This document shows, piece after piece, positions 1 through 64,000 of a DNA stretch of 64,000 nt. Origin of the DNA: Actinomycetospora chibensis (GTDB taxonomy: Bacteria; Actinomycetota; Actinomycetes; Mycobacteriales; Pseudonocardiaceae). The stretch lies in NCBI RefSeq assembly GCF_028737215.1, contig NZ_JAQZAM010000015.1:1-64000 (forward strand). Reading direction: 5' to 3'. The notes below the pieces were generated by a model. It saw only the letters and a program-made list of their open reading frames with translations. It did not search any database and was not told the DNA's origin. A program made the translations under genes and the position numbers. Each line of letters opens with the position of its first letter. The first letter of the stretch is position 1.

Positions 1-56
1 GCGTACGCACACCAAGATCTTGTCAGAGTCGTGCCCGATGATTCGTCAGACACGCC
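1..56. other. Left-edge non-coding stretch
   Basis: No supported gene is seen between the window edge and the stop codon of the histidine kinase at 57-59. It is probably the 3' flank of the two-gene sensor operon. No clear hairpin is visible. Confidence 0.4.
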
Positions 57-1559
57 CTAGTCGTCGACGTCGTCGCCCGGCGTCGTCTCGCGGGTCGGAC
101 CGTCGATCGGCAGGCACACCTCGAACGTCGTCCCGCCCGGCCCGGTGTGGACGCGGATGTCGCCGTGGTGCTTCTTGACGACGATGCGCCAGGAGATGTC
201 CAGGCCCAGACCGGTGCCCTCGCCGACGTCCTTGGTGGTGAAGAACGGCTCGAAGATGCGCGGGCGCACGTCCTCGGGGATGCCCGGGCCGGTGTCGGAG
301 ATCTCGACGACCGCGTTGCGGCCGTCGCGGCGCGTGCGGATCGTCAACGTGCCCGAGCCGTCGCCGGTCGACTTCATGGCGCCGACGGCGTTGTCGATGA
401 TGTTGGTCCACACCTGGTTCAGCTCGGCCGCGTACGCCGGGATCTTCGGCAGATCGGGGTCGAGCTCCTTGACCAGCTGGATGCCCTCGAGCTTGCGGTT
501 CATCATCATCAGCGTCGACTTGAGCAGCACCCGCAGGTCGACCTCGTCGAACGGCGCGCGATCGAGCTGGGAGTACTGGCGCGCGGCCCCCACGAGGTTG
601 GCGATGCGCCCGGTGGCGTCGGTGATCTCGCCCATCAGCGTCTCGGTCTCGACGGCGTAGGCGATCCAGCGGACCGCGGCCTCGATCGACCCCTCGGGCA
701 CCGCACGCTCGACCTTGTCCAGCCACTCGGCGTCCAGGCCGCCCGCGACCAGGACCGGCGCGAGGTCCCAGGCGCCGGCGACGCTGCGCTGGTCGAGCCA
801 GTCGCCGAGCTCGTCCTCGGCGTCCGAGGCCTCCATCACCGACAGATCCGGGGCGGTCTCGGCCCGGCTGACGGCGTCCTCCTGGAGGTCGACGAGCTGC
901 GCGATCGTCTCGCCGTCGAGCTTGCCGCAGGCCAGCATCCCGAGCTTGTGCCGCATCCCGGCGACCCGGCTGCGCAGCGACTCGGTGGCACGCTGGGCCG
1001 CGGCCGCGGGGTTGTTGAGCTCGTGGGTGAGGCCGGCGGACAGCGAGCCGAGGGCGAGCAGCCGCTCGCGCTCGCTGGTGATCGTCGACGTGCGGCGCAT
1101 GCCGACGACGAGACCCTCGAGAAGGTGGATCGGCAGCGGGAACCACTCGCGCAGCGCCTCGGCCCACTCGGTGGCGGGCAGCGCGAGGAACGTCGCGTCC
1201 TGCGTCGCCCGCAGCGAGTGCATGTAGGTCTGCTCGGCGTTCGGGATGTAGGCCTGCGTGGAGCCGCCGTAGGTGCCGCGCTGGCTCGTGCGTGTGGTCT
1301 CCACCTCGTCGCCGCGCACCGTCTGCAGCATCGCCATCTCGCCGGAGAGCAGCACCCAGAAGCACGCGGCGGGATCGCCCTCGCTGCAGACGGTCTCGCC
1401 GGCGGAGGCCGTGACGACGTCCCCGTGGTGCGCGAGCCAGTCGAGCTGGGCGTCGTCGAGCTTCTCGAACAGGAAGAGCTCCCGCAGCTCGTCGCGGGTG
1501 AGCTTCTCGGGAATCTGCTCGGTCCCACCCGCGGAGCGGGCTTCGGAAAGCTCAGTCAT
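57..1559 (-). CDS. Cyclic-nucleotide-binding sensor histidine kinase
   Basis: A 500-residue cytoplasmic sensor kinase. The N-terminal third (about residues 28-140) has the cNMP-binding/CRP-like beta-roll pattern (LFLFEKL, GETVCSEGD, VLLSGEM). A dimerisation/phosphoacceptor helix follows with HELNNP (His about 179), then a HATPase domain with the N-box WTNIIDNAVGAM (about 389) and the G-boxes DTGPGIPE and GTGLGLD. No membrane segment is visible. ATG at 1559 is chosen over an upstream GTG because it overlaps the stop of the preceding receiver/reductase gene as ATGA, so the two are translationally coupled. The kinase probably phosphorylates that partner's receiver domain (inference). The ligand of the cNMP domain is unknown. 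Confidence 0.9.
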   Translation of the reverse strand: MTELSEARSAGGTEQIPEKLTRDELRELFLFEKLDDAQLDWLAHHGDVVTASAGETVCSEGDPAACFWVLLSGEMAMLQTVRGDEVETTRTSQRGTYGGSTQAYIPNAEQTYMHSLRATQDATFLALPATEWAEALREWFPLPIHLLEGLVVGMRRTSTITSERERLLALGSLSAGLTHELNNPAAAAQRATESLRSRVAGMRHKLGMLACGKLDGETIAQLVDLQEDAVSRAETAPDLSVMEASDAEDELGDWLDQRSVAGAWDLAPVLVAGGLDAEWLDKVERAVPEGSIEAAVRWIAYAVETETLMGEITDATGRIANLVGAARQYSQLDRAPFDEVDLRVLLKSTLMMMNRKLEGIQLVKELDPDLPKIPAYAAELNQVWTNIIDNAVGAMKSTGDGSGTLTIRTRRDGRNAVVEISDTGPGIPEDVRPRIFEPFFTTKDVGEGTGLGLDISWRIVVKKHHGDIRVHTGPGGTTFEVCLPIDGPTRETTPGDDVDD

Positions 1560-3223
1560 CGGTTCTCCAACCATCGGTGCACCAGACTCACGGCCATCGC
1601 GCCCTCACCGACCGCGGACGCGACGCGCTTGACCGACTCGGCCCGGACATCGCCGACGGCGAAGACCCCGGGCAGGGACGTCTCCAGGTGGAACGGATCC
1701 CGGTCCATTTCCCATCCCGCGGGGCGCCGTCCGTTCGGGCCCCCGGGCAGGTCGGGGCCGGTGAGGACGAAGCCGCGGCCGTCGCGGGCGACGACGCCGT
1801 CCAGCCAGTCGGTGCGCGGGGCGGCGCCGATGAAGACGAACAGCCAGGAGGCCTCGACGGTCTCCTCGGCGCCGGAGTTCCTGTCACGCAACGTCAGCTT
1901 CTCGAGGTGCTCGGTGCCGGCCGCGCCGACGACCTCGGTGCAGGTGCGGACCTCGATCTTGGGGTTCGCCTCGATCTGCGCGATCAGGTAGTGCGACATG
2001 GACGCCGCCAGGGACGGACCGCGCACAAGCATGATCACCCGGCGCGCGTGCCGGGAGAAGTTCATCGCCGCCTGGCCCGCCGAGTTGGCGCCGCCGACGA
2101 CGTAGACGTCCTGGGCGGCGCACGAGGCGGCCTCGGTGGCGGCGGCGCCGTAGAACACGCCCTGCCCGGTGTGCTCCTCGAGCCCCGGGCAGTCGAGCAT
2201 CCGGTAGGAGACGCCGGTGGCCAGGACGACGGAGTGCGCGGTGATCTCCGAGCCGTCGTCGAACGTGATCACGCGCGCCCGGCCGCGCGGCTCCAGCGAG
2301 GTGACGGTGCGGGTGGTGAGCACCTCGGTGCCGAACTTCTCGGCCTGCAGGCGCGCCCGCGTCGTCAGCTGGTCGCCCGAGACGCCGTTCGGGAAGCCGA
2401 GGTAGTTCTCGATGCGGCTCGAGGTGCCGGCCTGCCCGCCCGTCGCCCGCGACTCGACGAGCACGGTGCGCAGGCCCTCGGAGCCGCCGTACACGCTCGC
2501 GCCGAGCCCGCCCGGGCCGCCGCCCACCACGACGAGGTCGTAGACCGCCTCGGACGCGGTGGTCGCGAGGCCCGCGGCCTCGACGACCTGGGCGTCGGTC
2601 GGCTGGATCAGCGCCGTCCCGTCCTCGGTGATGACCACCGGCAGCTGGTCGGGGTCCGCGCCGGCCGCCTCGAGCAGGCGGGCACCCTCGGGCTCGTCGG
2701 CGCGCAGGAAGTCGTAGGAGAGCTGGTTGCGGGCGACGAGGTCGCGCAGCTCGTAGGAGCGCGACGACCAGCGGTGCCCGACGATGCGCACGGGCGCCGA
2801 CGGGCGGTCCGGTGTGTCGCGCCACGCCGCGAGCAGACTGTCGACCACCGGGTAGAGCTTCTCCTCCGGCGGGTCCCAGGGCTTGAGCAGGTAGTGGTCG
2901 AGGTCGACGACGTTGATCGCGGTGATCGCCGCCTCGGTGTCCGCGTAGGCGGTGAGGAGCACGCGCCGCGCACGCGGGAACAGGTCCATGGCCTGCTCGA
3001 GGAACTCGACCCCCGACATCCGCGGCATGCGCTGGTCGGCGAGGATCACCGCGACCTGCTCACCCCGCAGCGCGATCTCCTTGAGGGCCTCGAGCGCCGC
3101 AGGGCCGGACTCGGCACGCACGATGCGGTGGTGCTCGCCGTACTCACGTCGTAGGTCGCGGGCGACGGCGCGGGACACCCCGGGGTCGTCGTCCACGGTC
3201 AGGATCACCGGGCGGGCTGGCAC
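1556..3223 (-). CDS. Response regulator receiver fused to thioredoxin-reductase-like flavoprotein
   Basis: A 555-residue three-part protein. Residues about 5-125 are a receiver domain (VDDDPG acidic pocket; phosphoacceptor Asp63 in LADQRMP; TAYAD; KPW). Residues about 143-215 look like a glutaredoxin-type fold (IVGHRWSSRSYELR, LPVV, DGT) with no Cys where the active site would be. Residues about 226-555 are a FAD/NAD(P) reductase with GGGPGGLG and VGGANSAG Rossmann motifs and the C-terminal GDVR FAD motif. The redox CxxC of true thioredoxin reductases is missing; the aligned stretch reads AAATEAASCAAQD. GTG 3223 has GGAGG just upstream, though the spacing is very short. A longer start would run into the upstream gene. 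It is co-transcribed with the kinase at 57-1559. Confidence 0.85.
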   Translation of the reverse strand: MPARPVILTVDDDPGVSRAVARDLRREYGEHHRIVRAESGPAALEALKEIALRGEQVAVILADQRMPRMSGVEFLEQAMDLFPRARRVLLTAYADTEAAITAINVVDLDHYLLKPWDPPEEKLYPVVDSLLAAWRDTPDRPSAPVRIVGHRWSSRSYELRDLVARNQLSYDFLRADEPEGARLLEAAGADPDQLPVVITEDGTALIQPTDAQVVEAAGLATTASEAVYDLVVVGGGPGGLGASVYGGSEGLRTVLVESRATGGQAGTSSRIENYLGFPNGVSGDQLTTRARLQAEKFGTEVLTTRTVTSLEPRGRARVITFDDGSEITAHSVVLATGVSYRMLDCPGLEEHTGQGVFYGAAATEAASCAAQDVYVVGGANSAGQAAMNFSRHARRVIMLVRGPSLAASMSHYLIAQIEANPKIEVRTCTEVVGAAGTEHLEKLTLRDRNSGAEETVEASWLFVFIGAAPRTDWLDGVVARDGRGFVLTGPDLPGGPNGRRPAGWEMDRDPFHLETSLPGVFAVGDVRAESVKRVASAVGEGAMAVSLVHRWLENR

Positions 3224-3247
3224 CCCTCCGAGCCTAGGCCCTCGACG

Positions 3248-3273
3248 GCCCTTCTCGATCGATCGAGAAGGGC
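3248..3273. terminator. Perfect 26-nt palindrome, probable terminator
   Basis: The two 13-nt arms (GCCCTTCTCGATC and its exact complement) meet without a loop. It lies between the stop of the membrane-protein gene at 3282 and the start of the receiver/reductase gene at 3223. There is no U-tract. It could be a terminator or a protein-binding palindrome. Confidence 0.45.
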
Positions 3274-3281
3274 ACTCCGCC

Positions 3282-4202
3282 CTAGTCGCTGCTGCTGCTC
3301 GACCCTCCGGAGTCGTCCGGGCCCGAGGAGTCACCGGAGCTCCCGGTGTCCCACCACGTCGAGTCCCCGCCGTCGTCCCCGCTGCCCCGGGTCAGCGTCG
3401 CGTCGCGCGCCGCGCGGACCTTCGCGTCGAGCTCGGCGCACACCCAGACGACGAAGGCCGCCGCGGCCGGCGAGAGACGCTCGGGGACGCGGGCCTGCGG
3501 GTGGACGCGGCCGCGACGGCACGGGCCGAGGCGCACCAGCCAGGCCTCCCCCTCGTCGTCGACCAGCGTGCGCCGCGGCACGGGATGGGTACCGCGGACC
3601 TCGAGGTCCAGGCGCCGACCCTCGACCGCGATCTCCCAGCGGCGCCGCCCGGCCGGGCCGGAGCGGCGCGCGACGAACACCGGCCCGTCGGCGCCGCTCG
3701 CGGTCATCCGCCCCGCGCGGGCCCGCAGGCGCAGGCGGCGGGCGCCGTCGTCGAGGAAGACGGAGGGGCCGCCGCGGTCCTGGCGGTCGTTCACGGTCAC
3801 CGCGCCCGGCACGTGGTCGACGTCGACGACGTAGCGCACGGTGTCGCCCGGGCGGCCGGCGTCCTGCGGCCCCGGACGGCGGACGCGCACCGGCTGGCCC
3901 GTCCCGTAGGTCCGGACGTCGTCGCGCACGCGCCGGCGGATCGCCGAGACGAGCTGGTGGACCAGGCCCCACACCAGGATCGGGACGAGGACGATCACCG
4001 CGGTGAGGACGTTCACCGCGCCGTCGTCGGCGATCCCCGGCTCGGGCGACGGGTCGAGGGCCACCGCGATCGCCGCCGCGACGCCGGCGAGCAGCAGCGC
4101 ACCCGCCCACCAGAGGTAGCGGTGGTGCCCCAGGCGACGGGGCGACCAGCGGGGCGCGGGGCCGCCGTGGGCCGGGCGGACCGGGTCGAGGGTGGCGGTC
4201 AC
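3282..4202 (-). CDS. Membrane protein, tandem paralogue B
   Basis: A 306-residue protein of unknown function. Two membrane helices lie at about residues 25-45 (WWAGALLLAGVAAAIAVAL) and 57-80. A soluble region then shares RRxxDDVRxYGTGQ, VDHVP, RWEI, VPRRTL and WLVxxG signatures with the neighbouring gene 4199-5134, so the pair arose by tandem duplication. The tail is Ser/Gly/Asp-rich low-complexity sequence. GTG 4202 overlaps the upstream stop as GTGA, giving translational coupling. A membrane-anchored protein with a cytoplasmic domain is likely. I do not recognise the family. Confidence 0.7.
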   Translation of the reverse strand: MTATLDPVRPAHGGPAPRWSPRRLGHHRYLWWAGALLLAGVAAAIAVALDPSPEPGIADDGAVNVLTAVIVLVPILVWGLVHQLVSAIRRRVRDDVRTYGTGQPVRVRRPGPQDAGRPGDTVRYVVDVDHVPGAVTVNDRQDRGGPSVFLDDGARRLRLRARAGRMTASGADGPVFVARRSGPAGRRRWEIAVEGRRLDLEVRGTHPVPRRTLVDDEGEAWLVRLGPCRRGRVHPQARVPERLSPAAAAFVVWVCAELDAKVRAARDATLTRGSGDDGGDSTWWDTGSSGDSSGPDDSGGSSSSSD

Positions 4203-5134
4203 GGGATCCTCTCCTGCTCCTCGTGGCCCGTCCACGTGTCGGCGACGGGCTCCGGTGTCGTGGCACCGACGTCGCGGCCGTAGCTGCGGACGCGCTCCTG
4301 GTGGGTCTCGAGCTCGCAGAACAGCCACAGGCAGAACGCCACGGCGTCCGGCGCCAGGTCCTCGGGCAGCCGCCCGTGCGGTCGCAGGCGGGCGGAACGA
4401 CCGCCGCGCAGCTGGTCGAGCAGCGACGGGACGCCCATCTGCACCAGCCAGGCCGTGCCGTCGGGCTCGAGCAGTGTGCGCCGCGGCACCGCCTGGATGC
4501 CGCGCACGTCGCAGGTGAGCCTGCGACCGTCGAGGTCGATCTCCCAGCGGGCGCGGTAGCGGCCGGGGAGCGTGCGGCGGGTCGCCCGGTGGCGGACCGC
4601 CCCCGCGCGGACGCTCGCGGTCAACGTCCCCCGTCCGCTGCGCAGGCGCAGCTCCTCGTCGCCGGCCTCGAGGAAGCGGTGACGGCTGCCGTGGGCGGCG
4701 CGCTCGACGACCCGCGCGGCGTCCGGGACGTGGTCGACCTCGACGTGCAGGAGGACGTCCTCGGCCGGGCGCCACCAGGAAGGGGCGTCGGGGTGCGGCG
4801 GGGGCGCGGCACCGCGGACCGCCTGCCCGGTGCCGTAGACCCGGACGTCGTCGGCGACCCGGCGGCGGAGGGCGCCGACGAGCTCGGCGCCCGTCATCCA
4901 GACCAGGACCGGCGCGAGGAGGCCCACCGCGACCACGACGGTCAGGGCGCCGGCGTCGGTGATGCCCGCGTCCGGCGAGTCGGCGGACCCGACGGCGAGC
5001 GCGACGGCGAGGGCCGCGAGCAGCACCGACCCGGCCCACCACAGGTAGCGGTGGTGGCCCAGCCGAGCCGGGGACCACCACGCGGCGGGGCCGCCGCCGG
5101 CCGGGTCGGGCTCGCGGGTCGTCGTCGCGGACAT
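4199..5134 (-). CDS. Membrane protein, tandem paralogue A
   Basis: A 311-residue protein of unknown function and the upstream member of a duplicated pair. ATG 5134 has a strong GGAGGAG ribosome site. The shared block SPARLGHHRYLWWAG leads into two transmembrane helices (about 30-50 and 63-85). The soluble part has VDHVPDAA, RARWEIDLDGRRL, VPRRTL and AWLVQMG, mirroring the downstream paralogue, but lacks its Ser-rich tail. The overlap with the next gene suggests the two products act together, perhaps as a heteromer (inference). Confidence 0.7.
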   Translation of the reverse strand: MSATTTREPDPAGGGPAAWWSPARLGHHRYLWWAGSVLLAALAVALAVGSADSPDAGITDAGALTVVVAVGLLAPVLVWMTGAELVGALRRRVADDVRVYGTGQAVRGAAPPPHPDAPSWWRPAEDVLLHVEVDHVPDAARVVERAAHGSRHRFLEAGDEELRLRSGRGTLTASVRAGAVRHRATRRTLPGRYRARWEIDLDGRRLTCDVRGIQAVPRRTLLEPDGTAWLVQMGVPSLLDQLRGGRSARLRPHGRLPEDLAPDAVAFCLWLFCELETHQERVRSYGRDVGATTPEPVADTWTGHEEQERIP

Positions 5135-5184
5135 CGTTCTCCTCCCTCGCCGGCCAGCCTGATGGCTACAGAGAGATACGACAA

Positions 5185-5204
5185 GTTCGGACTATAGGCC
5201 GAAC
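5185..5204. repeat. Short palindrome with GTTCGG/CCGAAC arms
   Basis: GTTCGG-ACTATAGG-CCGAAC lies between the divergent membrane-protein and mycosin genes. Its arms and the central CTATAG match the core of the perfect 40-nt palindrome at 22462-22501, so it may be a shortened relative. It could also overlap a promoter. Confidence 0.4.
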
Positions 5205-5303
5205 GGCTGGACGAGGCCGACAGGGCGCCGACGAGGGCCACGGTGCGTGCAGCTTCCGCCGAACGGCCCCGGCGATCCGCCCGGGCGCCCTACCATCCGC
5301 GGC

Positions 5304-6713
5304 GTGGGGGGGATCGCCTGTCGAGCGGTGCGCGGGATCGGGGCGCTCGTCGCGGCAGCCCTCGTCGTGCTCGGCCCGGCGGTCGTCCCGGCCGGTGCCG
5401 CTCCCGCGCTCCCCGTCGATGCGCCGGTCCCACCGCCTCCCGACGCGCGGGCGCTCGCTGCCCTCGACCCCGAGCCCCACCCGTTGCCCGGAGTGCAGTC
5501 CCGCGTCCCGTGCGTGCGCCCGGCCCGCGGCGGCGTCATCCCCGGGGCGCCCTGGGGCCAGCAGCGTCTGCGGTTCACCGACGCGTGGCGCTTCACCCGC
5601 GGCGCGGGCCAGACCGTCGCGGTGATCGACACGGGCGTCAGCCCGCACCCACGGCTGGCGGGCCGCCTCGTCGACGGTGGCGACTTCGTCGGCCGCGCGG
5701 GCGGGCTGCTCGACTGCGACGGTCACGGCACCCTCGTCGCCGGCATCATCGCCGCGGCGCCCGACCCGGCCACGGGCTTCGTCGGCGTCGCCCCCGACGC
5801 GCGCGTCCTCTCGATCCGCCAGTCGAGCCTGACGGTGAGCACGACGAGCCCGGACGGCACCGCCGGCACGGGCGGCGGGAACGTCGACACCCTCGCCGAG
5901 GCGATCGTGCGCGCGACCCGTCTCGGCGCCACCGTCATCAACGTCTCCGAGGCGGCGTGTGTGCCCGCGGCCGGTGCGGGGCCGGCGCTCGCGCCCCTGC
6001 GTGCCGCGGTGCGCGCCGCGGTCGACGCCGACGTCGTCGTCGTGGCCGCCGCGGGCAACGCCGGCTCGGGAGCGTGCACCCAGGGCGCCGACGGGCAGGG
6101 CGCCGGCCAGGTCGTCGCGCCGGCGTGGTTCGGCGACGACGTGCTCTCGGTCGGCTACACCCGTCGCGACGGCCTGCCGTCGCCGCTGAGCCTGCGCGGG
6201 CCGTGGGTGTCGCTCTCCGCGCCCGGCTCGGAGATCGTCTCGCTCGACCCGGCCGGCCCCGGGGTCGTCGACACCGTGGCCCCGATCGGCGCCGATCGCA
6301 GCGTGCCGATCGAGGGTACGAGCTTCGCGGCCCCCTACGTCAGCGGCGTGGTCGCGCTGGTCCGCGCCCGCTATCCGGGTCTCGACGCCCGCCAGGTGAT
6401 GGCGCGCGTCACCGCGTCGGCCGACCGTCCCGGCGGCGCGCCCGCATCCGGTGGGGCCCACGACGACGCGGTGGGCGCGGGCACCGTCGACCCCGTCGCG
6501 GCGGTCGCCGACGTCCGTCCGGACGAGTTCACCGGCGACGGTCCGGTGTCGGTCTCGCCCGCGGGGGCGGGCCGGGTCGACCTGAGCGACGGCCGCGATG
6601 CACACTCCGGATCGCGCACGGTGGCGCTGGCCGGATCCGCAGCCGCAATGGCGCTGCTGGGCGGAACCGGTCTGATCGTCCTCGTCGCGCGACGGGCACG
6701 TCGGTCGCGCTGA
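5304..6713 (+). CDS. Mycosin-type subtilisin-like serine protease
   Basis: A 469-residue secreted S8 protease of the type VII secretion mycosin (MycP) kind. GTG 5304 gives a compact signal peptide ending near PAGAAPA. The catalytic triad is visible: Asp109 (VIDTGVSPHP), His141 (DGHGTLVAG) and Ser340 (GTSFAAPYVSG). Cys residues at VPCVRP and LLDCDG fit the mycosin N-terminal extension disulfide. A C-terminal helix (about 440-462, LAGSAAAMALLGG) followed by RRARRSR anchors it in the membrane with the protease domain outside. No ESX genes (EccB/C/D, WXG100) are in the window, so it is an orphan here. Confidence 0.88.
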   Translation: MGGIACRAVRGIGALVAAALVVLGPAVVPAGAAPALPVDAPVPPPPDARALAALDPEPHPLPGVQSRVPCVRPARGGVIPGAPWGQQRLRFTDAWRFTRGAGQTVAVIDTGVSPHPRLAGRLVDGGDFVGRAGGLLDCDGHGTLVAGIIAAAPDPATGFVGVAPDARVLSIRQSSLTVSTTSPDGTAGTGGGNVDTLAEAIVRATRLGATVINVSEAACVPAAGAGPALAPLRAAVRAAVDADVVVVAAAGNAGSGACTQGADGQGAGQVVAPAWFGDDVLSVGYTRRDGLPSPLSLRGPWVSLSAPGSEIVSLDPAGPGVVDTVAPIGADRSVPIEGTSFAAPYVSGVVALVRARYPGLDARQVMARVTASADRPGGAPASGGAHDDAVGAGTVDPVAAVADVRPDEFTGDGPVSVSPAGAGRVDLSDGRDAHSGSRTVALAGSAAAMALLGGTGLIVLVARRARRSR

Positions 6714-6783
6714 GGCGGCCGGCGGCCCGGGTGGAGTCCCCGTCCCCCCACGCCGCGTGCGGCGACGATCCCGAGGAGCCCGC

Positions 6784-7641
6784 GTGCGCATCACGCTCGC
6801 CCAGACCGACGCCACGCTCGGGGACGTCGACGGCAACATCAAGCGCACCGAGCGCGTGGTCGCCGAGGCCGCCGACGCCGGCTCGGACCTCGTGGTGTTC
6901 CCCGAGCTCGCGCTCTCGGGCTACCAGGTGGGCGACGTCCCGCACGACCTGTCGATGGCCCCGGACGACCCCCGGCTGCTGCGGATCTCCCAGCGCGCAG
7001 GCGGCGCGGGGGTGCTCGTCGGGTTCCCCGAGGCCGGCGGCCACGGCCTGCACACCTACAACAGCGCGGGCTACTACGAGGACGGCAGGCTCGTCCACAC
7101 CCACCGCAAGCTCTACCTGCCGACCTACTCGACGTTCGAGGAGCGCAAGCACTTCCTGCCCGGGCAGCACTCGCGGGCCTACGGCGTGCGGGGCGGGCGG
7201 CACCGGGCCGCCACGCTCATCTGCAACGACGCCTGGCAGCCCCAGGTCGCCTTCCTGTCCACCCAGGACGGCGCGCACATCCTGCTCGTCCCGGCCAACT
7301 CGGCGCAGTCGATGTCGCCCGAGCGCTACGACTCCAAGGAGTACTGGCGCAACATCACCACGTTCTACGGGCGCATCTACCAGCTGTTCGTGGTGTTCGT
7401 GAACCGCGTCGGCGTCGAGGGCGGCCTGACGTTCTGGGGCGGCAGCCACATCGTCGACCCCTGGGGCGAGGTCGTCGGCGAGTGCGGCGAGGGCCCCGAG
7501 GCCGAGGAGACCTGCACGATCGACATCGACCTCGCCGACGTGCGCAGGCGCCGCCGGGACATCCCGCTCGTGCGCGAGGCCCGCCTCGGCCTGCTGCGCC
7601 GCGAGATCGACCGTCTCCTCGACGAGGGCGGGGACCTGTGA
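6784..7641 (+). CDS. Carbon-nitrogen hydrolase (nitrilase superfamily)
   Basis: A 285-residue cytoplasmic amidase or nitrilase-fold hydrolase. The catalytic Glu41 (FPELALSGY), Lys109 (HRKLYLPTY) and Cys148 (LICNDAWQP) triad is complete. The NDAW context resembles N-carbamoyl-type and related amidases rather than true nitrilases, and the substrate cannot be assigned. GTG 6784 begins at VRITLAQTD, the normal start of the fold. It is convergent with 7649-8485, and the two stop codons lie in one small hairpin. Confidence 0.85.
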   Translation: MRITLAQTDATLGDVDGNIKRTERVVAEAADAGSDLVVFPELALSGYQVGDVPHDLSMAPDDPRLLRISQRAGGAGVLVGFPEAGGHGLHTYNSAGYYEDGRLVHTHRKLYLPTYSTFEERKHFLPGQHSRAYGVRGGRHRAATLICNDAWQPQVAFLSTQDGAHILLVPANSAQSMSPERYDSKEYWRNITTFYGRIYQLFVVFVNRVGVEGGLTFWGGSHIVDPWGEVVGECGEGPEAEETCTIDIDLADVRRRRRDIPLVREARLGLLRREIDRLLDEGGDL

Positions 7642-7654
7642 GCTTCGCTCACAG
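7636..7654. terminator. Hairpin containing both convergent stop codons
   Basis: CTGTGAGC-TTC-GCTCACAG has 8-bp perfect arms. The left arm contains the TGA of the nitrilase gene and the right arm the TGA of the opposite gene. Its GTGAG...CTCAC ends match the longer palindrome family of this window. It is probably a bidirectional terminator, without a U-tract. Confidence 0.5.
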
Positions 7655-8485
7655 CAGTCCGACGACGACCAGCACGATCCCGAGGACGGCGACCGCCGAG
7701 CCGCCCCACGCCCACCAGCGCTGGGCGCCGGCGGCGGAGGCCTTGAGCTCCTCCTCGGAACGCGTGGACACGATGAAGGGGTCCGACGACGACTCCGGCT
7801 TGCCGATCACCAGCGGGCCGATGCGGTCGTGGACCTCGCCCAGGACGTAGAGCCGCTGTCCCGGGCGGATGACCCACTCCGTGTAGGTCATGCCGAGGGA
7901 CTCGGTACCGCCGTTGAAGAAGCCGCCGTTGAAGAAGCCGCCGCCGCTCGGACCCGGGCTGCCGGGGACGAAGTTCTCGTGGACCTTCTCGGGACGGTCG
8001 GGCGCGACGCCGTTCGGGTCGACGCCGATGATCCCGGAGTCGTCGACCAGCGCGTAGCCCTGGCGCGAGGTGTCGTCGAGGACGGTGTCGTTCTTCTCCC
8101 GGCGCCGCCAGTCGCCGTCGGAGTCGCGGTACTGCTCGCTGTACTTGTGGACGACCGTCTGGCGGTACCACACGCACTCGACGCCGCTCTGGGGCGCGCG
8201 CAGCGGGCCGTCGGGGTGCGGGTGCGCCGCGCCGACCACCTCACAGACCTTGCGGAAGCCCCCGACCGTCCCGAGGTCGGCCAGGGTGCGCCGGTGCTCC
8301 TCGAGCTCCGCGATCGGCAGGGTCTCGGCCGCGATCATGGCGTGCCGGCGCGCCCTGGTGCGCTGCGCCATCAGGAAGCCCGCCGCCCCGAGGGCGACGA
8401 GGATGAGACCGACGATCCACACGGCTGCCACTCCCGCTGTCCCCGGCCGGCGAGGCTCGCCGACTCCGCTCACAGAGAGTGACAC
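7649..8485 (-). CDS. GIDE-domain (MUL1-like) membrane protein
   Basis: A 278-residue protein with an N-terminal helix (about 19-42) and a C-terminal helix (about 257-277). The domain between them has the GIDE pattern of mitochondrial E3 ligases such as MUL1: GxVECVWYRQTVVHKY, a W+EKNDT stretch, FxLxDxSG and VIRPGQRLYVLGEV. No RING domain is present, so ligase activity is not implied. Database names such as E3 ubiquitin ligase family protein come from this domain alone. The function in bacteria is unknown. The exact start is uncertain, and an internal GTG just before the first helix is possible. Confidence 0.7.
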   Translation of the reverse strand: MSLSVSGVGEPRRPGTAGVAAVWIVGLILVALGAAGFLMAQRTRARRHAMIAAETLPIAELEEHRRTLADLGTVGGFRKVCEVVGAAHPHPDGPLRAPQSGVECVWYRQTVVHKYSEQYRDSDGDWRRREKNDTVLDDTSRQGYALVDDSGIIGVDPNGVAPDRPEKVHENFVPGSPGPSGGGFFNGGFFNGGTESLGMTYTEWVIRPGQRLYVLGEVHDRIGPLVIGKPESSSDPFIVSTRSEEELKASAAGAQRWWAWGGSAVAVLGIVLVVVGLL

Positions 8486-8548
8486 ACGGCGGGATGAGGC
8501 GCCAGTAAGAGACCTCTGAGGGGTGAGCCGCCTACCCTCGGTGAGAAG

Positions 8549-9388
8549 TCAGATCTTCGTCGCCTCGGCGAGGAGTTCGCCACGGCTGACGGTGACGGCG
8601 TCACCGCGCAGGTAGACGCGCTCGCCCGCGAGCTCGACGCCGACCTCACCGCCGCGCGGGGAGAGCTGGGCGCCGATCAGGCGGTCCCGGCCGAGCCGCG
8701 ACGACCAGTACGGGGCGAGGCAGCAGTGCGCCGAGCCCGTCACCGGGTCCTCGTCGATCCCCACCGCGGGGGCGAAGAACCGGGAGACGAAGTCGGGCGC
8801 GCCCGGCGCCGGGTCCTCCTCGGCGCGGGCGGTGACGATGACGCCCCGCCCGCTGGCCGCCCGCAGCACCGAGAGGTCCGGCTCGAGGTCGCGCACCTCC
8901 GCCGCCGAGGGGATCTCGACGAGCACGTCGTAGCGGCAGCGGGCGATCTCGACGATCGCGGCGCCCAGCGCGTCGGCGAACTCGTCGGCCAGGTGCCCGT
9001 CCGGCAGCGCGGAGACCGGCTCGTCCACGGGGAAGTCGAGCTGGATGCCTCCGCCCGGCAGTGCCTCGGCCCGCAGCACGCCGGAAGCGGTGCGGAACGC
9101 GATCGGCGACTCGGCGAGGCCCTGCTCGAACAGGACGTGCGCGCTCGCGAGCGTCGCGTGGCCACAGATCTCCACCTCGACGGTCGGGGTGAACCAGCGC
9201 AGGCCCACCTCGCCCGTCGTCGCGAGGGACGAGAGGTCCACGAACGCCGTCTCGGACACGTTCACCTCGGCGGCCACCGCCTGCATCCACGCGGCGTCGT
9301 CGGCGTCGGTGAGACACACGCCTGCCGGGTTGCCGGTGAAGGGCGAGGACGTGAAGGCGTCGACGAGGAGGAGCTGCACGGCCTCCAT
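8549..9388 (-). CDS. PhzF family isomerase/epimerase-like protein
   Basis: A 279-residue protein with the diaminopimelate-epimerase-like double fold. Hallmarks are GNPAGVCL, the probable catalytic Glu in VNVSETAFV, CGHATLASAHVLF and EDPVTGSAHCCLAPYW. Family members isomerise small metabolites, PhzF itself acting in phenazine synthesis. No phenazine genes are nearby, so the substrate is unknown. ATG 9388 precedes the conserved VQLLLVDAF strand. The open frame extends upstream but without family sequence. Confidence 0.85.
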   Translation of the reverse strand: MEAVQLLLVDAFTSSPFTGNPAGVCLTDADDAAWMQAVAAEVNVSETAFVDLSSLATTGEVGLRWFTPTVEVEICGHATLASAHVLFEQGLAESPIAFRTASGVLRAEALPGGGIQLDFPVDEPVSALPDGHLADEFADALGAAIVEIARCRYDVLVEIPSAAEVRDLEPDLSVLRAASGRGVIVTARAEEDPAPGAPDFVSRFFAPAVGIDEDPVTGSAHCCLAPYWSSRLGRDRLIGAQLSPRGGEVGVELAGERVYLRGDAVTVSRGELLAEATKI

Positions 9389-9702
9389 GGTGCCGTGTGG
9401 GACGCCGCTCGGGCAGTCGGACCTGTCGACGCCCGGTGACACGGCTCCGCCGCCGGGCCGGGTGGTCTCCGGCGCCGCTCCGACCTCGGGGGGCTGGGAC
9501 ATCGCGGGCTCCGATCCGGTGACCGTCACGTGCGGACCGACCGTCACATCCCACTCGCCCGGCAGCAAGCATCCGCACCCCGACGGCCCAGGATCGACAC
9601 CAGGAGCGACCGGAAGATCACGGCGTGCCGCATCCGGTGGGCAGGAGGTCGATCGGGGACTGCCCCGACGGGGTGACCCGGACCCGCCGCTACCGTGCCG
9701 TC

Positions 9703-10476
9703 ATGAGCACGGTCTTCCTCGTCACCGGCGCCTCCTCGGGGGTGGGACGAGCGCTCGCCCAGTTCCTGGGCCGCCACGGGGTGTCCGTCGTCGGGCTCGA
9801 CCGCCGCGATCCCCCCGACCGCGAGGTGTCGCACATCCCCTGCGACCTCGCGGACCCGTCGTCGATCGACACCGCCGTCGACCGCCTCGATGGGCAGGTC
9901 GACGCGCTCGCCAACGTGGCCGGCGTCCCGGGAACGGCGCCGCTCGAGACCGTGCTGTCGGTGAACTTCCTGGGCATGCGCCACCTCACCGAGCGCCTGG
10001 TGGGACGTATCCGGCGCGGCGGCTCGGTGGTCAACGTGTCGTCGTCCGAGGGGCGCCACTGGGTGGCACACCTCGCGGAGCTGCGCCCCCTGCTCGCCAC
10101 CCGCACGTTCTCGGAGGGCCTGCGCTGGTGCCGGGAGCAGCGTCCCGACCGGCCGATCTACGAGGTCTCCAAGGAGGCCGTCCTCGCCTACACGACGGCC
10201 TCGTCGACGCTGACCTGGGCGGACGGGGTGCGGATGAACGCCGTGGCCCCCGGCACCGTGCGGACGCCCTCGCTCCCCGAGGTCGAGCGCTCCACCGACC
10301 CGCGACGTCTCGCCCGTCAGCGCACTGCGGCGGGCCGGGACGCGGAGGCGGCGGAGATCGCGTCGGTGGTCGCGTTCCTGATGTCGAACGAGAGCCGCTG
10401 GGTCAACGGCCAGACGCTCGCCGCTGATGGCGGGGTCTCCGCGGCGACCACCTGGGCAGCGCTGCAGTCGCGCTGA
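9703..10476 (+). CDS. SDR family oxidoreductase
   Basis: A 257-residue classical short-chain dehydrogenase. It has the cofactor motif TGASSGVG at the N-terminus, a variant of the NAG motif (NVAGVPG), the catalytic Ser region NVSSSEG, YEVSK (Tyr/Lys pair) and the C-terminal GQTLAADGG signature. The overall spacing resembles 3-alpha-hydroxysteroid dehydrogenase/carbonyl reductase types, which carry a longer insert before the catalytic Tyr. NAD(P)-dependent oxidation or reduction of an alcohol/ketone is expected; the substrate is unknown. Confidence 0.87.
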   Translation: MSTVFLVTGASSGVGRALAQFLGRHGVSVVGLDRRDPPDREVSHIPCDLADPSSIDTAVDRLDGQVDALANVAGVPGTAPLETVLSVNFLGMRHLTERLVGRIRRGGSVVNVSSSEGRHWVAHLAELRPLLATRTFSEGLRWCREQRPDRPIYEVSKEAVLAYTTASSTLTWADGVRMNAVAPGTVRTPSLPEVERSTDPRRLARQRTAAGRDAEAAEIASVVAFLMSNESRWVNGQTLAADGGVSAATTWAALQSR

Positions 10477-10487
10477 ACCCGTTCGTG

Positions 10488-10509
10488 CGTCACCCGACCG
10501 TGGGTGACG
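10488..10509 (+). terminator. Hairpin after the SDR gene
   Basis: CGTCACCC-GACCGT-GGGTGACG has 8-bp perfect arms, 12 nt after the SDR stop and before the secreted protease. No U-run is present. It is a candidate terminator. Confidence 0.45.
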
Positions 10510-10552
10510 GCGTTGGTCCTCGTGGACGCGACGGACGCCCCGGGGAGACCAC

Positions 10553-11368
10553 ATGCCTGCACGACGCTCGGCCCGCCGCACCCTCGCCGCGCTGGTGACG
10601 GGTGCCGCCGTGGCGGCGGGGGCCTGGCTCGCCGTCGCGCCCGCGGTGGCCGCTCCGGGTGACGAGCCGGTGCCCACCGCCCCGGGCGTCCACCCCGGCG
10701 TGCAGACGCGCACCGACGGCGCGCAGTGCACCTCGAACTTCGTCTTCACCGACGGCGTCGACACCTATCTCGGGCAGGCCGCGCACTGCTCGGGCACCGG
10801 GAGCCCGGACCAGGTCGACGGCTGCACCGCGGGCTCGCTGCCGCTCGGCACGCCGGTGGAGATCGCCGGGGCGAGCCGCCCGGGCACCCTGGCCTACAAC
10901 TCCTGGCTCGCGATGCAGGACGCCGGCGAGAGCGACCCGGACGCCTGCGCCTACAACGACTTCGCCCTCGTGCGCCTCGACCCCGCCGACGCGGCGGCCG
11001 TCACCGCCGCCGTGCCGTTCTTCGGCGGCCCGACCGGCGTCGACATCGACGGCACGCGTCCCGGCCAGATCGTGCGCAGCTACGGCAACTCCGAGCTGCG
11101 CGGCGGCGTCACCCTGCTGAGCCCGAAGATCGGCACCGTCGTCGCCACGCGGGGCGGCGGCTGGAGCCACGACGTCCTCACCGCCACCCCGGGCATCCCC
11201 GGCGACTCGGGCAGCGCGTTCCTCTCCCCCGACGGCACCGCCCTCGGCGTGCTCTCCACGCTGCAGTTCGCGCCGGTGCCCGCGAGCAACGGCGTGAGCG
11301 ACCTCGCGCGGATGCTGGACTACGCCCGTGACCACGGCGCCGGCGAGCTCCGGCTGGTCACGGGCTGA
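10553..11368 (+). CDS. Secreted trypsin-like serine protease
   Basis: A 271-residue exported S1-fold protein. A twin-Arg-like basic start (ARRSARR) and hydrophobic core end at an AVAAPG signal-peptidase site near residue 34. The catalytic residues are His78 (GQAAHCSG), Asp136 (AYNDFALVRL) and Ser219 (PGDSGSAFL). Cys residues flank the His and Asp regions and may form disulfides. Actinomycetes secrete many small proteases of this type. No pro-domain is evident, so substrate and activation are open. It is convergent with the 68-residue membrane gene at 11372-11578. Confidence 0.83.
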   Translation: MPARRSARRTLAALVTGAAVAAGAWLAVAPAVAAPGDEPVPTAPGVHPGVQTRTDGAQCTSNFVFTDGVDTYLGQAAHCSGTGSPDQVDGCTAGSLPLGTPVEIAGASRPGTLAYNSWLAMQDAGESDPDACAYNDFALVRLDPADAAAVTAAVPFFGGPTGVDIDGTRPGQIVRSYGNSELRGGVTLLSPKIGTVVATRGGGWSHDVLTATPGIPGDSGSAFLSPDGTALGVLSTLQFAPVPASNGVSDLARMLDYARDHGAGELRLVTG

Positions 11369-11377
11369 CCGTCAGCC
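11363..11377. terminator. Small hairpin spanning convergent stops
   Basis: GGCTGA-CCG-TCAGCC contains the TGA of the secreted protease and, on the other strand, the TGA of the small membrane protein. It is weak as a terminator, but it follows the same stop-in-palindrome layout seen at 7636 and 51986. Confidence 0.3.
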
Positions 11378-11578
11378 GCTGAGGACCTTGCGTCGCCGCC
11401 CGGCGCCACTGCGCGCGGCGGCGACCGGCGGGGCCGGGTACGCGGACGCCCGGCGCCGCGCCTCGGCGGCCAGACGTTCCGAACGCGTCGTCCACCGCGT
11501 CGCCACCAGGTACATCGGCAGGCCGATCACCACCACCGAGATGAGCAGGAACGCCCCGATCGCCACGATCCACTCCAC
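11372..11578 (-). CDS. Small single-pass membrane protein
   Basis: A 68-residue hypothetical protein with a GTG start at 11578 and an AGGGGG ribosome site. One helix (about residues 4-27, IVAIGAFLLISVVVIGLPMYL) is followed by a basic, Ala/Arg-rich cytoplasmic tail ending in RRRKVLSG. No family is recognised. Codon use fits a real gene, but small size limits confidence. Confidence 0.55.
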   Translation of the reverse strand: MEWIVAIGAFLLISVVVIGLPMYLVATRWTTRSERLAAEARRRASAYPAPPVAAARSGAGRRRKVLSG

Positions 11579-11730
11579 GCCGGCCCCCCTTCGACTCCAC
11601 GACCGGTTCGGGGACCGTGTCGCTCGATCGGGTGACGGTGTTACGAGTGTTCTCCCCGGCATCGACGAACGTCCGCGCGTCTCGACGTCCGGCGTGGAGC
11701 ACGGGACGAACGGTCGGCGGGGGCCTCTCC

Positions 11731-11750
11731 CCCGGTCGTTGACGACCGGG
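11731..11750. repeat. Perfect 9-bp-arm palindrome
   Basis: CCCGGTCGT-TG-ACGACCGGG lies 23 bp upstream of the NTF2-like gene. It could be an operator, or the end of a divergent transcript. A GC-rich imperfect hairpin immediately precedes it. Confidence 0.35.
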
Positions 11751-11773
11751 GCGGTGCCCGCGACGCTGCCGCG

Positions 11774-12172
11774 GTGGCGCACCCCAACGAGGTCTTCGTC
11801 CGCGAGCTCTACGCGGCGATGGACCGGGGCGACGGACGCGCGCTCGCGAAGGCGCTCCGGTCGGACACGCGGTGGGTGATCGCCGGCGCGGGGACGCTCG
11901 CCGGGACGTACACCGGCCCGGACGCGATCTTCACGTTCTGGCGCCGGATGGCGGAGGAGACCGGTGGCGGGCTGCGCCTGGCGGTGCTCGACGTCCTGGC
12001 CAACGACGCCCGCGCCGTCGCCCTGGTCGACGTCACGGGCGTGCGCGGCGACCGGACGTTCGCGTCGTCCCATGTGGTGGTCTTCGAGATCGACGGGCGC
12101 CAGGTGCGCGAGGCACGGTTCATCCACGAGGACCAGGCGGCCTACGACGCGTTCATGGGGTCGGGCTGCTGA
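11774..12172 (+). CDS. NTF2/SnoaL-like small protein
   Basis: A 132-residue cone-shaped alpha+beta protein of the NTF2-like superfamily. It has the N-terminal helix VFVRELYAAMDRGD, a central TRWVIAGAGTLAGTYTGPDAI strand/turn, and the C-terminal VVVFEIDGRQVREARFIHED. Members are cyclases, dehydratases or ligand-binding proteins, and the reaction cannot be deduced. GTG 11774 is the only sensible start. It is convergent with the 4-helix membrane gene. Confidence 0.75.
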   Translation: MAHPNEVFVRELYAAMDRGDGRALAKALRSDTRWVIAGAGTLAGTYTGPDAIFTFWRRMAEETGGGLRLAVLDVLANDARAVALVDVTGVRGDRTFASSHVVVFEIDGRQVREARFIHEDQAAYDAFMGSGC

Positions 12173-12197
12173 CGGTCGGGCCAGCTCTTCAGCCTTC

Positions 12198-12656
12198 TCA
12201 GACGATCCGCTGGTCGGTGTTGGCGCGCGCACGTCCCCGCCCGAGCTCGCCCCGGACGAGCACGATGGCAACGATCGCCAGGAGGACGAACACCGCCGAC
12301 ACGACGTGGGTGCCGATCGGGATACCGGGGGCGAAGAAGGACGCGAGCGCGGCGAGCGCCGTGACCCCGATGAGCACCACGGCGACCCACATCGCGATGC
12401 GGGGACCGCGTCCGGAGGCCCACAGCCCCAGCGCGATGAGTGTCCCCAGCCCCACGATGATTCCGAACGCCATCTGGTCGCCCGGCACACCGGCCAGGAA
12501 CGAGTACGCCAGCTCGAAGAGCCCGAGTACGGCGAGCAGACCCACGCCGATGGTGACGGTGCGACTGGCCACTGGTGGCCCCCAGAGCTCGGTGCGGGCT
12601 GTTGGGACACCCGGCAGCGGATCGCCAGTGTCACGTTCGACCGGCCTTGGAGCCAT
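12198..12656 (-). CDS. Four-helix membrane protein
   Basis: A 152-residue hypothetical protein. ATG 12656 has an AAGGTG ribosome site. A Pro-rich N-terminus of about 35 residues is followed by four predicted membrane helices (VTIGVGLLAVLGLFELAY, FGIIVGLGTLIALGLW, WVAVVLIGVTALAALASFF, VSAVFVLLAIVAIVLV) and a basic tail. No family or function is recognised. Confidence 0.65.
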   Translation of the reverse strand: MAPRPVERDTGDPLPGVPTARTELWGPPVASRTVTIGVGLLAVLGLFELAYSFLAGVPGDQMAFGIIVGLGTLIALGLWASGRGPRIAMWVAVVLIGVTALAALASFFAPGIPIGTHVVSAVFVLLAIVAIVLVRGELGRGRARANTDQRIV

Positions 12657-12832
12657 CTCGTTCACCTTTACGGCGTAGTCAACGATCCGATCCGCCCGCG
12701 ATGATCGACGAAGAGCCACAACGAGGCTCGGTGCGCGTGCTGGCCGACTGGGTGTCTCCTCCCTCGGTGGCGCAGGTTCGCCTCGCACGGGTCGGTCGTG
12801 CGAACGCAAGGGCATGCCCACGTGGCGGGACG
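12657..12832. other. Non-coding stretch upstream of integrase remnant
   Basis: No convincing gene is seen. The base composition is slightly less GC-biased than neighbouring genes. It probably contains the promoter of the membrane gene and eroded integrative-element DNA. Confidence 0.35.
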
Positions 12833-12970
12833 GAGATCGTTCTGCTCGAGGCCCAGGACGAACAACAGGCCGCCGCGAGCCGCTGGGCGGATCACGACCT
12901 CTTGTTCCCCTCGACGGTCGGCACGCCGGAGCCGCGGAACCTCAACCTGCTGAAGTCGTCGCTGGAGTAG
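12833..12970 (+). pseudogene. C-terminal remnant of a phage-type tyrosine integrase
   Basis: The frame encodes LLEAQDEQQAAASRWADHDL followed by LFPSTVGTPEPRNLN. This matches the segment of actinobacterial tyrosine recombinases with the HRxRQ..., W.D.gLVFPT..GTP..PRN pattern that precedes the catalytic HxLRH box. The catalytic Arg, His and Tyr boxes are absent and the frame ends at TAG 12968-12970. It sits about 50 bp from the 3' end of tRNA-Phe, a classic integration site, so it is read as debris of an excised or decayed element. Confidence 0.55.
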
Positions 12971-12987
12971 CCCACTTCAAGCACGAA

Positions 12988-13014
12988 GCCCACCGCGCGT
13001 TTCCGCTGGTGGGC
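12988..13014 (-). terminator. Terminator of the tRNA cluster
   Basis: On the minus strand GCCCACC...GGTGGGC forms a 7-bp stem just after the tRNA-Phe 3' end, followed by a short T-containing stretch. It is the likely end of the Glu-Asp-Phe tRNA transcript. Confidence 0.55.
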
Positions 13015-13019
13015 AGGGG

Positions 13020-13093
13020 TGGCCAGGGGCGGGGTCGAACCGCCGACCTATCGCTTTTCAGGCGATCGCTCGTACCGACTGAGCTACCTGGCC
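13020..13093 (-). tRNA. tRNA-Phe (GAA)
   Basis: The 74-nt cloverleaf has acceptor GGCCAGG/CCTGGCC with discriminator A, D-stem GCTC/GAGC, anticodon loop CTGAAAA (GAA), and a T-arm with TTCGACC. CCA is not encoded. It is the last gene of a three-tRNA cluster and lies next to the integrase remnant. Confidence 0.95.
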
Positions 13094-13124
13094 AAGAGGT
13101 CGAGGAAGAACCTCGACCGTGGAG

Positions 13125-13198
13125 CGACCCAGACGGGACTCGAACCCGCGACCTTCGCCGTGACAGGGCGACGCGCTAACCAACTGCGCCACTGGGCC
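13125..13198 (-). tRNA. tRNA-Asp (GTC)
   Basis: The 74-nt cloverleaf has acceptor GGCCCAG/CTGGGTC with discriminator G and one G-U pair, anticodon loop CTGTCAC (GTC), and T-loop TTCGAGT. It is the middle gene of the cluster, about 31 nt before tRNA-Phe. Confidence 0.95.
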
Positions 13199-13217
13199 TT
13201 GATCGTGCTGACTACCG

Positions 13218-13290
13218 TACCCCCAACGGGATTCGAACCCGCGTTGCCGCCTTGAAAGGGCGGAGTCCTAGGCCGCTGAACGATGGGGGC
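13218..13290 (-). tRNA. tRNA-Glu (TTC)
   Basis: The 73-nt cloverleaf has acceptor GCCCCCA/TGGGGGT (terminal G-U), D-stem GTTC/GGAC, anticodon loop CTTTCAA (TTC), T-loop TTCGAAT and discriminator A. It is the first gene of the cluster. A TATGCT-type -10 on the minus strand at about 13350 may drive the cluster. Confidence 0.95.
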
Positions 13291-13364
13291 GCGACCCTCT
13301 GGCTGAGGACCCTACCCGCCAACGGCGTACCCGTTGGGAGCGGACCAAGCATAGGTGACGGAGC

Positions 13365-14105
13365 TCAGACGTCCGCCACCCACCCCCTCCCATCCCGCCG
13401 GTCGTCGAGGAGGTGCGGCCCGAGCACCGCCGCCATGCCGCCCTCGGCCTGCCAGCCCTCGAGCCACTCGGGGACGGCGGCGCAGCCCAGCAGCAGCTCC
13501 CAGTTCTCGCACACCCGGCGGCCGAGGTCGGCGAGGTGCGAGACGCCGAGCGAGACGACGAAGGCGCCGGCCCCGGTGTCGACGGCCATCCGCGAGAACG
13601 ACACGGGGTCGATGCCGGGGCGCAGGATCTCCTCCTCGGCGGCCCGGGTGAACAGGTCGCGGAAGACCTCCTCCCAGTACCGGAAGGGCCACCCGGGACG
13701 GTGGGGCCCGGCGAAACCCTCCGTGGAGAGCCGCTGGCCGGCCCGCATCACGGACCCCGTGAGGGCGTCCTGGACCTCGCGGGTGACCTGGGCCGCGGTC
13801 CGCAGGGCGTCGAGGCCGAGCGCGTTGCTGCGATCGACGAGGTCGTGGCACAGCAGGTCCATCTCGTCGACCACGGCGAGCGCGATGCTCTCCTTGGAGA
13901 CGAAGTGGAAGTAGAGGGCGCCCTTGGTGACCTTGCTGCGCTCGAGGATCCGCGAGAGCGAGGCCTCGTGGTACGAGGACCCGGCGAACTCCTCCGCCGC
14001 CGCGGTGAGGATCGCCCCCCGGGTCGCCAGCGCCCGTGCCTGGCGCGGCACGACCCCGCGCGTCCCGGCGGGATCACGCGATGCGGCCTCGTCATGGTCG
14101 GACAT
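13365..14105 (-). CDS. ScbR/ArpA-like TetR family regulator
   Basis: A 246-residue repressor. The N-terminal helix-turn-helix reads RGAILTAAAEEFAGSSYHEA, SLSRILERSKVTKGALYFHF, with KESIAL after it. This is very close to the gamma-butyrolactone receptor subgroup of TetR proteins (ArpA/ScbR). The ligand domain keeps a GWPFRYWEEVFRDLF block like those receptors. No butyrolactone synthase (AfsA) is in the window, so the ligand is unknown. ATG 14105 is preceded by 80 bp of spacer. Confidence 0.82.
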   Translation of the reverse strand: MSDHDEAASRDPAGTRGVVPRQARALATRGAILTAAAEEFAGSSYHEASLSRILERSKVTKGALYFHFVSKESIALAVVDEMDLLCHDLVDRSNALGLDALRTAAQVTREVQDALTGSVMRAGQRLSTEGFAGPHRPGWPFRYWEEVFRDLFTRAAEEEILRPGIDPVSFSRMAVDTGAGAFVVSLGVSHLADLGRRVCENWELLLGCAAVPEWLEGWQAEGGMAAVLGPHLLDDRRDGRGWVADV

Positions 14106-14185
14106 CGGCGGTCACGCTAGCGCGGCAGCGGCCCGGGGAGAGCCGCCCACGCGCAAAGCCGTCTCGGCTCGGACGAATTTTCGGG

Positions 14186-14431
14186 TCAGCGTCGGACGGG
14201 AGGCGGGTCGCCCCCCTCGCCGATGAGTCCGAGCATGTCGAGCAGTTCGCGGCAGTCCTCGGAGTCGAGGGAGTTGCGCGCCACGGCGATCCGGGCGCGG
14301 TGCACCTGGTCGTCGCTCACCCCGTAGACATCGGCGGCCGTGCGCTGGGCCGGCACCGTCGGCTCGTCCGGCGCGGTGCGCTCGGGATGCGGTCCGTTCG
14401 GTCGTCGGCGAGGTCCTGATGTCGCGTTCAT
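14186..14431 (-). CDS. Small conserved-looking hypothetical protein
   Basis: An 81-residue protein with a Pro/Arg-rich N-terminal half and a helical C-terminal half (DVYGVSDDQVHRARIAVARN, then EDCRELLDMLGL). ATG 14431 has a GGGAG site. The helical tail resembles small actinobacterial proteins of unknown function that I cannot name. It lies upstream of, and co-directional with, the ScbR-like gene. Confidence 0.5.
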   Translation of the reverse strand: MNATSGPRRRPNGPHPERTAPDEPTVPAQRTAADVYGVSDDQVHRARIAVARNSLDSEDCRELLDMLGLIGEGGDPPPVRR

Positions 14432-14711
14432 GCTGGCTCCCGGTGGCCGCCTGGTCCCGACCCGCTGCCACAGCTCACGCGGCGGGATCACCCGTGACGG
14501 CGATGGCGCCGGTCACTGGCTGTGCCCGATGCCGTCCCTCGTCCGAGTCGCGACGACGCTACCCAGCCGCCCGCACCAACGCAGCCCCCTTCCCGAGTGA
14601 CGATCGGAAAGATTTCCGTGCACCCGCTTCGTCCCGATCCGGTCACGCAGCGCAACGATCGGGGCCGGCACGGTGGCCGCGCACCCGGCCGTGCGCCTCG
14701 CGCGGACGCTC
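14432..14711. other. 280-bp intergenic region
   Basis: No gene is supported. A small perfect hairpin CGGAAA-GA-TTTCCG lies at 14605-14618, downstream of the serine hydrolase stop, and could end that transcript. The rest holds the promoter region of the 81-residue gene. Confidence 0.4.
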
Positions 14712-15956
14712 TCAGTCGATCAGTGCCTGGTAGACGAGGCCGCGCAGCTGCGTGCGGATGGGGTGCGCGCTCGAGGGCAGCAACTGGGTGAAGAACATCG
14801 CCGAGATGCGCTCGAGGGGATCGACCCAGAACGCGGTGCTCGCCGCCCCGCCCCACGCCATCTCGCCGGGGCTGGCGGGCGTGCGGTAGCGGACGGGATC
14901 GGTCACCACCGAGAACCCGAGGCCGAACCCGACCCCGTCGAACGGCATCTCGGCGAACAGGGGCCGCCCGACCTGCTCGAGGTCGAGGCCGCCGGGCAGG
15001 TGGTTGCGGCCCATGTAGTCGACGGTGCGGCTGCCGAGCAGGCGGACGCCGTCGACCTCCCCGCGACCCAGCAGCATCCGGGTGAACCGGTGGTAGTCCC
15101 CGGCCGTCGAGACGAGCCCGCCCCCGCCGCCGAGCCAGGTGGGCTCGAGGGCCTCGCGGGCCAGGGCGCCCATGCCGGCCGTCTCGGCGAGCAGGGCACG
15201 GCCCGTCGAGGGGTTCTGGAGGTACAGGGCGGCGAGGCGGTCGGGGTCGTCGACGACGAAGCCGGTGGCGTCCATGCCGAGCGGTCCGAGGACGTTCTCC
15301 TCGAGGAACGCGTCGAGCGGCTGGCCCGCGACGACCTCGATGAGTCGGCCGAGGACGTCGGTGGCGTGGCTGTAGTTCCACTCCGAGCCGGGCTGGAACA
15401 CCAGGGGCAGCTTCGCCCACGCCTCGACGCAGCCGGCGAGGTCGAGGCCCGCGGGCGCGGACCACTCGAAGCCGGCGGCGCGGTAGAGCTCGTCGACGGG
15501 GTGGGCGTGGTGGAAGCCGTAGGTCAGCCCGGCGGTGTGGGTCAGCAGGTGCCACACGCGGATGGGCTCGGTGGCCGCCTCGAGCAGCGGCTTGCCGGAC
15601 GAGCCCTTGACGTACACCCGCGGCTCGGCGAACTCGGGCAGCCAGCGGCTGATCGGGTCGGTGAGCTCGAAGAGCCCGCGCTCCCAGAGCATCATCGCCG
15701 CCACCGAGGTGATCGGCTTCGACATCGAGTAGATGCGCCAGCGGGTGTCGTCGGTGACCGGCAGCCCGGCCTCCGCGTCCCGGTGCCCGGCGCTCGACGA
15801 GTGCACGACCTTCCCGTCGCGGGCGACCACCGCGTGCCAGCCCGCGAGGCGCCCGTCGTCGACGTACCGGGTGAAGTGCTCCTCGATGCGGTTCAGTCGC
15901 GCCGGGTCGAAGCCCAGCTCCTCGGGATCGGCCTCGATCTTCAGGGGGCTGCTCAC
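14712..15956 (-). CDS. Beta-lactamase-fold serine hydrolase (class C/esterase type)
   Basis: A 414-residue protein of the serine beta-lactamase/EstB superfamily. The SxxK nucleophile motif is SMSKPITS. A YSH motif (WNYSHATD) stands in for the usual YxN, and C-terminal GGAASTAFWVDP takes the KTG-like position. There is no signal peptide, so it is probably a cytoplasmic esterase or peptidase-like enzyme rather than a resistance enzyme. GTG 15956 lies 4 bp after the stop of the upstream alpha/beta hydrolase, so the two form an operon. Confidence 0.82.
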   Translation of the reverse strand: MSSPLKIEADPEELGFDPARLNRIEEHFTRYVDDGRLAGWHAVVARDGKVVHSSSAGHRDAEAGLPVTDDTRWRIYSMSKPITSVAAMMLWERGLFELTDPISRWLPEFAEPRVYVKGSSGKPLLEAATEPIRVWHLLTHTAGLTYGFHHAHPVDELYRAAGFEWSAPAGLDLAGCVEAWAKLPLVFQPGSEWNYSHATDVLGRLIEVVAGQPLDAFLEENVLGPLGMDATGFVVDDPDRLAALYLQNPSTGRALLAETAGMGALAREALEPTWLGGGGGLVSTAGDYHRFTRMLLGRGEVDGVRLLGSRTVDYMGRNHLPGGLDLEQVGRPLFAEMPFDGVGFGLGFSVVTDPVRYRTPASPGEMAWGGAASTAFWVDPLERISAMFFTQLLPSSAHPIRTQLRGLVYQALID

Positions 15957-15960
15957 GTCC

Positions 15961-16851
15961 TCATCCTGCCTGCGCGAGGAAGCCCCGCAACTCCTCCAGG
16001 ACATCCGCGGGCCGTTCCTCGGGCACGAAGTGCCCGCAGCGCTCGATCGCCCGGCCGCGCACGTCGTCGGCGTACTCGCGCCACATGTCGAGCAGCGGCA
16101 GCGTCGTGCCCATGACCCCGTCGGCGCCCCACAGCGCGAGCAGCGGCTGGGTCACCCGCCGGCCCGCGGCGTGGTCCTGGTCGTCGTGCGCGGAGTCGAC
16201 GGGATGGGCGCGGTAGTCGTCGAAGCCGCAGCGCAGCGCCCCGGGCTGGGAGAACGCGCGGACGTACTCCGCGATCGCGGACGGCTCGAGGCCGTCGCGC
16301 GCGTAGGTCCACTTCTCGAGGAAGTAGCGCAGGTAGCCCTCGACGTCGGCGCCGGCCATCCGCTCGGGCAGGTCGGGCTGCAGGTGGAAGAGCCAGTGCC
16401 AGTACTTCGCGCCCAGGTCGCCGTCCATGCGCTGCCACGTCGCGCGGCTCGGGGCGATGTCGAGGACGGCGAGGCGGGTGACCTGCTCGGGCCGGTCGAG
16501 CGCCCAGCGGTGCGCGATGCGCCCGCCGCGGTCGTGCCCGACGACGGCGACCCGCTCGTGGCCGAGGTGCTCGACGAGCAGGGAGATGTCGCGCGCCATC
16601 GTGCGCTTGTCGAAGCCGCCCGTGGGCTTGTCGCTGGCTCCGTAGCCGCGCAGGTCGGGGACGATCACGGTGTGGTCGGCGGCCAGCGGGCCGGCGACGT
16701 GGCGCCAGCAGTGGCCGGTCTGCGGCCAGCCGTGCAGCAGCACCACGGGCGGGCCGCCGCCCCCGACGCGGTAGTGCAGGCGCAACCCGTCGAGGGCGAC
16801 GGTGTCGGGGGTGAGGACGGCGTCGGTGGAGCTCTCGGTGGGGGTGGTCAC
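15961..16851 (-). CDS. Alpha/beta hydrolase, haloacetate dehalogenase-like
   Basis: A 296-residue alpha/beta-hydrolase. It has the oxyanion motif HGWPQT, DLRGYGASDKP, the nucleophile elbow GHDRGGRIAHR with Asp as nucleophile, an acid in the later strand, and the catalytic His in ERCGHFVPEERP. The GHDRG + YWHWLF combination is characteristic of fluoroacetate/haloacetate dehalogenases, where Arg, His and Trp hold the carboxylate and halide; epoxide hydrolases are the main alternative. GTG 16851 is the chosen start. It is followed immediately by the beta-lactamase-like gene. Confidence 0.78.
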   Translation of the reverse strand: MTTPTESSTDAVLTPDTVALDGLRLHYRVGGGGPPVVLLHGWPQTGHCWRHVAGPLAADHTVIVPDLRGYGASDKPTGGFDKRTMARDISLLVEHLGHERVAVVGHDRGGRIAHRWALDRPEQVTRLAVLDIAPSRATWQRMDGDLGAKYWHWLFHLQPDLPERMAGADVEGYLRYFLEKWTYARDGLEPSAIAEYVRAFSQPGALRCGFDDYRAHPVDSAHDDQDHAAGRRVTQPLLALWGADGVMGTTLPLLDMWREYADDVRGRAIERCGHFVPEERPADVLEELRGFLAQAG

Positions 16852-16877
16852 GCCGCCGCATCCTCCCGTGCCGCACC

Positions 16878-18092
16878 TCACCCGGCCATCGGACCGCCCG
16901 GCCACCGGCCGTCGGAGGGCCCCGGGCGACCGGCAGGCCCGCCCGTGACCGGACCCCACCCGGCGGCGTCGACGACGGCCGCCGTGGCGTCGACGGCGTC
17001 GCCGCGCCAGAGCCGGTCGCGCATGCGGCGCACCAGGCCCTCGGCGTGACAGAGGGCGGCGAAGTCGTGGGCCCGGACGGCGGTGGCCGCGCGGGGGTTC
17101 GCGCGCACGTGGGCGTACTCGTCGAGTGCGGGCACGATCCGCCCATCCGCGTGGTCGAAGGCCCGCCCGAGCGCCGCCGCGTCGAGGAGATCGACCGCGA
17201 CGGCCTGCGCCGAGTGCGGCAGCATCGGCTGGGCCGCGGCGCCGACGGCGGTCATCCGGTGGCGCGCGCCCCGCTGCAGCGGCATGTGGTGGCGCAGCAC
17301 GCGCGGCGGGCGCGTCCCGACGGCCTCGCCGGCCGCCGCTCGGACGTCCGGCGCCGTCGCCGCCATGAGCCGGTGGACGACGGCAGTGACGCCGTCGCGG
17401 TGCATCTCGTCGAGGGCGTCCACGCGCACCGTCACCGACACCGTTCCCGCACCGCCCGGCACCTCGGCGTGCGTGACGTGCAGCGACGGGGAGGACCACA
17501 GCCGCAGCACGCCGTCCGGCGGAGCCGGCCCGGGCGCGCGGTGCAGCAGGTAGGGCGCGGAGACGGCATGACCGCCGCCCAGGTGCCCCCGCAGCCGGCT
17601 ACCGGGGCCGTCGGCACCCACCACGGCCTCGGCGCGGTAGCTCCCGCCGGTGTCGTCGATGACGAGCACGGCGTCGCCGAGGTCCTCCACCGAGGCCGCG
17701 GTGCGCCCGTACTCGACGGTCACCATCTCGTCGGCCGCGCACGCCGCGACGAGCAGGGCACGGAGCACGGCGTGCGGGACGAGGACGTAGGGGCGGCCGA
17801 ACCGCGTGCGGACGGTTCCGCCGAGATCGGCGACCCGCAGCAGCGCGCCGGTCCCGGCGTCGGCGTGCGTGAGCCGGACGGGCTCCCAGGCCTGGGCGCA
17901 CGCGGCGTCGGCGAGGCCGAGGACCGCCAGCTCCCGCAGCGCGTGCGGCGGCAGCACGGCGACGTCCGGGTCGCCGTCCACGGGGGGGTCGCGCTCGAGG
18001 ACGTGCACGGGGAAGCCCTGGTGGGCGAGGAAGAGCGCCGTGGCGAGGCCGGAGATGCGTGCGCCCAGCACGAGCAGCGGCACGGCAACCAC
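16878..18092 (-). CDS. FAD-dependent monooxygenase-like protein with degenerate GD motif
   Basis: A 404-residue flavoprotein of the PHBH/UbiH class. It has the N-terminal dinucleotide fold VLGARISGLATALFLAHQG (an Arg in the usual GAGIxGL) and the DG motif VGADGPGSRLR. The usual second FAD motif GDAAHxxxP is changed to GAAAQPMLP, losing the Asp that contacts the FAD ribose. A helical C-terminus runs into a Gly/Pro tail. It may have altered FAD affinity or be inactive (inference). GTG 18092 has a GAGGTGAG site. Confidence 0.72.
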   Translation of the reverse strand: MVAVPLLVLGARISGLATALFLAHQGFPVHVLERDPPVDGDPDVAVLPPHALRELAVLGLADAACAQAWEPVRLTHADAGTGALLRVADLGGTVRTRFGRPYVLVPHAVLRALLVAACAADEMVTVEYGRTAASVEDLGDAVLVIDDTGGSYRAEAVVGADGPGSRLRGHLGGGHAVSAPYLLHRAPGPAPPDGVLRLWSSPSLHVTHAEVPGGAGTVSVTVRVDALDEMHRDGVTAVVHRLMAATAPDVRAAAGEAVGTRPPRVLRHHMPLQRGARHRMTAVGAAAQPMLPHSAQAVAVDLLDAAALGRAFDHADGRIVPALDEYAHVRANPRAATAVRAHDFAALCHAEGLVRRMRDRLWRGDAVDATAAVVDAAGWGPVTGGPAGRPGPSDGRWPGGPMAG

Positions 18093-18203
18093 GGCTCACC
18101 TCGTTCACCCGGGCGGACGAGACAAGGGTAGGCAGCGCGCCTCGGACGGAGCAATCGGGCGCCTCTTCGTGATCAGGGGGGCCGATCACCACTCGCTCGA
18201 GCG

Positions 18204-19010
18204 TCAGTCCTTCGGGGAATCCGTCACAGGGTCACGGAGCCACGGGTTCGGGGCCGGGCTGTCGTCCAGCCGGTCCCGGGCATCGAGCACCCGGGCCAGG
18301 GTGATGCACGTCGTGGCCAGCGCGGCGCCGAGGAGCCAGCCGGCGACCACGTCGGTGGTCCAGTGGACGCCGAGGTAGACGCGGCTGGCGCCGATCAGCA
18401 GCGCGCCGAGGACCGCGAGCACGACCACCACCGCGCGCACGAGGGCGGCGCGCGGCGTGCCGACGGTCAGGGCGATCACCGCGGCCGCCGTGAGCCCCAG
18501 CCCGAGGGCGCTCATCAGGGCGTGGCCCGAGGGCAGGGACGCCGTCGTCTCCGGTGCGAGGCGGAGGTACTCGGGTGGGCGCGGGCGCTCGACCGCGAGC
18601 TTGACCAGCCGGATCGTCACGGAGCCCGCGACGACGCCCAGCACCCAGATCAGCGCGGTGCGCCGATGGCCGCGCCCGAAGAGCACCACGGCCGAGAGGA
18701 CGGCGAGCCCGCCCGTGCCGACGGTGCCGCCGACCAGGGAGACGACCTCGGCGGCGGTGGTCAGCCCGGGCGTGCGGTACTCGACGACCCAGCCCAGCAC
18801 CGGTGAGTCCGCCGCGGCCAGGGCCTCGTCGGTGGCGACCAGGGCGAACGGGACGCCCGCAAGGGCGACCAGGACACCGACGATCGAGGTGTCGCGCACC
18901 GCACCGGGGACGGCGGAGAGGGCACCGCCCGCGAGGCGGTCCGCGAGGGCGGCCAGCACGATGAGCAGTCCGAGGACCAGTAGCGACACGGCGGTGGCGT
19001 CGAGAGCCAC
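18204..19010 (-). CDS. PAP2 family phosphatase
   Basis: A 268-residue integral membrane phosphatase with six or so helices. The three lipid-phosphate-phosphatase motifs are present: KLAVERPRP, SLPSGHALMS and SRVYLGVHWTTD. It probably dephosphorylates a lipid such as phosphatidic acid or undecaprenyl pyrophosphate at the outer membrane face. An extra hydrophobic N-terminal region precedes the core. GTG 19010 is divergent from the DMT transporter at 19115. Confidence 0.87.
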   Translation of the reverse strand: MALDATAVSLLVLGLLIVLAALADRLAGGALSAVPGAVRDTSIVGVLVALAGVPFALVATDEALAAADSPVLGWVVEYRTPGLTTAAEVVSLVGGTVGTGGLAVLSAVVLFGRGHRRTALIWVLGVVAGSVTIRLVKLAVERPRPPEYLRLAPETTASLPSGHALMSALGLGLTAAAVIALTVGTPRAALVRAVVVVLAVLGALLIGASRVYLGVHWTTDVVAGWLLGAALATTCITLARVLDARDRLDDSPAPNPWLRDPVTDSPKD

Positions 19011-19114
19011 GGATGCTCCTCCTGAGGGGATCGGGCCCGGATCCGCTCGATCGACGATCGGACGCGCCGGTTCGGCGCCGGGGTGGGGCGATCATCCCAA
19101 GGCAGACTGGGAGT

Positions 19115-19975
19115 GTGCTCCTCCTGGGCCTGCTCTTCGCGCTCGCGTCGGCAGGAGCCAACGCCGGCGCGGCGCTCCTGGAGGCGAGCGCCACCCGCCG
19201 GGCGACCCGGGCCGCGACGGTGGTGCTGCACCCGATGTACCTCGCGGGGCTCGCCCTCGACATCGGCGGCTGGGTGCTCACGGTGCTCGCCCTGCGCTAC
19301 ATGCCGATCGTGGCCGTACAGGCGATCGTCGCGGGCCAGGTCGGCATCACGGTGATCGCGTCGCATTGGGTGTTCGACACCCCGTTGCGGCGCCTCGACC
19401 TCGCGGCGGCGGGGGCGAACGTCCTGGGCCTCGCGCTGCTGGTGGCGAGCGCGAGCGTCGACGACGAGCGCGTCCCTCCCACGACGGCGGGCATCGTCGC
19501 GCTCGTGGTCGTCTTCGTCGTCCTGCTGGGGGTGTCGGTACCGATCGCGATCCACAGCCGGAGTGCGATGCTCGTGTCGTTCCTCGCCGGGCTCGCGTTC
19601 GGCGGCACCGCCGTGGCGGTCCGGATGATCGACCTCGACGGGTCCCTCGGCGAGATGGCCCGCCAGGCGGTGGCCGATCCGGTGATCTGGGCCCTGCTCG
19701 GCTTCGCGGTGCTGGGGCTCGCGCTCTACACGGTGGCGCTCGGTCGGGGGTCGGTCGGCCCGGTGGTGGCGGTGCTGGCGGTGACCGAGACGCTGGCGCC
19801 GGGCCTGCTCGGCCTCGTGGCGCTGGGCGATTCCGTGCGGCCGGGCTGGACGCCGGCCTTCGTCCTGGGACTGGTGCTCGCGCTCGGTGGCGTCGTGGTG
19901 CTGGCGCGCTCGCCGGCGCAGGCGTCCCTGTCGGGTGACGACGGCGCGGCGCCGCCGCCCCTCAAGCGACTGTGA
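19115..19975 (+). CDS. DMT-superfamily (NIPA-like) membrane protein
   Basis: A 286-residue transporter-like protein with about nine to ten helices. The N-terminal block LASAGANAGAALLEASATRR and the DIGGWVLTVLALRYMPIVAV stretch resemble the drug/metabolite transporter superfamily, including NIPA-type magnesium transporters. The internal two-fold repeat of such transporters is visible. The substrate is unknown. GTG 19115 is chosen because the open frame upstream lacks membrane sequence. Confidence 0.72.
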   Translation: MLLLGLLFALASAGANAGAALLEASATRRATRAATVVLHPMYLAGLALDIGGWVLTVLALRYMPIVAVQAIVAGQVGITVIASHWVFDTPLRRLDLAAAGANVLGLALLVASASVDDERVPPTTAGIVALVVVFVVLLGVSVPIAIHSRSAMLVSFLAGLAFGGTAVAVRMIDLDGSLGEMARQAVADPVIWALLGFAVLGLALYTVALGRGSVGPVVAVLAVTETLAPGLLGLVALGDSVRPGWTPAFVLGLVLALGGVVVLARSPAQASLSGDDGAAPPPLKRL

Positions 19976-19979
19976 CGAA

Positions 19980-20020
19980 CCGACGGCGGGGCCGCCCCGT
20001 CCGGGCCGCCCCGCCGTCGG
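19980..20020. terminator. Bidirectional terminator hairpin
   Basis: CCGACGGCGGGGC pairs with GCCCCGCCGTCGG across a 15-nt GC-rich loop, 13 bp in all. It sits exactly between the convergent stops of the transporter (19975) and the CsbD-like gene (20030). Confidence 0.65.
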
Positions 20021-20029
20021 TGCTCGGTG

Positions 20030-20203
20030 TCAGTCGCGGAAGGCGTCCTTGACCTTCTCGCCCGCGTTCTTGAGGCTGCCGGCGGTCTGGTCCTTCTTGC
20101 CCTCGGCCTCGAGGCGCTCGTTGCCGACCGCCTTGCCGACGCCTTCCTTGACCTTGCCCTTGAGTTCCTGGGCCTTGTTGTCGACCTTGTCTTCCTGCGC
20201 CAT
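20030..20203 (-). CDS. CsbD family stress protein
   Basis: A 57-residue, highly charged, Lys-rich protein starting MAQEDKVDNKAQELKGKVKE, with the KGK(V)KE...G..AVG and LEAEGKKDQ repeats typical of CsbD. It is general-stress-inducible in other bacteria and its molecular role is unknown. ATG 20203 has AGGAGG at ideal spacing. The low-complexity Lys content differs from the Arg-rich neighbours. Confidence 0.88.
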   Translation of the reverse strand: MAQEDKVDNKAQELKGKVKEGVGKAVGNERLEAEGKKDQTAGSLKNAGEKVKDAFRD

Positions 20204-20272
20204 GAGAGCCTCCTCACCACGCGCCGCCTCCGGCGCGCTGGACGGACGGATAGGTACCCCCGGACGGACGAC

Positions 20273-22027
20273 TCAATCCGGGGCCGACGACCGAGCGCCC
20301 AGCGCGACGTCGCGGACGACCTCGCCGGACGCCGGGACGGCGACCCAGCCCACCTCGGGCGGATGACCGTCGGCCCGGGCGACCAGCTGGAACGTGCCCG
20401 CCTCGTGCGGCTCGAGGTGGAACGCGCCGTCCTCGTCCACCGCGGCGACGGCCACCTCGTGGCCGTCGGCGCCCACGAGCGTCACCGTCGCGCCCTCGAG
20501 CCCGTCCCCCAGCCGGTCGGTCACCCGGCCCCGCAGGGTCGACCCGTCGACCGCGACGGGGTGGTGCGGGACGGGGGTGGGGACCTCCTCCGGCGCGGCG
20601 GCGGCAGCGGCGGCGCGACGACGACGCCGGTCGAGGGCGAGGTCGGCGAGCCCGAGCACCAGCGCGAGGACGACGAACGCGACGGCGCCGATCAGGCCCT
20701 GGCTGATGGCCAGCGACCAGTCGCCGCCCGTCGCGGCGAGCTGGCCGAAGAACACCGCCCCGACCGCGGAGATGCCGATCGCCGAGCCGACGCGCTGCCC
20801 GGTCTGCAGGACGCCGGCCGCCGTGCCGCCCTCCCGCGGCGGCACCTCCTCGAGCGCGAGGGTCTGGTTCGGCGCGATGACGAAGCCGCTGCCGATGCCG
20901 GCGAGCAGGAGCGGCCCGGCGATCGCCCAGCCGACCTGCTGGGGATCGAGCCGCAGGACGACGTCGACGGCGACCAGCCCGACGGCGACCGCGAGGAGGC
21001 CGAGGACGACCAGGGACTTGCCCAGCCGCGACACCAGGCGGCCGCCGATCGCCGACGTCACGGCGGAGCCCAGCGCGAACGGCGTCAGCGCCAGTCCCGC
21101 CTCGAGCGGGGTGTAGCCGCGGCCGTTCTGCAGGAAGAGGGTGACGACGAAGAAGATCGCGGTGAAGCCGGCGAAGTAGAGCAGTCCCAGCGACGTGCCG
21201 AGCGCGTAGCTGCGGGTGCGCAGGAGGCCGAAGTTCACCAGCGGGTGCCCGTGCGTGCGGCGGGCCCGGCGCTCCCACGCGATGAACGCCAGCAGCAGGA
21301 CGAGGGCGACGCCCAGCAGCCACCACGGCGCGCCCGCCGTGTCCTGCTCGGAGAGCACGAGCGGGGTCATGAGCGCCACGACCGCGCCGCCGAGCAGGAC
21401 GGCCCCGACGAGGTCGAGCGGCCGGCGTTCCGTCGCCGCGGGTGCGTCCCTCGGGAGCAGGCGGACGCCGAGGACCAGGGCCGCGACGCCGATCGGGACG
21501 TTGACGTAGAACACCCAGCGCCAGCCGTCGGCCTCGCCGCCCCACTGCAGCAGCAGACCGCCGAGCAGCGGGCCGATCGCGGTGGAGATGCCGATCGCGG
21601 CGCCGAACAGCCCGAACGCCCGCCCGCGCTCGCGGCCGGCGAACAGCTGCTGGATGAAGCCGATGACCTGGGGGTTGAGCATCCCGCCGGCCGCGCCCTG
21701 GAGCAGGCGGGCGGCGACGAGCGTCTCCGCGTTCGGCGCGAGCCCGGCCGCGGCGCTCGTCAGCGTGAACAGCGCCAGCGCGAGCAGGAACATCTTCTTG
21801 CGGCCGCGGTCGTCGCCCAGGCGCCCCGAGGCGACGAGCACCAGCCCGAAGGTCAGGGCGTAGCCCGAGACGACCCAGGACAGCTCCGCCGACGACGCGC
21901 CGACCCCCCGCTGCATCGCGGGGAGGGCGACGTTGACGATGCTGACGTCCAGCAGCGTCATGAACCCGGCGATCAGGCACACGGCCAGGGCGCGCCAGCG
22001 CCTCGGGTCGGGCTCGGGAGAACTCAC
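20273..22027 (-). CDS. DHA2-type MFS transporter with C-terminal Ig-like domain
   Basis: A 584-residue protein. Residues about 1-460 form a 14-helix major facilitator of the DHA2 drug:H+ antiporter kind (GFMTLLDVSIVNVALP, motif A GRLGDDRGRKKMFL, and LLGGLLLQW after the fifth helix). An Ala/Arg linker is followed by about 90 residues resembling a carboxypeptidase-regulatory/Ig-like beta sandwich (LRGRVTDRLGDGLEGATVTL, VDEDGAFHL, GTFQLVARADGH). That accessory domain is unusual on an efflux pump. GTG 22027 is divergent from the VOC gene. The substrate is unknown. Confidence 0.85.
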   Translation of the reverse strand: MSSPEPDPRRWRALAVCLIAGFMTLLDVSIVNVALPAMQRGVGASSAELSWVVSGYALTFGLVLVASGRLGDDRGRKKMFLLALALFTLTSAAAGLAPNAETLVAARLLQGAAGGMLNPQVIGFIQQLFAGRERGRAFGLFGAAIGISTAIGPLLGGLLLQWGGEADGWRWVFYVNVPIGVAALVLGVRLLPRDAPAATERRPLDLVGAVLLGGAVVALMTPLVLSEQDTAGAPWWLLGVALVLLLAFIAWERRARRTHGHPLVNFGLLRTRSYALGTSLGLLYFAGFTAIFFVVTLFLQNGRGYTPLEAGLALTPFALGSAVTSAIGGRLVSRLGKSLVVLGLLAVAVGLVAVDVVLRLDPQQVGWAIAGPLLLAGIGSGFVIAPNQTLALEEVPPREGGTAAGVLQTGQRVGSAIGISAVGAVFFGQLAATGGDWSLAISQGLIGAVAFVVLALVLGLADLALDRRRRRAAAAAAAPEEVPTPVPHHPVAVDGSTLRGRVTDRLGDGLEGATVTLVGADGHEVAVAAVDEDGAFHLEPHEAGTFQLVARADGHPPEVGWVAVPASGEVVRDVALGARSSAPD

Positions 22028-22088
22028 TTCGCTGAGGTTCCCGCCGGTCACCGGGCCAATCGTGACACGAGACGGAGGGAGAACGACC

Positions 22089-22460
22089 GTGGAGATCCTC
22101 TCGAGCCGCATCCTCGTGCGTCCGCGCGACTGGGAGCTCTCCCGGACGTTCTACGCCGAGACCCTCGGCCTCGCCGTGGCCCGCGAGTTCCCCGGCGGCG
22201 TCGTGTTCTTCCTGGGCACCGGGTACCTGGAGCTCTCGAAGGCGGGCGCGGTCGCGATCGGGGACGACGCGCTGTGGCTGCAGGTGCGCTCGCTGCCGGA
22301 CGCGGTCGCCGAACTCCGGGGGCGGGGCGTGACGATCACCCGCGAGCCGGTCCGCGAGCCGTGGGGGCTCGACGAGTGCTGGATCGCCGACCCCGACGGC
22401 CGCGCGATCGTCCTCGTCGAGATCCCGCCCGGCCACCCGATCCGGACGGACCTGCGCTGA
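22089..22460 (+). CDS. VOC (glyoxalase-fold) protein
   Basis: A 123-residue protein with one vicinal-oxygen-chelate module pair. It has the N-terminal SSRILVRPRDWELSRTFYAE, GYLELSKAG in the middle, and the C-terminal CWIADPDGRAIVLVEIPPG. Potential metal ligands include the Glu of YLELS and of VLVEIP. Members act as dioxygenases, glyoxalases or antibiotic-binding proteins. Divergence from an MFS pump could hint at a resistance role, but that is speculation. Its stop is 1 bp before a perfect 40-nt palindrome. Confidence 0.78.
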   Translation: MEILSSRILVRPRDWELSRTFYAETLGLAVAREFPGGVVFFLGTGYLELSKAGAVAIGDDALWLQVRSLPDAVAELRGRGVTITREPVREPWGLDECWIADPDGRAIVLVEIPPGHPIRTDLR

Positions 22461-22461
22461 C

Positions 22462-22501
22462 GTGAGTGATGTTCGGGGCTATAGCCCCGAACATCACTCA
22501 C
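22462..22501. repeat. Perfect 40-nt palindrome, type element
   Basis: GTGAGTGATGTTCGGGGCTA is followed directly by its exact reverse complement. It lies between convergent genes and contains the stop codon of the LLM gene (22498-22500). It is the best member of the 40-nt family also seen at 25414-25453, 30198-30237 and 48874-48913. It probably terminates both transcripts. Confidence 0.75.
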
Positions 22502-23391
22502 AGCCCGAGGGCGCCCGCCAGCTCGCGCAGGGCCGGGCGGGGGTCCGACATGGGCTTGTCCCCCAGGGCCTGGACCAGCACGTGGTCCGCGCCGGCGTCG
22601 AGGTGCGCGGTCACGGACGCCGCGACGGTCTCGAGGTCGCCCATGCCCACCAGGGCCCGCGCGAGGCGGTCCGAGCCGCCCCGGACCAGGTCGGACTCCT
22701 CGAAGCCCTGGCGCAGCCAGGAGTTCCGGTAGTTCGGCAGGCCCGAGTACACCTCGAGGTGCGCGTGGGCGCGGCGCATCGCGTCCTCGGCGTCGTCGCC
22801 CACCGCGACGGCCTGCTCGGTGACGACCCACTTGTCCGGCCCCAGGGCCTCGCGGGTCACGCGGCTCTGCTCGGGGAGGACGAGGTAGGGGTGCACGCCG
22901 TCGGTCTCGGCGCCCGCGAGCTCGATCATCTTCGGGCCGAGGGCGGCGACGAGACGGGCGGGACGGCCCACGCCGGGCTCGATCTGCTCGGGGACCGCGG
23001 CCATGCGCGCGAGGTAGTCGCGCATCGTGGCCAGTGGCTTGGAGTACGTGCCGCCGCGGCCGCGCTCGACCAGCGGCGCGTGGCTCACCCCGAGCCCGAG
23101 GACGAACCGCCCCGGGTGCAGCGCGGTCAGCGTGCGCGCCCCGGACTCGGCGGCGATCGGGTCGCGGGCGTGGATGTTGGCGATGCCGGTGCCGACGACG
23201 AGGCGCTCGGTGGCAGCGAGGAACGCGCCCGCCTGGGTCAGCGTCTCCTTGCCGTAGGCCTCGCCGTAGAACAGCGAGCCGTAGCCCAACGCCTCGATGT
23301 CGCGGGCTGCCTGCTGCGCGTCCGGCATCGACCAGGTGTCGCTGGTCCACCAGACGCCGATGCGGGACGGGAAGTCGATCTGTGCGGCCAC
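22498..23391 (-). CDS. LLM-class (probable F420-dependent) oxidoreductase
   Basis: A 297-residue luciferase-like TIM-barrel enzyme. Signatures are IGVWWTSDTW, ALGYGSLFYGE, LVVGTGIANIHARDP, PGRFVLGLGVSHAPLVE and GRPARLVAALGPKM. These fit the TIGR03620-like F420 group rather than FMN monooxygenases. It catalyses hydride transfer to or from an unknown substrate. It is followed on the same strand by nothing but the palindrome, and preceded by the MerR gene only 9 bp away, so the two may be co-transcribed. Confidence 0.8.
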   Translation of the reverse strand: MAAQIDFPSRIGVWWTSDTWSMPDAQQAARDIEALGYGSLFYGEAYGKETLTQAGAFLAATERLVVGTGIANIHARDPIAAESGARTLTALHPGRFVLGLGVSHAPLVERGRGGTYSKPLATMRDYLARMAAVPEQIEPGVGRPARLVAALGPKMIELAGAETDGVHPYLVLPEQSRVTREALGPDKWVVTEQAVAVGDDAEDAMRRAHAHLEVYSGLPNYRNSWLRQGFEESDLVRGGSDRLARALVGMGDLETVAASVTAHLDAGADHVLVQALGDKPMSDPRPALRELAGALGL

Positions 23392-23400
23392 GCCCGGACG

Positions 23401-24039
23401 TTAGCGCTCCCCGCTTGGGCCCACCCGCCGGGCCGACGCCGACTCCTGGGCCATCCCGCGCAGCGCGGCGATGAGCGCACCCCCGAGGACGATGCCGACG
23501 ACGACCCGCTCGACCGAGCCCTCCCGCTCGTCCCGGTCGACCACCGCCGCGACCTCCCGGTCGCCGACGGCCTCCATTGCCTCGGCGTAGACGTCGAGCA
23601 GCCCGACGACCTGGTCGCCACCCAGCCGGTCGAGGGTCGCGAGGACGTCGACCGCGGCGCGCCGGCCCGCGTTGTTCTCGCTCACCCGCCAGCCGCGGCG
23701 GGCGACGAGGTCCGCGACGACCTTCTCCGCCCGCACCGAGGCGTCGTCCTCGACGGGCTGCACGCTCGCCATCACCGCGTCCTGCGCGGTCCCGAGCGCG
23801 ACGTGCAGGTCGACCTGCTCGTCGTCGACCGTGGCGAGCACGTCCCGGGCGCCCGCGACCGTGAGCCCACCGACGTCGAGGAGCGCGCGCACCAGGCGCA
23901 GGCGGCGCAGGTGCTCCTCGTCGTAGTGCGCCTGGTTCGGGCTCGTGAGCTCGCCGGGCGGCAGCAGCCCCTCGCGCAGGTAGTACTTGATCGACGCGAC
24001 GCTCACGCCCGACCGGCGGCTCAGTTCCGCGACCCGCAT
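23401..24039 (-). CDS. MerR family regulator
   Basis: A 212-residue regulator with the N-terminal winged helix MRVAELSRRSGVSVASIKYY, LREGLLPPGEL, and the HLRRLRLVRALL coupling helix. The effector part is helical with no Cys metal ligands. A C-terminal hydrophobic stretch (VERVVVGIVLGGALIAALRG) is unusual and may be a membrane or hydrophobic-core helix. It is divergent from the membrane genes at 24087-25417, with operator-like repeats between, so it probably controls them. Confidence 0.85.
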   Translation of the reverse strand: MRVAELSRRSGVSVASIKYYLREGLLPPGELTSPNQAHYDEEHLRRLRLVRALLDVGGLTVAGARDVLATVDDEQVDLHVALGTAQDAVMASVQPVEDDASVRAEKVVADLVARRGWRVSENNAGRRAAVDVLATLDRLGGDQVVGLLDVYAEAMEAVGDREVAAVVDRDEREGSVERVVVGIVLGGALIAALRGMAQESASARRVGPSGER

Positions 24040-24064
24040 CCCGCTCCCCTCTGGACGTCAGACT

Positions 24065-24083
24065 CGGATAGTTCTACTCTCCG
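24065..24083. promoter_or_regulatory. Candidate MerR operator
   Basis: CGGATAG-TTCTA-CTCTCCG (6 of 7 arm bases complementary) lies in the 47-bp divergent gap. A further exact CTATCCG half-site falls at 24100-24106 inside the membrane gene. It is a plausible MerR dyad. No footprint data are available. Confidence 0.4.
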
Positions 24084-24086
24084 TTC

Positions 24087-25061
24087 ATGGACAGTGCCAC
24101 TATCCGATCACTCGCCCGGGAGTCCCGCTCCCTGGCCGTGTTCACCGTCGCCATGGCCGTGCTCGCGGCTGTGTGCCTGGCGGCGCTCGCGCTCGACCCC
24201 CGCCTCCTCGGTGGTCAGCCGATCTGGGCCAAGCCCCTGAAGTTCTCGATCAGCTTCGTGCTCTACGGCGCGACGCTGGTGTGGATGATCTCGCTGGTCG
24301 CCTCGCCGTCGGCACGGCGGTGGGCCCGCCGCGCCGGCGCCGTCGTCGCCACCGCGGGCACGATCGAGATGATCGCCATCGTCGGGCAGGTGGTCCGCGG
24401 GCGCGCCAGCCACTTCAACGTCGCCACGGCGTTCGACACGGCCGTGTGGGCGGTGATGGGGACGACCATCGTCGTGCTCTGGGTCGCCACCGCCGGGCTC
24501 GGCGTCCTGCTGCTGCGCGAACGGACGTTGCCCGTCGACATCGCCCGGGCGGTGCGCCTCGGGCTCGCGGTCACGCTGCTCGGGATGGCCACGGCGTTCT
24601 CCATGACGAGCCCGACGGGCGCGCAGATCGCGGCGGCGAGCACGACCGGATCGATGCCGACGGCCGGGGCGCACGCGGTCGGGGTGCCCGACGGGGGCGC
24701 GGCCCTGCCGCTGGTCGGCTGGAGCACGACCGGTGGTGACCTGCGGATCGGCCACTTCGTGGGCCTGCACGCCCTGCAGGGCCTGCCGTTGCTCGTCCTC
24801 GCGCTGCTCGCCCTCGCGCCGCACGTGCCGGTGCTGCGCGACGTGGCGGTCCGGGCGCGGCTCGTCGGCATCGCCGGCGGGTTCTGGGCCGCGCTGACGC
24901 TGCTCCTGGTCTGGCAGGCCCTGCGCGGCCAGTCGATCATCGCCCCGGACGGCCTCACGATCGCCGTCGGCGCGTCGCTGGTCGTCGTCACGGCCCTGGC
25001 CACCGCCGCCGTCCTGCGCCCCCGCACCACCCCGACGACCGTCCTGGAGACCCAGCGATGA
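24087..25061 (+). CDS. Polytopic membrane protein
   Basis: A 324-residue protein with about eight helices, beginning SLAVFTVAMAVLAAVCLAALAL. WAKPLKFSISFVLY after the first helix and the LRIGHFVGLHALQGLPLLVLAL helix are distinctive. The paired His residues in that helix could bind metal or heme. No family is recognised with certainty. It overlaps the DUF2834-like gene by ATGA and is divergent from MerR, so the pair forms a small regulated operon. Confidence 0.65.
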   Translation: MDSATIRSLARESRSLAVFTVAMAVLAAVCLAALALDPRLLGGQPIWAKPLKFSISFVLYGATLVWMISLVASPSARRWARRAGAVVATAGTIEMIAIVGQVVRGRASHFNVATAFDTAVWAVMGTTIVVLWVATAGLGVLLLRERTLPVDIARAVRLGLAVTLLGMATAFSMTSPTGAQIAAASTTGSMPTAGAHAVGVPDGGAALPLVGWSTTGGDLRIGHFVGLHALQGLPLLVLALLALAPHVPVLRDVAVRARLVGIAGGFWAALTLLLVWQALRGQSIIAPDGLTIAVGASLVVVTALATAAVLRPRTTPTTVLETQR

Positions 25062-25417
25062 GCACACCGACCACCGTCGCCCCCGCCCGCACCGGCCACC
25101 CCGCCCTCGTCGCGGTCTACCTCGTCCTGTCGCTCGTCGGCCTGGTCGGGACGTGGTGGTTCAACCTGAGCTTCTTCGCCACGGGCGGCACCGACTACCT
25201 CGGGGGCTGGTTCGCCAACGCCGCGAGCTCCTCGGCGGCCGTCGACATCATCGTCATGGCGGTCGCGGCCTGCATCGTGATGGTCGTCGAGGGCCGTCGG
25301 CTCGGCTTCCGCCCGCTGGGCATCGTGCTGCTCGTGGTGCTCAGCTTCGTGATCGCCGTGGCGTTCACGTTCCCGCTGTTCCTGGCCCTGCGGGAGAGGC
25401 GCCTCCGGCGCACGTGA
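25058..25417 (+). CDS. DUF2834-like membrane protein
   Basis: A 119-residue three-helix protein. The block VGTWWFNLSFFATGGTDYLG followed by WFANAASSSAAVDIIVMAVA matches the DUF2834 pattern (W...N..F, then FxNxxxSxxxxD). The function is unknown. It is translationally coupled to 24087-25061. The TGA stop lies inside a 40-nt palindrome. Confidence 0.75.
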   Translation: MSTPTTVAPARTGHPALVAVYLVLSLVGLVGTWWFNLSFFATGGTDYLGGWFANAASSSAAVDIIVMAVAACIVMVVEGRRLGFRPLGIVLLVVLSFVIAVAFTFPLFLALRERRLRRT

Positions 25418-25456
25418 GTGATCTGGGTCGTCCTGGCGACCCGGATCACTCACGTG
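25411..25456. terminator. Palindrome of the 40-nt family (bidirectional terminator)
   Basis: The core is 25414-25453 (40 nt). Its outer 10 bp match the 22462 element (GTGAGTGATC/GATCACTCAC), while the inner stem is different but still complementary (TGGGTCG/CGACCCG). With flanks, the arms are 20 bp with one mismatch and a 6-nt loop. It contains the stop of the DUF2834-like gene and faces the convergent acyl-CoA dehydrogenase. Confidence 0.7.
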
Positions 25457-25467
25457 GCCTCCGGCCA

Positions 25468-26646
25468 TCAGAGCCCGAGGTGACGGGCGATGAGGATCTT
25501 CTGGACCTCGCTCGTGCCCTCGCCGATCTCCAGGATCTTCGAGTCGCGGTAGTGGCGGGCCACCGGGTACTCGTTCATGAAGCCGTAGCCGCCGAAGATC
25601 TGGGTGGCGTCGCGGGCGTTGTCCATCGCCGCGTTGGAGCTCACGAGCTTCGCGATCGCGGCCTCCTTCTTGAACGGCACCCCGGCGGACATCTTCGCGG
25701 CAGCGTCCTGCCAGGCGAGGCGGGCGCAGACGGTGCGCGACTCCATCTCGGCGATCTTGAACTGGATGCCCTGGTAGGTCCCGATCGCGGCGCCGAAGGC
25801 CTCGCGCTCGCGGGCGTAGCGCAGCGACTCGTCGACGCAGCCCTGGGCGGCGCCGGTGGACAGCGCGGCGATCGCCACCCTGCCCTCGTCGAGGATCGAC
25901 AGGAACTGCGCGTAGCCCCGCCCCCGGGTCCCGACCAGGTTCTCCTCGGGCACGCGGCAGTCGTCGAAGACGAGCTCGTGGGTGTCGGAGGCGTTCCAGC
26001 CGACCTTCGAGTACGACGGGGCGACGGTGAAGCCGTCGGTCCCCGACGGCACGAGGATCGCCGAGATCTCCTTCTTCCCGTCCTCACCGCCGTTTCCTGC
26101 CCCGTCGCTCCGCTCGCCCCGCCCGGTGACGGCCGTGACCGTGACCAGCGAGGTGATGTCGGTGCCCGAGTTCGTGATGAACGCCTTGGTCCCGTTGATC
26201 ACCCACTCGCCGCCGTCGAGCTTCGCGGTGGTGCGGGTGGCCCCGGCGTCCGAGCCACCGCCGGCCTCGGTGAGGCCGAACCCGCCGAGCGTCCGGCCCG
26301 CCGCGAGATCGGGCAGCCAGCGCTGCTTCTGCTCGTCGGAGCCGAACCGCAGCAGCGGCATGATCCCCAGCGACACCCCGGCCTCGAGCGTGATGGCGAC
26401 CGACTGGTCGATCCGGCCCAGCTCCTCGAGCGCGACGCACAGGGCGACGTAGTCGCCGCCCATGCCGCCGTACTCCTCGCCGACGGGCAGGCCGAACAGG
26501 CCCATCTCACCCATCTTCGCGACCAGCGCGTACGGGAACTTCTCCTTGATGTAGAAGTCCCCGATGACCGGCGCGACCTCCTTCTGCGCGAAGTCCTCGA
26601 CGGTCGCGCGCAGGGCCTCGTGCTCCTCGGACAACTGCATGATCAT
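25468..26646 (-). CDS. Acyl-CoA dehydrogenase (leucine/branched-chain operon)
   Basis: A 392-residue flavoenzyme. ACAD signatures are FGLTEAGGGSDAGATRTTA, GTKAFITNSGTD, KVGWNASDTHELVFDDCRVP and REAFGAAIGTYQGIQFKIAEM. The base region Glu is probably in the C-terminal HYRDSKILEIGEGTSEVQ block. It is last in the operon behind carboxylase beta and alpha subunits, and its ATG overlaps the alpha-subunit stop (ATGA). Isovaleryl-CoA or 2-methyl-branched acyl-CoA is the likely substrate. An in-frame insert (RGERSDGAGNGGEDG) interrupts the usual TAVTG...KKEIS loop and carries a DNA repeat. Confidence 0.88.
   Translation of the reverse strand: MIMQLSEEHEALRATVEDFAQKEVAPVIGDFYIKEKFPYALVAKMGEMGLFGLPVGEEYGGMGGDYVALCVALEELGRIDQSVAITLEAGVSLGIMPLLRFGSDEQKQRWLPDLAAGRTLGGFGLTEAGGGSDAGATRTTAKLDGGEWVINGTKAFITNSGTDITSLVTVTAVTGRGERSDGAGNGGEDGKKEISAILVPSGTDGFTVAPSYSKVGWNASDTHELVFDDCRVPEENLVGTRGRGYAQFLSILDEGRVAIAALSTGAAQGCVDESLRYAREREAFGAAIGTYQGIQFKIAEMESRTVCARLAWQDAAAKMSAGVPFKKEAAIAKLVSSNAAMDNARDATQIFGGYGFMNEYPVARHYRDSKILEIGEGTSEVQKILIARHLGL
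26100..26119. repeat. 20-nt repeat inside a dehydrogenase gene (copy 1)
   Basis: CCCCGTCGCTCCGCTCGCCC matches 33207-33226 at 19 of 20 bases. Here it encodes part of an extra loop. The copy in the S9 peptidase is read in a different frame, so the similarity is at DNA level. Confidence 0.5.
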
Positions 26647-28634
26647 TCTCCTGATTCGGGCACGACGGTGACGAGCGGCGCGTCCAGGGCGACCGCCGCG
26701 CCGGCCTTCGCGGCCAGGTCCTTGACCACCCCGTCCACCGGGGCGGAGATCACGTGCTCCATCTTCATGGCCTCGACGACGACGAGGCGCTGACCGGTGG
26801 TGACGTGGTCGCCCTCGGCGACCTCGACGGCGGTCACGGTGCCGGGCATCGGCGCGGTCAGCGGACCGTCCTGTCCCCCGGCGGCGGTGCGGGCCGCCCG
26901 CAGGCGCTCCTGCTCGCGCAGGGCCCAGGCGTCGCCGTCGCGCGCGAGCCAGCGCACCCCGTCGGCGACCGCGGTGCGGTAGCCGCGGGTGGCCCCGTCG
27001 AGGGTGACGACGAGGGTGGGGCCGTGTCTCCGGGCCGCGGCTGCTCTCGTGGCTCCGTCCTCGCCGATCGTCACGCTCGCGTGGTCCGGCGGACCGGCCA
27101 CGGCGACGTCGACGGGGTCGCCGCTCGCCCCCGCGGCGGGGACGAGACGCCATCGCGCCGGCGCGGGGTCGGCGCCGAGGCGCCACCCGCCGAGGCGGTC
27201 GAACGGGGCGTCGCCCGCGGGCAGGTCGAGCAGGCCGGCGAGCGCCGCGGCGGCGAGGACGTCGTCGGGGATGTCGGCGGGGGGCGGGTCGAGGCGGGCG
27301 ATGAGCCCGGTGTCGAGACGCCCGGCGCGGACGTCCTCGTGGTTGAGCAGCGTGCGCAGCCAGGCGAGGTTGGTGCGCACGCCGAGCACGGTGGTGGCGG
27401 CGAGCGCGGCGTCGAGGCGGTCGAGGGCGGCGGCACGGTCCGGGCCGCTGGCGATGATCTTGGCGAGCATCGGGTCGTACCGGGACCCGACCTCGGTGCC
27501 GATCTCCACCCCGGCGTCGACGCGGGCGTGGGGCGGCCACACCAGGTCCAGGACCGTGCCCCCGGTGGGCAGGAAGCCGCGGGCGGGGTCCTCGGCGTAG
27601 AGGCGGACCTCGACGGCGTGGCCCTCGAGCGTCACGTCGTCCTGGCCGTAGCCCAGCGGCTCTCCGGCGGCGACGCGCAGCTGCTCGGCGACGAGGTCGA
27701 GCCCCGCGCCGCGCACCCGGACGACCTCCTCGGTGACGGGGTGCTCGACCTGCAGGCGGGTGTTCATCTCGAGGAAGAAGAACTCGCTGGCGTCGGAGTT
27801 CGTCACGAACTCGACCGTGCCGGCGCCGACGTACCCGCAGGCCCGGGCGGCCTCGACGGCGGCCTTCCCCATCTCGTGTCGCTGCGCCTCCTCGAGGACG
27901 GCCGACGGCGCCTCCTCGACGACCTTCTGGTGGCGGCGCTGCAGGGAGCACTCGCGCTCGCCGAGGTGCACGACGCCGCCGTGCCGATCGGCCAGCACCT
28001 GGATCTCGACGTGGCGGGGGTCGGTGACGTAGCGCTCGACGAGCAGCGTGTCGTCGCCGAAGGAGCTCCTGGCCTCGCGTCTCGCGGCAGCGATCGCGCC
28101 GTCGAGCTCGTCGTCGCGCTCGACCACGTGCATGCCCTTGCCACCGCCGCCCGCGCTGGGCTTGAGCAGCACCGGGAAGCCGACCTCGCGGGCCGCGGCC
28201 GCCACGGCGGCGTCGTCGAGCCCGGTGCCGTCGGAGCCGGGCACGAGGGGCACGCCCGCAGGGCCGACGGTGGCCTTCGCACGGATCTTGTCGCCCATGG
28301 CCTCGATGGCCTCGGGCGGCGGGCCGATCCACGTCATCCCGGCCTCGCCGACCTGACGGGCGAAGCCGGCGTTCTCGGCGAGGAAGCCGTAGCCGGGGTG
28401 CACGGCGTCGGCGCCGACCGCCGCGCCGGCCGCGAGGATCGCCGCGCCGTCGAGGTAGTCGGGCACGCGGACCGCGACGTCCGCGGCGCCCACATGTGGC
28501 GCGCCGGCGTCGGGGTCGGTGTACACGGCCACCGCGCGCAGGCCCCGGGCGTGCAGGGTCCGCGTGATCCGCACGGCGATCTCGCCGCGGTTGGCGATCA
28601 GCACGCTGGTGAACACGGTGGCCTCGGTTCCCAT
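26643..28634 (-). CDS. accA1: Acyl-CoA carboxylase biotin subunit (methylcrotonyl-CoA carboxylase alpha-like)
   Basis: A 663-residue biotin carboxylase/BCCP fusion. It has the biotin carboxylase N-terminus VLIANRGEIAVRI, the ATP-grasp Gly loop KPSAGGGGKGM, HLGERECSLQRRHQKVVEEAPS, and EMNTRLQVEHPVTE. The C-terminal biotinyl domain carries VEAMKMEHV, where Lys is biotinylated. It forms a complex with the beta subunit encoded upstream. ATG 28634 is used; an in-frame GTG at 28616 with a better ribosome site is an alternative. A 56-nt element ends at the ATG. The gene order equals accD1-accA1-fadE19 of M. tuberculosis. Confidence 0.88.
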   Translation of the reverse strand: MGTEATVFTSVLIANRGEIAVRITRTLHARGLRAVAVYTDPDAGAPHVGAADVAVRVPDYLDGAAILAAGAAVGADAVHPGYGFLAENAGFARQVGEAGMTWIGPPPEAIEAMGDKIRAKATVGPAGVPLVPGSDGTGLDDAAVAAAAREVGFPVLLKPSAGGGGKGMHVVERDDELDGAIAAARREARSSFGDDTLLVERYVTDPRHVEIQVLADRHGGVVHLGERECSLQRRHQKVVEEAPSAVLEEAQRHEMGKAAVEAARACGYVGAGTVEFVTNSDASEFFFLEMNTRLQVEHPVTEEVVRVRGAGLDLVAEQLRVAAGEPLGYGQDDVTLEGHAVEVRLYAEDPARGFLPTGGTVLDLVWPPHARVDAGVEIGTEVGSRYDPMLAKIIASGPDRAAALDRLDAALAATTVLGVRTNLAWLRTLLNHEDVRAGRLDTGLIARLDPPPADIPDDVLAAAALAGLLDLPAGDAPFDRLGGWRLGADPAPARWRLVPAAGASGDPVDVAVAGPPDHASVTIGEDGATRAAAARRHGPTLVVTLDGATRGYRTAVADGVRWLARDGDAWALREQERLRAARTAAGGQDGPLTAPMPGTVTAVEVAEGDHVTTGQRLVVVEAMKMEHVISAPVDGVVKDLAAKAGAAVALDAPLVTVVPESGE

Positions 28635-28687
28635 GATCGAAGGATGAATACGGACACTCAACGTCAGCGACGGCACTTCGCTGACAC
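28632..28687 (-). promoter_or_regulatory. 56-nt upstream element, copy 1
   Basis: It is 44 of 56 bases identical to 33981-34036, and both copies end in the ATG of a minus-strand gene. It holds an inverted repeat GTCAGCGA-N7-TCGCTGAC and a TATTCA box 10 nt before the ATG, which would fit an internal, near-leaderless promoter. Confidence 0.5.
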
Positions 28688-28692
28688 TCGAC

Positions 28693-30261
<1,569 letters not shown>

Positions 30262-30298
30262 GGGCGACCTCCTCGTCGACGTCGACGTGCGCTCCGCA

Positions 30299-30332
30299 CG
30301 TTAACGCTCGCTCACGTTAGTGACCGTTCACG
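30299..30332. promoter_or_regulatory. Candidate TetR operator region
   Basis: The region between the divergent carboxylase and TetR genes holds CGTTAACG (self-complementary) and nearby ACGTTAGTGACCGTTCACG with repeated AACG/CGTT half-sites. TetR regulators commonly bind such divergent gaps. The exact site is uncertain. Confidence 0.35.
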
Positions 30333-30363
30333 TCCCCTGGCAAGAGGCCGTAGGGTGCCGAGC

Positions 30364-30930
30364 GTGCCCGTCACGACGTCACGCCGCGAGCAGATCCTCG
30401 TCGAGGCCGCCCGGCTGTTCGCGCGCCACGGGTTCCACGGCGTCTCGATCGACGGGATCGGCGCGGCGGTCGGCGTCAGCGGACCGGCGCTCTACCGGCA
30501 CTTCCCGTCGAAGGAGGGCCTGCTCGCCGAGATGCTGGTGGGCATCAGCGAGCACCTGCTCGCCGGCGGCCAGGAACGCGCGGCCGAGACCACCGACCCC
30601 GTCGAACTGCTCGAGGCGCTCATCGCGTTCCACACCGACTTCGCGCTGCACCAGCCCGAGCTCATCACCGTCCAGGACCGCGACCTCGCGAACCTCCCCG
30701 ACGCCGCCCGGCACCGGGTGCGCGGGCTGCAGCGCGCCTACGTCGAGGTCTGGGTGGACGCGCTGTGCCGCGCCGGGTTCGCCGCGAACGAGGAGGCCGC
30801 GCGGGTCAGGGCCCACGCCGCGTTCGGGCTGATGAACTCCACGCCGCGCAGCGCCGGGCACACGCGCCCGGACGTGGCCGCCCCGCTGCTCGTCGCCATG
30901 GCGCGCGCCGCCCTACACGCGCGCGTCTGA
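30364..30930 (+). CDS. TetR family regulator of the leucine operon
   Basis: A 188-residue repressor with the helix-turn-helix VSIDGIGAAVGVSGPALYRH followed by FPSKEGLLAEML. The effector domain (LLEALIAFHTDFALHQPELI, VQDRDLANLPDAARHRVRGL) fits regulators of acyl-CoA catabolism. It is divergent from accD1-accA1-dehydrogenase, the same position as Rv2506 in M. tuberculosis. It probably represses the operon and senses an acyl-CoA (inference). GTG 30364. Confidence 0.85.
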   Translation: MPVTTSRREQILVEAARLFARHGFHGVSIDGIGAAVGVSGPALYRHFPSKEGLLAEMLVGISEHLLAGGQERAAETTDPVELLEALIAFHTDFALHQPELITVQDRDLANLPDAARHRVRGLQRAYVEVWVDALCRAGFAANEEAARVRAHAAFGLMNSTPRSAGHTRPDVAAPLLVAMARAALHARV

Positions 30931-30988
30931 CGGACGACCGCCCGGCGGAGGGCGCCACGCGACCGGTCGCGTCGCTACGCTCCGCCAC

Positions 30989-31366
30989 ATGAACCAGCCG
31001 CAGCAGACGGGTCAGTTCCAGGGCCAGCGGTACCCGATCCTGCTCTCGACGATGAACGACCTCCCGGGCTACGAGGTCACGCGCGTGTTCGGGGAGGTCT
31101 TCGGGCTCACCGTCCGTAGCCGGAACATGTTCTCGACCATGGGCGCCGGCTTCAAGGCGATGGCCGGCGGCGAGCTCAAGGGTCTCTCGAAGCTGCTGTC
31201 GGACTCCCGCCACGAGGCCCTCGGGCGGCTCGCGGAGGAGGCCCAGGCCCACGGCGCGAACGCCGTGCTCGCCCTGCGCTTCGACTGCAACGAGATCGCC
31301 CAGAGCGCCAGCGAGATCGCCGCCTACGGAACGGCTGTCTACGTGGTGCCGCACACCCAGCGCTGA
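30989..31366 (+). CDS. YbjQ family (DUF74) protein
   Basis: A 125-residue protein with the YbjQ core: LLSTMNDLPGYEVTRVFGEV, GLTVRSRN, HEALGRLAEEAQAHGANAVL, LRFDCNE, AYGTAV. The family forms pentamers and is labelled heavy-metal binding by old annotation. The role is unknown. ATG 30989 has a weak site. Its end overlaps a 15-nt tandem repeat. Confidence 0.85.
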   Translation: MNQPQQTGQFQGQRYPILLSTMNDLPGYEVTRVFGEVFGLTVRSRNMFSTMGAGFKAMAGGELKGLSKLLSDSRHEALGRLAEEAQAHGANAVLALRFDCNEIAQSASEIAAYGTAVYVVPHTQR

Positions 31367-31397
31367 GCCACCCGGCGCTGAGTCACCCAGCGCAAGT
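31354..31397. repeat. Three tandem 15-nt repeats at a gene end
   Basis: Units begin CACCCAGCGCTGAGC, CACCCGGCGCTGAGT, CACCCAGCGCAAGTC at 31354, 31369 and 31384. The YbjQ stop codon lies in unit 1 and the convergent gene's stop lies at the end of the array. Neighbouring units can pair (GCGCTG/CAGCGC), so the array may terminate transcription. Confidence 0.5.
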
Positions 31398-31879
31398 CAC
31401 CGACGCCCGCGGGCCGCCTGCGCGTCGAGGCCCCGTGCGATGTCCTCCTCGGCCTGCACCAGCCGGTTGCGCCGCAGCGTGGCCTCCTCCAGGCGCGAGC
31501 GCACCGCGATGCGCCGCGACAGGAGCTCGCGCACGTAGTCGTACCGCTCGGCCTCGGTGGCCTCGTGGATCTGGGCGGTCAGCTTGGCGTCGAAGCGTTC
31601 GAAGACGCCGACCTGCTGGTCCGCGGCACGCCGGTCCCGGCCCGCCTGCTCGTACTGCGCCGGCGTCACCGAGCCGTGCGGCGACGGCGCGGGCCGAGCT
31701 ACGGGCGCCGGCGGCATCTGCCGGGTCGGCGGGGCGACGGGCGCCGGGACACCCGGAGCGCCGGGAGGCGGGTCGTAGGGGCGGGGCGCCCCGACGCCGG
31801 TGTAGGTGGGCGGCGCGGTGTCGGCCTCCCGCTCGTCGTGTTCGCGGCCGAAGAGCCGACGCAGTCGTGAGGTCGCCAT
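31397..31879 (-). CDS. Proline-rich hypothetical protein with helical C-terminus
   Basis: A 160-residue protein. Residues about 1-20 are basic (SRLRRLFGREHDER). About 20-75 are Pro/Ala-rich and probably disordered. About 78-160 are charged helix with heptad-like spacing (FERFDAKLTAQIHEATEAER, RSRLEEATLRRNRLVQAEED). No membrane segment and no recognised family. ATG 31879 has GGAGGGT upstream. It could be a scaffold or adaptor, but that is a guess from composition only. Confidence 0.6.
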   Translation of the reverse strand: MATSRLRRLFGREHDEREADTAPPTYTGVGAPRPYDPPPGAPGVPAPVAPPTRQMPPAPVARPAPSPHGSVTPAQYEQAGRDRRAADQQVGVFERFDAKLTAQIHEATEAERYDYVRELLSRRIAVRSRLEEATLRRNRLVQAEEDIARGLDAQAARGRR

Positions 31880-31976
31880 GGCGCACCCTCCTCACCCGGA
31901 GTGACGTCTTCACTGTGCACCCGACGCGCCCCTCGACGGAAGTGGACACCGCACGCGTCCGCCGGACGGACCGGAC

Positions 31977-33983
31977 TCAGTCGAGGTTCTCGATCGGCAC
32001 CGGGTCGATGTGCTCCCCGTCCGGCAGCGTGAAACCGAACAGCCGCGCGTAGAAGGCGAGCTCGGCGTCGAGCGCGCGACGGATGTTCCCGGCCTGACGG
32101 AAGCCGTGCTGCTCGCCGGCGAAGAGCAGGTAGGCGACAGGCACGCCCCCGCGGCGCAGCGCCTCGACGATCATCTCCGACTGGTTCGGCGGGACGATCG
32201 CGTCCTCGTCGCCCTGCAGCACGATGAGAGGCGTCGTGAACCGCTCGACGTGCGTGATCGGCGAGCGCTCCACGTAGACGTCGCGCGCCTCCGGGTACGG
32301 GCCGATCAGGCCGTCGAGGTAGCGCGACTCGAACTTGTGCGTCTCGAGGGCGAGGGCTTCGAGGTCGGCGACCCCGAAGTGGTCGGCACCCGCGGCGAAG
32401 GGGGTGTCGTCACGGGCCAGCGCGGCGAGCGTCGTGAACCCGCCCGCCGAGCCACCGCGGATGGCGAGACGCTTCGGGTCGACCCGTCCGGCGTCGGCGA
32501 GCGCGCCCGCCGCGGCGAGGCAGTCGGCGACGTCGACGACGCCCCAGGCGCCCCGCAGCTGCTCGCGATAGGCGCGGCCGTAGCCGCTGGAGCCGCCGTA
32601 GTCCACGTCGACGACCCCGAAGCCCCGGCTCGTCCAGTACTGCACCCCGAGATTGAGCACCGGCGCCGCCGACCCGGTCGGACCGCCGTGCAGGACGACG
32701 AGCAGCGGCGGGAGCTCGCCGTCGGGGCCCGCGTGGGCCGTGGCCGGCGGGTAGTAGAGCGCGTGGGCGTCCCGCGGGGCGCCGGCGGCGTCGGTCGAGG
32801 GGAACGTCGTCGGCTCGGGCACCGAGATCGTCGCGGGATCCAGCCCGAGGTCGCGCGGGGCCCGCAGCGTCTCGACCGACCCGTCGACGCCGATGCGGTA
32901 GACCCCCGGCTCGCTGGTCGGCGAGCCGGCGACGCAGACGACGCTCCCGGGCCCGTCGGCGCGCACCGACCGGATCGTCGTGAACGGGGTGTCCAGCTCG
33001 GTCACCGTGCCGTCGAGCTCCCGGACGGCGAGGGCGTCGAAGCCGTGGGAGGACCGCGCGACGACGACCCGCCGGTCGTCCGACGTCGCGTGGCGTGCGC
33101 CGGCCAGCTGCCAGGCCGGCAGCCCGATCTCGGCGTCCATGACGACGAGCGGGGTCACGCCGTCGTCGGGGTGCCAGCGGTAGAGGTTCCACCACCCGTC
33201 CTCCTCCCCCGTCGCTGCGCTCGCCCTGGCGCGGTCGGAGAGGAAATGCAGGGCTCCGTCGGCCTGCCACACCGGCTCGCCGACCGACTCGCCGGGCCCG
33301 CCGGCGACGACCGTCTCGGTGCCGCTCGCGAGGTCGCGCACGGTGAGCACCGTGTCGTCCCACGGCATCGAGGGGTGGTCCCAGGAGACCCAGGCGAGCC
33401 GGCCGGCGTCCGGGGACAGGCGCGGGGCGGCGACGAAGTCCGGGCCGGTGACCAGCACCTCCGGCTCGCTCGGCGCCCGCGCGTCGAGACGGACGATCTC
33501 GTTGACCACCTCGGTGGCCGGGGCGCCCTCGCGCGGGTGGTGCTCGCGCACGCAGACGAGCCACGTGCCGTCGGGCGCGACGTCACCGTCGGCGAAGCGG
33601 TCGCCCCGCGGGACCGTGGGCTCCGGGGTGAGGACGACGGGCTCCGCGTCCGGCGCGTAGCGGCGCAGGCGCTGGTCGGCCCAGTCGACGGCGAAGACCA
33701 CGCCGTCGTGCAGCCACCAGGCCCCGCCGCCGTACTCGTGGACCCCCGTGCGGGCGTTGGCGTCCGCGGGCAGCAGGTCGGTCATCGTGCCGTCGGCGTC
33801 CCGGCGCACCAGCTGGATCCGCCCGCCCTCGCCGGCGCGCCCCTCGCCCCACACGACGCCGCCGCGCCCGTCGGGTCGCACGCCGTCGAGCCGCACGCCC
33901 GCGGTGACGACGAGCTCCGAGGTGATCGGTGTCGGCCAGGATCCGTAGGGCAGCGGGGTCACGCCCTCACGGTAGGCCGCCAT
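31977..33983 (-). CDS. S9 family (prolyl oligopeptidase-type) peptidase
   Basis: A 668-residue two-domain serine peptidase. An N-terminal beta-propeller (about 1-390) has repeated WWLHDGVV, RLSPDAGRLAWVSWDH and AWQLAGARHATSDDRRVVVA blades. The C-terminal alpha/beta-hydrolase has nucleophile GGSAGGFTTL, Asp in LQGDEDAIVPP and His in EQHGFRQ. It cleaves oligopeptides, probably in the cytoplasm. ATG 33983 is used; GTG 33962 at VTPLPYGSWPTPIT is the other candidate. It contains the second copy of the 20-nt repeat at 33207 in a propeller loop. Confidence 0.88.
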   Translation of the reverse strand: MAAYREGVTPLPYGSWPTPITSELVVTAGVRLDGVRPDGRGGVVWGEGRAGEGGRIQLVRRDADGTMTDLLPADANARTGVHEYGGGAWWLHDGVVFAVDWADQRLRRYAPDAEPVVLTPEPTVPRGDRFADGDVAPDGTWLVCVREHHPREGAPATEVVNEIVRLDARAPSEPEVLVTGPDFVAAPRLSPDAGRLAWVSWDHPSMPWDDTVLTVRDLASGTETVVAGGPGESVGEPVWQADGALHFLSDRARASAATGEEDGWWNLYRWHPDDGVTPLVVMDAEIGLPAWQLAGARHATSDDRRVVVARSSHGFDALAVRELDGTVTELDTPFTTIRSVRADGPGSVVCVAGSPTSEPGVYRIGVDGSVETLRAPRDLGLDPATISVPEPTTFPSTDAAGAPRDAHALYYPPATAHAGPDGELPPLLVVLHGGPTGSAAPVLNLGVQYWTSRGFGVVDVDYGGSSGYGRAYREQLRGAWGVVDVADCLAAAGALADAGRVDPKRLAIRGGSAGGFTTLAALARDDTPFAAGADHFGVADLEALALETHKFESRYLDGLIGPYPEARDVYVERSPITHVERFTTPLIVLQGDEDAIVPPNQSEMIVEALRRGGVPVAYLLFAGEQHGFRQAGNIRRALDAELAFYARLFGFTLPDGEHIDPVPIENLD
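33207..33226. repeat. 20-nt repeat inside the S9 peptidase (copy 2)
   Basis: One base differs from 26100-26119. It encodes part of RARASAATGEEDG in a predicted propeller surface loop, in another reading frame than copy 1. Confidence 0.5.
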
Positions 33984-34036
33984 GATCGACGGAAGAATAC
34001 GGACACTGGGTGTCTGCGACGTGCCGCCGCTGACAC
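33981..34036 (-). promoter_or_regulatory. 56-nt upstream element, copy 2
   Basis: It precedes the S9 peptidase ATG and matches 28632-28687 at 44 of 56 bases. Its dyad is weaker (GTCAGCGG-N7-TCGCAGAC), with TATTCT 10 nt before the ATG. It lies between the acyl-CoA ligase stop and the peptidase. Confidence 0.5.
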
Positions 34037-34047
34037 CGGGACCGCAC

Positions 34048-35592
34048 TCAGCCGCGGTCGCGCAGCACGTTCTTCTGGATCTTCCCCGTCGACGTCTTGG
34101 GCAGCTCGCCGAAGACGATGCGCTTCGGTGCCTTGAACCGCGCCAGGTGGGTGCGGACGTGCTCGACGAGCTCGTCGGCCTCGACCTCGGCGGACACGGT
34201 CACGTACGCGACGGGCACCTCGCCCCACCGCTCGTCCGGGACGCCGACGACCGCCGACTCGACGACCGAGGGGTGGCTGTCCAGCACGCGCTCGACCTCG
34301 ACCGACGCGATGTTCTCGCCGCCCGAGATGATCACGTCCTTGCTGCGGTCGCGGATCTCGACATAGCCGTCGGGGTGGACGACACCGAGGTCCCCGGTGC
34401 GGAACCAGCCGTCCGCGTCCACCTCCGCGGTGGCCTCGGGGTCGCGGTAGTACCCGAGCATCACGTCGTTGCCGCGCAGCACGAGCTCGCCCATCGTCTC
34501 GCCGTCCGACGGGACCTCGGCGCCGGTCTGCTCGTCGAGCACGCGCAGACGCTGCGCGATGACGTTGCCGACGCCCTGGCGCGCCTTGAGCCGCGACTGC
34601 TCGTCGGCGTCGAGGTCGTCCCACTCGGGGTGCCAGTCGTTCACCGCGGCCGGACCGTAGGTCTCGGTGAGCCCGTAGAGGTGGGTGACCGACATGCCCA
34701 GCTCGTTCATGCGCGCGAGCAGCGTCGGCGTGGGCGGCGCGCCGCCCGTCGCGACGGTGACGCGCTCCGGCGCCGGCCCGTCCTTCGCCGCCTCGGCGTG
34801 GGCGATCATCGTGAGCACGGTGGGCGCCGCGCAGTAGTGCGTGACGCCCTCGGTGCGGATCAGGCGCCAGATCTCCTCGGCGTCGATCACGCGCAGGCAC
34901 ACGTGCAGCCCGCCCGCCGCGGTGACCGCCCAGGGGAAGCACCAGCCGTCGCAGTGGAACATCGGCAGGGTCCACAGGTAACGCGACGCCGGCTCCAGGC
35001 GCGTGTGGAACGCCATGGCCAGCGCCTGCAGGTTCGCGCCGCGGTGGTGGTACATGACGCCCTTGGGACGTCCTGTCGTGCCCGACGTGTAGTTGATCGC
35101 GAGCAGGCCGCGCTCGTCGGTGACCGGCACGACGCGCTCCGGCGAGTCGGCCACGAGCGACTCGTAGCGTTCGCCCTCCTCGACCAGCTCGACGCCCGTG
35201 CGCTCGGCCACGGCGCGGGCCTGCTCGACGAGCTCGCGGGTCGCGATCAGCAGCCGGGCGCCCGAGTGCTCGACGATGTGGACGATCTCGTCGACCGAGA
35301 GCCGGGTGTTGAGCGGGACCAGGACCGCCCCCGCGTACGGCACGCCGTGGTGGCACTCGAGCATCACGTGGCTGTTGGTGGCGAGCGCGGCCACGCGGTC
35401 CCCGGGTTCGATGCCCAGCTCGTGCAGGGCACCGGCCAGCCGCCGGGACCGTGCGCCGAACTCGGCGTAGGTGAAGCGCTGCTCGCCGTCGACGATCGCG
35501 GGGCGCGCCGCGAAGGCGTGCTCGGCGCGGTCGAGGAACGCCGTCGGGGTCAGCTCGGTGAAGCTGAACGGGGCGGGGGTGACGTGTTCCAT
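34048..35592 (-). CDS. AMP-forming acyl-CoA synthetase
   Basis: A 514-residue adenylate-forming ligase. Core motifs are YTSGTTGRPKGVMYHH (A3), YGLTETYGP (A5), GDLGVVHPDGY (A7), DRSKDVIISGGENI (A8) and the catalytic Lys in KTSTGKIQKNVL (A10). The family activates medium- or long-chain fatty acids or related carboxylates as CoA esters. The LPMFHCDGWCFPW block is typical of the short/medium-chain (acyl-activating) subgroup. It probably feeds the neighbouring acyl-CoA catabolic genes. Confidence 0.9.
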   Translation of the reverse strand: MEHVTPAPFSFTELTPTAFLDRAEHAFAARPAIVDGEQRFTYAEFGARSRRLAGALHELGIEPGDRVAALATNSHVMLECHHGVPYAGAVLVPLNTRLSVDEIVHIVEHSGARLLIATRELVEQARAVAERTGVELVEEGERYESLVADSPERVVPVTDERGLLAINYTSGTTGRPKGVMYHHRGANLQALAMAFHTRLEPASRYLWTLPMFHCDGWCFPWAVTAAGGLHVCLRVIDAEEIWRLIRTEGVTHYCAAPTVLTMIAHAEAAKDGPAPERVTVATGGAPPTPTLLARMNELGMSVTHLYGLTETYGPAAVNDWHPEWDDLDADEQSRLKARQGVGNVIAQRLRVLDEQTGAEVPSDGETMGELVLRGNDVMLGYYRDPEATAEVDADGWFRTGDLGVVHPDGYVEIRDRSKDVIISGGENIASVEVERVLDSHPSVVESAVVGVPDERWGEVPVAYVTVSAEVEADELVEHVRTHLARFKAPKRIVFGELPKTSTGKIQKNVLRDRG

Positions 35593-35601
35593 GGCGCCGG
35601 T

Positions 35602-36951
35602 CTACACCACCCCGAGGCTCGTCATCGCCTCGGCGACCCGGAGGAACCCGGCGGCGTTCGCGCCGTTCTCGAGGTCCCCGGGGTCGCCGTGATAGCGGTC
35701 GGCGGCCTCGCGCACCCGGTCGTAGGCGTCGCTCATGATCGTGGAGAGCTGTGCGTCGACGTCCTCGGCGCTCCAGCGCTCGCGGCCGGCGGCCTGCTGC
35801 ATCTCGAGCGCCGACACCGCGACACCGCCGGCGTTCGCGGCCTTGCCCGGGCCGAAGCCGACCCCGCCCTCGCGCAGGATCTCGCGCGCCTCCGGGGTCA
35901 CCGGGCCGTTGGCGCCCTCGGCCACGGCCCAGCACCCGTGGTCGACGAGCGCGCGTGCCTCGTCGGGGCCGATCTCGTTCTGGGTCGCGCAGGGCAGCGC
36001 GACGTCGCACTCCAGCGTGAACGGCGAGCCCTGCGAGGCCGTGGCGCCCGACCGCTTCTCGGCGTAGTCGGCCACCGAGCCGCCCTGGCCCTTGATCTCG
36101 CGCAGGAGGTCGACGTCGACGCCGTCGGGCTCCGAGACCGACCCGCGCGAGTCCGAGCAGCCGACGACCGTCCCTCCCGAGTCGATCACCTTGGCCATCG
36201 CGTGGAGCGCGACGCTGCCGCTGCCGGAGACCACGACGCGGGCGCCGTCGAGGTCGCGGCCCTGGTCGTCGAGCATCCGGCGGGTGAAGTAGACGGTGCC
36301 GTAGCCGGTCGCCTCGGGCCGCAGCGCGGAGCCGCCCAGCACCGCGGGCTTGCCGGTGAACGCGCCGGGCTCGTGGTAGCCGATGAGGCGCTGGTACTGC
36401 CCGTAGATCCAGCCGATCTCGCGGGACCCGACGCCCATGTCCCCGGCGGGGACGTCCACCGCGGCCCCGGCGTGGCCCGCCATCTCGGTGGCGAACGACT
36501 GGCAGAACCGCATGAGCTCGCCCGCCGACAGCGCCTTCGGGTCGACGTCCGCGCCACCCTTCCCGCCGCCGATGTCCTGGCCGGTCAGGGCGTTCTTGAA
36601 CACCTGCTCGAAGCCGAGGAACTTGACGACGTCGAGGTCGACCGACGGCGCGAACCGCGTGCCGCCCTTGTACGGGCCGAGCGCGGAGTTGAACTGGACG
36701 CGGAACCCGCGGTTGACCCGCACCCGTCCGCTGTCGTCGACCCAGGGGATCCGGAAGACGATGACCCGCTCGGGCTCGCAGAGCCGCCCGACGACGTCGG
36801 TGTACTCCGGGTGCTCGACGAGCACCGGTCCGATGCTCCGGAGCACCCCGCGGACGTCGGAGTGGAAGAACTCCTGGTGCGGGTCGCGGCGCAGGACGTC
36901 CCGCCACACCTCCCGCAGCACCGCGTTCTCGGGCTCGTCGCCGCGCGCCAT
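35602..36951 (-). CDS. gdhA: NADP-type glutamate dehydrogenase
   Basis: A 449-residue hexameric-type glutamate dehydrogenase that interconverts 2-oxoglutarate plus ammonia with glutamate. It has GGTRFAPSVDLDVVKFLGFE, the catalytic region GGGKGGADVDPKALSAGEL, VPAGDMGVGSREIGWIYGQY, and the Rossmann stretch VVVSGSGSVALHAMAKV. The length equals the usual small GDH class. ATG 36951 follows GGAGGG. It lies 9 bp upstream of the acyl-CoA ligase gene, so the two may share a transcript. Confidence 0.93.
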   Translation of the reverse strand: MARGDEPENAVLREVWRDVLRRDPHQEFFHSDVRGVLRSIGPVLVEHPEYTDVVGRLCEPERVIVFRIPWVDDSGRVRVNRGFRVQFNSALGPYKGGTRFAPSVDLDVVKFLGFEQVFKNALTGQDIGGGKGGADVDPKALSAGELMRFCQSFATEMAGHAGAAVDVPAGDMGVGSREIGWIYGQYQRLIGYHEPGAFTGKPAVLGGSALRPEATGYGTVYFTRRMLDDQGRDLDGARVVVSGSGSVALHAMAKVIDSGGTVVGCSDSRGSVSEPDGVDVDLLREIKGQGGSVADYAEKRSGATASQGSPFTLECDVALPCATQNEIGPDEARALVDHGCWAVAEGANGPVTPEAREILREGGVGFGPGKAANAGGVAVSALEMQQAAGRERWSAEDVDAQLSTIMSDAYDRVREAADRYHGDPGDLENGANAAGFLRVAEAMTSLGVV

Positions 36952-37009
36952 CGCCGTCCCTCCGAAACGTCGTTGTTCCGGTCGGCCTGGTACCCCTGGG
37001 TGAACGGTC

Positions 37010-37849
37010 TCAGTCCGACTGCTCGGCCGAGCACCACCACGTCGTCCGACCACCGACGGTGCCGCGCTCCATCGGCGCACCGCACCGGGGGCACGTCGCG
37101 TCCTTCTTCCGGTAGGGGATGACCTCGCCCGTGTGGACCCCGCCGTGCGCGATCGCGGCCCGGGTGGCCTTGCGCAGCACGCGGCGCAGGTCGTCGAGCT
37201 CCTCGGTGGAGAGCTCGCCCGCCGGGCGCGACGGGCGCAGCTTCGCCTGCCAGAGCGTCTCGTCGGCCAGCAGGTTGCCGACCCCGGCGAGCACCGACTG
37301 GTCGAGCAGCTTCGCCTTGATCGCGACGATCCCCTTGCCGACGCGGGACCGGAACTCGTCGCGGGTGATCTCGGCGGCGTCCGGACCGAGGGCCTCGACG
37401 GCGGGCTCGAGGTGCACGCGCCCGAGCCGTCGCTTGTCGAAGAGCCGCAGCGCCCCGCCGTCGTCGAAGCTGATCGTGACGCGGTCCCACTCCGGTTTGT
37501 CCGGGCGCTCGCCGGGCTGCTTCGGCATCCCGCCGACGTGCGGGTCACCGCCGGCGTAGAGGCTGCCGGCGTCGCCCGACGGGCCGGTGACGAAGATCCG
37601 GCCACCCATGCCGAGGTGGATGCCGAGGTGCGGGCCCTCGTCCCCGTCGGCGGTCACGGTGTCGCACCACATCGTCTTGCCCCGGCGGTGCGCGGCGACG
37701 AGTCGGCCGCCCTTCAGCGCCTGGTCGATCTCGCCGGGATGGTGCGGACGGCAGACGTACTCGTCGGCGTCGTCCACACCCGAGATCGTGCGATCGAGGG
37801 CCTTCTCGACGACCTGGCGCGCGTTCTCGACCTCGGGGAGCTCCGGCAC
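37010..37849 (-). CDS. Fpg/Nei family DNA glycosylase
   Basis: A 279-residue base-excision repair glycosylase/AP lyase. GTG 37849 is chosen because the family needs Pro2-Glu3 (MPELPEVEN), the catalytic N-terminal proline; starting at the upstream ATG would bury it. Later motifs are HLGMGGRIF, LFDKRRLGRVHL (beta-hairpin Lys) and AGVGNLLADETLW (helix-two-turn-helix). The C-terminal zinc finger has CPRC and WWC, but the fourth Cys is not seen (the protein ends SAEQSD). It is divergent from the cytosine-deaminase-like gene. Confidence 0.9.
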   Translation of the reverse strand: MPELPEVENARQVVEKALDRTISGVDDADEYVCRPHHPGEIDQALKGGRLVAAHRRGKTMWCDTVTADGDEGPHLGIHLGMGGRIFVTGPSGDAGSLYAGGDPHVGGMPKQPGERPDKPEWDRVTISFDDGGALRLFDKRRLGRVHLEPAVEALGPDAAEITRDEFRSRVGKGIVAIKAKLLDQSVLAGVGNLLADETLWQAKLRPSRPAGELSTEELDDLRRVLRKATRAAIAHGGVHTGEVIPYRKKDATCPRCGAPMERGTVGGRTTWWCSAEQSD

Positions 37850-37880
37850 ACGGATCATTCTGCGCTGCACACTGGGCGTC

Positions 37881-38330
37881 GTGCTCAGTCCCACCGCCAT
37901 GCTCGCCGTCGCGCTCGAGGAGGCCCGGGCCGGTGCCGCGGAAGGAGGCGTGCCGGTCGGCGCGGCCCTGTTCGGTCCCGACGGCGACCTGCTCGGCCGC
38001 GGCCACAACCGCCGGGTCCAGGACGGCGACCCCGCCACGCACGGCGAGACCGCCGCCTTCCGGGCCGCCGGGCGCCGCCCGGACTACCGCGGCACGACGA
38101 TGGTCACGACGCTCTCGCCCTGCTGGTTCTGCGCGGGGCTGATCCGCCAGTTCCGCATCCCGCGCCTGGTGGTGGGCGAGGCCGAGAACTTCGGCGGGCA
38201 GCACTCCTGGCTGTCCGATCACGGCGTCGACGTGACGGTCCTCGACGACCCGGACTGCGCCGCGCTCATGCAGCGCTTCGCCGTCGAGCACCCGGACGCG
38301 TGGCTCGAGGACATCGGCGGACCGGAGTAG
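37881..38330 (+). CDS. Cytosine/nucleoside deaminase family protein
   Basis: A 149-residue zinc deaminase. It has the zinc-site/catalytic motif HGETAAF (His plus catalytic Glu) and SPCWFCAGLIRQFRI (two Cys ligands). The C-terminal GGQHSWLSDHGVDVTVLDD resembles yeast-type cytosine deaminase. It probably deaminates cytosine or a related base. GTG 37881 leaves only a 31-bp gap to the divergent DNA glycosylase. Confidence 0.82.
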   Translation: MLSPTAMLAVALEEARAGAAEGGVPVGAALFGPDGDLLGRGHNRRVQDGDPATHGETAAFRAAGRRPDYRGTTMVTTLSPCWFCAGLIRQFRIPRLVVGEAENFGGQHSWLSDHGVDVTVLDDPDCAALMQRFAVEHPDAWLEDIGGPE

Positions 38331-38358
38331 GTCGCGGGTCCCCCCGGGCACGGGCCGT

Positions 38359-39039
38359 TCAGCTCCCGACGACCTCCCGCGCGCACACCGCCGCCGGACC
38401 GTCCGGGTCCGCGGCCTCCGCGACGGCCGTCTCCGGCACGCCGAGCCCACGCAGGAGCGTGCGGCAGAACTCCGCGGCGACGGCCTCCGGCGCGAGGCGG
38501 CCCTGCGGGTCGAACCAGGTCCACATCCAGTGCAGCGAGCCGAACATCTGCAGGCTGCGCAGCCGGGCGTCGCCGGGGACGAACACCCCGGCCGCCTCGC
38601 CGTCGCGCAGGACACCGACGACGAGGTCGCGGTAGGCGTCGCGCTGGGCGCGGGCCGTCTCCATCCCGGGCTCGTCGGTGAGGCGGACGACCTCGCGCTG
38701 GAACGCGATGGTCGTCGCCGGGTCGTCGGTCTGGTAGCGCACACCGGCGTGGACGAACGCGGCGAGCCGGTGCTCCGGGCGGTCGAGCCGGGCGAGGAAG
38801 GCGCGCGCCTCGTCGAGCGCGCGGCGCATGTAGCGCTCCTGGACCTCGGCGAGCATGCGGTCCTTGGTGCCGAAGTGATGGACGATCGTCCCCTTGGACA
38901 GGCCCAGCTCCGACGCGACGTCGCCGAAGTTCGCGCGGTCGTACCCGCGCTCCGCGACGTGGCGGGTGAAGGTCACGAGGATCTCGTCCCGTCGCCCACC
39001 CCGCACGCGACCCGGGGCCACCGTCGCCGGCTCCGTCAT
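38359..39039 (-). CDS. TetR family regulator of the Atu-like cluster
   Basis: A 226-residue repressor with helix-turn-helix FGDVASELGLSKGTIVHHF and GTKDRMLAEV after it. The large effector domain includes GSLHWMWTWFDPQGR, close to KstR2/AtuR-like acyl-CoA-responsive TetR proteins. ATG 39039 has AAGGGGG. It is divergent from the acyl-CoA dehydrogenase that starts the cluster, with an operator-like dyad between. Confidence 0.85.
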   Translation of the reverse strand: MTEPATVAPGRVRGGRRDEILVTFTRHVAERGYDRANFGDVASELGLSKGTIVHHFGTKDRMLAEVQERYMRRALDEARAFLARLDRPEHRLAAFVHAGVRYQTDDPATTIAFQREVVRLTDEPGMETARAQRDAYRDLVVGVLRDGEAAGVFVPGDARLRSLQMFGSLHWMWTWFDPQGRLAPEAVAAEFCRTLLRGLGVPETAVAEAADPDGPAAVCAREVVGS

Positions 39040-39055
39040 GACGCCCCCTTGTGAA

Positions 39056-39075
39056 CTGACCGCACGTACGGGCAG
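39056..39075. promoter_or_regulatory. Candidate TetR operator
   Basis: CTGACCG-CACGTA-CGGGCAG (6 of 7 arm bases complementary) lies in the 81-bp divergent gap between the TetR and dehydrogenase genes. Confidence 0.4.
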
Positions 39076-39120
39076 AGTAGCCCAGGTCACGTCGGCGTGG
39101 GGTGTCCGAGGAGGACGGCG

Positions 39121-40347
39121 ATGAAGGCGTCCGCCGTGTCGCGCGAAGGGCACCGTCAGCCGGAGAGAGCGCGCGAAGGTGCCCTTCGGCCGGAATCCGT
39201 CTCCGCGCACGATGCGTGGTCGACCCCCGAGCGACGGGCGCTGCGCGAGCTCGTCGCCGACTTCACGACGCGCGAGATCGTCCCGAACCTCGAGCGCTGG
39301 GAGGACGAGGGCGCGCTGCCCCGGACCCTGCACGAGCGCGCCGGAGACCTCGGGCTGCTCGAGCTCGGCTTCCCGGAGGCCGCCGGCGGGGTCGGCGACC
39401 ACCTCGACGCCTGTCTGGTCGCCGAGCAGCTGATCCTCTCCGGCGGGTCGAGCGGGGTCTGCGCGGGGCTGTTCACCCACGGCATCGGGGTCCCGCACAT
39501 CGCTGCGGCCGGTGACGAGGAGCAGGTCGCGCGCCTCGTGCGGCCCGTCCTGGCCGGCCGCGCGATCGCGAGCCTCGGGATCACCGAGCCCGAGGCCGGC
39601 TCCGACGTCGCGGCGATCACGACCCGCGCCGAGCGCGACGGCGACGACTACGTCGTGACCGGCGCGAAGACGTTCATCACCTCGGGGACGCGGGCGGACT
39701 TCGTCACCACGGCCGTGCGCACCGGCGGGCCGGGGCACCGCGGGATCTCGCTGCTGGTGATCGAGACCGACCGGCCCGGGGTGTCCCGCTCGCGGCTGCG
39801 CAAGATGGGCTGGCACTGCAGCGACACCGCCGAGCTGCGCTTCGACGGCGTGCGCGTGCCGGCGGCGAACCTCGTCGGCGCCGAGGGCACCGGCTTCCGG
39901 CAGATCATGGTCAATTTCGCCGCCGAGCGACTGTCGATGGCCGTACAGGCGTACGCCACTGCGCAGCGCTGCGTGGACCTGACGATCGCGTGGGTCCGCT
40001 CGCGGCACACCTTCGGGTCGGCGCTGGCGCAGCGCCAGGTCGTGCGTCACCAGGTCGCCGAGATGGCGCGCGAGACCGCCGTCGCGCGCACGTACGTCCG
40101 GGACGTGCTGGCGCGCTGGCAGGCCGGAGCCGACGTCGTCACCGATCTGGCGATGGCCAAGAACACCGCGGTCGCGGCGTGCGACGCCGTCGTCGACCGC
40201 GCGGTCCAGCTGCACGGAGGGATGGGCTACATGCACGGCGTGGAGGTCGAGCGCCACTACCGGGACGCGCGGATCCTCGGCATCGGCGGCGGCACGACCG
40301 AGATCATGAACGAGGTCGTGGCGGGCCGGTTGGGGCTGGACGCGTGA
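39121..40347 (+). CDS. Acyl-CoA dehydrogenase (first gene of Atu-like cluster)
   Basis: A 408-residue flavoenzyme. ACAD motifs are SLGITEPEAGSDVAAITTRA, GAKTFITSGTRADFV, KMGWHCSDTAELRFDGVRVP, RHTFGSALAQRQVVRHQVAEM and QLHGGMGYMHGVEVERHYRD. The first about 35 residues (SREGHRQPERAREGALRPES) are not family sequence and are encoded by an inverted repeat; conserved sequence begins at AWSTPERRALRELV. ATG 39121 is the only in-frame start seen near there. It overlaps the next gene by GTGA. Confidence 0.87.
   Translation: MKASAVSREGHRQPERAREGALRPESVSAHDAWSTPERRALRELVADFTTREIVPNLERWEDEGALPRTLHERAGDLGLLELGFPEAAGGVGDHLDACLVAEQLILSGGSSGVCAGLFTHGIGVPHIAAAGDEEQVARLVRPVLAGRAIASLGITEPEAGSDVAAITTRAERDGDDYVVTGAKTFITSGTRADFVTTAVRTGGPGHRGISLLVIETDRPGVSRSRLRKMGWHCSDTAELRFDGVRVPAANLVGAEGTGFRQIMVNFAAERLSMAVQAYATAQRCVDLTIAWVRSRHTFGSALAQRQVVRHQVAEMARETAVARTYVRDVLARWQAGADVVTDLAMAKNTAVAACDAVVDRAVQLHGGMGYMHGVEVERHYRDARILGIGGGTTEIMNEVVAGRLGLDA
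39144..39188. repeat. Inverted repeat inside the dehydrogenase 5' end
   Basis: CGAAGGGCACC (39144-39154) and its exact complement GGTGCCCTTCG (39178-39188) flank a 23-nt spacer. It encodes a non-conserved N-terminal extension. Confidence 0.5.
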
Positions 40348-41126
40348 GCGGGCCCTCGGTGGAGGACCTGCTCGCCGACCTCGACGACGAGCGCGCGGCG
40401 GTGATGGCACTGGTGCGCGGGCTCCCGCCGGCGTGGTGGACGCTGCCCACCCGCGCCGAGCCCTGGACCGTGCGCGACCAGGTCGCCCACCTCGGCTGGT
40501 TCGACGCGGCGTTCGCCCGCGCGATCTCGACGCCCGCGGAGTTCGAGGCCGAGCGCGACGCGATCACCGACCTCGAGGGCTTCGTCGACGCCGCGAACGC
40601 CGCGGTGCCCGAGTCCGGTCCGGCGGCGCTGACGTGGTGGCAGGACGCGGCGCGGGCGTTCGACGCGTCGGCGCGCGCGTGCGACCCGTCGACCCGGCTG
40701 CCGTGGTACGGACCGCCGATGTCGCTCCGGTCGGCGATCACCAGCCGGATCATGGAGACCTGGGCGCACGGCAGCGACGTCGCCGAGGCCCTGGGGACCC
40801 GTCTCCCGCGCACCGACCGCCTGCGCCACGTCGCCGACATCGCGGTGCGGGCGCGGGCGCAGGGGTACCGGGTGCGGGGTCTCGAGATCCCCGCGACGCC
40901 GGTGCGCGTGGAGCTGACCGGGCCGTCGGGCGAGGTGTGGCGATGGGGCGAGCCCCACGTGAGTGAAGCCATCACCGGAGACGCCGAGGAGTTCTGCCTC
41001 GTGCTGATCCGTCGCCGCCACGTCGACGACACCGGCCTCGTGGTCACGGGCGATCTCGCGCGGGAGTGGATGGAGATCGGCCAGGCGTTCGCCGGGACGC
41101 CGGGGAAGGACCCGGTGCGGGCATGA
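40344..41126 (+). CDS. TIGR03084 family (DinB/MDMPI-fold) protein
   Basis: A 260-residue helical protein. The N-terminal DLLADLDDERAAVMALVRGL is followed by the metal-site pattern WTVRDQVAHLGWFD and ITSRIMETWAHGSDVAEALG (His, Glu, His ligands). A C-terminal SCP2/MDMPI-like domain carries VRVELTGPSGEVWRWG. It is related to mycothiol-dependent maleylpyruvate isomerase. Orthologues occur in acyl-CoA carboxylase clusters. GTG 40344 overlaps the dehydrogenase stop and its own stop overlaps the next ATG, so it is fully coupled within the operon. Confidence 0.8.
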   Translation: MSGPSVEDLLADLDDERAAVMALVRGLPPAWWTLPTRAEPWTVRDQVAHLGWFDAAFARAISTPAEFEAERDAITDLEGFVDAANAAVPESGPAALTWWQDAARAFDASARACDPSTRLPWYGPPMSLRSAITSRIMETWAHGSDVAEALGTRLPRTDRLRHVADIAVRARAQGYRVRGLEIPATPVRVELTGPSGEVWRWGEPHVSEAITGDAEEFCLVLIRRRHVDDTGLVVTGDLAREWMEIGQAFAGTPGKDPVRA

Positions 41127-42748
41127 GCGCTCCCGAGATCTCGCCGAGCGCCGTGCTCGGATCGCGCCTCGACCCGTCGTCGGCGGAGTTCGCGGCGGAC
41201 CGCGAGGCGATGCTCGCCGCGCTGGCCGGGGTCGACGAGGTGGCCGCGACGGTGCTCGCCGCCGGCGGGGCGAAGTACGTCGACCGCCACCACGGGCGCG
41301 GCCGGCTCACGGCGCGCGAGCGCGTCGACCTCCTCCTGGACCCGGATGCGGCCTTCCTCGAGATCGGCGCGCTCGCGGGGGCGCACGAGCCGGAGCTGAC
41401 CACCCCGGGCGCCGGCCTCGTCGTCGGGATCGGGGCGGTGAGCGGCGTCGAGTGCCTGGTCGTCGCCAACGAGCCGACGGTGAAGGGCGGCTCGATCACG
41501 CCGATCGGGGTGACCAAGCAGCTGCGCGGCCTCGGGATCGCCGAGCGCAACCGGCTGCCGGTGGTGGCGCTCGTCGAGTCGGGCGGCGCCGACCTCCCGC
41601 GGCAGGCCGACCTGTTCGTCCCGGGCGGGCGCACGTTCCGCGAGATGACGCGACTCTCGGCGCAGGGCATCCCGACGATCGCGCTGGTCTTCGGCTCGTC
41701 GACCGCCGGCGGCGCCTACATGCCGGGGATGAGCGAGTACACGGTGTTCGTCCGCGGGCAGGCGACGGTCTACCTCGGCGGGCCGCCGTTGGTGAAGATG
41801 GCGATCAACGAGGACGTCGACGACGAGACCCTCGGCGGCGCGGAGATGCACGCCCGCGAGTCCGGGCTCGCCGACCACCTCGCCGCCGACGAGCGCGACG
41901 CGCTGCGGATCGGGCGCCGGATCGTCGCCGACCTCGGCTGGCGTCGCGGCGGACCCGGTCCGTCCCTGCCCGCCGACCCCCCGCGGTACCCGGCCGAGGA
42001 ACTGCTCGCGTGCGCCGCGTCGGACCCGAAGCGCTCGGTCGAGGTGCGCGACGTCCTCGCCCGCGTCCTCGACGGCTCGCGCTTCGACGAGCACAAGCCG
42101 CTCTACGGGACGACGCTCGTCTGCGGCTGGGGATCGATCGGCGGCTTCCCGGTCGGCGTGCTCGCGAACAACGGGATCCTGTTCTCCGAGGAGTCGCAGA
42201 AGGGCGCGCAGTTCGTCCAGCTCGCCAACGCGCGGTCGATCCCGCTGCTGTTCGTCCAGAACATCACGGGGTTCATGGTCGGGTCGGCCTACGAGCGCGG
42301 CGGGATCATCAAGGACGGCGCGAAGCTGATCAACGCGGTGTCGAACTCCGAGGTCCCGCACCTGACGCTCATGGTCGGCGCGTCCTACGGCGCGGGGAAC
42401 TACGGCATGTCCGGGCGCGCCTACGACCCGCGCTTCGTCTTCACCTGGCCCAACCACCGCATCGCGGTCATGGGCGGCACGCAGCTCGCCGGGGTCATGT
42501 CGATGGTGCAGCGCCGGTCGGCCGAGCGGGCCGGGCGTCCCTACGACGAGGACACCGACCGCGCGACCCGGAAGGCGATCGAGGACGGCGTCGAGGCCCA
42601 GTCCAACGCGCTCTACGCCTCCGGGCGGATGTGGGACGACGGGGTCATCGACCCCCGCGACACCCGCACGGTCCTGGGCCTCGCCCTCTCGGCCGTCCAC
42701 TCGGCCCCCATCGCCGGCGCGACCCGCTTCGCGCCGTTCCGGATGTGA
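41123..42748 (+). CDS. Acyl-CoA carboxylase carboxyltransferase (AtuC-like)
   Basis: A 541-residue carboxyltransferase. It has [92 protein letters not shown] and GASYGAGNYGMSGRAYDPRF. The KGGSITPIGVTKQLR variant separates it from the MCC-beta paralogue at 28693 and fits the geranyl-CoA carboxylase (AtuC) type. The partner is the biotin subunit at 42831. ATGA overlap upstream. Confidence 0.87.
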   Translation: MSAPEISPSAVLGSRLDPSSAEFAADREAMLAALAGVDEVAATVLAAGGAKYVDRHHGRGRLTARERVDLLLDPDAAFLEIGALAGAHEPELTTPGAGLVVGIGAVSGVECLVVANEPTVKGGSITPIGVTKQLRGLGIAERNRLPVVALVESGGADLPRQADLFVPGGRTFREMTRLSAQGIPTIALVFGSSTAGGAYMPGMSEYTVFVRGQATVYLGGPPLVKMAINEDVDDETLGGAEMHARESGLADHLAADERDALRIGRRIVADLGWRRGGPGPSLPADPPRYPAEELLACAASDPKRSVEVRDVLARVLDGSRFDEHKPLYGTTLVCGWGSIGGFPVGVLANNGILFSEESQKGAQFVQLANARSIPLLFVQNITGFMVGSAYERGGIIKDGAKLINAVSNSEVPHLTLMVGASYGAGNYGMSGRAYDPRFVFTWPNHRIAVMGGTQLAGVMSMVQRRSAERAGRPYDEDTDRATRKAIEDGVEAQSNALYASGRMWDDGVIDPRDTRTVLGLALSAVHSAPIAGATRFAPFRM

Positions 42749-42768
42749 GCGGGGTGGCGGGCCTCGCA

Positions 42769-42793
42769 TGCAAGCCCTGCGTCCTCGCTTGCA
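42769..42793. repeat. Hairpin between carboxylase subunit genes
   Basis: TGCAAGC-N11-GCTTGCA lies in the only sizeable gap of the Atu-like operon, 38 bp before the biotin-subunit start. CACTCAACGCCAG beside it resembles CACTCAACGTCAG in the 56-nt element at 28632. Confidence 0.4.
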
Positions 42794-42830
42794 CTCAACG
42801 CCAGGAAATCCACATCCTCGAGGTGCGCCG

Positions 42831-44867
42831 GTGATCAGCACGCTGCTCGTGGCCAACCGCGGGGAGATCGCGCGCCGGGTGATCCGGGGTGCCCGGACGC
42901 TCGGCATCCGCACGGTCGCGATCTACTCCGAGCCCGACACCGACGCTCCCCACGTCGCCGAGGCCGACCGCGCCGTCGCGCTACGGGGCTCGACCGCGAC
43001 GGAGACCTACCTCGACGTCGACCAGGTCCTCGCCGCGGCACGGGCGACGAGCGCCGACGCCGTACACCCCGGCTACGGGTTCCTGTCGGAGAACGCCGCG
43101 TTCGCCCGCGCGTGCGCCGACGCCGGGCTGACGTGGGTGGGCCCGGACCCGGCGTCGATCGAGGCCATGGGCGTCAAGCACACCGCCAAGGCCCTGGCGC
43201 GCGAGGCCGGCGTGCCGACCCTGCCCGACGTCCTGCTCGAGACCGACGACCCCGACGACTGGGCGCGCGCCGCCGAGGGCGTCGGGTTCCCGCTACTGGT
43301 CAAGGCGTCCGCCGGCGGTGGCGGCAGCGGGATGCGCGAGGTCCGGGCCGCGGCGGAGTTGGTCGACGCCGTCCGCTCCGCCCGCGCCGAGGCCGCGCGC
43401 AGCTTCGGCGACGACACGGTGTTCCTCGAGCGCCTGCTCGACGCGCCCCGGCACATCGAGGTCCAGGTCGTCGGCGACGCGCACGGCCATGTCGTGCACC
43501 TCGGCGAGCGCGAGTGCTCGATCCAGCGTCGGCACCAGAAGGTCGTCGAGGAGGCGCCGTCGCCCGTCGTGTCGCCGGAGCTGCGCGAGCGGATGGGTGC
43601 CACGGCCGTCGCGCTCGCGGAGAAGCTCGGCTACGTCGGCGTCGGGACGGTGGAGTTCCTCGTCGACGACGTGGGGGATTTCCTGACGTCTGACGTCAGC
43701 ATGGACCCCAGGCTGACAGACCCCGGCTACTACTTCCTCGAGATGAACACGCGGCTGCAGGTGGAGCACCCGGTCACCGAGGAGGTCTACGGCGTCGATC
43801 TGGTCGCGCTCCAGCTCGCCGTCGCCGACGGGGAGCCGCTGCCGTTCACCCAGGACGACGTGCGGGCCCGGGGACACGCGGTCGAGGTCCGGCTGTACGC
43901 CGAGGATCCCGCCCAGGACGACCGTCCGAGCCCCGGCACGCTGCACCGCTACCGTCACACTTCTTCTGGCGACGACCAGACCCTCCGCTGGGAGGACGCG
44001 CTCGGCGCGACCGGCGAGATCAGCGCCTTCTACGACCCGATGATCGCCAAGGTCATCGCCCACGCCCCGACCCGGGCCGCGGCCGCGCGGCGGCTCGCCG
44101 CCGGTCTCGCGCAGGCGGAGATCCACGGGCCGCCGACCAACCGCGACCTGCTCGTCGCCGTCCTGCGCGACGCCGACTTCCTGGCCGGCGCCACGCGCAC
44201 CGACTTCCTCGACCGCCACCCCCACCTGCGTACCCCGGCGCCCGCGACCCCGCCCGTCGTGCACCTCGCCGCCGCCGTCGCCTGCACGAGCGCGGCGCGC
44301 CGAGAGCACGACCCCCGCGCCCACCTCGCCCCGCCCGGCTGGCGCACCCTGCGGGGCGCGCCCCGCCCGACCGTGCACTGGGCCGGACCGGACGGCGAGG
44401 TGGCGGTGAGGACCACGATCCGCCCGGACGCGATCGCGCTGGACGTCGACGGCGTGGAACACACGCTCGGCCTGCGAGACCTCACCGTCACCGGCGTCCG
44501 CCTCACCCACGACGGCGTCGAGTACCGCTGCCGGGTCGCTCAGCACCAGGGCCCCACCGGTGTGACCGCGTATGTCGACGACACCGAGGGCCACGGCGCC
44601 TGGCGGGAGCTGCCGCGCCTGCCCGCCCCGGACGCCGCCGCGGGCGGGGCAGGACCGGTCAGCGAGGTCCCGGGCACGGTCGTGGAGGTCCTCGTCCGCG
44701 AGGGCGAGCACGTCGTCGCCGGCCAGAAGCTCGTCGTCCTCGAGGCCATGAAGATGGAGCACCCCGCACTCGCCGCCACCGACGGCGTCGTCGAGACCGT
44801 GCACGTCGCGGTCGGGCAGTACGTCGAAGCGCACGCCACGCTCATCACGCTGGGGGTCCCGGGATGA
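42831..44867 (+). CDS. Acyl-CoA carboxylase biotin subunit (AtuF-like)
   Basis: A 678-residue biotin carboxylase/BCCP fusion. It has LLVANRGEIARRVIRGARTL, the Gly loop KASAGGGGSGM, HLGERECSIQRRHQKVVEEA, EMNTRLQVEHPVTEE and biotinyl VLEAMKMEHPA. GTG 42831 follows a GAGG site, and the frame continues upstream through a hairpin without family sequence. Between EFLVDDVG and YYFLEMN it carries an extra segment (DFLTSDVSMDPRLTDPG) encoded by a palindrome. It works with the AtuC-like subunit, probably carboxylating a branched enoyl-CoA. Confidence 0.87.
   Translation: MISTLLVANRGEIARRVIRGARTLGIRTVAIYSEPDTDAPHVAEADRAVALRGSTATETYLDVDQVLAAARATSADAVHPGYGFLSENAAFARACADAGLTWVGPDPASIEAMGVKHTAKALAREAGVPTLPDVLLETDDPDDWARAAEGVGFPLLVKASAGGGGSGMREVRAAAELVDAVRSARAEAARSFGDDTVFLERLLDAPRHIEVQVVGDAHGHVVHLGERECSIQRRHQKVVEEAPSPVVSPELRERMGATAVALAEKLGYVGVGTVEFLVDDVGDFLTSDVSMDPRLTDPGYYFLEMNTRLQVEHPVTEEVYGVDLVALQLAVADGEPLPFTQDDVRARGHAVEVRLYAEDPAQDDRPSPGTLHRYRHTSSGDDQTLRWEDALGATGEISAFYDPMIAKVIAHAPTRAAAARRLAAGLAQAEIHGPPTNRDLLVAVLRDADFLAGATRTDFLDRHPHLRTPAPATPPVVHLAAAVACTSAARREHDPRAHLAPPGWRTLRGAPRPTVHWAGPDGEVAVRTTIRPDAIALDVDGVEHTLGLRDLTVTGVRLTHDGVEYRCRVAQHQGPTGVTAYVDDTEGHGAWRELPRLPAPDAAAGGAGPVSEVPGTVVEVLVREGEHVVAGQKLVVLEAMKMEHPALAATDGVVETVHVAVGQYVEAHATLITLGVPG
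43688..43721. repeat. Palindrome inserted in the biotin-carboxylase coding region
   Basis: GTCTG(ACG)TCAGC pairs with GCTGACAGAC: ten base pairs, one 3-nt bulge, 11-nt loop. It encodes an in-frame insert in a segment where family members are short. Confidence 0.5.
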
Positions 44868-46618
44868 TCGCGATCGCGAACGTTTCCGGCTTCTACGGCG
44901 ACCGGCTCGCCGCGGCCCGTGAGATCGTCGACGCCCACAGGGAGGGCCGCGTCCATGTCGACGTCCTCACCGGCGACTGGCTCGCCGAGCTGACGATGGG
45001 GCTGCTCGCCAAGCAGCGCGAGCGCGGCGCCGGGGGCTGGGCGACGACGTTCGTGCGCCAGATGCGCGACGTCCTCGCCGACTGCCTCGACGCCGGCATC
45101 GTCGTCGTCGCCAACGCGGGCGGGCTCGACCCGGCCGGGTGCGCCGCGGAGATCGCCGTGATCGACGAGCGCGCGAGAGTGGCCTGGGTGGGCGGGGACG
45201 ACGTCACCGAGCAGGTGCGCGCGCTGCCGCCCGAGCGCACGGCGCACCTCGACACCGGCGAGCCACTGCCGGACTCGCCGGTCGTCGCCAACGCCTACCT
45301 CGGGTGCCGCGGGATCGTCGCTGCGCTCGAGGCCGGCGCGAACGTCGTCGTCACGGGGCGGGTGACCGACGCGGCCGTCGTCCTCGGGCCCGCGGCGTGG
45401 CACCACGGGTGGGGTGTCGACGACCTCGACGCGCTCGCCGGCGCCGTCGCCGCCGGGCACGTCATCGAGTGCGGCGCCCAGGCCACCGGCGGGAACTTCT
45501 CCTTCGCCGCGGAGCTCGACGGCACCGAGCACGTCGGCCTGCCCGTCGCCGAGATCGCCGCCGACGGGTCCGCGGTGATCACCAAGGCCGCCGGGACGGG
45601 CGGCGCGGTGACCGTCGAGACCGTCACCGCCCAGCTGCTCTACGAGGTCGACGGCCCGCGCTATCTGACCCCGGACGTCGTCGCGCGCCTCGACACGATC
45701 ACCCTGACCCAGGAGGGCCCCGACCGCGTCCGTCTCGCCGGCACCCGCGGCGAACCGCCGCCCGACACCGTCAAGGTCGGCGCCGTCGTGCCCGCCGGGT
45801 GGCACAACGAGGTGACGTTCGTCCTCACCGGCCTCGACGTCGAGGCGAAGGCCGAGCACGCGCTCGCGGCCCTCTGGGCCGGGGTGCCGGGGGGTCGCAA
45901 GGCCTACGACCGCGTCGAGACCCGTCTGCTGCGCGCCGACCGGCCCGACCCGGCACGCATGACCGAGGCGGTCGCCCTGCTCACCGTGGCGGTCGCGGGG
46001 TCCAAGGAGGCCGTCGGGCGGCTGTCCCGGGCGGCCGTCGAGACCGCGCTCGCGGGCTACCCCGGATTCTTCGCCACGGCCCCGCCCGGTCCCGGCAGCG
46101 CCGCGAGCGTCTTCTGGCCGATCCTCCTGCCGGCCGCCGACCTGCCGCAGCTCGTCGGCCTCGGCGACCGGACCTGGGCCGTGCCGCCGCCCAGCGCCGA
46201 TCGGACGAGCACCGGCGACCGGATGCGCGCCGACCCCGAGAACGAACGGCGCTTTCGCGGGTTCGGAAGCAGCGAGAGCGCCGTTCGTTCTGAACCCCTC
46301 GGGCGACTCGTCGGCGCGCGCTCGGGCGACAAGGGCGGCAACGCGACGCTCGGGCTGTGGGCGCGGGACGACGCGAGCTACGCGTGGCTGCGCGGCTGGT
46401 GGGACGACGAGCACGTCGCCGACCTGCTCGGCGAGGACGCCGCGGGGTGCGCGCTGCGGCGGTGGGAGTTCCCGCTGCTCCGGGCGGTCGGCGTCACCGT
46501 CGTCGGCTTCCTCGGGCGCGGGGTGGCCGACAACCTCGCCCTCGACGCCCAGGCCAAGGGTCTCGGAGAGTTCGTCCGGGCCCGCCACGTGGACATCCCT
46601 GAGGAGCTGCTGCGATGA
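44864..46618 (+). CDS. atuA: AtuA family acyclic-terpene utilisation protein
   Basis: A 584-residue two-domain protein. The N-terminal DUF1446/AtuA domain (about 1-440) has IANVSGFYGDR, DVLTGDWLAELTMGLLA, VANAGGLDPAGCA, GRVTDAAVVLGPAAWHHGW, ECGAQATGGNFSF and LLYEVDGPRYLTPDV. The C-terminal AtuA-like ferredoxin-fold domain (about 482-584) has LVGARSGDKGGNATLGLWAR. In Pseudomonas, atuA is needed for citronellol/geraniol breakdown; the reaction is not firmly known. The interdomain linker (ENERRFRGFGSSESAVRSE) is encoded by an inverted repeat. ATGA overlaps on both sides. Confidence 0.88.
   Translation: MIAIANVSGFYGDRLAAAREIVDAHREGRVHVDVLTGDWLAELTMGLLAKQRERGAGGWATTFVRQMRDVLADCLDAGIVVVANAGGLDPAGCAAEIAVIDERARVAWVGGDDVTEQVRALPPERTAHLDTGEPLPDSPVVANAYLGCRGIVAALEAGANVVVTGRVTDAAVVLGPAAWHHGWGVDDLDALAGAVAAGHVIECGAQATGGNFSFAAELDGTEHVGLPVAEIAADGSAVITKAAGTGGAVTVETVTAQLLYEVDGPRYLTPDVVARLDTITLTQEGPDRVRLAGTRGEPPPDTVKVGAVVPAGWHNEVTFVLTGLDVEAKAEHALAALWAGVPGGRKAYDRVETRLLRADRPDPARMTEAVALLTVAVAGSKEAVGRLSRAAVETALAGYPGFFATAPPGPGSAASVFWPILLPAADLPQLVGLGDRTWAVPPPSADRTSTGDRMRADPENERRFRGFGSSESAVRSEPLGRLVGARSGDKGGNATLGLWARDDASYAWLRGWWDDEHVADLLGEDAAGCALRRWEFPLLRAVGVTVVGFLGRGVADNLALDAQAKGLGEFVRARHVDIPEELLR
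46240..46290. repeat. 19-bp inverted repeat forming the AtuA interdomain linker
   Basis: GAACGAACGGCGCTTTCGC (46240-46258) and its complement (46272-46290) match at 18 of 19 positions around a 13-nt loop. It is read through in frame, exactly between two folded domains. Confidence 0.65.
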
Positions 46619-47628
46619 AGGTCGACGCCACCGTGGTCACCGGCGGGCTGGGCGACTTCGCCGACGACGCCGTCACCGCGGAGAAGGCCGGGTACGACGC
46701 GGTCTGGGCCTCGGAGACCCAGCACGACCCCGCGGTCATGATCACTCTGGCCGCCACCCGTACCGAGACGGTCACCCTCGGCACCGCGATCACGGTGGCG
46801 TTCGCCCGGACCCCGATGACGACGGCGATGACCGCCAACGACCTGCACCTCGTTACCGGCGGGCGGTACGCGCTGGGGCTCGGGACGCAGATCAAGCCGC
46901 ACGTCACCAAGCGGTTCTCGATGCCGTGGTCGGAGCCCGCGCGCCGGATGCACGAGTACATCCGCGCCGTCCGCGCGATCTGGGACGCCTGGGCCACCGG
47001 CGAGCGGCTGGACTTCCGCGGCGACTTCTACACGCACACGCTGATGACGCCGTTCTTCTCGCCCGGGCCCAACGCGTTCGGCAACCCGCCGATCCACCTG
47101 GCCGGCGTCGGCCCGCGGATGACGGCGGTGGCGGGCGAGGTCGCCGACGGCTTCATGGCGCACGCGTTCTCCACCGAGCGCTACCTGCACGAGGTGACGC
47201 TGCCGGCCCTGCACCAGGGCTTCGAGAAGGCTGGGCGCGACGGCAGCGGCTTCGAGTTCTCCGCGACCGCACTGATCGCCACCGGCAACACCGAGGAGGA
47301 GTTCGAGGAGTCGATCCGCGACGTCCGCCGCCAGGTCGCGTTCTACGGCTCGACCCCGGCGTACCACCCGGTGCTCGAGCTGCACGGCTGGGGCGATCTC
47401 GCCCGCGAGCTCAACACGCTCTCGAAGCGCGGCGAGTGGGAGGCGATGGGCGACGCGGTGGACGACGAGGTCCTGCACACCATCGCGATCGTCGCCGAGC
47501 CCGACGAGGTCGGGCCCGCCCTCGAGCGGCGCTTCGGCGGCGTCGCCCAACGGATCCCGCTCTACGCGCCGCGGGGGTCGCAGACGGACCGCTGGGGTCC
47601 GGCCCTCGCCTACCTCCAGCAGCGATGA
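46615..47628 (+). CDS. TIGR03617-type F420-dependent LLM oxidoreductase
   Basis: A 337-residue luciferase-like TIM barrel. It has VTGGLGDFADDAVTAEKAGY, WASETQHDPAVM, TLGTAITVAFARTPMTTAMT, GGRYALGLGTQIKPHVTKRF and MPWSEPARRMHEYIRAVRAI. The TQIKPHVxKRFSM signature marks the TIGR03617 F420 group. Its position inside the Atu-like operon suggests a redox step on the same substrate, possibly where Pseudomonas uses AtuB or AtuG dehydrogenases (inference). It is translationally coupled to atuA. Confidence 0.84.
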   Translation: MKVDATVVTGGLGDFADDAVTAEKAGYDAVWASETQHDPAVMITLAATRTETVTLGTAITVAFARTPMTTAMTANDLHLVTGGRYALGLGTQIKPHVTKRFSMPWSEPARRMHEYIRAVRAIWDAWATGERLDFRGDFYTHTLMTPFFSPGPNAFGNPPIHLAGVGPRMTAVAGEVADGFMAHAFSTERYLHEVTLPALHQGFEKAGRDGSGFEFSATALIATGNTEEEFEESIRDVRRQVAFYGSTPAYHPVLELHGWGDLARELNTLSKRGEWEAMGDAVDDEVLHTIAIVAEPDEVGPALERRFGGVAQRIPLYAPRGSQTDRWGPALAYLQQR

Positions 47629-47642
47629 CCACCCCTCGGGCT

Positions 47643-47700
47643 CCTGCGCCCCGGCGCAGGCGAGCAACAGGGACGATCCACGGGGCTGCCCTGCGGCAGC
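47643..47700 (+). repeat. Two adjacent hairpins in an operon gap
   Basis: CCTGCGCC-CC-GGCGCAGG (47643-47660) and GCTGCC-CTGC-GGCAGC (47685-47700) lie between the LLM and last dehydrogenase genes. They may reduce read-through or protect mRNA ends. Confidence 0.4.
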
Positions 47701-47721
47701 GTGTCCAGGAGGAGGCCTGAG

Positions 47722-48864
<1,143 letters not shown>

Positions 48865-48873
48865 GACCCCTCC

Positions 48874-48913
48874 GTGAGTGAAGTTCGGGGCTACAGGCCC
48901 CAGGATCGCTCAC
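48874..48913. repeat. 40-nt palindrome family member before a GNAT gene
   Basis: It begins GTGAGTGAAGTTCGGGGCTA and ends GGATCGCTCAC, exactly 40 nt, with degenerate arms. It sits 9 bp after the dehydrogenase stop and ends at the base before ATG 48914, so it leaves no room for a separate ribosome site. Confidence 0.6.
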
Positions 48914-49396
48914 ATGGGGATCGAGGTCGTGCCGCTGAGCGTCGAGCAGGCGGTGACGCTGCTGACGGAACCGGAGGAGTTCGCCGGGCGCTTCGGGCTC
49001 ACCCTGGTCGACGGTTTCCTCGCGTTCCCCGAGGCGCTCGAGCCGACCGTCGAGGCGCTCGAGGGCGGGATCGCGCCCGCGTGGTTCGCGCACCTGATCG
49101 TCGAGGGCACGCAGGTCGTGGGCCTCGGCGGCTACACGGGGCCGCCGGTGGACGGCGTCATCGAGATCGGCTACTCGGTCGCGCCCTCGTGCCAGGGACG
49201 GGGGATCGCGACCGCGGCCGTCGGCCAGTGGCTCGACCGTGCCGTGCGGGCCGGGGTGCGGCGCGTCGTCGCCCACACCCTGCCCGCGGAGAACGCCTCG
49301 AGTGCGGTGCTGCGCCGCAACGGCTTCGTCCGCGACGGCATCACCGTCGACCCGGACGAGGGCACCGTGTGGCGCTGGGCCTGGCACCCGGGCTGA
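48914..49396 (+). CDS. GNAT family N-acetyltransferase
   Basis: A 160-residue acetyltransferase. It has the acetyl-CoA pyrophosphate loop CQGRGIATAA, the preceding VIEIGYSVAP strand and C-terminal SSAVLRRNGFVRDG. It resembles the RimJ/RimL-like GNATs that acetylate protein N-termini or small molecules; the target is unknown. ATG 48914 directly abuts a 40-nt palindrome. A GTG at 48878 inside the palindrome would extend the frame, but the added residues are not family sequence. Confidence 0.8.
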   Translation: MGIEVVPLSVEQAVTLLTEPEEFAGRFGLTLVDGFLAFPEALEPTVEALEGGIAPAWFAHLIVEGTQVVGLGGYTGPPVDGVIEIGYSVAPSCQGRGIATAAVGQWLDRAVRAGVRRVVAHTLPAENASSAVLRRNGFVRDGITVDPDEGTVWRWAWHPG

Positions 49397-49417
49397 TCCC
49401 CACTACGGTGGCCGACC

Positions 49418-49819
49418 GTGACCCCGCCCACCCCCGTGCAGCGCTCCTTCCAGCTGTGGATCGCCGCGGTCGTCGTCGGCGTCGTCGGCAGCGCCCTCTC
49501 GCTCGCGACCGCCACGACCGCACCGAGCCCCCTCGCCGCGACCGGCGGCCTCGTGGGCGTCGTCATCGGTCTGCTCTTCCTCGGCGTCGTGGTCTACCTC
49601 GCCCTGCGGCTGCGGGCGGGCGACCACTGGGCCCGCCTGGCCCTGACGATCCTGGGCGGCATCTCCGCGGTCTTCACCGTGCTCGGCGTGCTGCTCACCG
49701 CAGGCCTCGGGGTGAGCATCGGCGTCGTGTCGACGATCGTCAGCCTCGTCCAGGCCGCCCTGATCGTCGCCGCGATCCTCTTCGCCTTCCAGGGCCCGGC
49801 CAACGCCTACTTCCGCTGA
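49418..49819 (+). CDS. Four-helix hypothetical membrane protein
   Basis: A 133-residue protein with helices at about 13-33, 43-66, 73-92 and 98-125. ALRLRAGDHWARLALTILGG between helices two and three resembles small actinobacterial membrane proteins of unknown function. GTG 49418 follows the GNAT gene by 21 bp, so co-transcription is likely. Confidence 0.68.
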   Translation: MTPPTPVQRSFQLWIAAVVVGVVGSALSLATATTAPSPLAATGGLVGVVIGLLFLGVVVYLALRLRAGDHWARLALTILGGISAVFTVLGVLLTAGLGVSIGVVSTIVSLVQAALIVAAILFAFQGPANAYFR

Positions 49820-49825
49820 CGGCCG

Positions 49826-50059
49826 TCAGACGTGGTCGACCGTCGACGTGCCCTGCGACGCGGAGGCGCAGTGGGCGCAGCAGAAGAACTGCCCGTCGAC
49901 CTGGTGGCCGTGTCCGAGGATCGTGACGCCGCAGTGCTCGCAGCGCGGGGCCATCGTGTGGATGGCGCACTCGAAGCTGTCGAAGGTGTGCGTCACGCCC
50001 TGAGCGCGCACCTCGAAGGCCATCTCGTAGTCGTTCCCGCAGGTCTCGCAGACGGCCAT
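49826..50059 (-). CDS. Small Cys/His-rich zinc-ribbon protein
   Basis: A 77-residue protein with CETCGNDY at the start, then FECAIHTMAPRCEHCGVTIL, GHGHQVDGQFFCCAHCA. Nine Cys and several His residues make metal binding (zinc) very likely. It resembles bacterial metallothionein-like or TRASH-type proteins. ATG 50059 has GAGGAGG. The acidic tail TSTVDHV has no known motif. The function is unknown. Confidence 0.75.
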   Translation of the reverse strand: MAVCETCGNDYEMAFEVRAQGVTHTFDSFECAIHTMAPRCEHCGVTILGHGHQVDGQFFCCAHCASASQGTSTVDHV

Positions 50060-50208
50060 GACGGTCCTCCTCGCGTCGTGCGGCGGCGCGGGCGCGCCGA
50101 CCGGGGCCGACGGATGCCCGACGGGCCCGCTCGAGAACCCGCGGGACGTGAGCACCACGGCCCACCTCCAGCCCGGCCGTCGCGGGCCCGCTGCGGTAGA
50201 ACGGCGGG

Positions 50209-51522
50209 GTGGCCACCGACCGTCCCTGGGGATTCCGCACGCGCGCGGTGCACGCGGGCGCCGTGCCCGACGCCGCGACCGGCGCCCGCGCCGTGCCCAT
50301 CTACCAGTCGACGAGCTTCGTCTTCGACGACACCGCCGACGCCGCGAACCTGTTCGCGCTGCAGAAGTACGGCAACATCTACAGCCGCATCGCGAACCCG
50401 ACGGTCGCCGCGCTCGAGGAGCGCCTGGCCAGCCTCGAGGGCGCGCTCGGCGCGGTGGCCACCAGCTCGGGGCAGGCCGCGGAGTTCCTGACGTTCGCGA
50501 CGCTCGCGGGCGCCGGCGACCACATCGTCGCCGCGGCCGCGCTGTACGGCGGCACGGTCACCCAGCTCGACGTGACGCTGCGCCGCTTCGGCGTCGACAC
50601 GACGTTCGTGCCCGGCGACGACCCCGACGCGTTCCGCGCGGCGATCACCGACCGCACCCGCTGCGTGTTCGCGGAGATCGTCGCGAACCCGTCCGGCGAG
50701 GTCACCGACGTCGCCGCCCTCGCCGAGGTCGCCCACGAGCGCGGCCTGCCGCTGATCATCGACGCCACCATGGCCACGCCGTACCTGTGCCGGCCCATGG
50801 AACACGGGGCCGACATCGTCATCCACTCGGCGACGAAGTTCCTCGGCGGCCACGGCACCACCCTCGGCGGGGTGATCCTCGAGTCGGGGCGCTTCGACTG
50901 GGGCAACGGCCACTTCCCGCAGATGACCGACCCGATCCCGTCCTACGGCGGGTTGACGTGGTGGGGCAACTTCCAGGAGTACGGCTTCCTCACCAAGATC
51001 CGCTCTGAGCAGCTGCGCGACGTCGGCGCCACCCTGAGCGCGCACTCGGCCTTCCTGCTGCTGCAGGGCATCGAGACGCTGCCCCAGCGCATGGACTGCC
51101 ACGTCGCCAACGCGCAGCGGGTCGCGGAGTGGCTGGAGGCCGACGAGCGGGTGGCGTGGGTCAGCTACGCCGGGCTGCCGGGCCACCCTCACCACGAGCG
51201 CGCGAAGCACTACCTCCCGCAGGGCCCGGGCGCGGTGTTCAGCTTCGGGGTCCGCGGCGCCGACGAGGATGCCGCGCGCGCCGCGGGCCGGCGGTTCATC
51301 GAGTCGGTGCAGCTCTGCAGCCACCTCGCGAACATCGGCGACGCCCGCACGCTCGTGCTGCACCCGGCGTCGACCACCCACCAGCAGCTGACCGCCGACC
51401 AGCTGCGCGAGGGCGGCGTCCGGCCGGACCTCATCCGCATCAGCGTCGGGATCGAGGACGCCGACGACATCCTGTGGGACCTCGACCAGGCGCTGACGGA
51501 AGCGACGAAGGAGGGCGCGTGA
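50209..51522 (+). CDS. metY: O-acetylhomoserine sulfhydrylase
   Basis: A 437-residue PLP enzyme of the Cys/Met gamma-family making homocysteine from O-acetylhomoserine and sulfide. It has RAVHAGAVPDAATGARAVPI, YGNIYSRIANPT, ATSSGQAAEFL, DATMATPYLCRP, the PLP-binding Lys in VIHSATKFLGGHG and HPASTTHQQL. The length and the long GNGHFPQMTDPIPSYGGLTW insert fit MetY rather than cystathionine gamma-synthase. GTG 50209. No SAM riboswitch pattern was recognised upstream. Confidence 0.9.
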   Translation: MATDRPWGFRTRAVHAGAVPDAATGARAVPIYQSTSFVFDDTADAANLFALQKYGNIYSRIANPTVAALEERLASLEGALGAVATSSGQAAEFLTFATLAGAGDHIVAAAALYGGTVTQLDVTLRRFGVDTTFVPGDDPDAFRAAITDRTRCVFAEIVANPSGEVTDVAALAEVAHERGLPLIIDATMATPYLCRPMEHGADIVIHSATKFLGGHGTTLGGVILESGRFDWGNGHFPQMTDPIPSYGGLTWWGNFQEYGFLTKIRSEQLRDVGATLSAHSAFLLLQGIETLPQRMDCHVANAQRVAEWLEADERVAWVSYAGLPGHPHHERAKHYLPQGPGAVFSFGVRGADEDAARAAGRRFIESVQLCSHLANIGDARTLVLHPASTTHQQLTADQLREGGVRPDLIRISVGIEDADDILWDLDQALTEATKEGA

Positions 51523-51992
51523 GCACCTGGACCCCACCCACCGCCCAGGAGCGCCAGGCGATCCTGCGCCGGACCCACAGCGTCGCGATGGTCGGGGCCT
51601 CGCCGAACCCGGCGCGCGCCTCGAACTTCGTCGCGACCTACCTCCTCGGCTCCACCGGCTTCGACGTCTACTTCGTCAACCCGAACGCGAGCGAGGTCCT
51701 GGGCCGGCCGGTGTACCCGTCGCTGGACGCGCTGCCGGTGACGCCCGACCTCGTCGACGTCTTCCGCCGGCCCGAGGACCTGCCCGACGTCCTCGACGCG
51801 ACGATCGCGGCCGGGTCCTCGACGTTCTGGACGCAGTTCGGGCTCTACGACGAGGAGCTGGCCGAGCGCGGCGTCGAGGCGGGCCTGACCGTCGTCATGG
51901 ACCGCTGCCTCAAGGTCGAGCACGCCCGCTTCCACGGAGGGCTGCACCTCGCAGGCTTCGACACCGGGGTGATCAGCGCCCGCAAGCGCTGA
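51519..51992 (+). CDS. CoA-binding domain protein
   Basis: A 157-residue Rossmann-fold protein of the CoA-binding (YccU-like) family. It has SVAMVGASPNPARASNFVAT, YFVNPNASEVLGRPVYPSLD and VVMDRCLKVEHAR. It binds CoA or a related nucleotide; no catalytic activity is known. GTG 51519 overlaps the metY stop (GTGA), so the two are coupled and probably act in the same sulfur-metabolic context. Confidence 0.85.
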   Translation: MSTWTPPTAQERQAILRRTHSVAMVGASPNPARASNFVATYLLGSTGFDVYFVNPNASEVLGRPVYPSLDALPVTPDLVDVFRRPEDLPDVLDATIAAGSSTFWTQFGLYDEELAERGVEAGLTVVMDRCLKVEHARFHGGLHLAGFDTGVISARKR

Positions 51993-51999
51993 TCAGCGC
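51986..51999. terminator. Palindrome spanning convergent stops
   Basis: GCGCTGATCAGCGC is perfectly self-complementary and contains the TGA of the CoA-binding gene and, on the other strand, the TGA of 51993-52394, which abut. Confidence 0.4.
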
Positions 52000-52394
52000 C
52001 GGGCGTGCGCCGAGCCGCCCGTGAACGACCAGGCGGCGACGACCACGGCGCCGACGGTCAGGACCATCGCGCCGGGGACGTGCACGGAGATCGGGCCGTT
52101 GCTGCCGAGGTAGGCCTGCACGAAGGTCAGCGCGAACACGACCAGGGCGAGCACCCCGGGCCACAGCGGCGCCCCGCCCCGCCACACCAGCCCCGCGACG
52201 ATCATGGTGAGCCCGGACAGGACGTGCAGCACGATCGCGCCGGTGGCGTGGGTGTCCGCCGACTGGGACCCCTCCACCAGCGGACCGGCGGTGACGAACT
52301 GCCACAGCAGCGCCAGGACGGTGAGCGACGCGACGACGCGCAGCGCGGTGAGCAGGGCGGGCGTCGTGGCACGGCCGGTCGCGGTGTGGGACAT
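51993..52394 (-). CDS. Four-helix membrane protein with conserved-looking histidines
   Basis: A 133-residue protein with four helices (about 15-37, 48-70, 77-97, 103-123). The second starts HATGAIVLHVLSGLTMIVAG and the fourth has HVPGAMVL, so intramembrane His residues could bind heme or metal as in small cytochrome-like proteins. DUF6220-type membrane proteins are a possible match. ATG 52394 has GGAGGA. The function is unknown. Confidence 0.62.
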   Translation of the reverse strand: MSHTATGRATTPALLTALRVVASLTVLALLWQFVTAGPLVEGSQSADTHATGAIVLHVLSGLTMIVAGLVWRGGAPLWPGVLALVVFALTFVQAYLGSNGPISVHVPGAMVLTVGAVVVAAWSFTGGSAHARR

Positions 52395-52451
52395 GCGGTC
52401 CTCCGTGGTGGTGGGGGTGCGCCTACTCGACCACGTGGGGCGCGCTCGCGC

Positions 52452-54041
52452 TCACCACGCGGCGAGACGCTCCGCGACACCGTCCAGCCGGGTGAGGCAC
52501 CGACCCAGCGCGCCGAGCTCGCCGCGCCCCTCCCGCAGGACCTGCAGCGCGATCTCGGGCGGCAGACCCGGGAACGGGCTGAAGCGCGTGCCGATCGCGG
52601 CGCCCACGCCGTCGAGGGCCACGAGGAGCGGCCGGCGGGCCGCGGCCGCCGTCCGGCCCGCCCGGATGGTCGGGGCGGAGGCGCCGACGAGGTCGGCCAC
52701 CCCGGCCGCCTCGGCGATCGCCGCGATCTCGCGGGCGATCTCGCGGGCGGCGGCGTCGTCGGGGGACGGTGAGGTCGGGGCCGCGTGCCGGCCACCGTCG
52801 GTCGGCCCGCTCGCCGGGCGCGGGACCCTCGCGGTGGCCTCGGCCGGCGCGGGCGGGACGGGGAAGCCCGACGGGGTCAGCGGCGGGGTGGGCGCGGCGG
52901 GGGGCTGGGCGGGCCGGGGCGGGCGGTGCGAGGGGAGCCGGACGTGCATCGTGGCGCTCACCGATCCGGGGACGGTGGCGAGCGCCCCCAGCGCGACGAC
53001 GGCCTTGGGGTCGTCGCGCATCCCGGGGACGTGCCCGAGCAGGTCGGCCAGCAGCGCACTGATCCGCGGGGTCCGGCTCGTGCTCCCGGTGAGGTAGACG
53101 TCGACGAGCGCGTCCGGCGTGGTCCCGGCACGGGCGATCGTGTCGGTCAGCTCCTCGACGCTGCGGGCGAGCAGGGGCTCGACGGCGCGCTCGTACTCGC
53201 GGCGCGTCACACGCACCTCGTCGTCGTAGCCCGGCACCCACAGGTTGACCGCGGGCAGCCGCGAGAGCGCTTCCTTGGCCTGCGTGACGTCGCGGCGCAG
53301 CAGCGTGCGGTGCCGCTCGGCGACCCGGCCGGTGGCCTCCCACAGCTCGTTCCAGGCGTCGGGGTCGAGCGCCTCGGCGTGCTCGGCGAGTATCTCCATG
53401 AAGGTCGCGTCGAGGTCCTCGCCCCCCAGCGCGACGTCGCCGCCCGGTGAGCCGGCCAGCTCGAAGCCGTCGCGGCGGCGGCGCAGGACGGCGGTGTCGA
53501 AGGTGCCGCCGCCGAAGTCGTAGACGCCGATCATCCCGCCGTCGGGTACCGGGTCGCCGCTGCGGACGTAGTGGTGCGCGGCCGCCACGGGCTCCGCGAC
53601 GAGGTCGGGCTCGCCGAGCCCGGCGCGCTCGGCGGCCTCGGTGAGCCGGCGCAGCTCCGGGCCGCCCGCCTGCCAGCGCGCCGGGTGGGTGAGCAGGACG
53701 CGCCCGGGCCGCCGGCCGGAGAACCGGCGCGTGGCCTCGCCCGCCACCCGGGCGAGCACGGCCGCGACGAGGTCGACGGTGGCGATCGTGCGCCCTCCGA
53801 GCAGCACCTGCTCGGAGGCGACCAGCGCCCGCTTCGGCACGCGCTCGGTGCGCTCGGGGGCCATCACCGCCTCGTTGACCGCGTCGCGGCCGACCAGGAT
53901 CGTGCCGTCCTCGTCGACGCACACCAACGACGGGACGTACTTCGAGCCGTCGATCTCGAGGACCTCGGTGCGCCCGCCGGCGAGTGTCGCGGTGGTGGTG
54001 AACGAGGTCCCGAAGTCGATCGCGAGGTCCCAGCCGTTCAC
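52452..54041 (-). CDS. Hsp70-family ATPase (operon end)
   Basis: A 529-residue actin/Hsp70-fold protein. It has phosphate-1 WDLAIDFGTSFTTTAT, phosphate-2 GVYDFGGGTFDTAVLR, and the adenosine motif VYLTGSTSRTPRISALL (about 1-370). It lacks a normal DnaK substrate-binding domain; a Pro-rich linker (about 375-435) and a helical C-terminus (EIAREIAAIAEAAGVADLVG) follow. GTG 54041 overlaps the upstream stop as GTGA. It is not the housekeeping DnaK. It probably serves the dynamin proteins of this operon, as chaperone or assembly switch (inference). Confidence 0.85.
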   Translation of the reverse strand: MNGWDLAIDFGTSFTTTATLAGGRTEVLEIDGSKYVPSLVCVDEDGTILVGRDAVNEAVMAPERTERVPKRALVASEQVLLGGRTIATVDLVAAVLARVAGEATRRFSGRRPGRVLLTHPARWQAGGPELRRLTEAAERAGLGEPDLVAEPVAAAHHYVRSGDPVPDGGMIGVYDFGGGTFDTAVLRRRRDGFELAGSPGGDVALGGEDLDATFMEILAEHAEALDPDAWNELWEATGRVAERHRTLLRRDVTQAKEALSRLPAVNLWVPGYDDEVRVTRREYERAVEPLLARSVEELTDTIARAGTTPDALVDVYLTGSTSRTPRISALLADLLGHVPGMRDDPKAVVALGALATVPGSVSATMHVRLPSHRPPRPAQPPAAPTPPLTPSGFPVPPAPAEATARVPRPASGPTDGGRHAAPTSPSPDDAAAREIAREIAAIAEAAGVADLVGASAPTIRAGRTAAAARRPLLVALDGVGAAIGTRFSPFPGLPPEIALQVLREGRGELGALGRCLTRLDGVAERLAAW

Positions 54042-54427
54042 ACCCAGCCGCCGTCGTCGTGCGGCGCGGGGTCGTGGACCGCCGGGTCGTCCCCGGGGTC
54101 GCCGGGGTCGTGCGCGGAGTGCTCGTCCACCACGCCGTCGGCGGGGTCGTCGGCCGGGTCGTCGGCCGGGTCGTCGGGGGACCCGGTCGTGGGGTCGACC
54201 TCGCCGTCCCCGTCGTCGGGGGGGACGTCACCCACCACGACGGCGAGCATGTGCTCCCAGACGGCGTCGGGCAGCTCGCCGTCGTCGACCGCCAGCGACG
54301 CGGTCAGCAGGCTGTGGTCGTCGGACGAGAGCACGGTGTCCGGGTCGGTGTCGGGATAGCGCGACATGTCCAGCCACGCGCCCGGACCTCCGGCGTCCTG
54401 CTGGCCCCCCTCCTGCGACACGGTCAC
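54038..54427 (-). CDS. Acidic repeat-containing hypothetical protein
   Basis: A 129-residue, very Asp-rich protein. Residues about 18-75 look ordered (DMSRYPDTDPDTVLSSDDHS, ELPDAVWEHMLAVVVGD). The rest is low complexity with perfect DDPA repeats from 12-nt tandem repeats around 54150-54180. GTG 54427 overlaps the dynamin stop and its own stop overlaps the Hsp70 start, so it is part of a fixed unit. Its position resembles that of small acidic IniB-type partners in iniBAC loci, but no IniB sequence is seen. Confidence 0.6.
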   Translation of the reverse strand: MTVSQEGGQQDAGGPGAWLDMSRYPDTDPDTVLSSDDHSLLTASLAVDDGELPDAVWEHMLAVVVGDVPPDDGDGEVDPTTGSPDDPADDPADDPADGVVDEHSAHDPGDPGDDPAVHDPAPHDDGGWV

Positions 54428-56274
54428 GACGACTCCTCTCGATCGGCGGGCAGCCGCGTTGCGAGCTGCTCGGCGGTCTCCCTCAGCGCGTTGCGGCGGC
54501 GCAGGCGGGCCTCGACCTCGGCCTTGCGGCGGGCCACGGCGCTCTTCTCGCTCGCCAGGTTCTTCTCGTGCTCGGCGAGGCTCACGGTGAGCCGTTCCTT
54601 CTCCGCTGTCAGCGCCTCGGTGATCTGGCGCCCCAGCACCTCGCGGGCCCCGGCCACCGCCTGCGAGACGACCGGCGGGATCTCGTTGTTCAGCCGGGTG
54701 GCGACCTCGCCGAGGTAGCGGCGGGCGTCCTCGCGGCTGCGGGCGCCGCGCTCCTTGCTCCACCGTCGCCAGCTGAAGAAGCCGACGGCGCCGACCCCGG
54801 CCAGGATGCCGATCGGCGGCGCGACCACGAGGGCCACGAGGTGCCCGAGGCCCATGCCGAGCCCCGCGGCCATGATCCCCTGCTCGGCGAAGCTCGTGCT
54901 GCCCGCGCCGCGGGCCGCCTCGGGCAGCTGGGCGAGGCGCTCGGGGGCGTCCGGCACCACCCCGGCGAGGTCGAGCTCGACGCCCTCGAGGTCGGCGAGC
55001 AGGGCCTGCCCGAGCGCGGTGAGCTCGCGGCGCAGCAATGTGTCGAGCTCGATCCACAGCGCCTGCGCCCGCGGCGGGAGGTCGGTGCCGACCTCGTCGA
55101 AGATCTTGTTGTTGCCGACGGCGATGCGGTCGCCGACCTCCTTGCGCAGGTCCTCGAGGCGCCGGTTGAGCTCGGTGCGCATCCGCTGCTCGAGGCGGGC
55201 CGAGCGCTCCGCGAGCGTCTGGCGCCACGTCGCGTTCTGACCCTGCAGCGCCGTGAGCGCCGCCTTCTCGCGCTTGACCAGCTCGGCGAACTCCGGGCTC
55301 GGCGAGAGCGACAGCGCCCGCCGGACCTGCAGGGCGGACAGACGCTTCACCGTCGCCGTCGCCTGGTGCAGGAGGTTCGCGAGCCGCAGGCCGTCGGCAC
55401 CCTCGGCGAGGCCCGCGAGGTGCTCCGAGAGCGGGTCGATCCCGCTGGCGACGCGCTCCTGCGCCGCCTCCTCGAGCTCGCCGTCGGCCTCGGCGGCGAG
55501 GGCGTCGGCGACGGCGCGGCTCGAGACCCCGAACCAGGGGGCGTCGGCGTAGCGGGGCGCGTGGTGGGCGATGAGCTCGACGTCCCGGGCGCGCACCGCC
55601 TCCCAGGACGGGAACTGGTCGATCTTGGTGATGGCGAAGACGACGGTCGCGATGCGCTCGGTGGCGCGCTCGAGGAAGGCGAGCTCGGAGGCGGTGATCT
55701 CGCTCGAACCGTCGAGGACGAACACCAGCGCGTCGGCGCGGTTCAGCGTCGCGAGGGTCAGCGCGGCGTGGCCGGCGACGAGGCCGCCGACCCCGGGGGT
55801 GTCGATGAGCTCGAGGCCACCCTCGAGCAGCGGGGCGGGCACGCGGACCTGGACCTGGCTGACGTCCTCGTGCTCCGGGGCGCGGGCGCCGGGGTCGAGC
55901 GCGGCGTACTCGGCGATCGCGTCGAGCCCCACCTCGCGCCCCTCGGGGCCGCCGCCGAGCACGACGGTCGCGCCGTCCGGGCCGTGGCTCACGACGATGT
56001 GCACGCAGGTGGCGACGTCGGCGTCGACGGGCAGCAGGCCCGGGCGCCCGATCAGCGCGTTGATGAGCGAGCTCTTGCCGCGCTTCTTCTCCCCGACGAC
56101 GACCACCGCGGCGTTCCCGGCCTGCACGCGGGCGACGTCGGCGTCGAGCGCCTCGGCGGCGCCGGGCTCGTCGTCCTCGACCGCGGTGGCGCGGACGTCG
56201 GCCACCAGCGCGAGGACCTCGTCGGTCAGCGGGTGGCGGCCCCGCGTCGTCGTCGCGGGAGGCTGGAGGGTCAT
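54424..56274 (-). CDS. Dynamin-like GTPase (IniA-type)
   Basis: A 616-residue bacterial dynamin-like protein. The P-loop is GEKKRGKSS (61-69), switch I Thr is at DVATCVHIVV, G3 is DTPG (158-161) and G4 is TKID (216-219). Long helical stalk regions follow. A hydrophobic hairpin (about 470-505, MAAGLGMGLGHLVALVVAPP) could insert in the membrane, and a C-terminal coiled coil is rich in Arg/Glu. It probably remodels or seals the cell membrane as a partner of the dynamin at 57655, since bacterial dynamins often work as pairs. Its stop overlaps the next start (GTGA). Confidence 0.87.
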   Translation of the reverse strand: MTLQPPATTTRGRHPLTDEVLALVADVRATAVEDDEPGAAEALDADVARVQAGNAAVVVVGEKKRGKSSLINALIGRPGLLPVDADVATCVHIVVSHGPDGATVVLGGGPEGREVGLDAIAEYAALDPGARAPEHEDVSQVQVRVPAPLLEGGLELIDTPGVGGLVAGHAALTLATLNRADALVFVLDGSSEITASELAFLERATERIATVVFAITKIDQFPSWEAVRARDVELIAHHAPRYADAPWFGVSSRAVADALAAEADGELEEAAQERVASGIDPLSEHLAGLAEGADGLRLANLLHQATATVKRLSALQVRRALSLSPSPEFAELVKREKAALTALQGQNATWRQTLAERSARLEQRMRTELNRRLEDLRKEVGDRIAVGNNKIFDEVGTDLPPRAQALWIELDTLLRRELTALGQALLADLEGVELDLAGVVPDAPERLAQLPEAARGAGSTSFAEQGIMAAGLGMGLGHLVALVVAPPIGILAGVGAVGFFSWRRWSKERGARSREDARRYLGEVATRLNNEIPPVVSQAVAGAREVLGRQITEALTAEKERLTVSLAEHEKNLASEKSAVARRKAEVEARLRRRNALRETAEQLATRLPADREESS

Positions 56275-56362
56275 CGGGGATCTCCGGAGCTGGTCGGCCA
56301 GGCGTGGCGGGGCCCGTCGAGGGTCTCCGTCCTGGCTGTCGTGGCGGCCGTGGCCGTGCGGC

Positions 56363-56704
56363 TCAGAAGCCGGCGGGGTCGTGGGCGGTGGTGTCGGCCG
56401 TGCCGTCGCGGTCGGTGTCGACGGCCGCGGTGTCGAAGTCGCCGTCGCCGTCGGTGTCCACGACCATCGTGTCGTAGTAGCCGTCGCCGTCGGTGTCCAC
56501 GACCCCGGTCTCGAACGTCCCGTTGTGGTCGGTGTCGGTGACCGTCGTGTCGAGGACGCCGTCGCCGTCGGTGTCGCTCGAGACCGCGTCGACGTTGCCG
56601 GCGGCGTCGGTCTCGTAGGTGCCGATCATGGTGCCGGAGGCGTCGTACACGCCGCCGTCGGCGCTGAAGTACATGTCGCCGGAGGCCCCGGTCGTCCCGC
56701 TCAT
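56363..56704 (-). CDS. Calcium-repeat (DxDGDG) protein
   Basis: A 113-residue protein. Residues about 43-107 are five 13-residue repeats of the pattern VVDTDGDGxxDTx, one with DHNG. This is the dockerin/thrombospondin-3-like calcium loop. The N-terminus (MYFSADGGVYDASGTMIGTY) lacks a signal peptide. It lies between the pseudokinase and the second dynamin gene in the same direction, with a candidate ECF promoter upstream. Calcium binding is likely; a cytosolic calcium sensor or scaffold role is inference. ATG 56704. Confidence 0.72.
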   Translation of the reverse strand: MSGTTGASGDMYFSADGGVYDASGTMIGTYETDAAGNVDAVSSDTDGDGVLDTTVTDTDHNGTFETGVVDTDGDGYYDTMVVDTDGDGDFDTAAVDTDRDGTADTTAHDPAGF

Positions 56705-56757
56705 CGTGTCCGCCCTCGCCCTGTGGCCCGCCGCTGTGGCGGACCGCTCGTGCCTGT

Positions 56758-56784
56758 GACGGTGCGGACCCGCCCGGATGTTCC
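56758..56784 (-). promoter_or_regulatory. Candidate ECF-sigma promoter before the calcium-repeat gene
   Basis: On the minus strand GGAAC (56784-56780), 18 nt, then CGTC (56761-56758), 54 nt before ATG 56704. Spacing and consensus match ECF promoters and mirror the site before the sigma gene (59800-59774). Confidence 0.4.
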
Positions 56785-56821
56785 GGCGGCGCCCACCTTT
56801 TTCGGGAGCCTTTCTCCGGGC

Positions 56822-57658
56822 CTACCCGAGCGCGGAGCGGGCCGCGGCGGCGAGCGTGCCGACGGTGGCGGTGCGCTCGGCCGGCGTCTTGGCCAGCGCG
56901 CCCGCGATGACCGCGTCGAACCCGGACGGGACGCCCGGGCGCTGCTCCGACGGCCGCGGGATCGGGCTCTCCAGGTGCCCCCGCATCCGCTCGGGCAGGC
57001 TCCGGCCGGGGTAGGGCCGGGCGCCGGTGAGGCAGGTGAAGAGCACGCAGCCGAGGGCGTAGACGTCCTCGCGGTGGTCGGTGGCGCCGCCGCGGAAGCG
57101 CTCGGGCGCCGTGTGGTCGAGCGAGAGCCCGTTGCGCGACACGAGCCCGAAGTCGCCGACACGGACCTCGGCCTCGGAGACGTCGGTGAACAGCACGTTC
57201 GACGGTTTGACGTTGCGGTGCGCGAGTCCGCGCGCGTGGGCGGCGGCCAGGGCGGCCGCGACCTGCTCGACGACGGCCACGGCCCGCTCCGGGGTGAGGA
57301 CCTCCTCGCGGGCCAGCACCGCGCCCAGGTCGGGACCGGCCAGCAGGGGCGTCGCGACGAAGAGGCGGCCGCCGGCCTCGCCGTGGTCGAGCACCGGCAG
57401 GACGTGGGGCTCGCGCAGCGTGCGGACGGTGCTGCAGGCCCGGTCGAAGCGGGCGCGGAACTCCCGCTCGGCGCCGTCGGGGGCGAGGAGCTTGAGGGCG
57501 ACGACGCGGTCGCGGGCGGTGTCGTGCGCGCGCACCACCTCGCCGGAGCGGCCCCGGTGGAGGACGTCGGACAGTACGTAGGACCCGAGGGCGGACCGCG
57601 GAGGGCCGGCACGGGGCGGCACGCCCACGACGACCTCCTCCCGCGACCCGGCGATCAC
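56822..57658 (-). CDS. Ser/Thr protein kinase-like protein with HRN loop (pseudokinase)
   Basis: A 278-residue kinase-fold protein made almost only of the kinase domain. It has the Gly loop HRGRSGEVVRAHD (irregular), VALKLL with Lys56, the catalytic loop AHRNVKPSNVLF where Asn149 replaces the catalytic Asp of HRD, DFG with Asp169, TAPERF, and DVYALGCVLFTCLTG. There is no transmembrane or PASTA region. Loss of the catalytic base predicts no or weak phosphotransfer, so a signalling scaffold is likely. GTG 57658 overlaps the dynamin stop (GTGA). It may read out nucleotide or protein state for the dynamins. Confidence 0.82.
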   Translation of the reverse strand: MIAGSREEVVVGVPPRAGPPRSALGSYVLSDVLHRGRSGEVVRAHDTARDRVVALKLLAPDGAEREFRARFDRACSTVRTLREPHVLPVLDHGEAGGRLFVATPLLAGPDLGAVLAREEVLTPERAVAVVEQVAAALAAAHARGLAHRNVKPSNVLFTDVSEAEVRVGDFGLVSRNGLSLDHTAPERFRGGATDHREDVYALGCVLFTCLTGARPYPGRSLPERMRGHLESPIPRPSEQRPGVPSGFDAVIAGALAKTPAERTATVGTLAAAARSALG

Positions 57659-59160
57659 CGGCTCTCCGTTCGAGCCTGCCAGGTCGGGCCCTGCGATGGG
57701 CCGGCGAACAGGATGTGCTCGCACATCTCGCGGGCGGTGCGGACGTGGCGCTGCAGCACCCGCGACGGGCGGGCCTCGAGCGCGCGCCACGCCGGGATCT
57801 GGGCGGTGGCCGCGGCGACCACGGCCTCGCGGTCGGCGCCGGGGTCGAGCCCGAGGCGCCGGGCGTCGTCGCTGCCGGTGGCGAGGTCGCGCAGGCGGGC
57901 GAGGTGCTCGTCGGCGAGGCGCATCCGCCCGGCCTCGAGGTCGACGAGCGCGGCGGCCAGGTCCACCTGGCGCAGGGCGGGCTCGAGGCGCAGACGGTCG
58001 AGCTCGGACTGCAGGGTGAACAGGCTGCGGCGGTCGACCTCGTCGGTGGCGTCCCAGCCGAGGTGCTCGAGGGCCGCGATGCCCGCGCTGGCCCGCAGCC
58101 GGTCGGCGCCCGCGACGAACACGGTGTCGATGCGCTCGAGCACCGTCTCGATCCCCGAGCGCCGCGCGAACCCCTCGAGCAGCGCCGGCGTCGCGCGCCG
58201 GCCCTCGTCGAGCAGCTCGAGACCGACCCGGATGCCGTGCAGGCCGAGCAGCTCGAGGAGCCGCTCGCGGTCCCCGACGTCCACCGGGGCGTCGTCCCAG
58301 CCGCGGAAGCGCTGCACCGTGCGCAGCGCACGGGTGGTCCGCCCGCGGTCGCCGTCGGCGAGGGACCGCAGGAGCCGGGCGTCGGCCTCGCCGAAGTCCG
58401 GCCCGCGGGCGGTCTCGGCGAGCAGCCCGGCCACCGGGACGACGTCGGAGAGCACCGCGCGGAGCTCGCGGGCGTAGCGCTGCGCCACCCGGTGGGCGGT
58501 CGGCCAGGGGTCGTCCTCCCCGGACAGCGTGTCGATGCGGCTGAGGACGCCGATCATGTTCGCCGCGCCGAGGCGCAGGCCGCCGGTCCAGCCGCGCACC
58601 GCGTCGATCGCCTCGACGTCGCGCTCGCCGGGGTGGGGCATGAGGTAGACGACGGCGTCGGCGTCGCCGAGGGCCCCCAGCGAGTCCGGATCGAGTCGGC
58701 TCAGCGAGTCCGTGCCGGGGGTGTCGACGATCGTGTGGCGGCTCAGCGCCTCGTTGGGCGTCTCGACGGTGAGGTGGGCGATCCCGGCGACGTCGGCGCC
58801 CCGATCGGCGACCGTCGCGCCGACGCCGCCCCCGGGCGCGAGCGGCAGCAGCCGGTCGGTGCCGTCGCGGTGGTGCACGCGCAGGCGTGCCTGGTGCGAG
58901 TGCCGGAACCACGTGACGAGCCGCGTCGTCTCGGTGGCGCCGGTGGCCGCGAGCCGCTCCTGGAGCAGGGCGTTGACCAGCGTCGACTTCCCCGCGTTCA
59001 TCCGGCCACCGACGGCCACGCGGATGCTCGGCTCCCCGAGGCGCGCCACGAGCCCGTCGAGGCGGTCGCGCAGCTCGGGGGTGCGCAGCCGGTCGCGGGT
59101 GCGGGTGCAGACCGCGATGAGGCGGGAGGTGACCGGACCGACGGGCCCTGACTCGGTCAT
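57655..59160 (-). CDS. Dynamin-like GTPase (IniC-type partner)
   Basis: A 501-residue dynamin-family protein. The P-loop is GGRMNAGKST (51-60), switch I lies around TGATETTRLVTWF, G3 is DTPG (146-149) and G4 is variant SRID (207-210). Long helical stretches follow (EGRRATPALLEGFARRSGIE, LRDLATGSDDARRLGLDPGA). No obvious membrane hairpin is seen, unlike the partner at 54424. ATG 59160 is 10 bp after the sigma-factor stop; an in-frame upstream extension lacks family sequence. It is probably co-assembled with the other dynamin at the membrane. Confidence 0.85.
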   Translation of the reverse strand: MTESGPVGPVTSRLIAVCTRTRDRLRTPELRDRLDGLVARLGEPSIRVAVGGRMNAGKSTLVNALLQERLAATGATETTRLVTWFRHSHQARLRVHHRDGTDRLLPLAPGGGVGATVADRGADVAGIAHLTVETPNEALSRHTIVDTPGTDSLSRLDPDSLGALGDADAVVYLMPHPGERDVEAIDAVRGWTGGLRLGAANMIGVLSRIDTLSGEDDPWPTAHRVAQRYARELRAVLSDVVPVAGLLAETARGPDFGEADARLLRSLADGDRGRTTRALRTVQRFRGWDDAPVDVGDRERLLELLGLHGIRVGLELLDEGRRATPALLEGFARRSGIETVLERIDTVFVAGADRLRASAGIAALEHLGWDATDEVDRRSLFTLQSELDRLRLEPALRQVDLAAALVDLEAGRMRLADEHLARLRDLATGSDDARRLGLDPGADREAVVAAATAQIPAWRALEARPSRVLQRHVRTAREMCEHILFAGPSQGPTWQARTESR

Positions 59161-59170
59161 GGAGTACTCG

Positions 59171-59731
59171 TCATGCGGTCCGGGCGGCGGGACGGTCGGT
59201 GAGCAGCTCGACGAGGGCCTGGCGGCCACGGGAGAGCTGGGACTTCACGGTGTCGATCGGGATGTCGCGCAGCTCGGCGATCTCGGCGTAGGTGAGGTCG
59301 CACAGCTCGCGCAGCACCACGACGGCACGGTACTGCGGGGGCAGCTGGGCCAGGGCGCGGTCGACGTCCATCCGGGCGACGACGGCGCCGTCGGCGCCCC
59401 GGTGCGGCGTCGGTTCGGGCATCGAGTCGGCCTCGGTCGGCTCGGGGGTGCGCTTGCGCCGGCGGACCTCGTCGATCGCGGCGTTCGTGGCCACCCGGTA
59501 GAGCCAGGTGCCGACCGCCGAGCGACCGTCGAACTCGCCGAGGCGCTTCCAGGCCAGGAGCATCGTCTCCTGGAGCGCCTCCTGGGCGTCCTGTTCGTGG
59601 CCGGTGACGCGCCGGCAGACCGCGTAGAGCCGGGGGCGGTGACGGATCATGAGCTCGGCGAACGCGGCCTGGTCGCCGCCCGCGGCGAGCACCACCAGCT
59701 CGGTGTCCGCCCGCCCGTCCGACACGCTCAC
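59171..59731 (-). CDS. ECF-type RNA polymerase sigma factor
   Basis: A 186-residue sigma-70 family protein with only regions 2 and 4. Region 2: LYAVCRRVTGHEQDAQEALQ, TMLLAWKRLGEFDGRSAVGT, WLYRVATNAAIDEVRRRKR. Region 4: LPPQYRAVVVLRELCDLTYA, EIAELRDIPIDTVKSQLSRG. No anti-sigma gene is adjacent; downstream genes encode dynamins, a pseudokinase and Hsp70 instead. GTG 59731 is preceded by a palindrome and a candidate ECF promoter, so autoregulation is likely. It is the first gene of the operon. Confidence 0.9.
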   Translation of the reverse strand: MSVSDGRADTELVVLAAGGDQAAFAELMIRHRPRLYAVCRRVTGHEQDAQEALQETMLLAWKRLGEFDGRSAVGTWLYRVATNAAIDEVRRRKRTPEPTEADSMPEPTPHRGADGAVVARMDVDRALAQLPPQYRAVVVLRELCDLTYAEIAELRDIPIDTVKSQLSRGRQALVELLTDRPAARTA

Positions 59732-59746
59732 CGACCCCTCCCGCTC

Positions 59747-59765
59747 TGGTCACCATCGGTGACCA
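59747..59765. promoter_or_regulatory. Palindrome just upstream of the sigma gene
   Basis: TGGTCACC-ATC-GGTGACCA has perfect 8-bp arms and lies 15 bp before GTG 59731, inside the probable 5' leader. It could be an operator or a translational control hairpin. Confidence 0.45.
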
Positions 59766-59773
59766 CGTTCTCG

Positions 59774-59800
59774 GACTCTCGGCGCTCGACGTTACTTTCC
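59774..59800 (-). promoter_or_regulatory. Candidate autoregulated ECF promoter
   Basis: On the minus strand GGAAA (59800-59796), 18 nt, then AGTC (59777-59774), 42 nt before the sigma gene. The layout equals the site before the calcium-repeat gene at 56758-56784. Confidence 0.4.
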
Positions 59801-59957
59801 GTCGACGACGACGACCATCTCGATCACTCGAACAGTCTAATCCTGGTGTCGTTGCGTGACCAGACGGGTCGGGAACACCGGCGTGCCCCCGCGCGCTGAC
59901 AATGGGGACAGGGCCGTCTCGTGCCCGTTCCCCATCACCCGGAGGAGGAGCCCCGCC

Positions 59958-62900
59958 GTGCCCGCCGCGACCGACAGGCAGACCGACGTCGGCGGCGACC
60001 TCGCCGCGCGCGTCGCCGCCCTCGGCACCGCGGACGCCCACCGGCTGCGGCGCCGCCTCCAGGGCGCCGGCCGGATCGACGACGCGGAACGGCGCGAGAG
60101 CACGCTGGCCGCCATCGGCCGCGACGTGACCGCCGCCGAGGCGCGCCTCGAGCGCCGCCGGGCCTCGGTGCCCACCGTCTCCTACCCCGACGAGCTGCCG
60201 ATCAGCGGGCGCGTCGACGACATCCGTGCGGCCCTCGGGACCCACCAGGTGGTCGTCGTCGCCGGCGAGACCGGGTCCGGCAAGACCACGCAGCTGCCGA
60301 AGATGGCGCTCGAGCTGGGCCGGGGCGTGCTCGGCACGATCGGCCACACCCAGCCCCGGCGGATCGCGGCGCGCACGGTGGCCGAACGCGTCGCCGAGGA
60401 GCTCGGCACCACCGGCACCGACACCGTCGGCTACCAGGTCCGCTTCACCAGCCGCGCGAGCGAGGACACGCTGGTCAAGCTCATGACCGACGGCATCCTG
60501 CTCGCCGAGATCCAGCAGGACCGGATGCTGCGCCGGTACGACACGCTCATCATCGACGAGGCCCACGAGCGCAGCCTCAACATCGACTTCCTGCTCGGCT
60601 ACCTCGCCCAGCTACTCCCCCGCCGCCCCGACCTCAAGGTCATCATCACCTCGGCGACGATCGACCCGGAGCGGTTCTCACGACACTTCGGCGACGCGCC
60701 GATCATCGAGGTCTCCGGGCGCACCTACCCCGTCGAGGTCCGCTACCGGCCGCTGGTCGACCCGGATGATCCCTCGGCTGACCAGCGCGACCAGGTCGAC
60801 GGCATCGTCGACGCCGTCGACGAGCTCCGTCGCGAGGGTCCGGACGGCGACGTCCTCGTCTTCCTCTCCGGCGAGCGGGAGATCCGCGACGCGGCCGACG
60901 CCCTGCGCGAGCACGCCGCCCAGGCCCACATCGAGGACCTCGACGTCCTCCCCCTCTACGCGCGCCTGTCGTCCGCCGAGCAGCACCGGGTCTTCGAGCC
61001 GGCGTCGGGCGGCCGACGACGCGTCGTGCTCGCGACGAACGTCGCCGAGACGTCGCTGACCGTCCCGGGCATCCGCTACGTCGTCGATCCCGGCCTCGCG
61101 CGCATCTCGCGGTACTCGCGGCGGACCAAGGTGCAGCGGCTGCCGATCGAGCCGATCTCGCAGGCGTCGGCCACCCAGCGGGCCGGGCGGTGCGGGCGCG
61201 TCGCCGACGGCATCTGCATCCGGCTCTACGCCGAGGACGACTTCGACGCGCGGCCGGAGTTCACCGACCCGGAGATCCAGCGCACGAACCTCGCGTCGGT
61301 GATCCTGCAGATGGCCGGCGCAAAGCTCGGGCCGGTCGAGGAGTTCCCGTTCGTCGACCCGCCCGAGCGGCTCGCGGTGCGCGACGGTGTGCGGCTGCTG
61401 ACCGAGCTCGGCGCGTTGGTCGACGGAGACGCGACGCGGCTGTCGGAGACCGGGCGCCGGCTCGCGCGCCTGCCCGTCGACCCCCGCATCGGGCGCATGG
61501 TGCTCGAGGCCGACCGGCTCGGCTGCCTGCACGAGGTCACGGTCATCGCGGCCGGCCTCTCCGCGCAGGACCCCCGGGAGCGGCCGGCCGACAAGAGCGA
61601 CGAGGCCGACGCCGCGCACGCCCGGTTCACCGACCCGCGCTCGGACTTCCTGTCCTGGGTGCACCTGTGGGAGCACGTGCGCTCGGGGCGCCGCGAGCTC
61701 TCGTCGAACCAGTTCCGCAAGCGCTGCGGGGCCGAGTTCCTCAACTTCCTGCGCATCCGCGAGTGGCAGGACCTCGCGGCGCAGATCCGCCAGCTCGGCG
61801 ACGAGCTCGGGCTCACCCGCAACGAACCCGGCGCGGAGATCACCAAGGACCTCGCGGACCGCGTCCACCAGGCCCTGCTCACCGGCCTGCTCTCGCAGAT
61901 CGGGCTGGCGCAGGAGCCGCCGAAGGACCCGAAGACCGGGAAGCCGCGGCGTCGGGCGATCACCGAGTACGAGGGCTCGCGCGGCGCCCGCTTCATGCTC
62001 TGGCCGGGCTCCACGCTGGCGAAGCGCCCGCCCACGATGGTCATGGCCGCCGAACTGGTCGAGACCTCGCGGCTGTGGGCGCGCACGGTGGCGGGCGTGG
62101 ACCCGGCGTGGGTCGAGGCCGCGGCGGGCGACCTCGTCACCCGCACGTACACCGAGCCGCGCTGGTCGAAGCGACGCGGCAGCGCCGTGGCCACCGAGCG
62201 CGTCACGCTGTTCGGCGTCCCGCTGGCCATGGACCGCACCGTCGACTACGGGCGCATCGACCCCGAGGTGGCCCGCGAACTCCTCGTGCGCCATGCGCTG
62301 GTCGAGGGCGACTGGAACACCCGGCACGCGTTCGTCACGCGCAACCGCGAGCGCCTCGAGCAGGTCGCCGAGATGGAGCGCCGCGCCCGCCGCGAGCTGG
62401 TGGTCGACGACGACGAGATCTACGCCTTCTACGACGCGCGCGTGCCCGCCGACGTCGTCTCGGTGCGGCACTTCGACCGGTGGTGGCAGAAGGCCTCGCG
62501 TCGCGATCCGCATCTGCTCGACCTCGACCCGCGGGCTCTGCTGGCCGGCGAGGCCCCCAGCACCGAGCAGTACCCCGACACCTGGAACGCCGGCGGGCTG
62601 ACCCTGCCGCTGTCCTACGCGTTCGAGCCCGGCGCCGAGACCGACGGCGTCACGGTCACCGTGCCGCTCGCGGTGCTCGGGCAGGTCCGCGCCGAGGACC
62701 TCGCATGGCAGGTCCCCGGGCTGCGCGACGAGATGCTCACCTCGCTGGTCCGATCGCTGCCCAAGAACCTGCGGCGCTCGCTGGTGCCCGCGCCGGACAC
62801 CGCCCGCGCGCTCGCGGCCCGGCTCGCCCACGACCGACGGCCCGCCGCGGACGAGCCCCTGCTGCCGGCCCTGTCCGACGCGGTCCGCCGGCTGTCCGGT

Positions 62901-63962
62901 CTCAGCATCCCGACCGACGCGTGGAACGTCGCGGGCCTCCCGTCGCACCTGCGGCTGACGTTCCGGGTGGTCGGCGACGACGGCGCGACGGTGGACGAGG
63001 GCCCCGACCTGGGCGCCCTGCGCCGCCGGCACGCCGCCGGGACCCGCGCCGCCGTCGCCGCGGTGGCCGACGGGGTCGAGCGGCGCGGGGTCACGTCGTT
63101 CGGCGAGATCGGCACCCTGCCCCGCACCCGCGAGCAGCAGCGCCCCGGCGGCACGGTGACCGCGCACCTCGCCCTGGTCGACCGCGGGGACGCGGTGGAC
63201 GTGCGGGTGTTCGACTCGGCGCTGGAGGCGCGCGACGCGATGCGCGCCGGCACCCGGCGGCTGCTGCGCCTCGTGCTGTCCTCACCCGCGAAGTCGCTGG
63301 TGCGCTCGCTCGACAACACCGCGGTGCTGCGGCTGCGGGGCGCGATGGCCACCGGCGGCTACCGGGACGTCGCGGCGCTGGCCGAGGACTGCGTGGACGC
63401 GGCGATCGACGCCCTCGTCGCCACGGGTGGCGGGCCGGCGTGGGACCCCGACGCGTTCGAGGCCCTGCGCGCCCACGTCGCCGCCCGGCTCCCGGCCGCG
63501 GCCGCCGAGGTGCTCTCGCGCGCGGAGTCCGTGCTCGGTGAGGCCGGGCCGGTGGAGCTGGCGATCGACCAGCTGGGCGCCCGGTCGGTCGGGCACGCCC
63601 TCGACGACGTGCGCGAGCAGCTGCGGACCCTGGTGGGCGACCGTTTCGTGGCGCGCACGCCGGTGGCGCGCCTGCCCGACGTGGTGCGCTACCTGCGGGC
63701 CGCTCGCCGGCGCCTCGAGAAGCTCCCGACCGCCCCGCGACGGGACGCCGAGGCCACCGAGGAGATCCACCGCGCCGAGGCGGCCTATCGCGCGCAGCGG
63801 GCCCGGGCCGCCGCGGAGCCGCGCACCTTCGACCGCGACGCCTACGACGCGATCGGCTGGATGCTCCAGGAGCTGCGGGTGAGCCTGTTCGCCCAGGACG
63901 TCGGCACCGCAGGCCCCGTGTCCGAGCAGCGCATCACGAAGGCCCTCGCCAAGCTGACGTGA
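59958..63962 (+). CDS. hrpA: HrpA-type ATP-dependent RNA helicase
   Basis: A 1334-residue DEAH-box helicase. It has motif I GETGSGKTTQLPK, motif II DEAHERSLNIDFLLGYLAQL, motif III TSATID, motif V/VI NVAETSLTVPGI and QRAGRCGR, then HA2/OB domains and the long DUF3418 C-terminus typical of HrpA. It unwinds RNA and is implicated in mRNA processing and ribosome rescue in other bacteria. GTG 59958 has GGAGGAGGAG upstream. It is divergent from the sigma-factor operon. Its stop codon lies in a 39-nt palindrome. Confidence 0.92.
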   Translation: MPAATDRQTDVGGDLAARVAALGTADAHRLRRRLQGAGRIDDAERRESTLAAIGRDVTAAEARLERRRASVPTVSYPDELPISGRVDDIRAALGTHQVVVVAGETGSGKTTQLPKMALELGRGVLGTIGHTQPRRIAARTVAERVAEELGTTGTDTVGYQVRFTSRASEDTLVKLMTDGILLAEIQQDRMLRRYDTLIIDEAHERSLNIDFLLGYLAQLLPRRPDLKVIITSATIDPERFSRHFGDAPIIEVSGRTYPVEVRYRPLVDPDDPSADQRDQVDGIVDAVDELRREGPDGDVLVFLSGEREIRDAADALREHAAQAHIEDLDVLPLYARLSSAEQHRVFEPASGGRRRVVLATNVAETSLTVPGIRYVVDPGLARISRYSRRTKVQRLPIEPISQASATQRAGRCGRVADGICIRLYAEDDFDARPEFTDPEIQRTNLASVILQMAGAKLGPVEEFPFVDPPERLAVRDGVRLLTELGALVDGDATRLSETGRRLARLPVDPRIGRMVLEADRLGCLHEVTVIAAGLSAQDPRERPADKSDEADAAHARFTDPRSDFLSWVHLWEHVRSGRRELSSNQFRKRCGAEFLNFLRIREWQDLAAQIRQLGDELGLTRNEPGAEITKDLADRVHQALLTGLLSQIGLAQEPPKDPKTGKPRRRAITEYEGSRGARFMLWPGSTLAKRPPTMVMAAELVETSRLWARTVAGVDPAWVEAAAGDLVTRTYTEPRWSKRRGSAVATERVTLFGVPLAMDRTVDYGRIDPEVARELLVRHALVEGDWNTRHAFVTRNRERLEQVAEMERRARRELVVDDDEIYAFYDARVPADVVSVRHFDRWWQKASRRDPHLLDLDPRALLAGEAPSTEQYPDTWNAGGLTLPLSYAFEPGAETDGVTVTVPLAVLGQVRAEDLAWQVPGLRDEMLTSLVRSLPKNLRRSLVPAPDTARALAARLAHDRRPAADEPLLPALSDAVRRLSGLSIPTDAWNVAGLPSHLRLTFRVVGDDGATVDEGPDLGALRRRHAAGTRAAVAAVADGVERRGVTSFGEIGTLPRTREQQRPGGTVTAHLALVDRGDAVDVRVFDSALEARDAMRAGTRRLLRLVLSSPAKSLVRSLDNTAVLRLRGAMATGGYRDVAALAEDCVDAAIDALVATGGGPAWDPDAFEALRAHVAARLPAAAAEVLSRAESVLGEAGPVELAIDQLGARSVGHALDDVREQLRTLVGDRFVARTPVARLPDVVRYLRAARRRLEKLPTAPRRDAEATEEIHRAEAAYRAQRARAAAEPRTFDRDAYDAIGWMLQELRVSLFAQDVGTAGPVSEQRITKALAKLT

Positions 63963-63997
63963 GCACTTTCCGCCCCGACAGGGCGGAAAGTGCTCAC
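63959..63997 (+). terminator. Terminator palindrome at the hrpA end
   Basis: GTGAGCACTTTCCGCCC and its exact complement surround a 5-nt loop (CGACA), 39 nt in all. The hrpA TGA is inside the left arm. The GTGAG/CTCAC ends match the 40-nt family, though the inner arm differs. Confidence 0.7.
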
Positions 63998-64000
63998 ATG

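Follow-up and report, generated by a model that had tools for sequence, protein, structure and literature searches.

Gene set and layout of the locus

The locus lies in the genome of the soil bacterium Actinomycetospora, within the 64,000-nucleotide stretch of DNA analysed here (the window). It comprises seven ORFs on the minus strand with coding-like codon use, all of them present as given in the original prediction, and the measured junctions agree with it as well, with three overlaps of 4 bases and 10 bp separating the sigma factor from dynamin 1 (dyn1). In order of transcription, the junctions are +10 (sigma to dyn1), -4 (dyn1 to pseudokinase), +117 (pseudokinase to repeat gene), +88 (repeat gene to dynamin 2, dyn2), -4 (dyn2 to the small acidic gene) and -4 bp (small acidic to Hsp70-like gene). 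The two larger gaps, of 117 and 88 bp, had not been mentioned before; the first contains a conserved promoter-like site, and the second is the place that a GrpE-like gene occupies in relatives. The features are:

59171..59731, minus strand: ECF-type sigma factor, 186 aa, GTG start (Pfam Sigma70_r2 6.5e-20, Sigma70_r4_2 4.6e-19)
57655..59160, minus strand: dynamin 1, bacterial dynamin-like GTPase, 501 aa (Pfam Dynamin_N 43.7 bits; IniA 6j72 2e-10)
56822..57658, minus strand: pseudokinase, 278 aa (Pfam Pkinase 7.9e-28, match over residues 30-263 of 278; HRN for HRD)
56758..56784, minus strand: ECF-type promoter-like site GGAACATCC-N14-CGTC, 53 bases upstream of the repeat gene
56363..56704, minus strand: DxDxDG repeat protein, 113 aa, 13-residue repeats (no Pfam family over cut-off)
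56275..56362, minus strand: remnant of the GrpE-like gene place, 88 bp (alignment with three relatives)
54424..56274, minus strand: dynamin 2, bacterial dynamin-like GTPase, 616 aa (Pfam Dynamin_N 65.5 bits; IniA 6j72 8.6e-30)
54038..54427, minus strand: small acidic protein, 129 aa, conserved N-terminal motif (homologues beside dynamin pairs)
52452..54041, minus strand: Hsp70-like ATPase, 529 aa (Pfam HSP70 7.9e-29; AlphaFold2; Foldseek)

The dN/dS values are well below 1 for all genes except the small acidic one (0.35-0.83); the sigma values of one pair of loci (L038/L041, 0.807/0.616) were left out as an artefact, the second sigma gene of L038 having been used.

Conservation as a unit within the genus

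A close relative of dyn1 (56% identity or more) is present in 10 of 18 Actinomycetospora genomes, the window genome included, and all seven genes occur together in each of the nine other sampled genomes that have one. In 9/9 genus regions, no more than 6 kb separates the dynamin pair from any of the sigma, dyn1, kinase, repeat, GrpE-like, dyn2, small acidic and Hsp70-like genes, and the same holds for these eight in 8/8 Actinomycetospora loci of the named collection, the two samples overlapping. In the window and eight relatives the genes are flanked by helicase-like and PLP-enzyme genes, while in A. termitidis they are found on another contig and the helicase-like/PLP-enzyme site is empty. 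Given the complete set in all nine relatives and two chromosomal sites in the genus, we regard the gene set as a unit; at genus level the neighbourhood check proposed with the original prediction therefore came out in its favour.

The patchy presence and the two chromosomal sites would also suit an immunity (conflict) system, where the dynamins would be membrane-acting effectors or sensors restrained by the pseudokinase together with an Hsp70/GrpE switch, in the way suggested for double-GTPase systems. We consider this reading unlikely; against it, most genes are under purifying selection and are not variable between close species.

The dynamin pair and its relation to known systems

Both GTPases exceed the Pfam Dynamin_N cut-off (27 bits). 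The match of dyn2 to IniA (6j72) extends over residues 22-374, and that of dyn1 is confined to the GTPase part (residues 28-173). In a dyn2 tree, a quick one with a midpoint root and no reference IniA sequence, the window falls in a 24-row clade (SH-aLRT 98), while a second copy from the same genome, on contig C51, belongs to the other, 17-row clade (SH-aLRT 99). This C51 copy is part of a separate IniA-type locus, which also contains a LuxR/AAA/TPR regulator and an Hsp70-like gene. Tree and second locus together rule out that the window locus is iniBAC, and uphold the earlier view that the iniBAC description does not capture it.

The likeness to iniBAC consists in two adjacent dynamin-like genes, in the match of dyn2 to IniA and in the Hsp70-like gene found close to most dyn2-first pairs (33/34, not all of them placed in the tree). 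The gene order differs, since dyn1 precedes dyn2 in the window and iniA precedes iniC in iniBAC; Streptomyces members of the window's own dyn2 clade are dyn2-first. Moreover, the window operon opens with an ECF sigma factor, its relatives carry the GrpE-like gene, and none of the seven proteins was annotated as IniB or IniR among the Pfam and NCBIfam matches listed.

ECF sigma factors often serve envelope stress, and a somewhat unlikely reading, that of the original prediction, is that the locus is an envelope-stress repair machine, in which the sigma factor would sense membrane or wall damage, the dynamins would patch it, and the Hsp70-like and repeat proteins would take part in a repair complex. 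It would agree with what the available texts report of IniA, which mediates membrane fission (PMC6715688), and of iniBAC, which responds to cell-wall drugs (PMC5760070), but the locus lies outside the IniA-type clade of the dyn2 tree.

The DynA/DynB proteins of Streptomyces, set beside the window by description and not by sequence, are likewise an actinobacterial dynamin pair, with a role in sporulation septation. LeoABC (Eleos) is a further comparison, PADLOC models of LeoA and LeoBC matching both window dynamins; we know of no ECF sigma, Hsp70 or GrpE in that system. The scores (LeoA 1.8e-20 and LeoBC 3.9e-16 with dyn2, LeoA 1.4e-12 with dyn1) could be taken in favour of immunity, but these matches cover the common dynamin fold.

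The Hsp70-like ATPase and the GrpE-like gene

Pfam, an AlphaFold2 model and Foldseek matches to Hsp70s all identify an actin-like nucleotide-binding domain in the Hsp70-like protein. The Pfam HSP70 match spans profile positions 103-368 of 599, that is the nucleotide-binding half only, and in the model (mean pLDDT 87.1) a low-confidence linker follows residue 361 and, from residue 427 on, there is nothing but a helical bundle. By both the extent of the Pfam match and the model, the substrate-binding beta domain is absent, so this is not a classical chaperone. The absence also weighs against the machine proposed below, in which the protein would have to grip a dynamin.

An eighth gene, GrpE-like and located before dyn2 in all nine genus relatives, had been overlooked. 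In relatives, all eight of the eight proteins scanned from dynamin loci are over the Pfam GrpE cut-off. At the corresponding place the window has about 255 bp fewer than A. callitridis, with only 88 bp left; no GrpE domain was found in the window operon, and the GrpE matches of its own genome are located elsewhere. The machine had been called complete, a description that does not fit a window without a gene kept by all nine relatives. As the neighbouring genes are intact, the GrpE-like gene appears dispensable, at least here.

Two further observations speak for the immunity reading. According to the available text of Kaur et al. (2020; PMC7159879), DO-GTPase/GAP1-N2 systems link double GTPases to HSP70, GrpE and HSP70 without the peptide-binding domain, and in one Streptomyces virginiae locus (L047) two proteins over DO-GTPase cut-offs are encoded between the Hsp70-like gene and dyn2. 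The window, however, has a dynamin pair and no DO-GTPase match in its seven proteins at E <= 0.1, and the word dynamin occurs 0 times in that available text.

The sigma factor and a conserved promoter-like site

The sigma factor matches regions 2 and 4 without a region 3 match (Pfam), and is thus of the ECF type. Among the best 25 of 98 NCBIfam families, the sigma70-ECF superfamily was alone in passing its cut-off; an identity with SigM (136.5 bits against a cut-off of 190) or another named factor within these 25 was rejected. No anti-sigma family matched any of the seven proteins at E <= 0.1 (Pfam), in agreement with the original prediction; this counts against the envelope-repair reading.

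The promoter-like site upstream of the repeat gene has an identical 27-base form in 10/10 Actinomycetospora loci, and a looser ECF pattern was found there in 10/10 loci against a shuffle mean of 0.17/10 (maximum 2). In all ten, the 250 bp that precede the sigma gene lack even this looser pattern. The term self-regulated, which had been applied to the locus, is thus not supported, and an ECF site before the sigma gene was discarded as a candidate. What the region upstream of the sigma gene does contain is a GGTCACC/GGTGACC inverted repeat and further conserved blocks.

Outside the genus, the looser site occurs upstream of the GrpE-like, dyn2 or Hsp70-like gene in Parafrankia (L044) and Dactylosporangium (L048). 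Overall, 2/11 other loci that have an ECF sigma show it ahead of a gene of the set, as do 4/149 loci that lack an ECF sigma (5 sites, compared with 0-3 for changed control patterns); beyond Actinomycetospora its association with the sigma factor is therefore thin. The strict site was found at four places in the window's own genome versus two for the backwards control, so that no wider regulon can be claimed; inspection of an additional place, located ahead of a TetR-like ORF, yielded nothing. The genome has 44 sigma70_r2 matches, and any of these proteins might read a GGAAC site.

Pseudokinase, repeat protein and small acidic protein

The kinase-like protein keeps VALK and DFG, while HRD has become HRN with loss of the catalytic Asp; despite this degeneration, purifying selection acts on it (dN/dS 0.14-0.19, four species pairs), and it had rightly been described as a catalytically broken kinase. 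Among eight other genomes with the short form, seven have HRN and one HCN, and A. termitidis has HRD. Whether the A. termitidis kinase represents the ancestor is not settled, because an own-genome paralogue is at least as close (52% versus 47% identity, from different programs). PADLOC PD-T4-6 matched this protein at up to 9.8e-77, which would speak for immunity, but its PADLOC matches extend over the kinase domain and come from 34 different models, indicating that the signal is the kinase fold rather than defence.

For the repeat protein, which was aligned in a set of 16 sequences, the Pfam match to DUF6802 reached 14.2 bits, below its cut-off of 27. An AlphaFold2 model consists of short strands (mean pLDDT 84.9), for which no PDB match was found at E <= 0.001; calcium binding through the DxDxDG repeats is a putative reading. 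The small acidic protein has no Pfam family over cut-off, and its homologues adjoin dynamin pairs in Actinomycetospora, Parafrankia and Microbispora, with weak matches in two Acidimicrobiales loci (L074, 4.7e-4; L069, 4.9e-3).

Linkage of dynamin pairs to Hsp70-like and GrpE-like genes

The wider census was made from six-frame ORFs because gene calls failed at loci such as L065 and L085. Three loci had no recognised dynamin pair (L070, L111 and L224), and the second A. straminea locus (L072) was excluded from the order-sample sets. Early matches of about 218 aa to the sigma factor in Lentzea and Amycolatopsis were rejected as response regulator-like (one was read, L075) and removed before the model was built anew.

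In the sample of 89 dynamin loci of the order, a GrpE-like gene lies between the dynamins in 49/54 dyn1-first pairs, and an Hsp70-like gene is found within 6 kb of 33/34 dyn2-first versus 22/54 dyn1-first pairs. With three GrpE matches and about ten separate Hsp70-like places in the 6.18 Mb of the window's own genome, the arithmetic chance expectation is about 0.01 and 0.03 per locus, respectively. An ECF sigma lies within 6 kb of only 1/54 dyn1-first and 1/34 dyn2-first pairs, so the idea that the set might hold together across Pseudonocardiales is not supported; in Actinomycetospora, 10/18 genomes have the dyn1 relative. A set without the kinase recurs in Acidimicrobiales (L074), with GrpE-like, sigma, small acidic, dyn1, dyn2, Hsp70-like and two repeat genes.

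These counts bear on the possibility that nothing more than shared ancestry and transfer has made the genes neighbours, and that general or unrelated work is done by the Hsp70-like and GrpE-like proteins. The 32/54 dyn1-first pairs without an Hsp70-like gene within 6 kb point that way, and equally count against a chaperone-dynamin machine, and the window itself does without the GrpE-like gene. Both the position of that gene between the dynamins in most dyn1-first pairs and the recurrence in Acidimicrobiales argue against simple neighbourhood, which we judge very unlikely.

A putative chaperone-assisted dynamin machine

The gene set, its synteny, the family memberships, the conservation of the site and the selection on the genes are established. 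The reading to which we give slightly better than an even chance is that the locus encodes a chaperone-assisted machine in which two dynamins remodel membranes under an Hsp70-type control module of their own, partly under ECF control. By analogy with other bacterial dynamin pairs, dyn1 and dyn2 would assemble on the cytoplasmic membrane into a mixed coat driven by GTP. Judging from domains and linkage, the Hsp70-like ATPase would spend ATP to load, remodel or dismantle this coat and the GrpE-like protein would reset it by nucleotide exchange; in the window strain, a housekeeping GrpE may substitute or the Hsp70-like ATPase may cycle slowly. The pseudokinase would act as a binding switch and not as an enzyme, because it has lost the catalytic Asp and is under purifying selection, and the small acidic and repeat proteins could be adaptors or a scaffold, which is the weakest step. 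From the internal site, the ECF sigma would drive the later part of the operon, which runs from the repeat gene through the GrpE-like, dyn2 and small acidic genes to the Hsp70-like gene.

More tentatively, and with a probability that we place clearly below even, there may be an actinobacterial class of chaperone-driven dynamin machines, in which an Hsp70 motor without the substrate domain and a short GrpE would remodel a heteromeric coat, as a counterpart of Hsc70 uncoating. IniA-type loci would be included because they too adjoin Hsp70-like genes, and one branch would be an ECF-controlled unit with a pseudokinase switch that is passed on as a block from one genome to another.

Dynamin pairs of bacteria, including IniA/IniC, have been studied as self-sufficient membrane GTPases, and searches of an open-access library listed no description of a dynamin-Hsp70-GrpE set. 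That a dynamin pair comes with an Hsp70-type ATPase and, in relatives, with a GrpE-type helper is a hint that in bacteria a dynamin coat may be worked by a chaperone. Many dynamin pairs of the order have one of these factors or both nearby, and this linkage opens the testable question of whether an Hsp70 cycle controls dynamin assembly in bacteria. Since an Hsp70-like neighbour also accompanies nearly all pairs that have the IniA-type order (33/34), the answer would bear on a drug-stress locus of medical interest.

Gene layout and protein families

The window operon belongs, in reduced form, to a wider association in which dynamin pairs are accompanied by an Hsp70-type ATPase and by a factor of the GrpE type. 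Its seven minus-strand genes were confirmed where the original prediction had placed them, in a genome of 6.18 Mb in 55 contigs (the window lies on contig C6), and encode an ECF sigma factor, a first dynamin (dyn1), a pseudokinase, a DxDxDG-repeat protein, a second dynamin (dyn2), a small acidic protein, and an Hsp70-like ATPase. The three 4-base overlaps and the 10-bp gap that had been claimed are there, next to two larger gaps: gene by gene, the junctions measure +10, -4, +117, +88, -4, and -4 bp. Two neighboring genes mark the borders:

At 59958, divergent: helicase-like gene (1334 aa), border of the seven-gene set
51993-52394, minus strand: gene for a 133-aa protein, 57 bp beyond the Hsp70-like gene and left outside the set

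The 133-aa gene is also found in Actinomycetospora callitridis (locus L036); its DUF6220 match is below the cut-off.

Pfam recognized Sigma70_r2 and Sigma70_r4_2 in the sigma gene product, Dynamin_N in both GTPases, Pkinase in the kinase-like protein, and HSP70 only over the nucleotide-binding half of the Hsp70-like protein. Solved IniA matches dyn2 over residues 22-374 (8.6e-30), its match to dyn1 being confined to residues 28-173, and the identity of dyn2 to Actinomycetospora proteins reaches 99%. The predicted Hsp70-like model (24 sequences, mean pLDDT 87.1) starts with an ordered domain reaching about residue 355, falls mostly below pLDDT 50 over 362-420, and ends in a helical bundle without any strand (427-528); the best 50 listed PDB matches all belong to the Hsp70 family or are complexes containing its chains. 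The C-terminal part of these proteins differs among relatives, with WD40 repeats in Parafrankia (L044) and PQQ-type repeats in loci L048 and L058. The repeat protein is built of 13-residue units; in its model (mean pLDDT 84.9), which has no significant match in the PDB, short strands follow one another in line. It stays below the DUF6802 cut-off, which is exceeded by a Lentzea relative adjoining a dynamin pair (L075), and to judge by its motif it may bind calcium.

HRD gives way to HRN (seven) or HCN (one) in the eight other Actinomycetospora genomes whose kinase is of the short form; the kinase of A. termitidis is 550 residues long, keeps HRD and, judged by eye, has a membrane segment. Values of dN/dS of 0.14-0.19 in four pairs show that the pseudokinase is kept. 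Its descent from a kinase like that of A. termitidis is not established, since a paralogue in the same genome as the window is at least as close (52% vs. 47%).

Cohesion within Actinomycetospora and probable loss of a GrpE-like gene

A dyn1 relative (at least 56% identity) was found in 10 of 18 Actinomycetospora genomes, the window's included; one of the eight without it (G209) is 59% complete. At genus level the set stays together: in all nine other dyn1-bearing genomes eight gene classes, i.e., the seven of the window and a GrpE-like gene, lie within 6 kb of the pair, and the 8/8 loci from named organisms, which overlap with these genomes, agree. The repeat and kinase genes have exchanged places in A. 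termitidis. The unit sits between helicase-like and PLP-enzyme genes; the distance between these is 8.4 kb in the window and ranges over 8.8-21.8 kb among eight relatives. These two genes are separated by ~1.6 kb in operon-free G201, G203, and G207, by ~3.0-3.3 kb in operon-free G212 and G204, and by 1.7 kb in A. termitidis (G216), where the operon has a contig of its own apart from them; G208 and G213 have the two genes on separate contigs. The unit thus comes or goes as one block, and it occupies two chromosomal sites.

Directly 5' of dyn2, relatives carry a gene of 106-135 codons that overlaps dyn2 by 4 bases in eight of the nine other Actinomycetospora loci listed (L041 has a 73 bp gap). 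Eight of these proteins, whose dynamin loci come from several families, were scanned, and each scores above the cut-off of Pfam GrpE, the weakest barely (26.1 vs. 25.8). The window has 88 bp at this position; in the alignment with A. callitridis ~255 bp are gone and the remainder has diverged. None of the three GrpE matches in the same genome lies within 20 kb of any dynamin match. We read this as loss of the gene in the lineage of the window strain, an assembly fault being less likely because the 88-bp remnant is itself diverged and the flanking proteins are 98-99% identical to those of A. callitridis. The machine had been described as complete, and it lacks a gene kept in 9/9 other genus regions. 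Away from any dynamin match, a GrpE match adjoins Hsp70 matches at G000:C26:12318-15718 (contig C26 of the same genome).

Distribution of the association

A dyn2 match was present in 100 of the 200 genomes searched, and 89 of the 125 places listed outside the window's genome, taken down the ranking, form the order sample: 54 loci are dyn1-first, 34 dyn2-first (the IniA-like order), and one is without a recognized pair. A GrpE-like gene lies between the dynamins in 49/54 dyn1-first vs. 1/34 dyn2-first loci; within 6 kb, Hsp70-like genes were found in 22/54 vs. 33/34, repeat-type genes in 34/54 vs. 1/34, and ECF sigma genes in 1/54 and 1/34. Spread of the seven-gene set across Pseudonocardiales is not supported by these sigma counts. 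With three GrpE matches and ~10 separate Hsp70-like places in the window's genome, chance presence in a 16-kb stretch would be ~1% and ~3%, respectively, for this one genome. The housekeeping DnaK could account for some of the Hsp70 matches close to dyn2-first pairs.

Loci from named organisms are the best 80 among the dyn2 matches listed, and therefore biased to close relatives; the 70 from outside Actinomycetospora comprise 59 dyn1-first, nine dyn2-first, and two without a recognized pair. Among the 59, a GrpE-like gene lies between the dynamins in 44, and Hsp70-like (13), repeat (37), ECF sigma (6), and small (2) genes are near; all nine dyn2-first loci have an Hsp70-like gene near and four an ECF sigma.

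The Acidimicrobiales locus L074, with GrpE-like, ECF sigma, small acidic, dyn1, dyn2, Hsp70-like, and two repeat genes, is an independent kit. Of two further Acidimicrobiales loci, L069 has no Hsp70-like gene within its short contig and in L060 the GrpE-like gene was not found. Small proteins of L074 (4.7e-4) and L069 (4.9e-3) match the window's family weakly, no match was detected for that of L060, and none of the three yielded a kinase of the type seen in the window.

No description of dynamins with Hsp70 and GrpE was found in open-access literature (titles and abstract starts), which is weak evidence because subscription journals mostly fall outside that scope. The nearest case in that literature is Kaur et al. 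(2020; PMC7159879), who place HSP70 and GrpE beside double-GTPases; the word "dynamin" occurs 0 times in the paper.

Lineage of dyn2

In a tree built quickly from 74 dyn2 proteins chosen among the loci (midpoint root, SH-aLRT, no bootstrap), the window's copy falls in a clade of 24 rows (SH-aLRT 98) with relatives from Parafrankia, Microbispora, Dactylosporangium, Actinomadura, and Streptomyces. It stands apart from a clade of 17 rows (SH-aLRT 99) that contains the second copy of the same genome, on contig C51, and mostly IniA-like dyn2-first rows (L208 is dyn1-first), which bears out the distinction from the IniA type. The window's clade is mixed in gene order, its Streptomyces members being dyn2-first. 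Its only Pseudonocardiaceae rows are from Actinomycetospora, Amycolatopsis P0057 (41% identity) lying outside the tree sample, and the simplest reading of these sequences would be that the operon came by transfer from outside the family.

Promoter-like site and control

Upstream of the repeat gene, GGAACATCC followed by 14 bases and CGTC is found in 10/10 Actinomycetospora loci, A. termitidis having the same site despite its differing gene order; the operon's own sigma probably reads it. For a looser ECF pattern, the shuffle mean upstream of the repeat gene is 0.17/10, and 0/10 sigma upstream regions contain it. The locus had been called self-regulated, which is not supported, as the conserved ECF-type site precedes the repeat gene and not the sigma gene. 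Overall, the original interpretation is partly supported, a role in envelope repair being a possible one.

GGAACA-N16..18-CGTC stands ahead of a kit gene in 2 of the 11 other loci that have an ECF sigma (five sites: grpE and hsp70 in Parafrankia, dyn2 and two hsp70 in Dactylosporangium) and in 4 of 149 loci without one (five sites, in Microbispora and Planotetraspora, all loci of the window's 24-row dyn2 clade). When the pattern was altered in five ways, the counts were 0 for Actinomycetospora, 0-1 for the 11 loci, and 0-3 for the 149; the five sites of this last group are therefore no numerical outlier. Just 5' of the sigma start, the inverted repeat GGTCACC-GAT-GGTGACC (window 59747-59765), partly kept in relatives, is a possible operator.

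Other dynamin loci

The window's genome has a separate IniA-type locus (L118, G000:C51:76000-95500) with dyn2, dyn1, and Hsp70-like genes in a row, flanked upstream by a 481-aa gene with an Asp/Ser-rich end and downstream by a convergent AAA/TPR/LuxR regulator. Behind a third, divergent dynamin pair (L119, G000:C52:130500-149500) comes a repeat-type protein; neither a GrpE-like nor an Hsp70-like match lies in that stretch. Two small GTPase-like genes separate the Hsp70-like gene from dyn2 in Streptomyces (L047), where both proteins exceed DO-GTPase cut-offs, and in Actinomadura (L045), where the two were judged by eye; a link to conflict systems is possible. In Acrocarpospora (L058), vWA, DO-GTPase, and tubulin-like proteins surround the dynamin and Hsp70-like genes.
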